This document shows positions 1 to 38,347 of a stretch of 38,347 nt of DNA, one piece after another. Numbering within the stretch: position 1 is the first letter of the stretch; every line of letters begins with the position of its first letter. The notes beneath the pieces were generated by a model that saw only the letters and a program-made list of their open reading frames with translations, was not told the origin of the DNA and did not search any database. The stretch comes from Candidatus Eiseniibacteriota bacterium (GTDB taxonomy: Bacteria > Eisenbacteria > RBG-16-71-46 > SZUA-252): positions 1 to 38,347 of the forward strand of contig VBOR01000024.1 in assembly GCA_005893165.1 (NCBI GenBank), read 5' to 3'. The position numbers were made by a program, and so were the translations under genes.

Positions 1-360
1 GCTCGTGCCCGCGATCGCGAGGGCGCGCCGCTCGGCGGCCAGCTCCGCCAGGAAGGAACCTCTGCGGATGCGCGGGATCCCGAGCTCCTGGGCGCGCATG
101 TAGTCCGGATTCGTGGGCTCCACCGCGGTCGAATGCACGAGGGCGTCGAGCCCGGGGACGACTCCGGAGCCGTCCTGGGGCACGAGCGTGACGCGCGCCT
201 CTTCCAGCGCGTCGAAGATTGGGAGTCTCAGACCGCGGTCGAGATTCCTATCCGATCCGGTGACGCGTGCGCCAAAGAGGGAGACCAGCTGCGCCAGCGG
301 GGCCATACCGCTCCCACCCACGCCGCTGAAGTGGTATCGCCTGTCGGAAAGGGAATTCAT
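1..360 (-). CDS. Mur ligase family protein (MurC/Mpl-like), N-terminal part, cut by window edge
   Basis: The 120 visible residues start MNSLSDRRYHFSGVGGSGMA and show the N-terminal Rossmann-like domain of Mur ligases: the GVGGSGMAPLA loop at residues 14-24 and a GSD motif near residue 39 match the UDP-binding part of MurC. The visible part ends at AGTS, the first residues of the ATP P-loop. The family joins an amino acid or peptide to UDP-MurNAc (MurC: L-alanine; Mpl: recycled tripeptide) in the cytoplasm. Classical MurC has AGTHGK at this point, so Ser instead of His suggests a MurC-like paralogue or Mpl-type enzyme rather than housekeeping MurC; most of the protein is outside the window. 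The ATG at 360 has no Shine-Dalgarno sequence and lies 6 bases after a promoter -10 element, so it looks leaderless. Confidence 0.85.
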   Translation of the reverse strand, partial: MNSLSDRRYHFSGVGGSGMAPLAQLVSLFGARVTGSDRNLDRGLRLPIFDALEEARVTLVPQDGSGVVPGLDALVHSTAVEPTNPDYMRAQELGIPRIRRGSFLAELAAERRALAIAGTS

Positions 361-366
361 TCTGCG

Positions 367-395
367 AGTGTGGCTTTCTGGGTCCGGTGGGTCAA
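367..395 (-). promoter_or_regulatory. Promoter of the Mur ligase gene, leaderless layout
   Basis: On the minus strand the -35 element TTGACC (395-390) is followed by a 17-base spacer and CACACT (372-367). Six bases then separate it from the ATG at 360. Sigma-70 promoters start transcription about 6-7 bases after the -10, so the message would begin at or next to the start codon. The -10 is a weak match (A2, A4, T6), but the spacing equals that of the promoters at 1174 and 27353. Confidence 0.55.
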
Positions 396-434
396 GTTGG
401 GGCTCCCGGAACGGATTCGCGCATCCAAACCTAA

Positions 435-463
435 TTGACGCCTCAGGCACCTGCCTTTAGCTT
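435..463 (+). promoter_or_regulatory. Promoter of tRNA-Ala
   Basis: TTGACG (435-440), a 17-base spacer and TAGCTT (458-463) form a sigma-70-type promoter. Transcription would begin near 470, about 19 bases before the mature tRNA 5' end. It diverges from the Mur ligase promoter on the other strand; the two -35 boxes are 39 bases apart. Confidence 0.6.
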
Positions 464-488
464 GTTCTTCGATCGGCAGCGGAAGGAT

Positions 489-561
489 GGGGCTGTAGCT
501 CAATTGGGAGAGCGCCTGACTGGCAGTCAGGAGGTAGCGGGTTCGATCCCCGCCAGCTCCA
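489..561 (+). tRNA. tRNA-Ala (anticodon GGC)
   Basis: A full cloverleaf can be drawn. The acceptor strand GGGGCTG (489-495) pairs with CAGCTCC (554-560) with one G-U pair, and A561 is the discriminator. The anticodon stem CCTGA/TCAGG closes the loop CTGGCAG, giving anticodon GGC, which reads GCC alanine codons. The T arm is GCGGG-TTCGATC-CCCGC (537-553). The 3' CCA is not encoded (the next bases are CTT), unlike the two other tRNAs in this window, so a CCA-adding enzyme is needed. The minus-strand gene after it ends only 6 bases away. Confidence 0.97.
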
Positions 562-567
562 CTTGCC

Positions 568-1056
568 CTATCTTGCAGGAGTCACCTGCTCCACCATGGA
601 ACCTTTCCACGCCTCCGCGGCCTTGAAGGCAAGGTCGGCGGTCACGAACCGGTATCCGTTCCCCTCCACAATCCCCTCGTAGTTCTCCCGGAGCGATTCC
701 ATCAGGTGCTTGAGCGCCCACTCGAGAGCGTAGGCCGGGCCCAGGCGGCGGGTCTTGGGGAAGGTGATGTCGAAGAGGGACTTGATGCTGTCCGCGCGGA
801 CGAAAAGTCCCAGGATCCGGTCCCCGAACTCATTGTCGTCGAGGACGCGTGTCGAGAGATCGGCGCGGGCTTTCTGGAGCTCGAAGCAAATCGCGTTGAA
901 CTCCCGGACCAGCCCTTGCAGATTGGCGCTGTCCCCCCGTTCGCTGGCGCCGGTCCCGATGCCCGGTGTCGTTGCGGTCAGCACGAGCGTGAGCGCAAAT
1001 GCCGGAAGGAGAGCCCTTCCTTTCCGCGTTGCCGCGGCGGGTCGTGAATCCTGCAT
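568..1056 (-). CDS. Small exported protein of unknown function (162 aa)
   Basis: I do not recognise a family. The protein opens with a basic stretch (about residues 8-13) and a hydrophobic core (about 15-29, LLPAFALTLVLTA), followed by small residues, which fits a Sec signal peptide cleaved near residue 37. The mature part is mostly predicted helix with alternating charged and hydrophobic residues (residues 45-75 and 100-125) and has one cysteine. The ATG at 1056 has a GGAG sequence 8-11 bases upstream on the minus strand. The gene converges on tRNA-Ala and diverges from the M16-family gene across a 152-base spacer. Signal peptide and reading frame are seen; a periplasmic or surface location is inferred. 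Confidence 0.6.
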   Translation of the reverse strand: MQDSRPAAATRKGRALLPAFALTLVLTATTPGIGTGASERGDSANLQGLVREFNAICFELQKARADLSTRVLDDNEFGDRILGLFVRADSIKSLFDITFPKTRRLGPAYALEWALKHLMESLRENYEGIVEGNGYRFVTADLAFKAAEAWKGSMVEQVTPAR

Positions 1057-1173
1057 ATGTGGTTCTCCGGAACGGAACCGCCCCGAGCGGTCCCTGGTTC
1101 AAATATCGGAACGAAGCGGCGAAAACTTCAGGCTCTTCGTTCATTTCGCAATTTCCCGACCTGCCGCCCCGCA

Positions 1174-1202
1174 TTGACGCGGCCAGACCCCTCTGATAGG
1201 CT
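1174..1202 (+). promoter_or_regulatory. Promoter of the M16-M50-trpS-scpAB-rluB operon, leaderless layout
   Basis: TTGACG (1174-1179), 17 bases, TAGGCT (1197-1202), then six bases (GATGCC) and the ATG at 1209. No purine-rich ribosome site precedes the ATG. The predicted transcription start coincides with the start codon. Confidence 0.65.
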
Positions 1203-1208
1203 GATGCC

Positions 1209-2606
1209 ATGCCCTCCCAAAACCGCGGATTTCATTCGATTAGCGGGCTTTGGCCGCTTTCGGCCGTGGCCGCATTTTTCCTTTTGATCCCCACCCTGGC
1301 CCTCGGCCAGGAGGAACGGCCCGCACCCAGGGCCGTCCCGAGGGTCCCGATCTACGATCCCGGCACCCCCGTCCAGAAGAAGGTGCTGAAGAACGGGGTC
1401 ACGATCCTGGTCCAGGAGCAGAGGACCAGCGAGCGGGTCGCGGGGGCCGTGGCGGCGAGGATGGGGACCGTCTACGAATCGGACGACGACGCCGGCCGGG
1501 GGCAGGTGCTGATCAAGGCCATGATTGCCGGGACCCAGAAGCTCAAACCGGTCGAGCTGGCGCTCCGGCTCCTCGCGGCGGACGCGAAACTGGAAGCGGG
1601 GGTTGGCCCGGACCTGGGCCAGATCGCGATCACGACCAAGCGCGAGCAGGTGGACCAGGCGATCGACCTGCTCTCTCAGGTGGTCCTGGAGCCCGCGTTC
1701 CCCGACACGGCGGTGGATGCTTCGCGGCAGCGCGCGCTCACGCTGGCGGCGGACGAGAACGAGAATCCGCTCAAGGCGGCCTACTCGATGTATCTCGCCT
1801 CGATGTTCCGCGGGAGCCCGCTGGCGCGCCCGGTCTCCGGCACCGTTTCGGGGATCGCGGACTGCCGCAAGAAGGACCTCGTGGCGCTCCACCAGAAGTA
1901 CTTCGCGGGCGGGAACATGGTCGTCGCCTTCGTCGGGAATTTCGACGGCAAGAGGGTGATGGACCAGCTGGAGAAGGCCTTCGCGGCCGCTCCGGCCGGA
2001 CGGGCGCTCGATCCTGTCGCGGGGAATCCCGTTCCGCTGGCGGCCGACACCACGGTCACCACCGAGCGCGACATGCCCTCCTCCGTGCTGGCCTTCGGCT
2101 ATCCGGCGCCGGGCTACACCGATCCCGACTACGCCGCGTTCAAGATCATCGAGTTCTATCTCGCGTCCCCGGACCGTTCCCCTGTTTCCTATTGGTTGAA
2201 ACAGAGGGGTCAGTCCTCGATCGTGGGCGTGATCTACCCACCCTATCCGAAGCGGTCGAGCATGGCGGTGTACCTCGGCGCTCCGCCGCGCTCGCTTCCG
2301 GCGGCGCGCGACACCGTGGCGGCGGTGATGGGCCGGCTCAGAACCCAGGCCCTGGATGACGGGGAGTGGGCGGAGCAGCTGAAGCGCGTCCAGAACTCCA
2401 CCTTCGCCAACCAGAACGATCCGCTGGTTCGCGCGCGCGCCATGTCGCAGTTCGAGGCGGCCGGAGTCGGATACGAATTCCAGCGCCACTTCGAGGAGGC
2501 GCTGCTCAAGCTGAATCCCGAGAGCCTCCGGGAGACCGCGGCGCGATGGTTCACCCATTCCTCCGAGGCGGCCATCACGCCGGTCAGGAACGAGTCCAAG
2601 CTCTAA
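1209..2606 (+). CDS. Exported M16-family protein without the zinc-binding motif (inactive insulinase-like)
   Basis: The 465-residue protein has an N-terminal hydrophobic signal (about residues 14-33, ending ALALG before QEE) and then one M16 peptidase unit: the VLKNGVTILVQEQ strand near residue 59, and a second half with HQKYFAGGNMVVAFVGNF, a typical M16 signature. Active M16 proteases carry HxxEH in the first helix; here the matching place reads QVLIK (residues 99-103), so zinc cannot be bound in the usual way. In this family such members are non-catalytic partners of an active M16 subunit or scaffolds. No active partner is visible in the window. It heads an operon with an M50 protease 42 bases downstream. 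The ATG is chosen from the promoter spacing and family alignment; it has no Shine-Dalgarno sequence. Confidence 0.85.
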   Translation: MPSQNRGFHSISGLWPLSAVAAFFLLIPTLALGQEERPAPRAVPRVPIYDPGTPVQKKVLKNGVTILVQEQRTSERVAGAVAARMGTVYESDDDAGRGQVLIKAMIAGTQKLKPVELALRLLAADAKLEAGVGPDLGQIAITTKREQVDQAIDLLSQVVLEPAFPDTAVDASRQRALTLAADENENPLKAAYSMYLASMFRGSPLARPVSGTVSGIADCRKKDLVALHQKYFAGGNMVVAFVGNFDGKRVMDQLEKAFAAAPAGRALDPVAGNPVPLAADTTVTTERDMPSSVLAFGYPAPGYTDPDYAAFKIIEFYLASPDRSPVSYWLKQRGQSSIVGVIYPPYPKRSSMAVYLGAPPRSLPAARDTVAAVMGRLRTQALDDGEWAEQLKRVQNSTFANQNDPLVRARAMSQFEAAGVGYEFQRHFEEALLKLNPESLRETAARWFTHSSEAAITPVRNESKL

Positions 2607-2609
2607 CGG

Positions 2610-2626
2610 GCCTCGTGTTTCGAGGC
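2610..2626 (+). other. Hairpin between the M16 and M50 genes
   Basis: GCCTCG (2610-2615) and CGAGGC (2621-2626) form a 6-bp stem with loop TGTTT, directly after the TAA of the M16 gene. No T-tract follows, so it is not a standard terminator. It could shield the mRNA 3' side or mildly attenuate the next genes. Confidence 0.4.
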
Positions 2627-2648
2627 GCACGGGGAGGGAGGAGGGTCG

Positions 2649-3287
2649 GTGGGCGATGTGACGGGCATCCTCCTGATGATCCCGCCGCTCCTGTTCGCGC
2701 TCACGTTCCACGAGTACAGCCACGCCCTCGTGGCCACGCGTCTCGGAGATCCCACGGCCCGGCTGCTGGGCCGGCTCACGCTGAATCCGATCGCGCACCT
2801 CGATCCGATGGGGACCTTGGTCTTCGTCCTGACCCAGCGGATCGGATGGGCCAAACCCGTGCCGATCGACGAGCGCTACCTCCAGCATCCGCGCCGTGAC
2901 ATCATGTGGATCGCGCTCGCGGGGCCGGTCTCGAATCTCATCCTCGCGCTCCTGTTCGGGACGATCGTCCGTTTCGCGGCGCCCATGCCGGTCACGACCG
3001 TCGCGCAGCGGGTCATCCTGGCCATGGTCGAGGGAAGCGTGATCGTGAATCTCGGGCTCGCGACCTTCAACATGATCCCCGTCTTTCCGCTGGATGGGTC
3101 GCGTATCCTGACGGGCCTCCTGAACCCTCTGGCGGCGGAGCGGTTTCGCGAATTCGACCGGTATGGTCCCTTCGTGCTGATGGGAATCGTGGTGCTGGGG
3201 ATGACGACCGGAGTGAATCTGTTCAGCTACGTGATCTATCCCGTGATCTACGTTCTCGGGAGGCTCTTCACCGGGGGAGTGCTTTGA
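2649..3287 (+). CDS. Site-2-protease family membrane metalloprotease (M50)
   Basis: This 212-residue membrane protein has the M50 zinc motif HEYSH (about residues 21-25) in its first membrane helix and the second metal motif PVFPLDGSRIL in a later helix. About five or six hydrophobic segments are visible, including the last one near GVNLFSYVIYPVIYVLG. It lacks PDZ domains and is short, matching the minimal S2P group often found beside trpS-scpA-scpB. The family cleaves membrane-embedded substrates; the substrate here is unknown. GTG at 2649 is preceded by a strong GGGAGGGAGGAGGG tract (about 2631-2645), which decides the start. Its TGA overlaps the trpS start. Confidence 0.9.
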   Translation: MGDVTGILLMIPPLLFALTFHEYSHALVATRLGDPTARLLGRLTLNPIAHLDPMGTLVFVLTQRIGWAKPVPIDERYLQHPRRDIMWIALAGPVSNLILALLFGTIVRFAAPMPVTTVAQRVILAMVEGSVIVNLGLATFNMIPVFPLDGSRILTGLLNPLAAERFREFDRYGPFVLMGIVVLGMTTGVNLFSYVIYPVIYVLGRLFTGGVL

Positions 3288-4330
3288 GCAAAGGGGTTCA
3301 GCAACGCGCGGCGCCGGGTGGGGCCCCGTACACTCCGATCCAGGGCAAGAAGAAGCCGCGCATCCTGAGCGGCATGCGTCCGACGGGGAAGCTCCACCTC
3401 GGAAACTATCTCGGGGCGCTCCAGAACTGGGTCGTTTTACAAGATAGCAGCGAGAACCTCCACATGGTCGCCGACTGGCACGCCCTCACCACCGACTACG
3501 AGCACGTGGAAGAGATCGCGCCGAAGACCACGGACATGGTGATCGATTGGCTCGCGGCGGGGATCGATCCGGAGAAGAGTCCCGTGTTCATCCAATCGCA
3601 CGTGAAGGAGCACGCGGAGCTGCACCTCCTCTTCTCGATGCTGGTGACCACGAGCCGCCTGGAGCGGAATCCGACGGTCAAGGAGCAGGTCCGCGACCTT
3701 CACCTCGAAGACTCGGTGAGCTACGGACACCTCGGCTATCCCGTGCTTCAAGCCGCGGACATCCTCCTCTACAAGGCGAATCTCGTCCCTGTGGGCGAGG
3801 ACCAGGTGCCTCACGTCGAGATCACCCGCGAGCTGGCGCGGAAGTTCAACCACCTCTACGGCGAGGTGTTTCCGGTTCCCGAGGTGAGGCTCACCAAGTT
3901 CCCGCGCGTCCCGGGGCTGGACGGACGGCGCATGAGCAAGTCGCTGGACAACGCGATCTATCTTTCGGATTCTCCGGAGGTGATCGCCGCGAAGGTGATG
4001 ACCGCCTACACCGACCCCAAGAAGCTCCGGGCCAACGACCCGGGGAATCCGGACGGGTGCGTGGTCTTCGCCTACCATCGCGCCTTCAACGGCGAGAACG
4101 CGGAGCAGATCGGCGCGGACTGCAGGGCGGGGCGCCTCGGATGCGTCGTGAACAAGAGGAATCTCGCCGCGATCCTGGCCGAGCAGCTCCGCCCCTTTCG
4201 AGAGCGGCGCCGGGAGCTGGAGGCGCATCCCGAGCGCGTGCGCGAGGCGCTTCGGATGGGGGAGGAACGGGCGAGGAAGATCGCCCAGGAGACGATGCGG
4301 GAGGTGCGCGAGGCCATGAAGCTTCCATGA
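3284..4330 (+). CDS. trpS: Tryptophanyl-tRNA synthetase
   Basis: Charges tRNA-Trp with tryptophan in the cytoplasm. The class I signatures are present: GKLHLGNYLGAL near residue 37 (the HIGH-type motif) and RRMSKSLDNAI (the KMSKS motif). Other TrpRS blocks are ADWHALTTDY, YPVLQAADILLY and PVGEDQVPHVEITRELARKFN. The length of 348 residues is slightly above the usual 330-340 because of an N-terminal tail of about 25 residues. I chose TTG 3284, which overlaps the TGA of the M50 gene and has GGGGGAG 6 bases upstream; the next ATG would remove the HLGN region. The frame is open further upstream into the M50 gene, but that part has no TrpRS similarity. It overlaps scpA by ATGA. Confidence 0.96.
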   Translation: MSKGVQQRAAPGGAPYTPIQGKKKPRILSGMRPTGKLHLGNYLGALQNWVVLQDSSENLHMVADWHALTTDYEHVEEIAPKTTDMVIDWLAAGIDPEKSPVFIQSHVKEHAELHLLFSMLVTTSRLERNPTVKEQVRDLHLEDSVSYGHLGYPVLQAADILLYKANLVPVGEDQVPHVEITRELARKFNHLYGEVFPVPEVRLTKFPRVPGLDGRRMSKSLDNAIYLSDSPEVIAAKVMTAYTDPKKLRANDPGNPDGCVVFAYHRAFNGENAEQIGADCRAGRLGCVVNKRNLAAILAEQLRPFRERRRELEAHPERVREALRMGEERARKIAQETMREVREAMKLP

Positions 4331-5139
4331 AGGAGACCCCGGGACCCCTCACGGGGCCGGCACTCGCCGAGGACGGCGAATCGCGCGGGGCGAGCCTGAT
4401 CCGCGTCGCCGTGCCCGCCTTCACGGGTCCGCTCGATCTTCTGCTTCACCTGATCCAGCGGGACGAGATCGAGATCACCGATATCCCGATCGCCCGGATC
4501 ACCCGCGAGTACCTGAATACGCTGGAGCTGATGCGCGAGCTCGATCTGGATGTGGCGGGGGAGTTCCTCGTCATGGCCGCGACGCTCATGCGCATCAAGG
4601 TCCGGATGCTCTTGCCTCCGGCGATCACGGACGAGGAGGAGGAGGATCCGCGCGAAGGTCTCGTGCGGCAGCTCCTCGAGTACCGGCGGTTCAAGGAGGC
4701 CGCCCGCGAGTTCGAGTCCCTGGAGTCGGACCGGCGCCTTCTCTTCGACCGCGGCGCGCCCGCGCAGCTCGAGGACCATGAAGGCGAGCTCCAGCCCGTG
4801 AGTCTCTTCCGTCTTCTGGACGCCCTGAAGAACATCCTCCAGCGGCAGGTCCCTCCGATCGTGCACACGATCACGGCCGAGCCGATCAGTCTGGAGGAAG
4901 CCATCGCCGTGATCCGGGGACAGCTGGAACGAGGCAAGCGCGCGCTCTTCGAGGAGGTGCTCGCCGGTTTCGTCTCGCGCCTGGAGAAGATCACCGCGTT
5001 CCTGGGGCTCCTCGAGCTCCTGAAGCAGGAGCGGATCACCGTGTCTCAAGAAGAGCTGTTTGGACCGATCTGGATCGCGTGGCGTGAGGCAAGCGCGCGG
5101 CGGCCGGTCGATTCCGGGGAGGAGGAGCCACATGCCTAG
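4327..5139 (+). CDS. scpA: Segregation and condensation protein A
   Basis: ScpA is the kleisin that bridges the two SMC heads and, with ScpB, forms the bacterial condensin that compacts and segregates chromosomes. The 270-residue protein shows the ScpA start block FTGPLDLLLHLIQRDEIEI (about residues 33-51) followed by DIPIARITREYL, the long middle helix region VAGEFLVMAATLMRIKVRMLLP, an acidic linker (EEEEDP), and a C-terminal winged-helix part with AFLGLLELLKQERITVSQEELFGPI. The ATG at 4327 overlaps the trpS stop as ATGA, implying translational coupling. The end overlaps scpB by 8 bases. The N-terminal 25 residues before the conserved block are unconserved and Pro/Gly-rich. Confidence 0.95.
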   Translation: MKETPGPLTGPALAEDGESRGASLIRVAVPAFTGPLDLLLHLIQRDEIEITDIPIARITREYLNTLELMRELDLDVAGEFLVMAATLMRIKVRMLLPPAITDEEEEDPREGLVRQLLEYRRFKEAAREFESLESDRRLLFDRGAPAQLEDHEGELQPVSLFRLLDALKNILQRQVPPIVHTITAEPISLEEAIAVIRGQLERGKRALFEEVLAGFVSRLEKITAFLGLLELLKQERITVSQEELFGPIWIAWREASARRPVDSGEEEPHA

Positions 5140-5794
5140 CGATAAACAGATCCTCGAGGCCGTGCTCTTCGCGAGCGACGTCCCCGTGACGCTGAACGTG
5201 CTCACGCAGGTGCTGGGGAACCGGAGCCCCGCCGAGGTGCGGGCCCTCCTGAGCGAGATGGCCGCCGCCTACGAGAGCGAGGAGCGCGGGGTCGTGTTGT
5301 CGGAGATCGCGGGAGGGTTCCAGATCCTCTCGCGGAAGGAATGTTCCGCCTGGGTCGAGCAGATGCTCCGGTCGCGCCGCAAGATCCGGCTCAGCAAGCC
5401 CGCGCTGGAGACGCTCGCGATCGTGGCGTACAAGCAGCCGATCACGAAGGTGGAGATCGACTCGATCCGCGGGGTGGATTCGGCGGGCGTGCTCCACACG
5501 CTCCTCGAGCGCAACCTGGTCACGATCAAGGGACGGTCGAAGGGAGTGGGCCGGCCGCTCCTCTATTCCACCACCCAGGAATTCCTCTCCTACATGGGAA
5601 TCAACGAGCTCACGGATCTGCCGGAGCTGAAGGAGCTGGCTCCGCTCCTGGACGAGCGCGAGCGCCTGCCGGAGGGAGAGCGGCCAGAGGAGAGTTCGCC
5701 GGCCGGGAAGGACGCCTCAGGCGGCGACCCGGCGGAGGCGCGCGAGACGGAACCGGAAGAGGTCGAGGTCTCGACCGCGGACGGTGCGGCTTAA
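5132..5794 (+). CDS. scpB: Segregation and condensation protein B
   Basis: ScpB is the dimeric winged-helix partner of ScpA in the SMC condensin. The hallmark blocks are ILEAVLFASDVPVT near the N-terminus, and KPALETLAIVAYKQPITKVE with IDSIRGVDSAGVLHTLLERNLV in the centre, then GRPLLYSTTQEFLSYMGI. The protein is 220 residues; the last 50 are an acidic, low-complexity tail. A GTG 72 bases upstream is also in frame, but ATG 5132 has GGAGGAG (5121-5127) at good spacing and begins with the conserved helix, so it is preferred. It overlaps scpA by 8 bases and the following pseudouridine synthase by 11. Confidence 0.95.
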   Translation: MPSDKQILEAVLFASDVPVTLNVLTQVLGNRSPAEVRALLSEMAAAYESEERGVVLSEIAGGFQILSRKECSAWVEQMLRSRRKIRLSKPALETLAIVAYKQPITKVEIDSIRGVDSAGVLHTLLERNLVTIKGRSKGVGRPLLYSTTQEFLSYMGINELTDLPELKELAPLLDERERLPEGERPEESSPAGKDASGGDPAEARETEPEEVEVSTADGAA

Positions 5795-6545
5795 CCAGTT
5801 CCTCGCCCGCGCGGGATCGGCTTCGCGACGGGAGGCGGACCGCTGGATCCGGGAAGGACGCGTCCGGATCAACGGCGCGCCTCCGGAAGGCATGGGCCCC
5901 GACGTCGATCCCCGGCGCGACCGCGTCACCCTCGATGGGAATCCCCTTCGCTGGGACGAAGAGCTTCGCTATCTCGCCTACCACAAGCCCCAGGGCGCGC
6001 TCGTGAGCCGCCGAAGCCAGGGGGGAAATCCCACGATCTTCGACCTCCTGGGGGATGCCGCGCGGGGTCTTCACGCGGTGGGGAGGCTCGACCTCGAATC
6101 GGAAGGGCTTCTCCTCCTCACGAACGACGGCGTGCTGGCCGAGGCGCTGCTCCATCCCCGCACGGGGATCGAGCGCGTGTATCGGATCTGGGTCGTGCCG
6201 GTGCCGGACGTCCCGGCGCTCCGGAGGCTCCGCGAAGGGGCGACGATCGAGGGGATCGAGGTGGCGCCCGACCGCGTGCTGCTCGAAGGGGTGGAGCAGG
6301 GACACGGGAAGCTTCTCGTGCAGATCTCCCAGGGGAAGAAGCGCGAGGTGCGTCTCCTGGCGCGCGCGGCGGGGCTTCACGTGACGCGCCTTCAGCGCGT
6401 GCAGTTTGGACCGATCCGGCTCGAGGGACTCTCTCCCGGGAAGACACGGCCCCTCACCCGGAGCGAAGTGCGCGCATTGCAAGAGTCGGCACGGCCGCCG
6501 GACCGGCGCGGGTCTCCGCGGCCCAAGGCGAGAAGACGTGGCTAA
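5784..6545 (+). CDS. rluB: rRNA pseudouridine synthase, RsuA/RluB family
   Basis: Converts a specific uridine to pseudouridine in ribosomal RNA. An N-terminal S4 RNA-binding domain (MRLNQFLARAGSASRREAD, residues 1-60) precedes the catalytic domain with GRLDLESEGLLLLTNDG; Asp103 in GRLD is the catalytic residue of the family. LAYHKPQGALVS and KKREVRLLARAAGLHVTRLQRV are further family blocks. The last 30 residues are a basic tail rich in Arg and Pro, probably helping to bind RNA. GTG 5784 inside the end of scpB is chosen because the S4 domain starts right there. Synteny with scpAB favours RluB (23S) over RsuA (16S), but target specificity cannot be read from the sequence. Confidence 0.9.
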   Translation: MRLNQFLARAGSASRREADRWIREGRVRINGAPPEGMGPDVDPRRDRVTLDGNPLRWDEELRYLAYHKPQGALVSRRSQGGNPTIFDLLGDAARGLHAVGRLDLESEGLLLLTNDGVLAEALLHPRTGIERVYRIWVVPVPDVPALRRLREGATIEGIEVAPDRVLLEGVEQGHGKLLVQISQGKKREVRLLARAAGLHVTRLQRVQFGPIRLEGLSPGKTRPLTRSEVRALQESARPPDRRGSPRPKARRRG

Positions 6546-6568
6546 CCTCGGCGGAGCCTTCTTCCTGG

Positions 6569-6577
6569 TGGTACACT
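6569..6577 (+). promoter_or_regulatory. Extended -10 promoter of the hisC operon
   Basis: TG-G-TACACT lies 36 bases before the hisC ATG. The TG dinucleotide one base upstream of TACACT makes it an extended -10 element; no good -35 box is seen at 17 or 18 bases. A near-identical TGGTACGAT occurs before the GAF gene at 24933. The 68-base gap 6546-6613 also holds GAGAGGA (about 6602-6608) as ribosome site. Confidence 0.45.
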
Positions 6578-6613
6578 GCGTCGGAACCTTCGCGGAAGCC
6601 CGAGAGGACTCCG

Positions 6614-7714
6614 ATGTCGACCCGCACGGTGAAGCCGGTTAGGTCAGAAATCCGCTCCCTGGAGCCCTACGTTCCCGGCAAGCCCGTCGAGGAGCTGGAG
6701 CGGGAGCTGCACATCTCGAACGCGATCAAGCTCGCGTCCAACGAGAATCCGCTCGGCCCCTCCCCGCTCGCGGTTCGCGCGATGAGCGAGGCGGCCCCGG
6801 GCGTGAACCGCTACCCCGACGGAAGCTCCTACTACCTCCGCGAGGCCCTCTCCCGCTTCTGGAAGGTCCCATTCGAGCAAACCGCCGCCGGCGCGGGATC
6901 GAACGATCTCATCGACATCCTGTGCCGGATCCACCTCGGGCCGGGGGACGAGGCGGTGATGTCGCATCCCGCCTTCATCATGTTCGCGATCGCGGTCCGC
7001 GTGGCGGGAGGCACGCTGGTGCGGGTGCCTGGGCGGGACCTGTTCCACGATCCCCCCGCCATGCTCGCGGCCATCAACGACCGCACGCGCCTCGTGTACT
7101 TCAGCAACCCGGACAATCCCACCGGCACCCGCGTGACGCGCCGCGAGCTGGACGAGTACTTCGCCCGCGTGCCGGACCACGTGCTCACCATCCTCGACGA
7201 GGCGTATTTCGAATACGTGACCGATCCCGAATACCCGGACGGTCTCGAGTACCTGCGACTGGGAAAGCGCGTGGCGGTCCTGCGCACCTTCTCCAAGATC
7301 TACGCCCTGGCGGGGCTCCGCGTCGGATACGGATTCTTCTCCCCCGAGCTGGCGTCCCTGGTGCACCGGGTCCGGCTACCCTTCAACGTGACCAGCGTGG
7401 GCCAGGCCGCGGCCAAGGCGAGTCTCGAGGATCTGGATCAGGTCGCGCGAAGCCGCTCGCTGAACGAGGAGGCGCTGGGATTTCTCCGCACCGAGCTTCC
7501 CAAGCTCGGGCTCACGCTCACGCCCACGTGGGCCAACTTCGTCCTCGCCCGATTTCCCGGCTCGGCCGTGGAGGCGGCCCAGAAGCTCGAGCGGCTGGGC
7601 GTGATCATCCGCCCGCTGACTTCGTTCGGTCTTCCGGCCGAGTACGCCAGGATCAGCGCGGAGACCAAGCCTGAGCTCACGAGGCTCCTCGACGGTCTTC
7701 GCCGGGTGCTGTGA
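6614..7714 (+). CDS. hisC: Histidinol-phosphate (or aromatic) aminotransferase
   Basis: A fold-type I PLP enzyme of 366 residues. Visible motifs are KLASNENPLGPSPLA at the N-terminus, GAGSNDLIDIL, SNPDNPTGTRV, DEAYFEYV and TFSKIYALAGLRVGYG, in which Lys228 forms the Schiff base with PLP. HisC converts imidazole-acetol phosphate to histidinol phosphate, and many HisC proteins also transaminate phenylpyruvate and hydroxyphenylpyruvate. The gene overlaps tyrA and is followed by aroA, so a role in tyrosine and phenylalanine synthesis is plausible, as known in Bacillus. No other his gene is in the window. The C-terminal RISAETKPE departs from the usual RISVGT-type sequence. ATG 6614 follows a GAGAGGA ribosome site. 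Confidence 0.9.
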   Translation: MSTRTVKPVRSEIRSLEPYVPGKPVEELERELHISNAIKLASNENPLGPSPLAVRAMSEAAPGVNRYPDGSSYYLREALSRFWKVPFEQTAAGAGSNDLIDILCRIHLGPGDEAVMSHPAFIMFAIAVRVAGGTLVRVPGRDLFHDPPAMLAAINDRTRLVYFSNPDNPTGTRVTRRELDEYFARVPDHVLTILDEAYFEYVTDPEYPDGLEYLRLGKRVAVLRTFSKIYALAGLRVGYGFFSPELASLVHRVRLPFNVTSVGQAAAKASLEDLDQVARSRSLNEEALGFLRTELPKLGLTLTPTWANFVLARFPGSAVEAAQKLERLGVIIRPLTSFGLPAEYARISAETKPELTRLLDGLRRVL

Positions 7715-8571
7715 CGCGGCGCACCGTCGCGATCCACGGACTCGGGCTCATCGGAGGATCGCTGGGGCTGGCCCTCCGCGCGCGCCCCGACCCTCCGCGC
7801 GTGCTGGGGTTCGATCCCGATCCGGATACGGCCCGCGGCGCGGTGAAGCGAGGCGCGGTCGACGCGCTGCTTGAGGATCCGGAGCGGGCCGGTGCGGAAG
7901 CCGGCCTCGTCGTGACGGCGGTTCCGCCCAGGACGGCGACGTCCGTCGTCCCGCGACTCCTCGCGTCGATTCCCGCGGGCGCCACGCTCACCGACCTCTC
8001 CAGCGTGATGCTGCCGGTCCTGGCCGCGGCGACCGCGGCCATGGGCAGAGGCGCCTCCGCGCGGTTCGTCGCCTCCCACCCCTTGCGTGGGTCGGAGCAA
8101 TCGGGGATCGAAGCGGCGCGCGCCGATCTCTTCGAGGGAGGAACCGTGATCGTGGGAGGACCGTTCGAGCCCGGATCGCCGGCGGAGCGGACCGCCGCCC
8201 TGTGGCGCTCGGTCGGAGCCGTCCCGGTCTCCATGGCGCCCACGATCCACGACGCGCTCGTCGCGCTCACGAGCCACGTGCCCCTGGTGGCCTCCTCGGC
8301 CCTGGTCCGGACGCTGCGGCGGACGGGCAACATGACCGGCCTCCTCGCGCAGGGAGCCGGGCCCGGTCTCCGGGACATGACGAGGCTCGCCGCCTCGCCG
8401 TCCGATCTCTGGTTCGACATCCTCACCCTCAACGCCGAGAAGGTGACGCCCGCGCTCGAGCTTCTGGAGCGCGAGGTGCGTGCGCTCCGCCACGCGATCG
8501 AGCGGAAGGACCCGGAGCTCCGGACGCTCCTCGACGAAGCGCGCCAGTTCCGGCGCGAGATCGCGCCGTGA
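7711..8571 (+). CDS. tyrA: Prephenate dehydrogenase
   Basis: Oxidatively decarboxylates prephenate to 4-hydroxyphenylpyruvate in tyrosine synthesis. The 286-residue protein has the NAD(P)-binding start HGLGLIGGSLGLAL (about residues 9-22), the ASHPLRGSEQSG block that contains the catalytic His, and GPGLRDMTRLAASPSDLWFDIL, which is characteristic of the helical domain. There is no ACT domain and no fused chorismate mutase, so feedback control by tyrosine would differ from enzymes with those parts. GTG 7711 overlaps the hisC stop as GTGA; the end overlaps aroA in the same way. Both overlaps indicate translational coupling. Confidence 0.93.
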   Translation: MTRRTVAIHGLGLIGGSLGLALRARPDPPRVLGFDPDPDTARGAVKRGAVDALLEDPERAGAEAGLVVTAVPPRTATSVVPRLLASIPAGATLTDLSSVMLPVLAAATAAMGRGASARFVASHPLRGSEQSGIEAARADLFEGGTVIVGGPFEPGSPAERTAALWRSVGAVPVSMAPTIHDALVALTSHVPLVASSALVRTLRRTGNMTGLLAQGAGPGLRDMTRLAASPSDLWFDILTLNAEKVTPALELLEREVRALRHAIERKDPELRTLLDEARQFRREIAP

Positions 8572-9851
8572 GCCGCGCCCGCATCGGTCCCCGCGGCGCG
8601 CTCTGCGGAGAAGCCAGGGTTCCCGGGGACAAATCGATCACGCAGCGCGCGATCCTCCTCGCGGCCCTGGCTTCCGGCACGACCCGGATCCGCGGCGCGA
8701 ATCCCGGCCTGGACACCCGCGCCGCGCTCGGCATCGTGAGACAGCTCGGCGCCCGGGTGAGCGCCACCGTGCGGGAAGGAATCCTCGTACGTGGGGGCAC
8801 ACTGCAAGAAAGCGACCGCGTGCTGGACGCGAGGAATTCGGGCACCGCGCTGAGGCTTGCGACCGGGCTCCTCGCGGCGCAGCCGTTTCTCTCCGTGCTC
8901 ACCGGGGATGCTTCGCTCCGGCGGCGCCCCGTCGCGCGCGTCATCGAGCCGCTCCGGGTGCTCGGGGCCGATCTCACGGCGCGGCAGGGGGACCGCCTTC
9001 CTCCGATCGTCGTTCGCGGACGGCCGCTCCAGGGCGCCGCGGTCATCACGGCGGTGCCGAGCGCGCAGGTGAAGAGCGCGGTGCTCCTCGCCGGGATCCA
9101 GGCCCAGGGCATCACCTCGGTTCGCGAGCCCGCGTTCACGCGCGATCACACGGAGCGGATGCTCCCGCACTTCGGCGTGCCGGTCGAGCGGGAGGGCATG
9201 GCGGTTCGAGTGCGCGGTCCCGCCACCCTCCAGCCCGCGGACCTCGAAGTACCCGGCGACTTCTCCGCGGCTTCCTTTCTTCTCGCGGCGGCGTCCATCG
9301 TGCGCGGATCGGACATCACCCTGAAGGGCGTGGGCGTGAATCCCACGCGCACCGCCTTCCTGGATCATCTCGAGCGCGTCGGGTCCGGGCTCATGCGCGG
9401 CAACGAGCGGGTCACGACGGGAGAGCCGGTCGCGGACCTGCGCGTGCGCGCCGGGAAGATCCGGGGCACGCGCGTCGCCCCCGAGGCGGTCCCGCGCCTG
9501 ATCGACGAGCTGCCGCTCGTGGCGGTGCTGGCGGCCTTCGCGGACGGGAAGACGGTGGTGCGCGGCGCGGACGAGCTTCGCGTGAAGGAATCGGACCGGG
9601 TCGCGACCGTGGCCGCGGGGCTCCGGGCGATCGGGGTCGAGGTGGAGGAGCACCCCGACGGCTGGACGATTCACGGGAAGGGAGGGCGCATCCGGGGCGG
9701 CACCGTGGACGCCGCCGGAGATCACCGGATCGCGATGGCCTTCATGGTGGCGGGGCTCGCGGCGCGGGAGGGCATCACGGTGCTCGGCGCCGAGTCCGCG
9801 CGCGTCTCGGATCCCGGATTCCTGAACCGTCTCCGAGGCCTCTTGCGTTGA
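8568..9851 (+). CDS. aroA: 3-phosphoshikimate 1-carboxyvinyltransferase (EPSP synthase)
   Basis: Makes EPSP from shikimate-3-phosphate and phosphoenolpyruvate, the sixth step of the shikimate pathway. In 427 residues the family blocks appear in order: ARVPGDKSITQRAILLAALA, DARNSGTALRLATGLL, RRRPVARVIEPLRVLG, VPSAQVKSAVLLAG, VPGDFSAASFLLAA, IDELPLVAVLAAFADG, ELRVKESDR and AGDHRIAMAF. The usual SISHRA of the first block is SITQRA here. GTG 8568 overlaps the tyrA TGA, and the first residues SRARIGPRGAL lead straight into the conserved domain. The end overlaps the next gene as TTGA. Confidence 0.95.
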   Translation: MSRARIGPRGALCGEARVPGDKSITQRAILLAALASGTTRIRGANPGLDTRAALGIVRQLGARVSATVREGILVRGGTLQESDRVLDARNSGTALRLATGLLAAQPFLSVLTGDASLRRRPVARVIEPLRVLGADLTARQGDRLPPIVVRGRPLQGAAVITAVPSAQVKSAVLLAGIQAQGITSVREPAFTRDHTERMLPHFGVPVEREGMAVRVRGPATLQPADLEVPGDFSAASFLLAAASIVRGSDITLKGVGVNPTRTAFLDHLERVGSGLMRGNERVTTGEPVADLRVRAGKIRGTRVAPEAVPRLIDELPLVAVLAAFADGKTVVRGADELRVKESDRVATVAAGLRAIGVEVEEHPDGWTIHGKGGRIRGGTVDAAGDHRIAMAFMVAGLAAREGITVLGAESARVSDPGFLNRLRGLLR

Positions 9852-11137
9852 AGCCGTTCGTCCTCGCGATCGACGGACCCGCGGGAGCCGGGAAGAGCAC
9901 GACCGCGCGGGGCGTGGCGCAGCGTCTGGGACTCCTCCACGTCGACTCGGGCTCCATGTATCGCGCCGTCGCCTGGGCCGCGAACCGGAAAGGCGTCTCC
10001 CTCGACGACGAGAAGGCGCTCCTCGAGCTTCTCGAGACCAGGAAGATCGTGCCCGGGCCGGAGGGCGTGTGCGTGGACGGGGCCTCCGTCGAGGGCCAGA
10101 TCCGGACCGCCGAAGCGGGGGAGGCGGCGTCGCGCGTGGCGCTCCATCCCGGGCTTCGCCGGAAGCTGGTCGCGCTCCAGCGCTCGTTGGCGCGTCCCCC
10201 GGGGCTCGTCATGGAGGGGCGGGACATCGGCACGGTGGTGTTCCCGGATGCCACCCTGAAGCTCTTCGTCTCGGCCACCGCGGAAGCGCGCGCCGAGCGG
10301 CGGTACCAGGAGCTCAGGGCGCGGGGGGAACACGCCGACCCGCAGGCGATCCTGGCCCAGATCCGGGAGCGGGACCGGAGAGACACGGAACGAGCGGCCA
10401 GCCCGCTCGTCCGGGCGCCGGACGCGGTTCTCCTCGATACGACCGCGATCGCCCCGGAGGAGCAGGTCTCGCTCGCGACCCACTGGGCAACGCTTGCCAT
10501 GAAGCCGGTCTCGCGCCCCGGGCTGGTCTACGCCTTCGGCGCCGGATTCACACGGCTCTTCGCCCGGAGCCTCCTCGATTTTCACCTCGAGGGGCTGGAC
10601 CGGATCCCGCGCCGGGGCCCCCTGATCGTCGCCTGCAACCACATTTCCTTCTGGGATCCACCCCTGGTGGGCGCGCATCTGCCGCGTGAGATGCACTTTG
10701 TCGCGAAGGCCGAATTGTTCCATAATCCCTTGTTCGGGGCGCTCATCCGAGCCTATAATTCCATCCCGATTCAACGCGGCGCCCAGGCCCGCGCCGGTCT
10801 CCGGGGGGCCGAGGACGTGTTGTCCTCTGGCGGTGCCATTCTCATCTTTCCGGAAGGGACTCGAAACAAGAGCGGCGAGCTGAAGCCGCCCCGCGCTGGA
10901 GTGGGGCGCCTTGCCGCGGCGACGAGAACCCCGGTCGTGCCCGCCTGCATCTCGGGCTCGAATCAAATCCGCCGTTCGATGCTGCGGCAGGTTCCGATCC
11001 GGATCACGTTCGGCTCGCCGGTCATGCCTCCGGGCTCGGGGAATCCCGAGCGGGAGGAGGTACGTGCGTTCGCCCGCGCGATCATGGACAGGATCGCGGG
11101 GCTTCTCGCGGAGCAGGAGAAAACGACATGGAAGTGA
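9848..11137 (+). CDS. cmk-plsC: Fused cytidylate kinase - 1-acylglycerol-3-phosphate acyltransferase
   Basis: One open frame of 429 residues carries two enzymes. Residues 1-217 are CMP/dCMP kinase: AIDGPAGAGKSTTARGVA (Walker A), HVDSGSMYRAVAW, MEGRDIGTVVFPDA and RYQELRARGEHAD. Residues 218-429 are a PlsC/LPLAT domain: NHISFWDPP (about residue 263, the NHx4D catalytic motif) and IFPEGTRNKSG (about residue 334). The kinase makes CDP for nucleotide and phospholipid precursors; the acyltransferase makes phosphatidic acid. Elsewhere cmk and plsC are adjacent separate genes; here no stop lies between them and there is no linker. Met218 (ATG 10499) could also serve as an internal start for free PlsC. 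TTG 9848 overlaps the aroA stop; the end overlaps ispH by 10 bases. Confidence 0.9.
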   Translation: MKPFVLAIDGPAGAGKSTTARGVAQRLGLLHVDSGSMYRAVAWAANRKGVSLDDEKALLELLETRKIVPGPEGVCVDGASVEGQIRTAEAGEAASRVALHPGLRRKLVALQRSLARPPGLVMEGRDIGTVVFPDATLKLFVSATAEARAERRYQELRARGEHADPQAILAQIRERDRRDTERAASPLVRAPDAVLLDTTAIAPEEQVSLATHWATLAMKPVSRPGLVYAFGAGFTRLFARSLLDFHLEGLDRIPRRGPLIVACNHISFWDPPLVGAHLPREMHFVAKAELFHNPLFGALIRAYNSIPIQRGAQARAGLRGAEDVLSSGGAILIFPEGTRNKSGELKPPRAGVGRLAAATRTPVVPACISGSNQIRRSMLRQVPIRITFGSPVMPPGSGNPEREEVRAFARAIMDRIAGLLAEQEKTTWK

Positions 11138-11982
11138 TCGTCGCGGACAACGCCGGTTTCTGTTTCGGGGTGAAGCGAGCGATCAAGATGGCGAACGACA
11201 CGATGGACGGCGGCGGGAACGTGAGGTCGCTGGGCTCGCTGATCCACAATCCTCAGGTCGTGAGCTCGTTCCGGAGCCGGGGGCTCGAGGTCGTGGCGGA
11301 CCTGGATTCCATCGATCCGGAAGATACGGTCATCATCCGGTCGCACGGTGTGGGGCCGGAGCTGAAGAACAAGGCGACTTCGCTCGGGCTCAAGGTCGTG
11401 GATACGACCTGCCCGTTCGTCACGAAGGCACAGCAGTACGCGGCCAAGCTGATCTCGGACGGCTACAAGGTCGTCATGATCGGCGACAAGAACCACCCCG
11501 AGGTGATCGGCGTGGTCGCTCACACGCAGAATCAGGCGATCGTCCTCGACACCGTCGAGGAGGCGGAGAAGCTGAGGTTCATCCCGCGCATGGGCGTGGT
11601 GTTCCAGACCACGCACGCGATCGGGCACGTCCAGGAAGTGGTGGGGGCGCTCCTGAAGCGCGGGAAGGAAGTGCGCGTCTTCAACACGCTCTGCGGCGCG
11701 ACGACCTCGATGCAGAAGACGGCCATCGAGCTGAGCGGCGAGGTCGAGGCGATGGTCATCGTCGGCGGCCGGCAGAGCGCGAACACGGCGCAGCTGGCGG
11801 AGGTTTGCCGCAAGGTGAACCCCCGAGTGCTCCAGATCGAATCGGCGGAAGAGCTCCACGATGATTGGTTCCACGGGCTGAGCCGCGTCGGGGTCTCGGC
11901 GGGGGCTTCCACGCCGGACGAGGTGATCGCGGAAGTGGTGGAGCGCATCACGAACATGGAGCCGAGCGCCGCGAGCGCATGA
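11128..11982 (+). CDS. ispH: 4-hydroxy-3-methylbut-2-enyl diphosphate reductase
   Basis: Last enzyme of the MEP isoprenoid pathway; it reduces HMBPP to IPP and DMAPP with an iron-sulfur cluster. The three cluster cysteines are at residues 12 (GFCFGVKRA), 95 (VDTTCPFV) and 189 (NTLCGATT). Other blocks are GSLIHNPQVV, IIRSHGVGP and GDKNHPEVIGV. The length of 284 residues is normal for the stand-alone form, without the S1 fusion seen in some Clostridia, although rpsA follows directly. ATG 11128 lies inside the end of cmk-plsC. Confidence 0.96.
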   Translation: MEVIVADNAGFCFGVKRAIKMANDTMDGGGNVRSLGSLIHNPQVVSSFRSRGLEVVADLDSIDPEDTVIIRSHGVGPELKNKATSLGLKVVDTTCPFVTKAQQYAAKLISDGYKVVMIGDKNHPEVIGVVAHTQNQAIVLDTVEEAEKLRFIPRMGVVFQTTHAIGHVQEVVGALLKRGKEVRVFNTLCGATTSMQKTAIELSGEVEAMVIVGGRQSANTAQLAEVCRKVNPRVLQIESAEELHDDWFHGLSRVGVSAGASTPDEVIAEVVERITNMEPSAASA

Positions 11983-12063
11983 AGGGCCCCGCGAGGGGAT
12001 GAAGCTGGCACCACCGGCCGTCACGGCCGAATTCATAGAAGAGGCAAGGGGGAAACAAGACGC
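11983..12063 (+). promoter_or_regulatory. rpsA leader with hairpin and palindrome
   Basis: The 81-base gap before rpsA holds a CCCC-GCGA-GGGG hairpin with a GNRA-type loop (11988-11999) and a 15-base inverted repeat, CGGCCGT-C-ACGGCCG (12015-12029). AAGGGGGAAA near 12045-12054 is the probable ribosome site. I see no convincing -35/-10 pair. S1 is known to control its own synthesis through its leader in E. coli; a similar role here is inference. Confidence 0.35.
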
Positions 12064-13944
<1,881 letters not shown>

Positions 13945-13951
13945 AGGTGAG

Positions 13952-15730
13952 ATGAAGCAGGCGGTCGCGACATCGCCCGAGGGGTCTTCCAGGGCCCCTC
14001 GGGTTTCTTTTTGCACTCTGGGCTGCCGGCTGAACCAGTACGACACGTCGGCTCTTCGCGCGCGGCTTCTGTCCCAGGGAATGGTCGAGGCGCGGGCGGA
14101 GGAGGGAGCCGCGGACGTGGTCCTCGTGAACACGTGCACGGTGACGGGCCGCGCCGATCAGGAAGCAAGGCAGCTCATCCGGAAGCTCCACCGCGAATCG
14201 CCCGGAGCCAGAATCGTGGTCACGGGATGCTACGCGCAGCGGGCGCCGGAAGAGGTGCGGGCGATTCCCGGAGTCACGGCGGTCCTCGGCACCGCGGATC
14301 GCGACGATCCGGACAGGCTGATGCGCGCGGTCGGCTGGAACGGCCGGGCCGCGGCGGGCACGGGATCGCCCGCGGGTGAAGGCGTGGGCGCACCCTTCCT
14401 CGGGGTCGGGCCGGCCCGCGCCCCCCGCGACTTCACGACCCAGGCTCCCCTCCACGTGGGCCGGTCGCGCGCGCTCCTCAAGATCCAGGACGGCTGCGAC
14501 TCCTTCTGCTCGTACTGCATCGTGCCCTACGTGCGGGGGCGGAGCCGGAGCCTTGCGCGCGCGGAGGTGCTCGAACGTGCGCGGCGGCTTCTCGAGACCG
14601 GGTTCACGGAGATCGTGCTCACGGGCGCGGACCTGGGGAGCTACGGCAAGGATCTCGGGGAGCGGGAAGCTCTGGCGCGGCTCGCGGTGGCGCTGCTCTC
14701 GCTCGGGCCGGACCACCGCGTGCGCCTCTCCTCCATCGAGCCGAACAAGCTGGGGCCGCGGATCGTCGAGATGATCGGAGCCGAGCCGCGTCTCTGCCGG
14801 CACCTCCATCTGCCGCTCCAGAGCGGGTCGAACCGGGTCCTGGGCGCGATGCGGCGAGGCTACACCCGCGAGGAGTACGCCGCGATCCTCGACCGCGTCG
14901 TGGCTCGAGGGCCGGTCGGCATCGGGGCCGACGTGATCGTGGGATTTCCAGGGGAGGGGGAGGAGGAGTTCGCCGAAACCCTCCAATTCCTGTGGGATCA
15001 GCCGGTCACCTTCCTCCACGTGTTCCGCTATTCGCCGAGGCCGGGAACCCGGGCGGCCCGCCTGGAAGCGGGCGAGCCCGCCGCCACAGTCCGGGAGCGT
15101 GCCGAATCGCTCCGGAAGCTGGGCGAGGAGAAGCTCCGGGCGTTCCGGAGGTCGCTCCTGGGATCGACCCTGCCCGTGGTCATGGAGCAAGGGCGGGGCG
15201 CCGATGGGCCCGTGTCGATGAGCGACCTCTACCTGCCGGTCGAGCTCGACCGGGAGCCCCCGAACCGGCGCGGGATCCTGCACGTGACGATCTCGGGGGA
15301 GGACGGTGCGCGTCTCCTCGGCAGACTCGACCCCCGAACTTGCGATCCTGAAAACGGTTCCAAGCTCCGGACGAGCGATGGGTTGACCCTCGCCGGGCCT
15401 CTGGATATTCTGCCGACCGCATCCAGGTCCGACCGCAACCAGGGAGGGGACTGTCATGTGGATTCTCAAGAATCTGGCCTGGCTCCTGATCATGGTCGCG
15501 GTCGTGGGGTTCGGTTACCTGAACCTGAACGGCCTCGCGACGGAGATCCGGATCCCGGGAGCGGTATACTCCAACGTCCCGCTCCCGATCGCGCTCTTCG
15601 CCGCCTTCGCGCTGGGGATGCTCCTCGCCTTCCTCCTCACCCTGGTGAACTACCTGAAAGGCCTCGCGACCATGGGGCGGCTCTCCCGGGAGAACCAGAG
15701 CCTGAAGCAGGAGCTGCGGTCCCTTCGTAA
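13952..15730 (+). CDS. mtaB: tRNA t6A37 methylthiotransferase MtaB, with overlapping C-terminal extension
   Basis: MtaB adds a methylthio group to t6A37 of tRNAs reading ANN codons. The N-terminal cluster domain has FCTLGCRLNQYD (Cys25), NTCTVT and TGCYAQRAPEE; the radical SAM cysteines are Cys182, Cys186 and Cys189 in GCDSFCSYC. GRSRSLARAEVL and HLPLQSGSNRVLGAMRRGY follow, then a short TRAM-like end near residue 456. Homologues usually stop near 430-460 residues, but this frame stays open to 15730 (592 residues). The last 135 residues look like out-of-frame translation of the spacer and of lapA, with which they overlap by 275 bases. Either the stop was lost, a small frameshift exists, or the tail is real. 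ATG 13952 follows rpsA by 7 bases. Confidence 0.88.
   Translation: MKQAVATSPEGSSRAPRVSFCTLGCRLNQYDTSALRARLLSQGMVEARAEEGAADVVLVNTCTVTGRADQEARQLIRKLHRESPGARIVVTGCYAQRAPEEVRAIPGVTAVLGTADRDDPDRLMRAVGWNGRAAAGTGSPAGEGVGAPFLGVGPARAPRDFTTQAPLHVGRSRALLKIQDGCDSFCSYCIVPYVRGRSRSLARAEVLERARRLLETGFTEIVLTGADLGSYGKDLGEREALARLAVALLSLGPDHRVRLSSIEPNKLGPRIVEMIGAEPRLCRHLHLPLQSGSNRVLGAMRRGYTREEYAAILDRVVARGPVGIGADVIVGFPGEGEEEFAETLQFLWDQPVTFLHVFRYSPRPGTRAARLEAGEPAATVRERAESLRKLGEEKLRAFRRSLLGSTLPVVMEQGRGADGPVSMSDLYLPVELDREPPNRRGILHVTISGEDGARLLGRLDPRTCDPENGSKLRTSDGLTLAGPLDILPTASRSDRNQGGDCHVDSQESGLAPDHGRGRGVRLPEPERPRDGDPDPGSGILQRPAPDRALRRLRAGDAPRLPPHPGELPERPRDHGAALPGEPEPEAGAAVPS
13976..14012 (+). terminator. Terminator-like hairpin inside the 5' end of mtaB
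   Basis: CCCGAGGGG (13976-13984) and CCCCTCGGG (13995-14003) form a perfect 9-bp GC-rich stem with a 10-base loop, followed at once by TTTCTTTTT (14004-14012). This is a textbook intrinsic terminator 32 bases past the rpsA stop. It lies within codons 9-21 of mtaB; the T-tract encodes the V-S-F of the conserved RVSFCTLGC block. It could end most rpsA transcripts while allowing some read-through into mtaB. Confidence 0.75.
15383..15411 (+). promoter_or_regulatory. Promoter of the lapA-lapB-mutS operon
   Basis: TTGACC (15383-15388), 17 bases, TATTCT (15406-15411). The predicted start is near 15418, giving a 5' leader of about 38 bases with GGGAGGGGA before the lapA ATG. It lies inside the unexpected C-terminal extension of mtaB, which supports the view that mtaB normally ends upstream. 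Confidence 0.6.
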
Positions 15731-15782
15731 CCTCCCGCTCGAGGATCTGAGGATCGGGGAGCGCGAGGGAAGCGAGGCGTGA
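15456..15782 (+). CDS. lapA: LapA-domain membrane protein (lipopolysaccharide assembly)
   Basis: The 108-residue protein has two membrane helices (about residues 5-24 and 42-66) joined by a short loop with the IRIPGAVYSNVPLPIALF pattern of the LapA domain (DUF1049), then a cytoplasmic coiled-coil tail (SRENQSLKQELRSLRN). In E. coli LapA works with LapB to balance LPS synthesis through FtsH and LpxC. The ATG at 15456 has a strong GGGAGGGGA site and its own promoter. The end overlaps lapB as GTGA. The first 275 bases overlap the extended mtaB frame; its clear domain and signals make lapA the real gene there. Confidence 0.88.
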   Translation: MWILKNLAWLLIMVAVVGFGYLNLNGLATEIRIPGAVYSNVPLPIALFAAFALGMLLAFLLTLVNYLKGLATMGRLSRENQSLKQELRSLRNLPLEDLRIGEREGSEA

Positions 15783-16939
15783 CGTCCGGGATCTACGCTT
15801 TCGTGCTGGGGGGCGCCCTTCTGGCGCTGGTGGGGTGGGCGGCGTGGACCCTCTCGGGCGGGTTCACCACGGACCGGCGGGGCCCCGAGACCCCGTTCCG
15901 GCGCGGTCTCGACGCGCTCCTCCGGGGGGAGAACGAGGAAGCCCTCCTCGCCTTCGCCGAGACTGTGCGGATCGACACCGATAACGTCGACGCTTACATC
16001 CACATAGGGAATTTGCTTCGCGAACGGGGTGAGCCCGCGCGCGCCATCAACGTCCACCGGGAGCTCACCGTGCGCTCCGGATTGACCACCGCCCAGGAAC
16101 GCACGGTGCGCGAGAGCCTGGTGCTGGACCTGATCGCGCTCGGCCGGGCGGACCAGGCGGTCGAGGAGGCGGAAGACCTTCGCGAGCTGGACCGGAAGAA
16201 CCCGAATGCGCTCCAGGTGCTTCTTCGCGCCCATGAGGCCGCCGGAAACTGGGAGCGCGCTTACGAAGTTCGGTCGGAGATGGCGCGGCTGAACGGGGAG
16301 CGCGGGAACGGCTCCCTGGCCAAGTACCGCTCCGCGGCGGGGGAGAGCTTCCTGCGCGCGGGGAAAACGCGGGAGGCGGAGCGGCAGTTCAAGAGCGCGC
16401 TCCGTCTGGACAAGAACCATCCCGCGGCGCTCCTGCGCCTGGGGGACATCTGTTATCGCCGCGATCACCGGGACCGGGCCATCGTCTTCTGGAAATGGCT
16501 CGCGCGGATGCACCCCGGCCTGGCCCACCTGGTGCTCGACCGCCTGGAGACCGCGTACTTCGAGCGGGGACGCTTCAGTGAGATCCCTCAGGCCTACGAG
16601 GAGCTCTTGTCGCGCAATCCACGTGACGCGCGCATTCTGATCGCCCTCGCCCGGATGTACGAGAAGAAGGGGGATCTGCCTGAAGCGGCGGCAACGCTCT
16701 CGCGCGCGCTCAAGATCGACTCGGATTCCGTGGAGGCCCGGCTCCTTCTCGTGAACGTGCACCGGCGCCTCGGAGACCTCAGCAGCGCGCTGGATGAGGT
16801 GGAGGCGCTGCTCCGTGCGGTTCCGAAGACGGAGCGGTTCGCGTGCGCCTCCTGTGGCGCCACGTCCGACGAGTTCTGGACCCGCTGCCCCGAGTGCCAC
16901 GCGTTCTCGCAGCCGAGCACCGAGTCCACGCCGGCATGA
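15779..16939 (+). CDS. lapB: LapB/YciM-like TPR protein with C-terminal rubredoxin-type metal site
   Basis: LapB is a membrane-anchored TPR protein that regulates LPS synthesis by guiding LpxC to FtsH. The 386-residue protein begins with one membrane helix (about residues 5-26), continues with about eight TPR-like helix pairs (for example FRRGLDALLRGENEEALLAF and AGKTREAERQFKSALRL), and ends with two CxxC pairs in FACASCGATSDEFWTRCPEC (about residues 356-375), the rubredoxin-like metal site that defines LapB. GTG 15779 overlaps the lapA stop. The lapA-lapB order is the same as in E. coli. Confidence 0.92.
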   Translation: MTSGIYAFVLGGALLALVGWAAWTLSGGFTTDRRGPETPFRRGLDALLRGENEEALLAFAETVRIDTDNVDAYIHIGNLLRERGEPARAINVHRELTVRSGLTTAQERTVRESLVLDLIALGRADQAVEEAEDLRELDRKNPNALQVLLRAHEAAGNWERAYEVRSEMARLNGERGNGSLAKYRSAAGESFLRAGKTREAERQFKSALRLDKNHPAALLRLGDICYRRDHRDRAIVFWKWLARMHPGLAHLVLDRLETAYFERGRFSEIPQAYEELLSRNPRDARILIALARMYEKKGDLPEAAATLSRALKIDSDSVEARLLLVNVHRRLGDLSSALDEVEALLRAVPKTERFACASCGATSDEFWTRCPECHAFSQPSTESTPA

Positions 16940-16952
16940 GGGACCGTCCGGA

Positions 16953-18095
16953 ATGAGGGATCGGTTCGGCACGAGGGAACGCTCCGGCCGCCACGCGCGC
17001 TTCGTGCGCCTCGCCTCCGCGGCCGCGCTCCTTCTCGCCGCCATTTGCTCGCCGCCGCCCGCGCCCGCGCATTCTCGCGCCCCGGCGCACGAGCGGTTCC
17101 GGAAGCCGGCGCCCGTGCGCGCCGAGCCGCGCGTCACCCTGCAAGAGCGGCATCTCGCCGAGGCCAGGAAGGCGTTCGATCGGGGACGCGTCGAGGAGGC
17201 TCGAGCCCTTCTCAAGGGAATCGATCCGGCCCAGCTCCCGCGGGGTCTCGGGGACGACGCCTCGTTCCTGACGGCGTCCCTCAGCGAGGACGCGGCGACG
17301 TACGACCGGCTGCTGGACGAGTACCTCAAGAACTATCCCCGCGGCGCCCACAGGCGGGCGGTCACGCTGGCACTGGGCAGGAGCCAGTTCGCCCAGGGGG
17401 ACTATCGCGAAGCGGAGAATCTCCTGAGCATCTTCTCGCCGGGCGTGGAGAGCGATCCCCTCGGACGCGAGGGGCTGATCTGGCGCGGCCTTTCCCAGCT
17501 CGGCCGCGGCGACGCTCCGGGTGCCTACCAGTTCTTCTTCTCCGCCAAGCCGGATCTCGACGGGAGCACCTTCGAGGAGTCCTACTACTTCGCAATGGCG
17601 GGGGCCGCGCTCCGCGCGGGCAAGCCGCGCGAGGCCGTGGACGCGCTCAAGGTGATCCTGGCCCGGCATTCGCGCGGGGATTACGCGCCCCAGGCGCTCT
17701 ACGCGATGGGGGTCTCGCTGGAGACCATGGGACGCGCCGCGGACGCCGCGGCCGTCTTCCGTCAGGTGGCGCAGCGCTTCCCGGAATCCTACGAAGCCAC
17801 GAGGGCGAGGGACCGAGGGATCCGGACCGCCGCCGGGACGCCCACGCTCGGGCTTCCGATCGGCGGAGGGTATTCCATCCAGGTCGGCGCGTTCTCGCGG
17901 CGCGAGCTGGCCGAGGCGCTGGCCAAGGATTTGAGGCTCTCGGGGGTGGGGGACGTCCAGGTGCTCGAGGGGCGGGAGACCACACCCATCTACCGCGTGC
18001 GCGCGGGAGCGTTCGCCACGCGCGACGAAGCGCGCGCCCTCGGCGAGCGGCTCCGCCGCGAGCGCGGGTTCTCGTACAACATCGTGCCCCGCTAG
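16953..18095 (+). CDS. Exported TPR protein with C-terminal SPOR domain
   Basis: The 380-residue protein has an Arg-rich N-terminus and hydrophobic signal (about residues 18-38, ending near PAHS). A TPR-like helical middle follows (about 60-285, with ALGRSQFAQGDYREAENLL and ALYAMGVSLETMGRAADAAAVF), and a SPOR domain closes it (about 305-378, GGYSIQVGAFSRRELAEALA to YRVRAGAFATRDEARAL). SPOR domains bind peptidoglycan with stripped stem peptides, often at division sites, so a periplasmic role in envelope or division upkeep is inferred. The start ATG 16953 is the first in frame that gives a plain signal peptide; the frame is open further upstream inside lapB. mutS begins 9 bases after its stop. 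Confidence 0.85.
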   Translation: MRDRFGTRERSGRHARFVRLASAAALLLAAICSPPPAPAHSRAPAHERFRKPAPVRAEPRVTLQERHLAEARKAFDRGRVEEARALLKGIDPAQLPRGLGDDASFLTASLSEDAATYDRLLDEYLKNYPRGAHRRAVTLALGRSQFAQGDYREAENLLSIFSPGVESDPLGREGLIWRGLSQLGRGDAPGAYQFFFSAKPDLDGSTFEESYYFAMAGAALRAGKPREAVDALKVILARHSRGDYAPQALYAMGVSLETMGRAADAAAVFRQVAQRFPESYEATRARDRGIRTAAGTPTLGLPIGGGYSIQVGAFSRRELAEALAKDLRLSGVGDVQVLEGRETTPIYRVRAGAFATRDEARALGERLRRERGFSYNIVPR

Positions 18096-18104
18096 CTCCC
18101 CGCC

Positions 18105-20723
18105 GTGGAATCGACCCCGATGCTCGACCAGTACCGTCGGCTCAAGGCCGAGCACCCGGGGACGATTCTCTTTTTCCGCATGGGGGATTTCTACGAGACC
18201 TTCGGCGACGATGCCCTCGTCGCTTCCCGCGTTCTCGGCATCACGCTCACAAGCCGTGACAAGAAGAAGGAAGGATCGCTTCCCCTCGCGGGCGTGCCGC
18301 ATCACGCGGTGGACGGCTACCTGCGCACGCTGGTGAACGAGGGGTACTCGGTCGCCATCGCCGATCAGATGGAGCCGGCCGCGGAAGCGCGCGGGCTGGT
18401 GGACCGCCAGATCGTGGAAGTGCTCACGCCGGGGACCATCACCCGGAACGGAATCCTGAACGCGGTCGAGAGCAATTACATCGTGGCGCTCCTTCCGGAA
18501 GAGGGCCGCGCCGGGGTCTCCGTCGCGGAGGTCTCGACCGGAGAGTTCCGGATCGGCGAGGTGGGCGAGGACGAGATTCCGGCGCTTCTTCTCGAGTATC
18601 CCTCGCGCGAGATCCTACTCCCCGCCGGAGCCCAGGATGGGGCGTCTCCCTGGGGGTCCGTCGCGCGCGTCACGCGATGGGATGCCGCGCGGTTCGACCT
18701 GCGCGCCGGCAGGCAGTCGCTCGAGCGCCGCTTCGGCGTGCTGAGCCTCGAAGCGTTCGGCCTCGGCGATCCCGGGCTGGGGCTGGGCGCCGCGGGCGCC
18801 CTCCTCGATTATCTTCGCTCGCTCAAGAAATCGGATCTACCTCAGATCGGCGACCTACGTCCGCTCCGCGAGGGCGCTCCGCTCGTCGTGGACGAGGTCA
18901 CGCTCCGGAACCTCGAGGTGCTCGAATCGCAGGCCGGTCCCGAGCACACCCTGCTCCAGCTCCTCGACCGGACCGAGACCGCGATGGGAGGGCGGGCGCT
19001 CCGCGCGCTCCTTCGGGCCCCCAGCCGCGACCGCGCCATGCTCGACGCGCGCCTCGATCGAACGCAGGCCTTCGCCGAATCGCCGAGGCTCCGCGCAGGC
19101 GCCCGCGAGCGCCTTCACCGGATGCCGGATCTGGAACGGGCGCTCGGCCTCCTGGGCTCGGGCCGCGCGTCGCCCCGCGACCTGGGGCTCCTGCGCGAGG
19201 GACTGCTCCGCATTCCCGAGGTCGCGAGCGTCCTGCGCACCCACGAGGGACCGGTGACGCGCGAATGGCTCGAGGCGTTGCCGGATCTTTCCGCGCTCGC
19301 CTCGGAGCTCCGCGGCGCGCTCCAAGACGAGCTTCCGCTCGCATCCACCCAGGGCGGGATCATCCGCGAGGGATACGATCCCGAGCTCGACACGTTGCGC
19401 CGGGACGCCCAGGACGCACGCTCCCTCGTGCTCGAGCTCGAGACCCGGGAGCGGGCGCGCACCGGGATCCCCAACCTCAAGGTCGGGTTCAATCGCGTAT
19501 TCGGGTACTACCTCGAGGTGACGAAATCGCAGCTCAACCGCGTGCCGGCCGATTACGTGCGCCGCCAGACCCTGACCGGCGGGGAGCGCTTCGTGACGCC
19601 GGACCTCACCCGCATGGAAGAGAGGATCGAGGCCGCGAGCACGGAGAGCCACCGGATCGAGACCGAGCACTTCCAGCGGCTGCGCGACCTCGCCACCCGC
19701 GAGGTGCCGGCGATCCAGGCGGCGGCGCGCGTGCTGGCCGCGATCGATCTCCATCTCGCGCTCGGGGACTGCGCCGCGCGCGAACGATGGATCCGTCCCA
19801 CGCTGGAGGAGACGAAGGCCCTCCATCTCGCCGGCTCGCGTCATCCCATGGTGGAGCGCTCCCTCCCGCCCGGGGCCTTCCAGCCGAACGACGTCGCACT
19901 GGACGCGGACCGGGAGCAGATCTGGCTCATCACCGGACCGAACATGGCGGGGAAATCCACCTTCCTCCGCCAGGTGGGCCTCTCGGTGTTCCTGGCGCAC
20001 ATCGGCTCCTTCGTTCCCTGCGAGAAAGCCACGATCGGGCTCGCCGACCGCATCTTCACGCGCGTGGGCGCCTCGGATCAGATCGCGCGCGGCGCTTCCA
20101 CCTTCTTCGTCGAGATGCAGGAGACCGCGACCATCCTTCGCCAGGCGACCGATCGGAGCCTGGTGCTCCTCGATGAGATCGGACGCGGCACCAGCACCTA
20201 CGACGGGCTGAGCCTCGCCTGGGCCGTGACCGAGACGCTCCACGAGGGGCCCGGGCCCAGGCCGCGCACGCTCTTCGCCACGCACTACCACGAGCTGACC
20301 GCGCTCGAGTCCACGCTCCCCCGGCTCCGCAACCGGACGGTCCTGGTCGAGGAGCGCGGGCACGAGATCGTGTTCCTCCACGCCATCGCGCCAGGGCGGG
20401 CGGACCGCTCGTACGGGATCCACGTGGCCAAGCTGGCGGGCGTGCCCGAGCCCGTGCTCTTGCGCGCGCGCGAGATCCTGCATCAGCTGGAGTCGGGAAA
20501 GCGGGCGCCGGTAACGAGGAAGAAGGGCGCGCAGGAGGAGCTTCCCATGGATGCGCCTCTCGTCGAGGAGGAGGGTGCGGTCGCGGCCGGGATGCCGCCG
20601 CGGCTCATGGCCGCGCTCGCCGGGGAGCTCTCCCGGCTCTCCGTCGAGTCCATGACGCCCCTCGATGCCCTGAACGAGCTTGCCCGACTTCGCGATCGCG
20701 CCCAGGAATCCCGGGAGCATTGA
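18105..20723 (+). CDS. mutS: DNA mismatch repair protein MutS
   Basis: MutS binds mismatches and recruits MutL. In 872 residues: the N-terminal mismatch domain has GDFYETFGDDA with the Phe-X-Glu reader motif; the core and clamp domains occupy the middle (NLKVGFNRVFGYYLEVTKSQ, YVRRQTLTGGERF); the ATPase domain has TGPNMAGKSTFLRQVG (Walker A, about residue 611), a LVLLDEIGRGTSTYDG Walker B and ATHYHELT. The C-terminal region with the dimerising helix-turn-helix is present. The ORF starts with GTG 18105; ATG 18120 is an alternative that also keeps the whole mismatch domain. mutL lies about 8 kb downstream in a different operon. Confidence 0.96.
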   Translation: MESTPMLDQYRRLKAEHPGTILFFRMGDFYETFGDDALVASRVLGITLTSRDKKKEGSLPLAGVPHHAVDGYLRTLVNEGYSVAIADQMEPAAEARGLVDRQIVEVLTPGTITRNGILNAVESNYIVALLPEEGRAGVSVAEVSTGEFRIGEVGEDEIPALLLEYPSREILLPAGAQDGASPWGSVARVTRWDAARFDLRAGRQSLERRFGVLSLEAFGLGDPGLGLGAAGALLDYLRSLKKSDLPQIGDLRPLREGAPLVVDEVTLRNLEVLESQAGPEHTLLQLLDRTETAMGGRALRALLRAPSRDRAMLDARLDRTQAFAESPRLRAGARERLHRMPDLERALGLLGSGRASPRDLGLLREGLLRIPEVASVLRTHEGPVTREWLEALPDLSALASELRGALQDELPLASTQGGIIREGYDPELDTLRRDAQDARSLVLELETRERARTGIPNLKVGFNRVFGYYLEVTKSQLNRVPADYVRRQTLTGGERFVTPDLTRMEERIEAASTESHRIETEHFQRLRDLATREVPAIQAAARVLAAIDLHLALGDCAARERWIRPTLEETKALHLAGSRHPMVERSLPPGAFQPNDVALDADREQIWLITGPNMAGKSTFLRQVGLSVFLAHIGSFVPCEKATIGLADRIFTRVGASDQIARGASTFFVEMQETATILRQATDRSLVLLDEIGRGTSTYDGLSLAWAVTETLHEGPGPRPRTLFATHYHELTALESTLPRLRNRTVLVEERGHEIVFLHAIAPGRADRSYGIHVAKLAGVPEPVLLRAREILHQLESGKRAPVTRKKGAQEELPMDAPLVEEEGAVAAGMPPRLMAALAGELSRLSVESMTPLDALNELARLRDRAQESREH

Positions 20724-20748
20724 CGGCGCCCGCGCCCGACCGTATTCT
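20720..20748 (+). promoter_or_regulatory. Promoter of the S55 protease gene, overlapping the mutS stop
   Basis: TTGACG (20720-20725) contains the mutS TGA (20721-20723). After 17 bases comes TATTCT (20743-20748). Transcription would begin near 20755, leaving only about 7 bases before the ATG at 20762, so the mRNA is nearly leaderless. This argues against the in-frame TTG at 20720 as a start codon. Confidence 0.6.
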
Positions 20749-20761
20749 TCCCCGAGTCCAA

Positions 20762-22603
20762 ATGATCTTTGCTTTGCACACAGCCCCCCGCGGTTCTTAT
20801 CCGAGGAGCCTTCGTTTCGGGGTTCCGCGGCTCAGCCTGCTCCCCACCCTCGCGATGTTCGCCCTAGCAGCGGGCGCGGGAAATTCACGCGCCGACCCCC
20901 CGGTCCGAAGCGCCCTTCCGCTCACGATGCCCGCCGACTCGGTGAAGGCGGGGATGACCGGATACGGCCTGAGCGTGTTCCGCGGGACCTCGGTGGACAG
21001 CTTCCCGATGACGATACTCGGCGTGCTCAAGGGGAACCGGCCGGGCGCGGACCTGATCCTGGGGCGCGCCAGCGGGAGCTTCCTGGAGCGCACCGGAATC
21101 ATCGCCGGCATGAGCGGGAGCCCCGTCTATATCGGAGGCAGGCTGATCGGCGCGGTCTCCTACACGTGGGCCTTCACGAAGGACCCGGTGGCGGGCATCA
21201 CGCCGATCACGGAGATGCTGAATTCGCTCCGCTCTCTGCCGGAGAACCGGGCCGAGCCGTCCGACGCGCGGTTCGGCGCCCTGGATCTCCCGCCCGGAGG
21301 GGCCGCAGCCCTTCCCGGCGAGGCGCGCCCCATCGCGACCCCGCTCTCGCTCTCCGGCTTCACCCCCGAGGCGCTCCGCTATCTGGATCCCTGGCTCAAG
21401 GACCACGGATTCGTCTCGGCGCCCGGAGGGGGAGCTTCCACTTCGGGGGACTGCGACTCGATCGTGCCGGGATCGGCGGTGGGGGTGGAGCTGGTGCGCG
21501 GAGACATGGAGGCGACCGCGATCGGCACCGCGACCTATCGCGACGGCAATCGCGTCCTGGCGTTCGGTCATCCCTTCTACGCCCTCGGGCGGGTGCGGCT
21601 TCCGATGAGCGCGGCGACGATTCACACCGTGTTCGCAAGCCAGCAGATCTCGACCAAGGTGGGCTCCGCCACGCGCACGTGCGGCACCCTCGTGGCGGAT
21701 CGCAGCGTCGGGATCGCCGGGGAGCTGGGGCTGGCTCCGTCCATGATCCCGGTGAGCGTCGTGATCCGCGGGCCGCAGGGGCGCGACCGGAACTATCACT
21801 TCGAGATCGCGCGCAGCCGCTCACTCACCCCGGGGCTCGCGGCCGCCACCATCGTGAGCTCGATCTCCGAGGCGCTCTTCGACGTGGGGCTGGCCACCAC
21901 GCGCTACGACCTCACCTACTGGATGAACGGCGGCAAGGAAGTGCTCCGGCGCGGGAACGCGATCGTGGCGCCCGCGCCTCTGGCCGGCGCGGGGGACGAC
22001 GTCTCGCAGACCTTGTACCTGCTCCTCATCAACCGCTTCGAGACGGTGCGCCTGGATTCGCTCCGCGCGGAGATCGCGGTGGACGAAGGGCTGGACCAGG
22101 CGACGCTGACCTCGATCCGCATGAATCCCACAATGGTCGCTCCCGGGGAGACGGTCGAGGTGGAGCTTTCCTTGCAGCCGGCGCGGAAGGATCCCGAGAC
22201 GCGCCGCGTGACGATTCGCATTCCTCCGGAGACCCCGCCCGGCGACCTCACCGTCCGCGTGTGCAACGGGCCCGAAACGGACAAGTGGGAGCGCGACCGC
22301 GCCCCCGACGCGTTCGAGCCCCAGAGCCTCGAACATCTTCTCGGGCTCCTGAGCCGGGAGCGGCGAGGGGATCAGATGTTCGTGCAGGTCTATCGCGAGG
22401 CGCGCGGACTCACCGTCCACGGAGGAGAGATCGCGCAGGCGCCGCCGTCCGTCATCAGCGTGCTGGGCGCCACGGCCAAGGCGGGGGACGCGGCTCCGGT
22501 GAAGGGTGCCACCATCGTCGAGGTTCCGATCCCCATGGGCCGGGTGGTGACCGGGTGCGAGCAGAAGACCATCACGGTGTTCCCGTACCGGGCGGCGAAA
22601 TGA
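20762..22603 (+). CDS. Exported SpoIVB-type (S55) serine peptidase-like protein
   Basis: The 613-residue protein has a signal sequence (hydrophobic core LLPTLAMFALAAGAG, cleavage after NSRA near residue 44). The S55 domain follows: IIAGMSGSPVYIGGRLIGAV with the nucleophile Ser120 in GMSGS, and VLAFGHPFYALGRVRLPMSA with the FGHPF block that accompanies this domain. SpoIVB of Bacillus uses this fold to trigger sigma-K processing; homologues in non-sporulating Gram-negatives have unknown substrates. The C-terminal half has beta-rich segments (MVAPGETVEVELSLQPARKD) of unknown role. The start is set by the promoter at 20720. The beta-propeller gene follows 40 bases later and is probably co-transcribed. 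Confidence 0.85.
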   Translation: MIFALHTAPRGSYPRSLRFGVPRLSLLPTLAMFALAAGAGNSRADPPVRSALPLTMPADSVKAGMTGYGLSVFRGTSVDSFPMTILGVLKGNRPGADLILGRASGSFLERTGIIAGMSGSPVYIGGRLIGAVSYTWAFTKDPVAGITPITEMLNSLRSLPENRAEPSDARFGALDLPPGGAAALPGEARPIATPLSLSGFTPEALRYLDPWLKDHGFVSAPGGGASTSGDCDSIVPGSAVGVELVRGDMEATAIGTATYRDGNRVLAFGHPFYALGRVRLPMSAATIHTVFASQQISTKVGSATRTCGTLVADRSVGIAGELGLAPSMIPVSVVIRGPQGRDRNYHFEIARSRSLTPGLAAATIVSSISEALFDVGLATTRYDLTYWMNGGKEVLRRGNAIVAPAPLAGAGDDVSQTLYLLLINRFETVRLDSLRAEIAVDEGLDQATLTSIRMNPTMVAPGETVEVELSLQPARKDPETRRVTIRIPPETPPGDLTVRVCNGPETDKWERDRAPDAFEPQSLEHLLGLLSRERRGDQMFVQVYREARGLTVHGGEIAQAPPSVISVLGATAKAGDAAPVKGATIVEVPIPMGRVVTGCEQKTITVFPYRAAK

Positions 22604-22643
22604 CCCGTCAGGCCCGGTTCTCCACGAAAGGAGCCACGATTCC

Positions 22644-24806
22644 GTGCGCATGAAGCGGCGCCACGCAGCGGTCCTCTGGGCCACGATCCTTCTTGCGTCG
22701 TCGCAGGCGTGGGCGGTCAAGACTTCCCTCTGGACGCAGGACAGCCCCGAGGAGTTCCTGACCGGCGACGTCTCCGGGGTGACCGTCACGAGCGAGGGGC
22801 AGGTGCTGCTCGGAGCCGCCTGGGATTCCGTCGTGACCCATCTCCCCGAGGTCTCCCAGATCTGGTCCATGGCGCACGACTCGAAGGGGCGGATCTATTT
22901 CGGCACGGGGGACCAGGGGCGGATCTACCGCTGGACGAAGGGAAGCCCGCCCCAGCTCCTCTGGAAGACCGGCTCCTCCGAGATCATGCCGCTCGTCATC
23001 GACGCGAACGACGACGTGTACGCCGGGGGTTCGCCGGGGGGCGTCGTGTACCGGATCACGGCGCGCGGCGATACGTCGCGCTACTTCGACACCGGGGAAC
23101 AGGCGGTCTGGTCCCTGGCGGTCGGAAAGAACGGTACGGTCTACGCGGGCACGGGAAGCCGCGGACGCATCTACCGGATCACGGGGCCGGGCAAGGGCTC
23201 GGTCTTCACCGAGACTCGAGACCTGAACGTGCTCGCGCTGGCCTGGTCCAAGGACGGCGCGCTGCTGGCGGGCACCTCCTCGAAGGGGCTCCTGCTCCGG
23301 ATCGAGCCGGACGGCACGAATCGGGTCATCTACGATTCCGGCGCGGAGGAGCTCCGCGCGATCGCGGTGCTCGACGACGGATCGATCGCCGTGGGCACGA
23401 ATCGAGGCTCGACGGGCTCGGGCGCGGGAGCGGGAGCGCAGGCGGGCGGCGGCGCGCCCGGAGGACTGGGGATCGAAGTGACCCCGGTGGGCGGTAAGTG
23501 CGGCGTCTCCCTCGTGGAGCCCGACGGATCCGCCCGGCTTCTCATGGCGCCTCCCTGCGAATTTCTTTTCTCGATGATCCCGGGCGAAGGCCGGTCCGTC
23601 TGGTTCACGACGGGAAATCCGGCGGCCCTCTTCCGCGTGGACGCGTCTCGAAGCTACGGGCTCCTCGGCGCCACGGAATCGAAGCAGCTCCTGGGCCTTC
23701 TTCGCGCCGGCAAGGAAACCTACGTCTCCGCGGGCAACGCCGCCGCGCTCTACTGGCTCGGCACGGGTTTTGGAGCGCAGGGGACCTACATCTCCGAGGC
23801 GCACGATCTCCGGTCGGTGGCTTCCTGGGGGGAAGCGAGAATCTCGCGCTCCGGCGGCGGCGAGGTGCTCTGGTCCAGCCGGAGCGGGTTCAGCAAGACG
23901 CCCGACGACGGCTGGAGCCCCTGGTCCCATGAGGTTCCGACGAAGGAATTCGCGAAGATCGAAAGCCCGCCCGCGCGATTCCTCCAGTACCGGCTTCGCT
24001 TCCGCCGCGGCCCGGGCGACCCGCCCGTCGTCTCCACGGTGGAGGTCGCGTATCTCCAGCGGAACCTGCCCCCTTCGATCGCGAGCGTCACGCTCTACGG
24101 GCCGGAAAATCCCTACTTCGAGGGCGGCCCCGAGTACCGCCCGCCTCAGATCTCGCAGTCCTTTCCGAACGGGATGAAGGTCGAGTACTCGTTGCCGCGT
24201 GCGGGGCCGAGGCCGGTCTCCGACGCGAGCGCGGCCTGGGCGCGCGGCATCCGGAGCGCCTCCTGGGAAGCCGCGGACCCGAACGGGGACGTGCTCCGCT
24301 ACAAGCTTTTCATCAAGGAGGACAAGGAGACCGCGTGGAAGACGCTCGCCGACGATCTCGACGATCGCGCCTTCAGCTGGGACGCCGAGTCCTTCGCCAA
24401 CGGCACCTATCGCCTGAAACTCGAGGCGAGCGATGCTCCCGACAATCCCGACGGCACGGCCGGGACCACCGAGCGTCTCAGCGCGCCGTTCCTCATCGAC
24501 AACGTTCCTCCGCGCGTCGAGAACCTCCGCACGACGTCGCGCGCGGGGAGCGCGCACGGGCGGACCACGGTCACGGTCTCCGGAATCGCGATCGACGCGG
24601 ATTCCAGAATTGCCCGGATCGAGTACTCCGTGGACGGCGGAGAGTGGAAACAGCTCTTCCCGGACGATTCCATCTTCGATTCGCCCGAAGAGCGATTCCA
24701 TTTCGACGTCCCGGATCTTCTGCCGGGGGAGCACGCCATCACCGTCCGGGCTTCCGATTCTCAGCGGAACGTCTCGGTGGGCAAGATCATCGCGATAACG
24801 CGATGA
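22644..24806 (+). CDS. Exported beta-propeller protein with C-terminal Ig/FN3-like domains
   Basis: The 720-residue protein begins with a signal peptide (MRMKRRHAAVLWATILLASSQAWA). Residues 75-400 hold repeated four-strand blades, for example GRIYFGTGDQGRIYRWT, DVYAGGSPGGVVYRIT and TVYAGTGSRGRIYRIT, spaced about 45 residues apart, as in WD40/NHL-like propellers. A Gly/Ala-rich insertion lies near 255-275. Residues 520-720 have Ig or FN3-like patterns (SWEAADPNGDVLRYKLFIKED, RIEYSVDGGEWKQLFPDD). The function is unknown; surface or periplasmic binding is inferred. GTG 22644 has AAAGGAG (22627-22633) upstream; ATG 22650 is the alternative. It sits in one unit with the S55 protease gene, which suggests a joint role. 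Confidence 0.8.
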   Translation: MRMKRRHAAVLWATILLASSQAWAVKTSLWTQDSPEEFLTGDVSGVTVTSEGQVLLGAAWDSVVTHLPEVSQIWSMAHDSKGRIYFGTGDQGRIYRWTKGSPPQLLWKTGSSEIMPLVIDANDDVYAGGSPGGVVYRITARGDTSRYFDTGEQAVWSLAVGKNGTVYAGTGSRGRIYRITGPGKGSVFTETRDLNVLALAWSKDGALLAGTSSKGLLLRIEPDGTNRVIYDSGAEELRAIAVLDDGSIAVGTNRGSTGSGAGAGAQAGGGAPGGLGIEVTPVGGKCGVSLVEPDGSARLLMAPPCEFLFSMIPGEGRSVWFTTGNPAALFRVDASRSYGLLGATESKQLLGLLRAGKETYVSAGNAAALYWLGTGFGAQGTYISEAHDLRSVASWGEARISRSGGGEVLWSSRSGFSKTPDDGWSPWSHEVPTKEFAKIESPPARFLQYRLRFRRGPGDPPVVSTVEVAYLQRNLPPSIASVTLYGPENPYFEGGPEYRPPQISQSFPNGMKVEYSLPRAGPRPVSDASAAWARGIRSASWEAADPNGDVLRYKLFIKEDKETAWKTLADDLDDRAFSWDAESFANGTYRLKLEASDAPDNPDGTAGTTERLSAPFLIDNVPPRVENLRTTSRAGSAHGRTTVTVSGIAIDADSRIARIEYSVDGGEWKQLFPDDSIFDSPEERFHFDVPDLLPGEHAITVRASDSQRNVSVGKIIAITR

Positions 24807-24831
24807 CCGTGCGATTTGCATGACCGGCTCC

Positions 24832-24855
24832 CGGCGCGCTCCGCTCCGCGCGCCG
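24832..24855 (+). other. GC-rich hairpin after the propeller gene
   Basis: CGGCGCGC (24832-24839) pairs with GCGCGCCG (24848-24855) around an 8-base loop, 26 bases after the stop. No T-run follows, so a factor-independent terminator is doubtful, but it may mark the 3' end of the S55-propeller transcript. Confidence 0.4.
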
Positions 24856-24932
24856 CTCTTGGAGCGCTGAAACCTAACGGCAACTGATGCATCCACGGTC
24901 CTCTCCGTTACGGGGGAGCGCTGCCTACGTGG

Positions 24933-24941
24933 TGGTACGAT
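24933..24941 (+). promoter_or_regulatory. Extended -10 promoter of the GAF gene
   Basis: TG-G-TACGAT is an extended -10 element without a clear -35 box at standard distance. It resembles TGGTACACT before hisC. The rest of the gap 24856-24932 shows nothing else I can name. Confidence 0.4.
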
Positions 24942-25002
24942 CCTTGCGCTAACCAGCCCGGATCATTGGCTCTCCATGGCTGGCCGGCCACGCAGGGGTG
25001 TC

Positions 25003-27309
25003 ATGAAACTCGCATTTCTGGATCTCCCCGATGAGCGGGTGGACCTCATCTCGAGGGCGAGGCACGATTCCAACATCGAGATCGTGCTGGTCGCTCATCC
25101 GGATCCTGAGGCGCTGGCGCTGAAGATCGCGGAGGTGCTCCAGATTCCGCGTTCCACGGAGCCCCTCGATCTCCTGGCGCTCAAGCCCGACCGGGTCGCC
25201 CTTCCCTCGCTCGCCTCTCCCAGCGCCTCGGCCCTCGTCCGCGCGGGCATCTCCGACCGAATCTTCATAACGCTGGAAGATCTCTCCGGAAATTGGCCCT
25301 CGGAGCCGGTACGCCCTCCCGCGGAAGCGCCGCAGCCCATCGAGACCTGGGACCGCCGCTACGACGAGGAAGGGAGCGCTTCGCGCCTGAACCGGATCCG
25401 CGCCGCCCTCGCCCTCTCCGAGGATCGTCAATTCCTCTTCAGCGAAGTGCTCGCGCTCGCCGTGGAGCAGTCCAAGGCCGACTCGGGCTCGATCATGGTC
25501 GTGGACGAGGAAGCCCAGGAGCTCCGGATCGCCTTCGCGGACGGTCTCTCGCCGGAGGTGGTCCGCACCGCGTGGCTTCGTCTCGGCGAGGGAATCGCCG
25601 GAAAGGTGGCGAAGGAGGGAACGGCGCTCATCATCAACGAGCGCGTCTCCCACGCGACGCGGCGCGAAGAGCGCGACCGCTCCCGGCCGCAGGCGGCCAT
25701 GTCCGCGCCGCTCAAAGTGGAAAGCCGCACGATCGGCGTGATCAACGTTTCCAGCAGCCGGCCCGGCGCCGCGTTCCAGGAGGGCGACCTCACGAAGCTC
25801 ACCGAGATCGCGGACCAGATCTCGGGCATCCTGGACCGGGCGATCCGCGTGGCGCGCAGGGACCGCGACGCCATGGAGCTTCGGACGCGGCGCGAGATCG
25901 AGATCGCGTTCAGCCGGAAAGGCCTCGAGCTCATGGAACGGCTTCGCATGGTCGCGGGACGGCTGGCGGAGCTCCTGGGCGCGGACGCGGCCCAGATCCA
26001 TCTCGTCGACGAATCGCTGGACCGGTTCCGCATCGTGTCCTCGGCGGGGCGCCACGGGCAGGAGGGAGAGCTGCCGCTCCATCAGGGGCTCCTCGCGCAC
26101 GCGCTGGCGGGACAGCGTCCCCTCTTCCTCACGGCTCGCCCCGGGCGGACCCCCTCGGAGACGGAGGAGTCGCTCCCGAATCTCCTCCTCGCGCCGCTTC
26201 TGGGCTCGCGCCCCCTCGGGGTGCTGGCTCTGGAGTGCGTGGGCCGCACGGCGAGCGATCAGGAGGAATTCGAGAAGCTGGCCGGGCGCATTGCGGAGTT
26301 CCTGGCGCGCTCCATCGAGGGGCAGGCCGACGAATCGGAGCTGAGCCGCCGGAGCACCTTGCTCGGGAACCTGGCCGACATCGCCGGCCGGATCATGACG
26401 GCGCACGAGCCGGAATCGCTCCTGAGCGAAGCGCTGGGAGCGCTGCGGGCGCTCTTCCCGACCGGACTCAACACGGTCCGGATCCTCGGTGAAGGCGGTG
26501 GCTTCCTCTTCCGGAGCGCGTTCGACGGGTCGGAGCCCGAGGCGCAGCGCGCCCTCGAGCTGGAGTCCACGCTGGCGCGCCGTGCCATCGAGACGAAGCG
26601 CGAGATCGCCTCGGTGGGGCTCCCGCCGGAGGAGATGCGGCGCGTCCTGGAGCAGCATGGGGTGCAGGCCTACGCGTTCATCCCGGTCCGCGTGGAAGAG
26701 GACGTGGCCGGCGTCCTGGGCGTGATCCGTCCGGCGCCCCGGCGGGGGCAGGACCCCGTGCCTTCCCTGAGCCGGCTCGACGTGCAGACCCTGCGCAAGC
26801 TGGCGCTCTACGTGACGCTCGCGATCGAGAACGCGCGGCGCATGGGCTCCCGGCGCGAGCGCGCGGTCGAGGACTCGCTCACGGGGCTGCTCGCGATCGG
26901 CGGCTTCGACGCGCGGGTGGAGGAGGAAGTGAAGCGGGCGGAACGGTACCGCGAGCGCTTCCTCCTCACCGTGCTCACGATCGCGGACTTCGACAGGCTC
27001 TCCGATTCGAACGGATCCGCGTGGTCCGAGGCGCTGCAGAAGGAGTTCGCGCAGGCCCTGCGGCGCAATGTCCGCGAGGTGGATGCCGTGGCGCGCATCT
27101 CCGAGGGCCGGTTCGCCGTGCTCTCTCCGGCCAGCGAGAAGGACTCGGGCGCGCTCCTGCGCCGGCTCGAGGCGCTCCTGGCACAGCTCCCCAGCGTGCG
27201 CGCGATGTTCGACCCCGGCGAAGTGCGTCTCACCGGCCGTCAGTATTACTTCCCGGACGAGATCGCGACCGGGGGCGAGCTCCTCTCGCTCGTGCGCACC
27301 GCCGCCTAG
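25003..27309 (+). CDS. Multi-GAF sensory protein with degenerate GGDEF domain
   Basis: A cytoplasmic protein of 768 residues with no membrane segment. Residues 1-75 look like a Rossmann-type or receiver-like domain (MKLAFLDLPDERVDLISRA). Three GAF-type sensor domains follow at about 125-285 (SGSIMVVDEEAQELRIAFA, GEGIAGKVAKEGTALI), 300-440 and 455-620. The C-terminus (about 625-768) is a GGDEF-like domain with DSLTGLLAIGGFDARV, but the signature GGDEF is replaced by SEGRF at residues 700-704, so cyclic-di-GMP synthesis is unlikely. It may be a receptor or scaffold. ATG 25003 has GGGG upstream; ATG 24976 is an alternative adding nine residues. No partner gene adjoins it. Confidence 0.82.
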   Translation: MKLAFLDLPDERVDLISRARHDSNIEIVLVAHPDPEALALKIAEVLQIPRSTEPLDLLALKPDRVALPSLASPSASALVRAGISDRIFITLEDLSGNWPSEPVRPPAEAPQPIETWDRRYDEEGSASRLNRIRAALALSEDRQFLFSEVLALAVEQSKADSGSIMVVDEEAQELRIAFADGLSPEVVRTAWLRLGEGIAGKVAKEGTALIINERVSHATRREERDRSRPQAAMSAPLKVESRTIGVINVSSSRPGAAFQEGDLTKLTEIADQISGILDRAIRVARRDRDAMELRTRREIEIAFSRKGLELMERLRMVAGRLAELLGADAAQIHLVDESLDRFRIVSSAGRHGQEGELPLHQGLLAHALAGQRPLFLTARPGRTPSETEESLPNLLLAPLLGSRPLGVLALECVGRTASDQEEFEKLAGRIAEFLARSIEGQADESELSRRSTLLGNLADIAGRIMTAHEPESLLSEALGALRALFPTGLNTVRILGEGGGFLFRSAFDGSEPEAQRALELESTLARRAIETKREIASVGLPPEEMRRVLEQHGVQAYAFIPVRVEEDVAGVLGVIRPAPRRGQDPVPSLSRLDVQTLRKLALYVTLAIENARRMGSRRERAVEDSLTGLLAIGGFDARVEEEVKRAERYRERFLLTVLTIADFDRLSDSNGSAWSEALQKEFAQALRRNVREVDAVARISEGRFAVLSPASEKDSGALLRRLEALLAQLPSVRAMFDPGEVRLTGRQYYFPDEIATGGELLSLVRTAA

Positions 27310-27352
27310 GCTCCGACCGGCCCGGCGTCTCCCTCCGGCGTCCAGCTTTCCG

Positions 27353-27381
27353 TTGCCGTCCCGCCCGCTGCGGGCTATGTT
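27353..27381 (+). promoter_or_regulatory. Promoter of the M24 peptidase-mutL-miaA operon, leaderless layout
   Basis: TTGCCG (27353-27358), 17 bases, TATGTT (27376-27381), then CTTTCC and the ATG at 27388. There is no purine-rich ribosome site. A small CCCG-CTG-CGGG hairpin sits in the spacer. Confidence 0.6.
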
Positions 27382-27387
27382 CTTTCC

Positions 27388-28596
27388 ATGCCCGCCGTGG
27401 AGACGGACACGCGCTCCCTGGGAGCCCAGAAGCTCGCCCAGGCCCAGGAGCTTCTGCGCGAATGCGCGCTCGATTCCTGGCTCCTTCTCGTCCGCGAATC
27501 GATGGAGCGCCCCGATCCCAACCTTCATTTCTTCCTCGATCAGGAATTCACGTGGAACAGCTACTTCCTCGTGACCCCGGGACGCACCGCGGCGCTGGTG
27601 GCGACGGGGGACGCGCCGGATCTCATCTCCTCCGGCCTCTTCGAGGACCTGAGGACCTACAAGGAAGGTCCCCGCGCGTCGCTGATCCAGCTCCTGCAAG
27701 AGCTCGATCCCCGTACGATCGGAATCAACGTCTCCCAGGATGACGCGCTTGCCGACGGACTGACGGCGGGGCTTCGCGATCATCTCGTGGAGTCCCTCGC
27801 CGGGACGACCTACGCCTCCAGACTCACGTCCGCGGAGAAGCTCCTCGCGCTCCTGCGCGGGATCAAGCTTCCGGGCGAGCACGCGCTCGTGAAGCGGGCG
27901 GTCGAGGAAACGGAGGGCATGTTCGACCGGGCGTCGCGCGAATTCCGGATCGGCATGAAAGCTTCCGAGATCGCGGACCTCTTCCACCGCGAGGCGGACC
28001 GTGCACAGACCCCGACCGCGTGGTCGCGGCGCTACTGTCCCACGGTGGCGGTCGGAGCCAAGGCGGCGGTCGGCCACGTCCGGCCCGCGGACGAGACGAT
28101 CCAGAAGGGATGCATCGTTCACGTGGATTTCGGAATCCTTCGGGATCAGTACTGCTCCGACCTTCAGCGCATGTGGTATGCGGTGGGGGAGGGTGGAGGG
28201 GTCCCCGAGCCCGTGAGCCGCGCCCACGCCGCGATCGTGGGGGCGATCGAGCTCGCGGCGAATGCGTTGAAGCCCGGCATCGCCGGATGGGAAGTGGACC
28301 TCAAGGTCCGCGAGCACCTGGCCTCGCTCGGATACCCCGAGTATCCGCACGCGCTCGGACATCATCTGGGACGCGCCGTCCACGACGGCGGCGGCGTGCT
28401 GGGACCGCGCTGGGAACGCTACGGCAGCGCGCCCTTCGAGGTCGTGCGCGAGGGGAACGTCTACACGCTGGAGCCGAGCATCCACCTCAAGGGGCACGGG
28501 CTCGTGTCCCTCGAGGAGGACGTGGTCGTGCGCGCGTCGGGCGCCGAATTCCTGTCGCGCTTTCCCCGCGAATTGCCCGTCCTCTCCCTCCGGTAG
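27388..28596 (+). CDS. M24-family metallopeptidase (Xaa-Pro aminopeptidase-like)
   Basis: The 402-residue protein has an N-terminal creatinase-like domain (about 1-170) and a C-terminal pita-bread domain. The five metal ligands of M24 enzymes are visible: Asp in HVDFGI, Asp in YCSDLQRMW, His in HALGHHLGRAVHD, Glu in YTLEPSI and Glu in SLEEDVVV. The family removes N-terminal residues before proline or cleaves related dipeptides in the cytoplasm; the exact substrate is unknown. HALGHHLG in place of HGIGHxxG is a modest variation. The start fits the leaderless promoter layout. mutL begins 2 bases after its stop. Confidence 0.9.
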   Translation: MPAVETDTRSLGAQKLAQAQELLRECALDSWLLLVRESMERPDPNLHFFLDQEFTWNSYFLVTPGRTAALVATGDAPDLISSGLFEDLRTYKEGPRASLIQLLQELDPRTIGINVSQDDALADGLTAGLRDHLVESLAGTTYASRLTSAEKLLALLRGIKLPGEHALVKRAVEETEGMFDRASREFRIGMKASEIADLFHREADRAQTPTAWSRRYCPTVAVGAKAAVGHVRPADETIQKGCIVHVDFGILRDQYCSDLQRMWYAVGEGGGVPEPVSRAHAAIVGAIELAANALKPGIAGWEVDLKVREHLASLGYPEYPHALGHHLGRAVHDGGGVLGPRWERYGSAPFEVVREGNVYTLEPSIHLKGHGLVSLEEDVVVRASGAEFLSRFPRELPVLSLR

Positions 28597-28598
28597 CG

Positions 28599-30413
28599 AT
28601 GCCCCGCATCCGCCTCCTCGATCCCTCGGTCGTGGGGACCATCCGGGCCGGGGAGGTCATCGATCGTCCCGCCGCCGTGGTGAAGGAGCTGGTCGAGAAT
28701 GCCCTCGACGCGGGAAGCACCCTCGTCGCCATCCATGCCGCTTCCCACCCGGAGCGCCTGATCCGGGTGCAGGACGACGGAACGGGAATGTCCCGCGAGG
28801 ACGCGCTCCTCGCGCTCCGCCGGCACGCCACGAGCAAGATCGAATCGGTGGCGGATCTGAGCCGGATCCGTACGCTGGGATTCCGCGGTGAGGCGCTCGC
28901 GAGCATCGCCGAGGTCTCGCGGCTCATGCTCTCCACCCGCTCGATCGATGAGCTGACCGGAACCCAGGTCGAGGCCCTGGGCGGGGCGGTGATCCAGGTG
29001 TCCGGCGTCGGGCGCGCCGTGGGGGCGACGGTGACGGTGGAGGATCTCTTCTTCAATACGCCCGCGCGGCTCCGTTTTCTCAAGTCCCGCGAGGCGGAGA
29101 TCCGCGTGCTGAGCCGGATCGTCTGGAACTACGCCCTCACGTATCCGCGCGTCCACTGGAAGTTCTCGGTCGAAGGACGCGAGGACACCGATCTCCCCGA
29201 AGCGCGCGATCTTCTCGAGCGATGGGAGGTGCTCTACGGACGAGGCTCCGAGGATGGAGCCGCCGAGTTCGACGACGAGGCTGGGGGGATCCACGTGAGC
29301 GGTGTGCTCGGCGCGCCCGAGCAGGCGCGCGCGTCCCGCGACTACCAGACCTTCGCGGTGAACGGAAGGGTCGTCTCCTCCGCCACCCTCGGTGCCGCGC
29401 TCCGCCAGGGATACGGAAACCTACTTCCGGGGGACCGCTACCCGCTGGCGCTGGTCCTGATCGAGATCGATCCGTCGCATGTGGACAGCAACGTGCATCC
29501 CACGAAGCGCGAGGTGCGCTTCCGTGACGAAGCGCGCATGTTCCAGGTGTTGCGCCGCGCGGTGGAGGCTTCGATGCGCCGGTACGTCCCGACGGGGATC
29601 GCTTTCGGCGAGGGTGGCGTGGCGGAGCGTCCATCAGGCGCGGGAACCTATGGAGGCGCCGGAACGACGGGCGAAGGGCCGGCGGTCGCCGCGGAGGGGA
29701 GATCCACAACGGCGACGCTTGCGCCGGCCGGCGCGGCGCTCAAGGCCGAGGAAGCACTGACGCTCGCTCTGGAGGTCTCCTCGACCGAAGCGGCCGCGGA
29801 CCCGCGCGACCGCGAGCGGGGGGACGTGGAGGAGAGCCTCGCCGAGCCCGAGATTCCCATATGGCAGCTCCACGAGCGATACCTCATCGCCCCCATTCGC
29901 GGCGGCATGGTCATCCTGGACCAGCACGCCGCGCACGAGCGGATCCTCTACGAGGAGGCGCGCGCACATCTCTATGGAGGCACCGGCGCGAGCCAGGTGC
30001 TCCTCTTCCCGCGCGTGGTGGACCTGACCCCCGCGGAGCTGGACGCGCTCCTCATGCTCGAGCCCCATCTCCGGCGCCTCGGGTACGAGGCCTCGCTCTT
30101 CGGCGAGCGCCAGGTGGCGGTGCGCGGCGTGCCCGCGGCGATTCCCGAGGAGGCGGCGATCGATTCGCTGCGAGCGGTGCTGGCCTCGGTGGACACGCTC
30201 GGCGAGGGTGGCGAGCCGCCGGAGGAGCACATCGCGAAATCCTTCGCCTGCCATGCGGCGGTCCGGAGCGGCCAGGCCCTGGGCCCGGTCGAGCGGCGCG
30301 CTCTCTTCGATCGGCTGTTCGCCACGAGCCTCCCGCATGGCGATCCCCACGGGCGTTCCACCTACGTCCGGGTCTCGATGGAGGAGCTGGACCGGCGTTT
30401 TGGCCGCCGGTAG
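28599..30413 (+). CDS. mutL: DNA mismatch repair protein MutL (endonuclease type)
   Basis: MutL links mismatch recognition by MutS to strand cutting. In 604 residues, the N-terminal GHL ATPase has ELVENALDAGS, DDGTGMSRED, TLGFRGEALASIAEV and DLFFNTPARLRFLKS. A low-complexity linker spans about 335-415. The C-terminal domain has DQHAAHERILYEE, which fits the endonuclease motif DQHAx2Ex4E, plus ACHAAVRSGQAL and PHGDPHGRSTYV metal-site blocks. QVLLFP near residue 465 matches the sliding-clamp binding motif of nicking MutL proteins. This implies methyl-independent mismatch repair with strand choice through the clamp. It overlaps miaA by 14 bases. Confidence 0.95.
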   Translation: MPRIRLLDPSVVGTIRAGEVIDRPAAVVKELVENALDAGSTLVAIHAASHPERLIRVQDDGTGMSREDALLALRRHATSKIESVADLSRIRTLGFRGEALASIAEVSRLMLSTRSIDELTGTQVEALGGAVIQVSGVGRAVGATVTVEDLFFNTPARLRFLKSREAEIRVLSRIVWNYALTYPRVHWKFSVEGREDTDLPEARDLLERWEVLYGRGSEDGAAEFDDEAGGIHVSGVLGAPEQARASRDYQTFAVNGRVVSSATLGAALRQGYGNLLPGDRYPLALVLIEIDPSHVDSNVHPTKREVRFRDEARMFQVLRRAVEASMRRYVPTGIAFGEGGVAERPSGAGTYGGAGTTGEGPAVAAEGRSTTATLAPAGAALKAEEALTLALEVSSTEAAADPRDRERGDVEESLAEPEIPIWQLHERYLIAPIRGGMVILDQHAAHERILYEEARAHLYGGTGASQVLLFPRVVDLTPAELDALLMLEPHLRRLGYEASLFGERQVAVRGVPAAIPEEAAIDSLRAVLASVDTLGEGGEPPEEHIAKSFACHAAVRSGQALGPVERRALFDRLFATSLPHGDPHGRSTYVRVSMEELDRRFGRR

Positions 30414-31338
30414 AAGAGTCGTTCTCGTAGGATCCACGGCATCAGGGAAGAGCCTCGTCGCGCTCGATCTCGCGGAACGTCTCGGCGGGGAGATCGTCGG
30501 CGCCGACTCGCGCCAGATCTACCGCGGGCTCGAGATCGGGACCGAAGCCCCGACGGTTCAAGATTGCGCACGCGTTCCCCATCACTTCGTCTCCTTCCTC
30601 GAGCCCGCGCATGGCTACAGCGCGGGCCGCTATGGCAAGGAGGCACGCGCCTCGGTGCTCGAGATCGAGTCGCGGGGGCGCCTTCCCATCGTGGCGGGCG
30701 GTTCGGGGCTCTACGTCCGGGCGCTCCTCCAGGGGCTCTTCCATGGGCCGGCTCGCGACGACGCGATCCGGGCGCGGCTGACGGAGCGGATCCGCGAGGA
30801 GGGGCTGGAATCGCTGCGCCAGGAGCTGGGCAGGGTGGATCCCGAGGCGCTCGAGGCGATTCTTCCCGGCGATCCGGTCCGGGTCATCCGCGCGCTCGAG
30901 GTCCATGAGCTCACGGGGCGTCCGATCAGCGCGCTCCGCCGCGAGCGGGCGCCGGAGCCTTTCCCCGCGCTCCTCTTCGGGCTTCGGTGGTCGCGTCCCG
31001 CGCTCGCGGAGCGCATCGCCTCGAGACTCGACCGCCAGCTGGCGCGCGGATTCCTCGATGAAGTGCGGACGTTGCTCGAGGCTGGGCTTCCGGAGGACGC
31101 GCCGGGCCCGCGGACTCTGGGATACCGCGAGCTCATTCCGCATCTTCATGGGGAATACTCTCTGGAAGAGGCGCGGCGGCGGATCGCGCTCAAGACGCGC
31201 CAGCTCGCGAAGCGCCAGGAGACGTGGTTTCGCCTCACCCCCGGAGTCCACTGGATTGACCTCCAGGAGGAAGGGGACTTCGCGCGCGCGGCGCGCGAGA
31301 TCGAAGATCGGCTTGACCGTGCCCGGGAGAGGCCCTAG
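30400..31338 (+). CDS. miaA: tRNA dimethylallyltransferase
   Basis: Adds an isopentenyl group to A37 of tRNAs reading UNN codons. The 312-residue protein has the P-loop VLVGSTASGKS (usual form GPTASGKT), DSRQIYRGLEIGTEAPT, VAGGSGLYVRALLQGL, PGDPVRVIRALEV, TLGYREL and AKRQETWFR. TTG 30400, inside the end of mutL, gives a protein of normal length; no ATG or GTG in this frame lies closer to the P-loop. The ribosome site is weak, so coupling to mutL translation is likely. The promoter of the following tRNA-Gly lies in its last codons. Confidence 0.94.
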   Translation: MAAGRRVVLVGSTASGKSLVALDLAERLGGEIVGADSRQIYRGLEIGTEAPTVQDCARVPHHFVSFLEPAHGYSAGRYGKEARASVLEIESRGRLPIVAGGSGLYVRALLQGLFHGPARDDAIRARLTERIREEGLESLRQELGRVDPEALEAILPGDPVRVIRALEVHELTGRPISALRRERAPEPFPALLFGLRWSRPALAERIASRLDRQLARGFLDEVRTLLEAGLPEDAPGPRTLGYRELIPHLHGEYSLEEARRRIALKTRQLAKRQETWFRLTPGVHWIDLQEEGDFARAAREIEDRLDRARERP

Positions 31339-31341
31339 CCT
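31313..31341 (+). promoter_or_regulatory. Promoter of tRNA-Gly inside the miaA 3' end
   Basis: TTGACC (31313-31318), 17 bases, TAGCCT (31336-31341). The -10 box contains the miaA stop codon TAG (31336-31338). The predicted start near 31348 leaves an 18-base leader before the mature tRNA. Confidence 0.6.
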
Positions 31342-31365
31342 TCCCACCGTCCAGCCAACGTGCGA

Positions 31366-31440
<75 letters not shown>

Positions 31441-31484
31441 TGTTTTTTCTCTCCCGGCGAATTCCCGACGCGGTTCCGCCCGCC

Positions 31485-31502
31485 ACTCGTCCGGGGACGA
31501 GT
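31485..31502 (+). repeat. Inverted repeat upstream of the DUF512 gene
   Basis: ACTCGTCC-GG-GGACGAGT is a perfect 8-bp inverted repeat. It adjoins two direct copies of TTGATTC (31502-31508 and 31518-31524), the second being the -35 box of the next promoter. It could be an operator, or a hairpin ending the tRNA-Gly transcript. The rest of the gap 31441-31587 holds the T-run, this repeat and the promoter. Confidence 0.5.
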
Positions 31503-31517
31503 TGATTCAGGAGGAAC

Positions 31518-31546
31518 TTGATTCGAGGGCGCGAAGTCCTTAGAAT
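31518..31546 (+). promoter_or_regulatory. Promoter of the DUF512-der-plsY-gpsA-merR operon
   Basis: TTGATT (31518-31523), 17 bases, TAGAAT (31541-31546). The start would be near 31553, giving a leader of about 35 bases with GAGG before the ATG at 31588. Confidence 0.65.
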
Positions 31547-31587
31547 CACGGCTCCTTACTCCCATCGCGCTTTCCCGAGGAACCCCC

Positions 31588-32871
31588 ATGATCGGTCTCA
31601 GTGATCCCTTTACCGTGGCCAATCTCGACCCGAACGGCCTGGCCTTCCGGCTGGGCATCCGGCGAGGCGAGCGCATTCTGGCCATCAACGACGTCCTCCT
31701 GCACGACGAGATCGATTTCGCCGCGCAGTCTTCCGAGGAGGTCCTCCGCGTGCGCGTCCTGGACACGAAGGGCGGGGAGCGGGAGGTCGAGGGAAGGCGG
31801 GAGTACGGGGTTCCCTTCGGGGCGGAATTCGAGGCACGCCAGCCCAAGCGCTGCCACAACAACTGCGTCTTCTGCTTCGTCTACCAGCACCCCAAGGGAG
31901 TGCGGCGCGAGCTCCTGATCAAGGACGACGACTACGTCTTCTCCTTCGTCCACGGGAACTTCATCACGCTGACGAATCTCTCCGAGGCGGAATTCCAGCG
32001 CATCATCGACGAGAGGCTCTCGCCGCTCTACGTCTCGGTGCACGCGACGGACCCCGAAGTGCGCGTCCGGATGATGAAGAATCCCAAGTCGGGGAAGATC
32101 ATGGAGCAGATCGACCGGCTGGCCGCGGAAGGGATCGAGATGCACACCCAGCTCGTGATCTGTCCGGGCTGGAACGACGGAGCGATCCTCACGAGATCCA
32201 TCCAGGAACTGGCCACGCGGCACCCACACGTAGCGACGATCGCGGTCGTGCCGGTGGGGCTGACGAAGCACCGGGAGCGCCTGCCGCAGCTCCGCGTGTT
32301 CACGCGCGAGGACGCGCAAGCCGCGCTCGACCAGGTGCATGCGTTCCAGAAGGAGCTCGTGCGGCGCCACAAGACGCGGCTCGTGTTCGCGGCGGACGAG
32401 ATGTACACCCTCGCGGAAGCGTCGATCCCGCCCGCGCGCTCTTACGAAGGATTCTCGCAGCTCGAGAACGGGATCGGGATGCTTCGCCGGACCATCGACC
32501 GCTGGGTTCAGGGAGAAGATACGGTGCGCGCCCGGAACGGCAAGCGCGAGCGGGTCGCCATCGTGACCGGAACGAGCGCCGCGCCCACGCTCGAGCGGCT
32601 GCTGGCCGAGCGTCCTCCCGACTCCGTGGAAGCGAAGCTCTGCGTGGTGCGGAACGACTACTTCGGCGACACGGTCACCGTGAGCGGGCTCCTGGTGGGT
32701 CAGGACATCGAGCGTGCGCTCCGGGGAGCGGGTCCCTTGGACCGCGTGCTCCTGCCGCCGAACTGCCTCAAGGAAGAAGAGGTGTTCCTGGACGACCGCA
32801 CGCGGAGCGATCTCGAGACGTCGCTCGGCGCGCCGGTCCAGATCGGCTTCGATTCTCCCCAGGCCGCCTGA
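31588..32871 (+). CDS. DUF512-family radical SAM protein with N-terminal PDZ domain
   Basis: The 427-residue protein begins with a PDZ-like part (LAFRLGIRRGERILAINDVL, about residues 18-37), then a short radical SAM core with the CxxxCxxC motif CHNNCVFCF (about residues 89-97), and ends in the DUF512 domain (AADEMYTLAEASIPPARSYEGF, IVTGTSAAPTLERLL, RNDYFGDTVTVSGLL). These are the blocks of the conserved family TIGR03279, whose reaction is unknown. Only about 90 residues precede the cluster. It is 5 bases upstream of der, as in many Firmicutes and Cyanobacteria, which hints at a ribosome-related role, though none is proven. Confidence 0.9.
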   Translation: MIGLSDPFTVANLDPNGLAFRLGIRRGERILAINDVLLHDEIDFAAQSSEEVLRVRVLDTKGGEREVEGRREYGVPFGAEFEARQPKRCHNNCVFCFVYQHPKGVRRELLIKDDDYVFSFVHGNFITLTNLSEAEFQRIIDERLSPLYVSVHATDPEVRVRMMKNPKSGKIMEQIDRLAAEGIEMHTQLVICPGWNDGAILTRSIQELATRHPHVATIAVVPVGLTKHRERLPQLRVFTREDAQAALDQVHAFQKELVRRHKTRLVFAADEMYTLAEASIPPARSYEGFSQLENGIGMLRRTIDRWVQGEDTVRARNGKRERVAIVTGTSAAPTLERLLAERPPDSVEAKLCVVRNDYFGDTVTVSGLLVGQDIERALRGAGPLDRVLLPPNCLKEEEVFLDDRTRSDLETSLGAPVQIGFDSPQAA

Positions 32872-32876
32872 CCCCG

Positions 32877-34190
32877 ATGCTTCCCATCGTCGCGATCGTC
32901 GGGCGACCGAACGTCGGAAAATCCACGCTCTTCAACCGCATCCTGGGCCAGCGTCAGGCCATCGTGGACGAGCTTCCGGGGCTGACCCGCGATCGCCACT
33001 ACGCCGAGGCCTCCTGGAGCGGCCGCAGCTTCCTGCTCGTGGACACGGGCGGGATCGATCCCTCGAGCGCCCAGCCCATCCAGCGCCAGATCGTGAAGCA
33101 GACCGATTACGCGATCGAGGAAGCGGACCTCACGCTGCTCGTGCTGGATTTCAAGGAAGGGGTCACGCCGCTCGACGTCGACGTCGCCGAACGGATCCGC
33201 AAGCGCGGCCGCCCGGCGCTCCTGGTCGTGAACAAGATGGATACCTCGCGTCCTGAATCGGAGCTGGCCGATTTCTACGCGCTCGGTCTCGGGGAGCCGC
33301 TCCCTGTATCCGCGCTGCACGGCCGCGAATCGGGAGATCTCCTGGATTTCGTCGTCGGCGCCCTGCCGGAGGTGGAGCCTCCGCCCGCCGATCCCAACGC
33401 GATCCGCATTGCCGTCGTGGGCCGCCCCAACGTGGGCAAGTCCTCGCTCGTGAACCGCCTCGTGGGCCAGGACCGGATGGTCGTGGACGCGGAGCCCGGC
33501 ACGACGCGCGACGCCGTGGACACGACCATCAAGCATGGAAATCGAACGTTCGTGCTCGTGGACACGGCGGGGATGCGCAAGGAATCCAAAGTTCACGATC
33601 CGGTGGAGTTCTACGGCATTACTCGCGCTCTGCGAGCGGTTTCCCGGGCCGACATCGTGCTCCTCGTCGTGGACGTGTCGCGTGAGCCCGCGCGTCAGGA
33701 GGCGCGGCTTGCGGCGCTCGCGGGAGAGCGCACGAAGGCGATCGTGGTGGTCTTCAACAAATGGGATCTGGTGGAGGATCCCACGACGACGCGGGAGGCC
33801 ATCGAGGAAGAGTTCACGAGGCTCTATCCATTCCTCGAGCACGCGCCGCGGCTCTACGTCTCGGCGAAGACGGGCGCGGGGATCGCGAAGATCCTTCCCG
33901 CGAGCGAGCGTGTCTACAAGGAGTACGCCCGCCTCATCCCGACTCCCGAGCTGAACAAGGCGGTGCACGACATCCTGAACCGGGTCCGGCCCCCCGCGAC
34001 ACCGGCGGGAAAGCAGCTCAAATTCTATTACGCCGCGCAGACTTCGACCAAGCCGCCGACCTTCGCTTTGTATGTGAACAATCCTCGATATCGGATCAAG
34101 AATTATGTAAGTTACCTGGAGCGTGGTTTGAGGGAGCGGTTCGGCTTCCAGGGCATTCCCATCGTGCTCGACTGGAAGCGGAGTCAGTAG
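32877..34190 (+). CDS. der: Ribosome assembly GTPase Der (EngA)
   Basis: Der is needed for 50S subunit maturation. The 437-residue protein has two tandem GTPase domains. The first has GRPNVGKSTLFNRI (residues 9-22), DTGGID and NKMD; the second has GRPNVGKSSLVNRL (about 182), DTAGMRKES and NKWD. A C-terminal KH-like domain follows (about 355-437, LKFYYAAQTSTKPPTFALYV). The ATG at 32877 is 5 bases after the DUF512 gene stop with little ribosome site of its own, suggesting coupling. Confidence 0.96.
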   Translation: MLPIVAIVGRPNVGKSTLFNRILGQRQAIVDELPGLTRDRHYAEASWSGRSFLLVDTGGIDPSSAQPIQRQIVKQTDYAIEEADLTLLVLDFKEGVTPLDVDVAERIRKRGRPALLVVNKMDTSRPESELADFYALGLGEPLPVSALHGRESGDLLDFVVGALPEVEPPPADPNAIRIAVVGRPNVGKSSLVNRLVGQDRMVVDAEPGTTRDAVDTTIKHGNRTFVLVDTAGMRKESKVHDPVEFYGITRALRAVSRADIVLLVVDVSREPARQEARLAALAGERTKAIVVVFNKWDLVEDPTTTREAIEEEFTRLYPFLEHAPRLYVSAKTGAGIAKILPASERVYKEYARLIPTPELNKAVHDILNRVRPPATPAGKQLKFYYAAQTSTKPPTFALYVNNPRYRIKNYVSYLERGLRERFGFQGIPIVLDWKRSQ

Positions 34191-34227
34191 ACGGGGGCCC
34201 GGCTCCCGTGCCAGCGCGGAGGCGCCG

Positions 34228-34905
34228 ATTCCACTCCTCCTGACCTCGATCGTGATCGGATTTCTCCTCGGCGGGTTGCCCTCCGGCCTCTGGATCGGCC
34301 GCGCTCGCGGCGTGAATCTCAGAACGGTGGGCAGCCGGAACATCGGAGCCACGAATGCATACCGCGTGCTGGGCGCGCGCTGGGGAATCCTGGTCTTCCT
34401 CCTCGACGCGGCGAAGGGGTTCCTCGCCGTGCGCGCGACGCATCTCCTGGCGCTGGCGTTCGGACGGACCGCGTCGCACGATGCGCTTCTCGTGGCGGGG
34501 CTCGCTGCCGGCGTGGCCGCGATCCTCGGACACATCTTCACTCCCTGGCTGGGCTTCCGTGGCGGCCGCGGTGTCGCCACGAGCCTCGGCGTGTTCCTCG
34601 CCATCGTTCCCTTCCCGACGCTCTGCGCGTTCGGACTCTGGATTCTACTCGTGCTCCTGACGCGGCGAGTCTCGGTCGGATCGATCGGTGCGGCCGCGGC
34701 GTATCCGTTCCTCGTCTTCTTCCTCCTGCGCGAAGATTCCCACCGCGCGATGCTCACGGGGATCGCTTCGCTCGTCTCCCTCCTCGTGATCGTGCGCCAC
34801 AAGGCGAACATCGAACGGCTCCTCCAGGGGACCGAGCCGCCGATCCTCGGCCGCAAGGCCGGAGCCGCCGGGCGCGAAGAGCCGCGCGCCGGAGGCACGA
34901 CATGA
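34228..34905 (+). CDS. plsY: Acyl-phosphate glycerol-3-phosphate acyltransferase PlsY, possible ATT start
   Basis: PlsY acylates glycerol-3-phosphate from acyl-phosphate, the first step of phospholipid synthesis, in the inner membrane. The family blocks are present: LLGGLPSGLWIGRARGV, RTVGSRNIGATNAYRVLG, ILGHIFTPWLGFRGGRGVATSLGV and IVRHKANIERLLQG. At least five hydrophobic segments are visible. No ATG precedes the first block in frame. GTG 34252 would leave only six residues before it and truncate the first helix. ATT 34228 gives the normal first helix (about 14 residues before GG) and sits 5 bases after GGAGG (34218-34222), an ideal ribosome site; CTG 34240 is a third choice. The start is therefore inferred. 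The end overlaps gpsA as ATGA. Confidence 0.85.
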   Translation: MPLLLTSIVIGFLLGGLPSGLWIGRARGVNLRTVGSRNIGATNAYRVLGARWGILVFLLDAAKGFLAVRATHLLALAFGRTASHDALLVAGLAAGVAAILGHIFTPWLGFRGGRGVATSLGVFLAIVPFPTLCAFGLWILLVLLTRRVSVGSIGAAAAYPFLVFFLLREDSHRAMLTGIASLVSLLVIVRHKANIERLLQGTEPPILGRKAGAAGREEPRAGGTT

Positions 34906-35930
34906 AGATCGGGATCCTGGGAGGCGGAGGGTGGGGAACCACGCTCGCGCTCCTGCTCGATTCCCGGGACCACGAGGTGCGTCTCTGGGTCTACGAAGCG
35001 GACGAGACGGAGCGGATGCGCCGCACCCGGGAAAACACGACGTTCCTCCCCGGCGTCCGGATCCCGGACCGCATCCTGATCACGAACTCCCAGAGCGAGG
35101 CCGTCCGGAACGCGGAAGCGATCGTGATCGCGACGCCCTCGCGCGTCGTGCGGGACGTGGCGCGGAAGCTCCTCGAGGACGCGGGACCGGAGCTCAAGGG
35201 AATCCAGGCGATCGTGAGCGGAAGCAAAGGGCTCGAGCCCAAGACGCTTCTTCGCATGAGCGAGGTGCTGGCCCAGGTGCTTCCGGAACGGAGCCGCTCG
35301 AGCCTCGTCGTGCTCACCGGACCCAGCCACGCCGAGGAAGTCTCCCGACGCGTGCCCACCGCGGTGGTCGCCGCATCGAGCGACCCCGCTTCCGCCGGGC
35401 TCGTCCAGGAGGCGTTCTCGACCGAATGGTTCCGGGTCTACACCAACGACGACGTGGCCGGGGTCGAGATCGCGGCCGCGCTGAAGAACGTCGTCGCGAT
35501 CGCCGCCGGGATCTGCGACGGGCTGGGATTTGGAGATTCCACGAAGGGTGCGCTCCTCACGCGCGGTCTGGTCGAGATCGCGCGTCTGGGGGAAGCGCTC
35601 GGCGCCCGTCCCGCGACCTTTTCCGGTCTCGCCGGAATGGGGGACCTGATCGCGACGGCCATGAGCCGGCACAGCCGGAACCGGCGTCTGGGCGAAGCGA
35701 TCGGAAAAGGGATGAAGCTCGAGGAAGCGCTGGCCGCTTCGAAGATGGTGGTGGAAGGCGTCGGCACCGCCCACGCCGCGGTCGATCTGTCGCGGCGTCA
35801 CGGGGTCGAGCTTCCCATCGCGGAACAGGTGCGCGCGATTCTCTTCGAAGGGAAGAGCGCCACCGCAGCGATCCGGGAACTGTTGACACGGGATCTGAAG
35901 GCAGAGCCACGAGCGTTGACCAGGAGGTGA
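34902..35930 (+). CDS. gpsA: Glycerol-3-phosphate dehydrogenase [NAD(P)+]
   Basis: Reduces dihydroxyacetone phosphate to glycerol-3-phosphate, the substrate of PlsY encoded just upstream. The 342-residue protein has the nucleotide-binding loop MKIGILGGGGWGTTLALLL, the NTTFLPGVRIP block, GPSHAEEV, and AALKNVVAIAAGICDGLGFG with the catalytic Lys; FSGLAGMGDLIATAMSRHSRN closes the set. ATG 34902 has GGAGG (34891-34895) upstream and overlaps the plsY stop. Confidence 0.96.
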   Translation: MKIGILGGGGWGTTLALLLDSRDHEVRLWVYEADETERMRRTRENTTFLPGVRIPDRILITNSQSEAVRNAEAIVIATPSRVVRDVARKLLEDAGPELKGIQAIVSGSKGLEPKTLLRMSEVLAQVLPERSRSSLVVLTGPSHAEEVSRRVPTAVVAASSDPASAGLVQEAFSTEWFRVYTNDDVAGVEIAAALKNVVAIAAGICDGLGFGDSTKGALLTRGLVEIARLGEALGARPATFSGLAGMGDLIATAMSRHSRNRRLGEAIGKGMKLEEALAASKMVVEGVGTAHAAVDLSRRHGVELPIAEQVRAILFEGKSATAAIRELLTRDLKAEPRALTRR

Positions 35931-35934
35931 CCGC

Positions 35935-36318
35935 GTGAGATCGATTCCGACGGGACGGCTCTACTATTCCATCAGCGAGGTCAGCGACATGATCGGCGTG
36001 AAGCCGCACGTCCTTCGTTACTGGGAGACACAGTTCAAGATGCTGCGTCCCAAGAAGGGCCGCGGGGGAGCGCGGATGTACCGGAAACGGGACGTGGAGA
36101 TCCTCTTCGAGGTGAAGCAGCTCCTCTACGATCACCGCTTCACGATCGCCGGAGCGCGGAGGAAGCTCCTGGACGACCGCGGCAACAAGGAGCAGATGGA
36201 GCTCGGCTTCGCGCGCACGGACCGCGAGGAGATGCTTCGCGCGCTGCGGCGCGATCTGGAAGGCCTCCTGACGATGCTGCAGGGTCCGAACGGCTCTCGC
36301 GCGCGCGCGCGAAAGTGA
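35935..36318 (+). CDS. MerR-family transcriptional regulator
   Basis: A 127-residue protein with an N-terminal MerR winged helix-turn-helix (about residues 8-77: YYSISEVSDMIGVKPHVLRYWE, then RMYRKRDVEILFEVKQLLYD) and a helical dimerisation tail. No cysteine pair or effector domain is visible, so the inducer is unknown. It belongs to the small MerR group often found near housekeeping genes of Gram-negatives. GTG 35935 has a perfect AGGAGGTGA (35922-35930) that overlaps the gpsA stop. It is the last gene before tRNA-Pro. Confidence 0.88.
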   Translation: MRSIPTGRLYYSISEVSDMIGVKPHVLRYWETQFKMLRPKKGRGGARMYRKRDVEILFEVKQLLYDHRFTIAGARRKLLDDRGNKEQMELGFARTDREEMLRALRRDLEGLLTMLQGPNGSRARARK

Positions 36319-36330
36319 TGCCGGGAAACG

Positions 36331-36360
36331 CCTTGTCCCAGGCGAGGAGCATCGTGTAGC
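36331..36360 (+). promoter_or_regulatory. Promoter of tRNA-Pro
   Basis: TTGTCC (36331-36336), 18 bases, TAGCAT (36355-36360). The predicted start near 36367 lies about 28 bases before the mature tRNA. Confidence 0.5.
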
Positions 36361-36394
36361 ATGACCTCTCCGTGATTCCAGATACCCCTGAGGT

Positions 36395-36471
36395 CGGGGC
36401 GTAGCGCAGCCCGGTAGCGCACCTCCTTGGGGTGGAGGTGGTCGCAGGTTCAAATCCTGTCGCCCCGACCA
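36395..36471 (+). tRNA. tRNA-Pro (anticodon GGG)
   Basis: Acceptor CGGGGCG (36395-36401) pairs with CGCCCCG (36461-36467); A36468 is the discriminator and CCA (36469-36471) is encoded. The anticodon stem CCTCC/GGAGG closes the loop TTGGGGT, giving GGG, which reads CCC and CCU proline codons. The first C and the GCGCAGCCCGGTAGCGC D arm are typical of bacterial tRNA-Pro. Confidence 0.97.
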
Positions 36472-36490
36472 TGTAACTCTCGTTCGTCCC

Positions 36491-36517
36491 CGCCCCGTGG
36501 CCCAGAACCCCGGGGCG
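36491..36517 (+). terminator. Terminator-like hairpin after tRNA-Pro
   Basis: CGCCCCG (36491-36497) pairs with CGGGGCG (36511-36517) around a 13-base loop, followed by the T/C-rich TTCTCGTTCCTTCTCC. The T-tract is imperfect. Both arms repeat the two acceptor strands of tRNA-Pro exactly. Confidence 0.5.
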
Positions 36518-36546
36518 TTCTCGTTCCTTCTCCATGCTGAGGATCG

Positions 36547-37404
36547 ATGACCGACCTGGGGTATCGCCTCGCGTCCATGCTCTTTCGGCGTCTTCCGTCG
36601 TGCGCCTCGGATCGCCTCCTGCACGCGATCTCCGACGGCTACGTGTTCACGCATCCTCGGCGCGCGCGCACCGTGGACCGGAACCTGGCCTGGATCTGGA
36701 GCGGCACGGGGCGCGCGGGGGCTCCTCCGCGGGCGCGCGAGACCTACCGGGCGTTCGCGCGCGCGCTGCGTGATTTTCTCGCGCAGGATCCCGGAAGGGG
36801 CGCGCCCCGCGTGCGCCTCTCCATCTCCGCGCGCGCGGCGCTCCAGGAAGCCAGAGGCTCCTCGCGCGGCGCCGTGCTCGTGAGCGGCCACTTCGGGCCC
36901 TGGGAGCGGGCGCTCCAGTGGCTCGCCGGGGAGCTGGGCGGCGTCGAGGCGCTCGCCGCGCCGCACCGCCTGGCCGCGGTGGATCGGTTCTTCGTGCAGC
37001 AGCGCGAGCGCGGCGGCGTGCGCACCCTCTGCTCCAGCCGACCCGTGCGGAGCGCGCTCCGCAGTCTCCAGTCCGGCGGGTGGATCGCGGCGCTCGCCGA
37101 CCGCCCCCGGCGGAGCCGGTTTCAGGCCCGCGGAATCGTTCCCATCGATCCCGGCCCGCTTCTCCTCGCGCGCCGGGCCGAAGCGCTGGTGCTCCCGGGC
37201 GTCTCCACGTTCGCCAAGGATGGGGCGCTGGAGATCGACTTCGATGCGCCGTTCGCTCTGGGCGCCGCGCGGGGAGGGCTCGATCTCGCGCAAGGGATCG
37301 CGCGGCTCCAGCGCTTCTTCGACGCGCACGTCCGCGCCCATCCGACCCAGTGGTTCGAGTGGGGCTCGGCCCCGGGCCTGGACGCTCCCGCCCGCGGCTC
37401 GTGA
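36547..37404 (+). CDS. LpxL/HtrB-family lipid A acyltransferase-like protein
   Basis: The 285-residue protein fits the LPLAT family that adds secondary acyl chains to lipid A or makes related membrane lipids. The catalytic HxxxxE is seen in VSGHFGPWERALQWL (about residues 119-124), with ALADRPRRSRF further on and a C-terminal TQWFEWG block, the counterpart of PxxWxW/F motifs in LpxL. There is no strong N-terminal membrane anchor, only a modest hydrophobic start. It is rich in Arg and Ala. GAGGA at 36539-36543 precedes ATG 36547. It overlaps the glycosyltransferase gene as GTGA. Substrate is not determinable from sequence. Confidence 0.8.
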   Translation: MTDLGYRLASMLFRRLPSCASDRLLHAISDGYVFTHPRRARTVDRNLAWIWSGTGRAGAPPRARETYRAFARALRDFLAQDPGRGAPRVRLSISARAALQEARGSSRGAVLVSGHFGPWERALQWLAGELGGVEALAAPHRLAAVDRFFVQQRERGGVRTLCSSRPVRSALRSLQSGGWIAALADRPRRSRFQARGIVPIDPGPLLLARRAEALVLPGVSTFAKDGALEIDFDAPFALGAARGGLDLAQGIARLQRFFDAHVRAHPTQWFEWGSAPGLDAPARGS

Positions 37405-38063
37405 ACACCCTCGCCGTGATCCCCGCGCGCGACGCCGAATCCACGATCGGGAGCGTGGTGGGGGACCTGAAGCGCCGTCTCCCCGGTCTCTCCATCCTGG
37501 TCATCGACGACGGATCCATCGACGCCACCTCGGCGCGGGCTCGCGAAGCGGGCGCCGACGTGATCCGCCACGACGTGAATCGCGGCAAGGGCGCGGCGCT
37601 CCAGACCGGGTTCGACGAGGCCTGCGGGCGCGGCGTGGACCGGGTCCTCACGCTCGACGCGGACGGCCAGCACGATCCTGCCTATGCGCCGGTGCTCCTG
37701 GGGGCGCTGGACCGCGCCGACATCGTGATCGGCTCGCGCGACCGGAACCGGCGCGGGATGCCGTGGCTCCGCAAGGCCACGAACTCCTTCATGACCTGGC
37801 TCGTCTCGCGCCTCGCGGGCACGGCCATCGAGGACACCCAGTCGGGATTCCGGGCCATGCGCGCCAAGGTGCTGGAAGGGGTGCGGCCGCGGAGCAGCCG
37901 GTTCGACTACGAATCGGAGTTCCTGATCGAGGCGGGGCGCAAGGGATTCACCATCGCGGCGGTTCCGGTCCCGACCCTCTACAACGCTCCCGGGAGCCAC
38001 ATCGATCCGCTGCGCGACACCGCGCGCTTCATCCGGCTCGTCATGAGACAGCTGATCCGCTGA
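37401..38063 (+). CDS. Family 2 glycosyltransferase (dolichyl-phosphate mannose synthase-like)
   Basis: The 220-residue GT-A fold protein has VIPARDAESTIGSVV at the start, VIDDGSIDATSARA (nucleotide-sugar site), RGKGAALQTGF and LTLDADGQHDPA with the metal-binding DxD-type motif; TQSGFRAMRAKVLEGV is typical of DPM1-like members. No membrane segments are visible, so it probably works at the inner face of the membrane, moving a sugar to a lipid carrier or glycolipid. The overlap with the LpxL-like gene suggests a shared role in envelope lipids. GTG 37401 overlaps the preceding TGA; the end overlaps surE by one base. Confidence 0.88.
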   Translation: MNTLAVIPARDAESTIGSVVGDLKRRLPGLSILVIDDGSIDATSARAREAGADVIRHDVNRGKGAALQTGFDEACGRGVDRVLTLDADGQHDPAYAPVLLGALDRADIVIGSRDRNRRGMPWLRKATNSFMTWLVSRLAGTAIEDTQSGFRAMRAKVLEGVRPRSSRFDYESEFLIEAGRKGFTIAAVPVPTLYNAPGSHIDPLRDTARFIRLVMRQLIR

Positions 38064-38347
38064 TGGAGATCCTGGTCACGAACGACGACGGGATTCACGC
38101 CGACGGGCTCCGCGCGCTCGCCAGGTCGCTCCGGCCGCTCGGCAACGTCACCGTCATCGCTCCCGACCGCGAGCAGAGCGCCGCGAGCCACGCGCTCACC
38201 CTCCATCGCCCCCTCCGCATCAAGAAGGTGGAGGAGGGCATCCTCAGCGTGGACGGGACACCCACCGATTGCGTGCTCCTCGGGGTCCACGGCTTTCTCA
38301 AGCAGAAGCCGGACCTCGTGGTCTCGGGAATCAACCACGGCCCGAAC
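38063..38347 (+). CDS. surE: 5'/3'-nucleotidase SurE, N-terminal part, cut by window edge
   Basis: The 95 visible residues match SurE closely: MEILVTNDDGIHADGL with the metal-binding Asp pair, APDREQSAASHALTL, VDGTPTDCVLLG and VSGINHGPN, where the Asn is a metal ligand. SurE removes phosphate from nucleoside monophosphates and is linked to stress survival. ATG 38063 shares a base with the TGA of the glycosyltransferase gene. About 150 more residues lie beyond the window. Confidence 0.95.
   Translation, partial: MEILVTNDDGIHADGLRALARSLRPLGNVTVIAPDREQSAASHALTLHRPLRIKKVEEGILSVDGTPTDCVLLGVHGFLKQKPDLVVSGINHGPN

Follow-up and report, generated by a model that had tools for sequence, protein, structure and literature searches.

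In the window, by which we mean the whole 38,347-nucleotide stretch of DNA analysed here, a hairpin and T-tract that follow the ribosomal protein gene rpsA are embedded in the opening codons of the gene downstream, mtaB. Sequence comparison makes it probable that this element is a partial intrinsic terminator of rpsA overprinted by the N-terminal extension of MtaB, such that mtaB would be made from read-through transcripts only. On the evidence of related sequences the element is genuine and conserved and has a function as RNA.

The upstream gene, rpsA (12064–13944, forward strand), encodes 30S ribosomal protein S1; its product matches NCBIfam NF004952 with 775.8 bits (cut-off 524) and contains S1 domains identified by Pfam. 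Its stop codon, TAG, has its last base at 13944, and 7 nt separate it from the ATG start codon (13952–13954) of mtaB, the junction occupying 13945–13954 on the forward strand. The mtaB reading frame (13952–15730, forward strand) encodes a tRNA t6A37 methylthiotransferase, and the identity of MtaB is solid (TIGR01579, 392.8 bits versus a cut-off of 357.05). The conserved part of the gene ends near 15328, with homology stopping near residue 459; from 15329 the frame remains open to 15730 and overlaps a gene encoding a LapA domain (15456–15782). In close relatives the mtaB frame closes near the conserved C-terminus (in genomes G002 and G003 it is open over 448 aa), and the frame running open in the window reflects either a lost stop codon or an assembly error. 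A σ70-like promoter, TTGACC-17-TATTCT (15383–15411, forward strand), lies ahead of this LapA-domain gene, is also present in genomes G001, G005 and G007, and bounds the far end of the mtaB unit. As this conserved promoter sits beyond mtaB, mtaB alone likely relies on read-through from rpsA, barring an unseen promoter within rpsA.

The hairpin and T-tract together span 13976–14012, beginning 31 nt after the rpsA stop. The 5′ arm of the stem (13976–13986, forward strand) and the 3′ arm (13993–14003, forward strand) form nine perfect pairs, CCCGAGGGG (13976–13984) with CCCCTCGGG (13995–14003), plus a T-G and a C-G; counted inward, the extension adds two G-U and one G-C, giving 12 pairs, and the consensus scan, which adds a flanking pair, reports 13. 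The 3′ arm encodes Ala-Pro-Arg and the first base of Val18. Directly behind the stem lies the T-tract TTTCTTTTT (14004–14012, forward strand), which has T at eight of its nine positions and encodes part of Val-Ser-Phe-Cys; its codons GTT, TCT and TTT are rare, representing 6.9%, 3.8% and 9.7% of the codons for their respective amino acids in a wider sample of the genome. The 9-bp perfect stem and T-tract described in an earlier, sequence-only reading are thus confirmed, the first stem base being the 32nd after the rpsA stop, and that reading correctly placed the element across mtaB codons 9–21. The segment 13965–14014 folds with −27.9 kcal/mol, which is 4.3 standard deviations below dinucleotide shuffles (−15.9±2.8 kcal/mol; 0 of 200 equally low), and the stem is the longest among eight terminator-like sites in the 10–18 kb interval (shuffle mean 3.3 sites). 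The site therefore has the stable G+C-rich hairpin of an intrinsic (Rho-independent) terminator, and the U-tract that should accompany it contains 6–8 T in nine positions across the seven genomes of the family that have mtaB.

Near the hairpin, every in-frame ATG, GTG or TTG codon precedes the stem, at 16 and 70 codons ahead of Arg17, and the hairpin is thus truly within the mtaB reading frame. Were the start placed past the hairpin, the protein would lack either the Val-Ser-Phe-Cys-Thr strand or else the first Cys in the TLGC motif, which we take to be an iron-sulphur ligand. Start codons were compared across 111 mtaB-like loci, of which seven are from the family and 104 are others (a few sharing a genome), ten duplicate family loci having been excluded. 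A start codon lies within eight codons of the conserved block at 83 of the 104 non-family loci but at none of the seven in the family, whose members also have no in-frame start codon between the hairpin and TLGC. MtaB in this family therefore has an N-terminal extension (residues 1–17; 13952–14002, forward strand, in the window) that holds the predicted terminator. The element was found inside the start of mtaB in all seven family members and at none of the 104 other loci, three of which carry a terminator-like hairpin in the usual place, upstream of the mtaB start. It is also lacking from the mtaB start of seven class-level or more distant relatives (G009, G012, G013, G016, G019, G047 and G055) in which rpsA adjoins or is near mtaB, which suggests that it is specific to one family. 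A 10-bp hairpin at the equivalent site in G012 (L011), which belongs to another family, was not counted, as no T-tract follows it.

Relatives were drawn from a set of 59 genomes; rpsA-like proteins were found in all of them and mtaB-like proteins in 57 of them, many of the latter matches being paralogues such as MiaB. The window's family is represented by nine genomes (G000, the window's own, to G008), and an rpsA orthologue is present in eight of these, none being found in the G008 assembly. In seven of the eight mtaB directly follows rpsA, and each of these mtaB genes carries the stem-loop at identical codons, with a T-rich tail behind it; the length of the stem-loop is constant at 28 nt. 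The eighth genome, G006, has no mtaB orthologue, yet the hairpin is present there too. What remains after rpsA is a relic reading frame of 29 codons with a TTG start, LIRIDADEPEGRYEAPRVFVLSTGCYPGT, which retains the extension, 10 of 11 stem pairs and TTTTCGTTTT before entering the region of the LapA-domain gene. That the hairpin and T-tract outlive mtaB indicates that the element serves rpsA. Departures from the ideal form occur: the G001 stem has one mismatch, C, G or A breaks up the tails in the family, and in G005 no more than 6 T occupy the nine positions. Such interrupted tails suggest that termination may be partial. As a separate observation, the deletion of mtaB in G006 (L116) seems to have altered the −35 region of the LapA-domain gene promoter as well.

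Selection on the stem was assessed in an alignment of the eight family elements (an 11-pair stem, 88 cells) against 500 shuffles. Standard pairing occurs in 96.6% of the cells, and four stem pairs show changes on both sides, amounting to 11 cells. No shuffle matched the observed pairing, the number of double-change cells or the covariation score, and sliding the stem register abolishes the pairing signal; the remaining two of the five measures, the count of doubly changed pairs and that of further pair types, were unexceptional (79 and 171 of 500 shuffles as high, respectively). Pair 60–79 is A-U in four genomes and G-C in four, while pair 63–76 occurs as A-U, G-C, C-G or G-U. On an rpsA tree A-U at 60–79 is found in G006 and in the group of G000, G002 and G003 and is absent from G001, a split distribution indicating that the pair changed at least twice (by parsimony, judged by eye). 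Changes in the 5′ arm are at second codon positions and alter the amino acid (Glu/Gly and Gly/Glu/Ala), and the 3′ arm compensates at third positions within a conserved Ala-Pro-Arg, which reads Thr-Pro-Arg in G003. The stem is therefore kept in relatives through compensatory synonymous changes, the pattern by which the sequence-only reading had proposed that its idea be judged.

A complementary test kept the protein sequence constant and drew codons from G000 usage, 20,000 versions being generated for each of the seven genomes with the G000 table applied to all relatives. The observed stability was reached in 0 to 0.32% of synonymous versions (p≤0.0032 in each of the seven), and between 0.005 and 4.6% attained the T count (p from 0.00005 to 0.046, seven of seven). 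Stability and T count were reached jointly by none of the 20,000 versions in six genomes, including that of the window, and by one in G004. Stem conservation, compensatory changes and the codon test together strongly support the earlier proposal that the same bases are used as terminator and as protein code.

The element was also placed in the context of the genome. A strict scan of 1.60 Mb, on both strands, returned 53 terminator-like sites compared with 14 in one shuffled control; 21 of the sites lie within 120 nt past a called stop, mostly 24–34 nt past it. At 31 nt the rpsA element shares this gene-end location and the genome's usual spacing, and it would therefore be an ordinary gene-end terminator in an ordinary position; the unusual feature is that a gene is written across it. 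The rough gene caller missed mtaB, so the element in the window was classed as ‘after stop' rather than ‘inside gene', and other terminators within reading frames may be overlooked likewise. A looser scan was dropped as evidence, as it returned 83 sites versus 82 in the control.

In the same 1.60 Mb two other strict sites lie no further than 120 nt into a called gene. A 14-bp hairpin with a partial T-tail (L194, contig C37 of G000, 4114–4150) is located 53 nt past the stop of a PorV-family gene, in signal-peptide-like codons of a GTG-start reading frame of 1120 aa, which has a weak sorting-domain match, below the cut-off. A hairpin occurs at this place in all nine family genomes, with significant stability in each (p≤0.003; synonymous codons, 3,000 draws per genome), and the T-richness of the tail is significant (p≤0.025) in seven of the nine, the exceptions being G004 and G007. 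In G008 no start codon precedes the hairpin in the stretch examined. The weaker tail and the less variable stem sequence make termination at L194 less certain than at rpsA; nevertheless, a second conserved hairpin within a reading frame suggests that the trick may recur. More tentatively, and with rather more doubt than conviction on our part, the rpsA–mtaB case and that of the PorV-like gene and secreted protein could reflect a habit in this family, whereby the terminator of one gene is encoded by the opening codons of its downstream neighbour, with N-terminal peptides dictated by an RNA terminator and not by protein function. A further candidate, L197 (contig C41 of G000, 5151–5178), was rejected as a second in-gene case: the ferredoxin-like domain of the DAHP synthase begins at residue 23, and the true start of the reading frame is thus probably downstream of the hairpin. 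The L197 region (5053–5186), in which a short reading frame, MRVSVNEFRYGWTWQRGPERRPG, precedes a terminator-like hairpin just before the DAHP synthase gene, has the appearance of an attenuator responding to aromatic amino acids.

In the mechanism we favour, the terminator is encoded by the MtaB N-terminal extension together with the first conserved β-strand codons (Val-Ser-Phe). Most polymerases leaving rpsA would probably stop at about 14010–14013, yielding ample S1 mRNA, and the read-through fraction would be the sole mRNA for full MtaB, as no start codon lies past the hairpin. Both termination and its efficiency are predictions from sequence features, and it is reasonable to infer that the terminator sets the ratio of S1 to MtaB, as first proposed from the sequence. 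Ribosome-binding sites, scored with an anti-Shine-Dalgarno sequence, are weaker at mtaB than at ≥83% of 1153 called G000 genes in six of the seven family genomes; the window's own site is of ordinary strength (−7.1 kcal/mol, exceeding that of 65% of genes). Two of the seven start codons are GTG or TTG. If a ribosome began mtaB on a terminated mRNA, it would exhaust the message after some 20 codons without meeting a stop codon, and across the family such mRNAs would carry 18–28 mtaB codons and no stop. The cost of these non-stop messages, which would require tmRNA rescue, may explain the weak mtaB starts, and strong mtaB initiation has likely been selected against; a tmRNA scored over the cut-off in seven of the nine family genomes. 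In an E. coli system the non-stop message from a terminator within a reading frame gave lower expression (PMC4824070). The same report describes termination as maximal once over 27 nt separate the hairpin from the preceding stop codon (PMC4824070), and these E. coli measurements agree with the geometry seen here. The corresponding distances in G000–G005 and G007 are 31, 55, 27, 27, 23, 31 and 31 nt, so that the stem is 55 nt from the stop in G001 and, at 23 nt in G004, falls under the distance for full efficiency in E. coli. A ribosome ending rpsA would halt short of the stem and should therefore not block the hairpin.

It is conceivable that the element is instead a regulated attenuator, in which ribosomes re-initiating on mtaB behind the polymerase melt the hairpin, and mtaB transcription thereby reports translation or S1 status. 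The mtaB start is 5–7 nt past the rpsA stop in all seven genomes, as in termination-reinitiation, the stem lies just 24 nt beyond the first base of the start codon, where any elongating ribosome has to open it, and the L197 terminator of the same genome resembles a classical leader-peptide attenuator. However, a non-systematic inspection of the folds of relatives revealed no conserved alternative (antiterminator) helix, and the frame through the hairpin is the N-terminus of the enzyme itself rather than a separate leader peptide with control codons. The weak ribosome-binding sites in six of the seven genomes, and the retention of the hairpin without the enzyme in G006, also argue against such regulation. 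Furthermore, E. coli terminators that lie no more than 100 bp into a coding region are described as efficient because the ribosome cannot catch the polymerase, and a first ribosome is not expected to have closed the gap at this distance (PMC4824070). We consider regulated attenuation unlikely; relief of the hairpin by ribosomes translating mtaB, as suggested by the sequence-only reading, is the less likely main effect and, judging from the E. coli measurements, would probably be minor.

Alternatively, the stem might merely stabilize the 3′ end of a processed rpsA mRNA or slow early mtaB ribosomes. Coding-region hairpins are generally capable of both roles, and termination here rests on prediction, but neither role would require the T bias seen in the T-tract codons of all seven genomes, and in G006 no enzyme is left to brake, making this explanation very improbable. 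Chance complementarity of Pro-Gly and Ala-Pro-Arg codons in a GC-rich genome is scarcely credible, since, although Pro, Arg and Gly codons favour pairing and synonymous versions already average about −8 to −12 kcal/mol, the observed family hairpins reach −20.5 to −26.3 kcal/mol, show compensatory third-position changes and have no counterpart inside the start of the 104 non-family mtaB loci.

An intrinsic terminator of rpsA overprinted by mtaB would provide a natural, evolution-tested DNA that serves as terminator and protein code, in which compensatory changes show which role drives which codon. Its natural variants, including the genome that has lost the enzyme, offer a means to probe the ratio of an abundant ribosomal protein to a scarce enzyme in one operon, and bear on the tolerance of the non-stop mRNAs that termination would create. 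For annotators the element is relevant to the choice of start codons near terminators. A limited search of the open-licence literature found neither a naturally occurring terminator that sits in the opening codons of the following gene and is kept by compensatory changes nor the rpsA–mtaB locus, which we do not claim to be unpublished.

The rpsA–mtaB element resembles T1 of the E. coli macromolecular synthesis operon, located between rpsU and dnaG, which is described as a conserved intrinsic terminator after a ribosomal-protein gene whose read-through feeds downstream genes needed in smaller amounts (PMC7863352). T1 is, however, described as lying between genes (PMC7863352), whereas the predicted rpsA terminator is inside the downstream reading frame, the start codon being upstream of the stem in all seven family mtaB genes. 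A tR2 terminator that was engineered 30 bp into an E. coli reading frame is reported to work efficiently in this position, within the first 100 bp, and to generate non-stop mRNA (PMC4824070); that construct is artificial, while the rpsA–mtaB element occurs naturally throughout the family and has been shaped by compensatory changes in its codons. Term-seq in E. coli identified 3′ termini within reading frames and at their 5′ ends, where premature termination in genes is partly intrinsic (for example aceK int), and such termini are interpreted as the product of premature termination or processing within the gene that contains them (PMC7815308). In contrast to those termini, the rpsA–mtaB element would end the upstream gene, and it outlives the downstream one.
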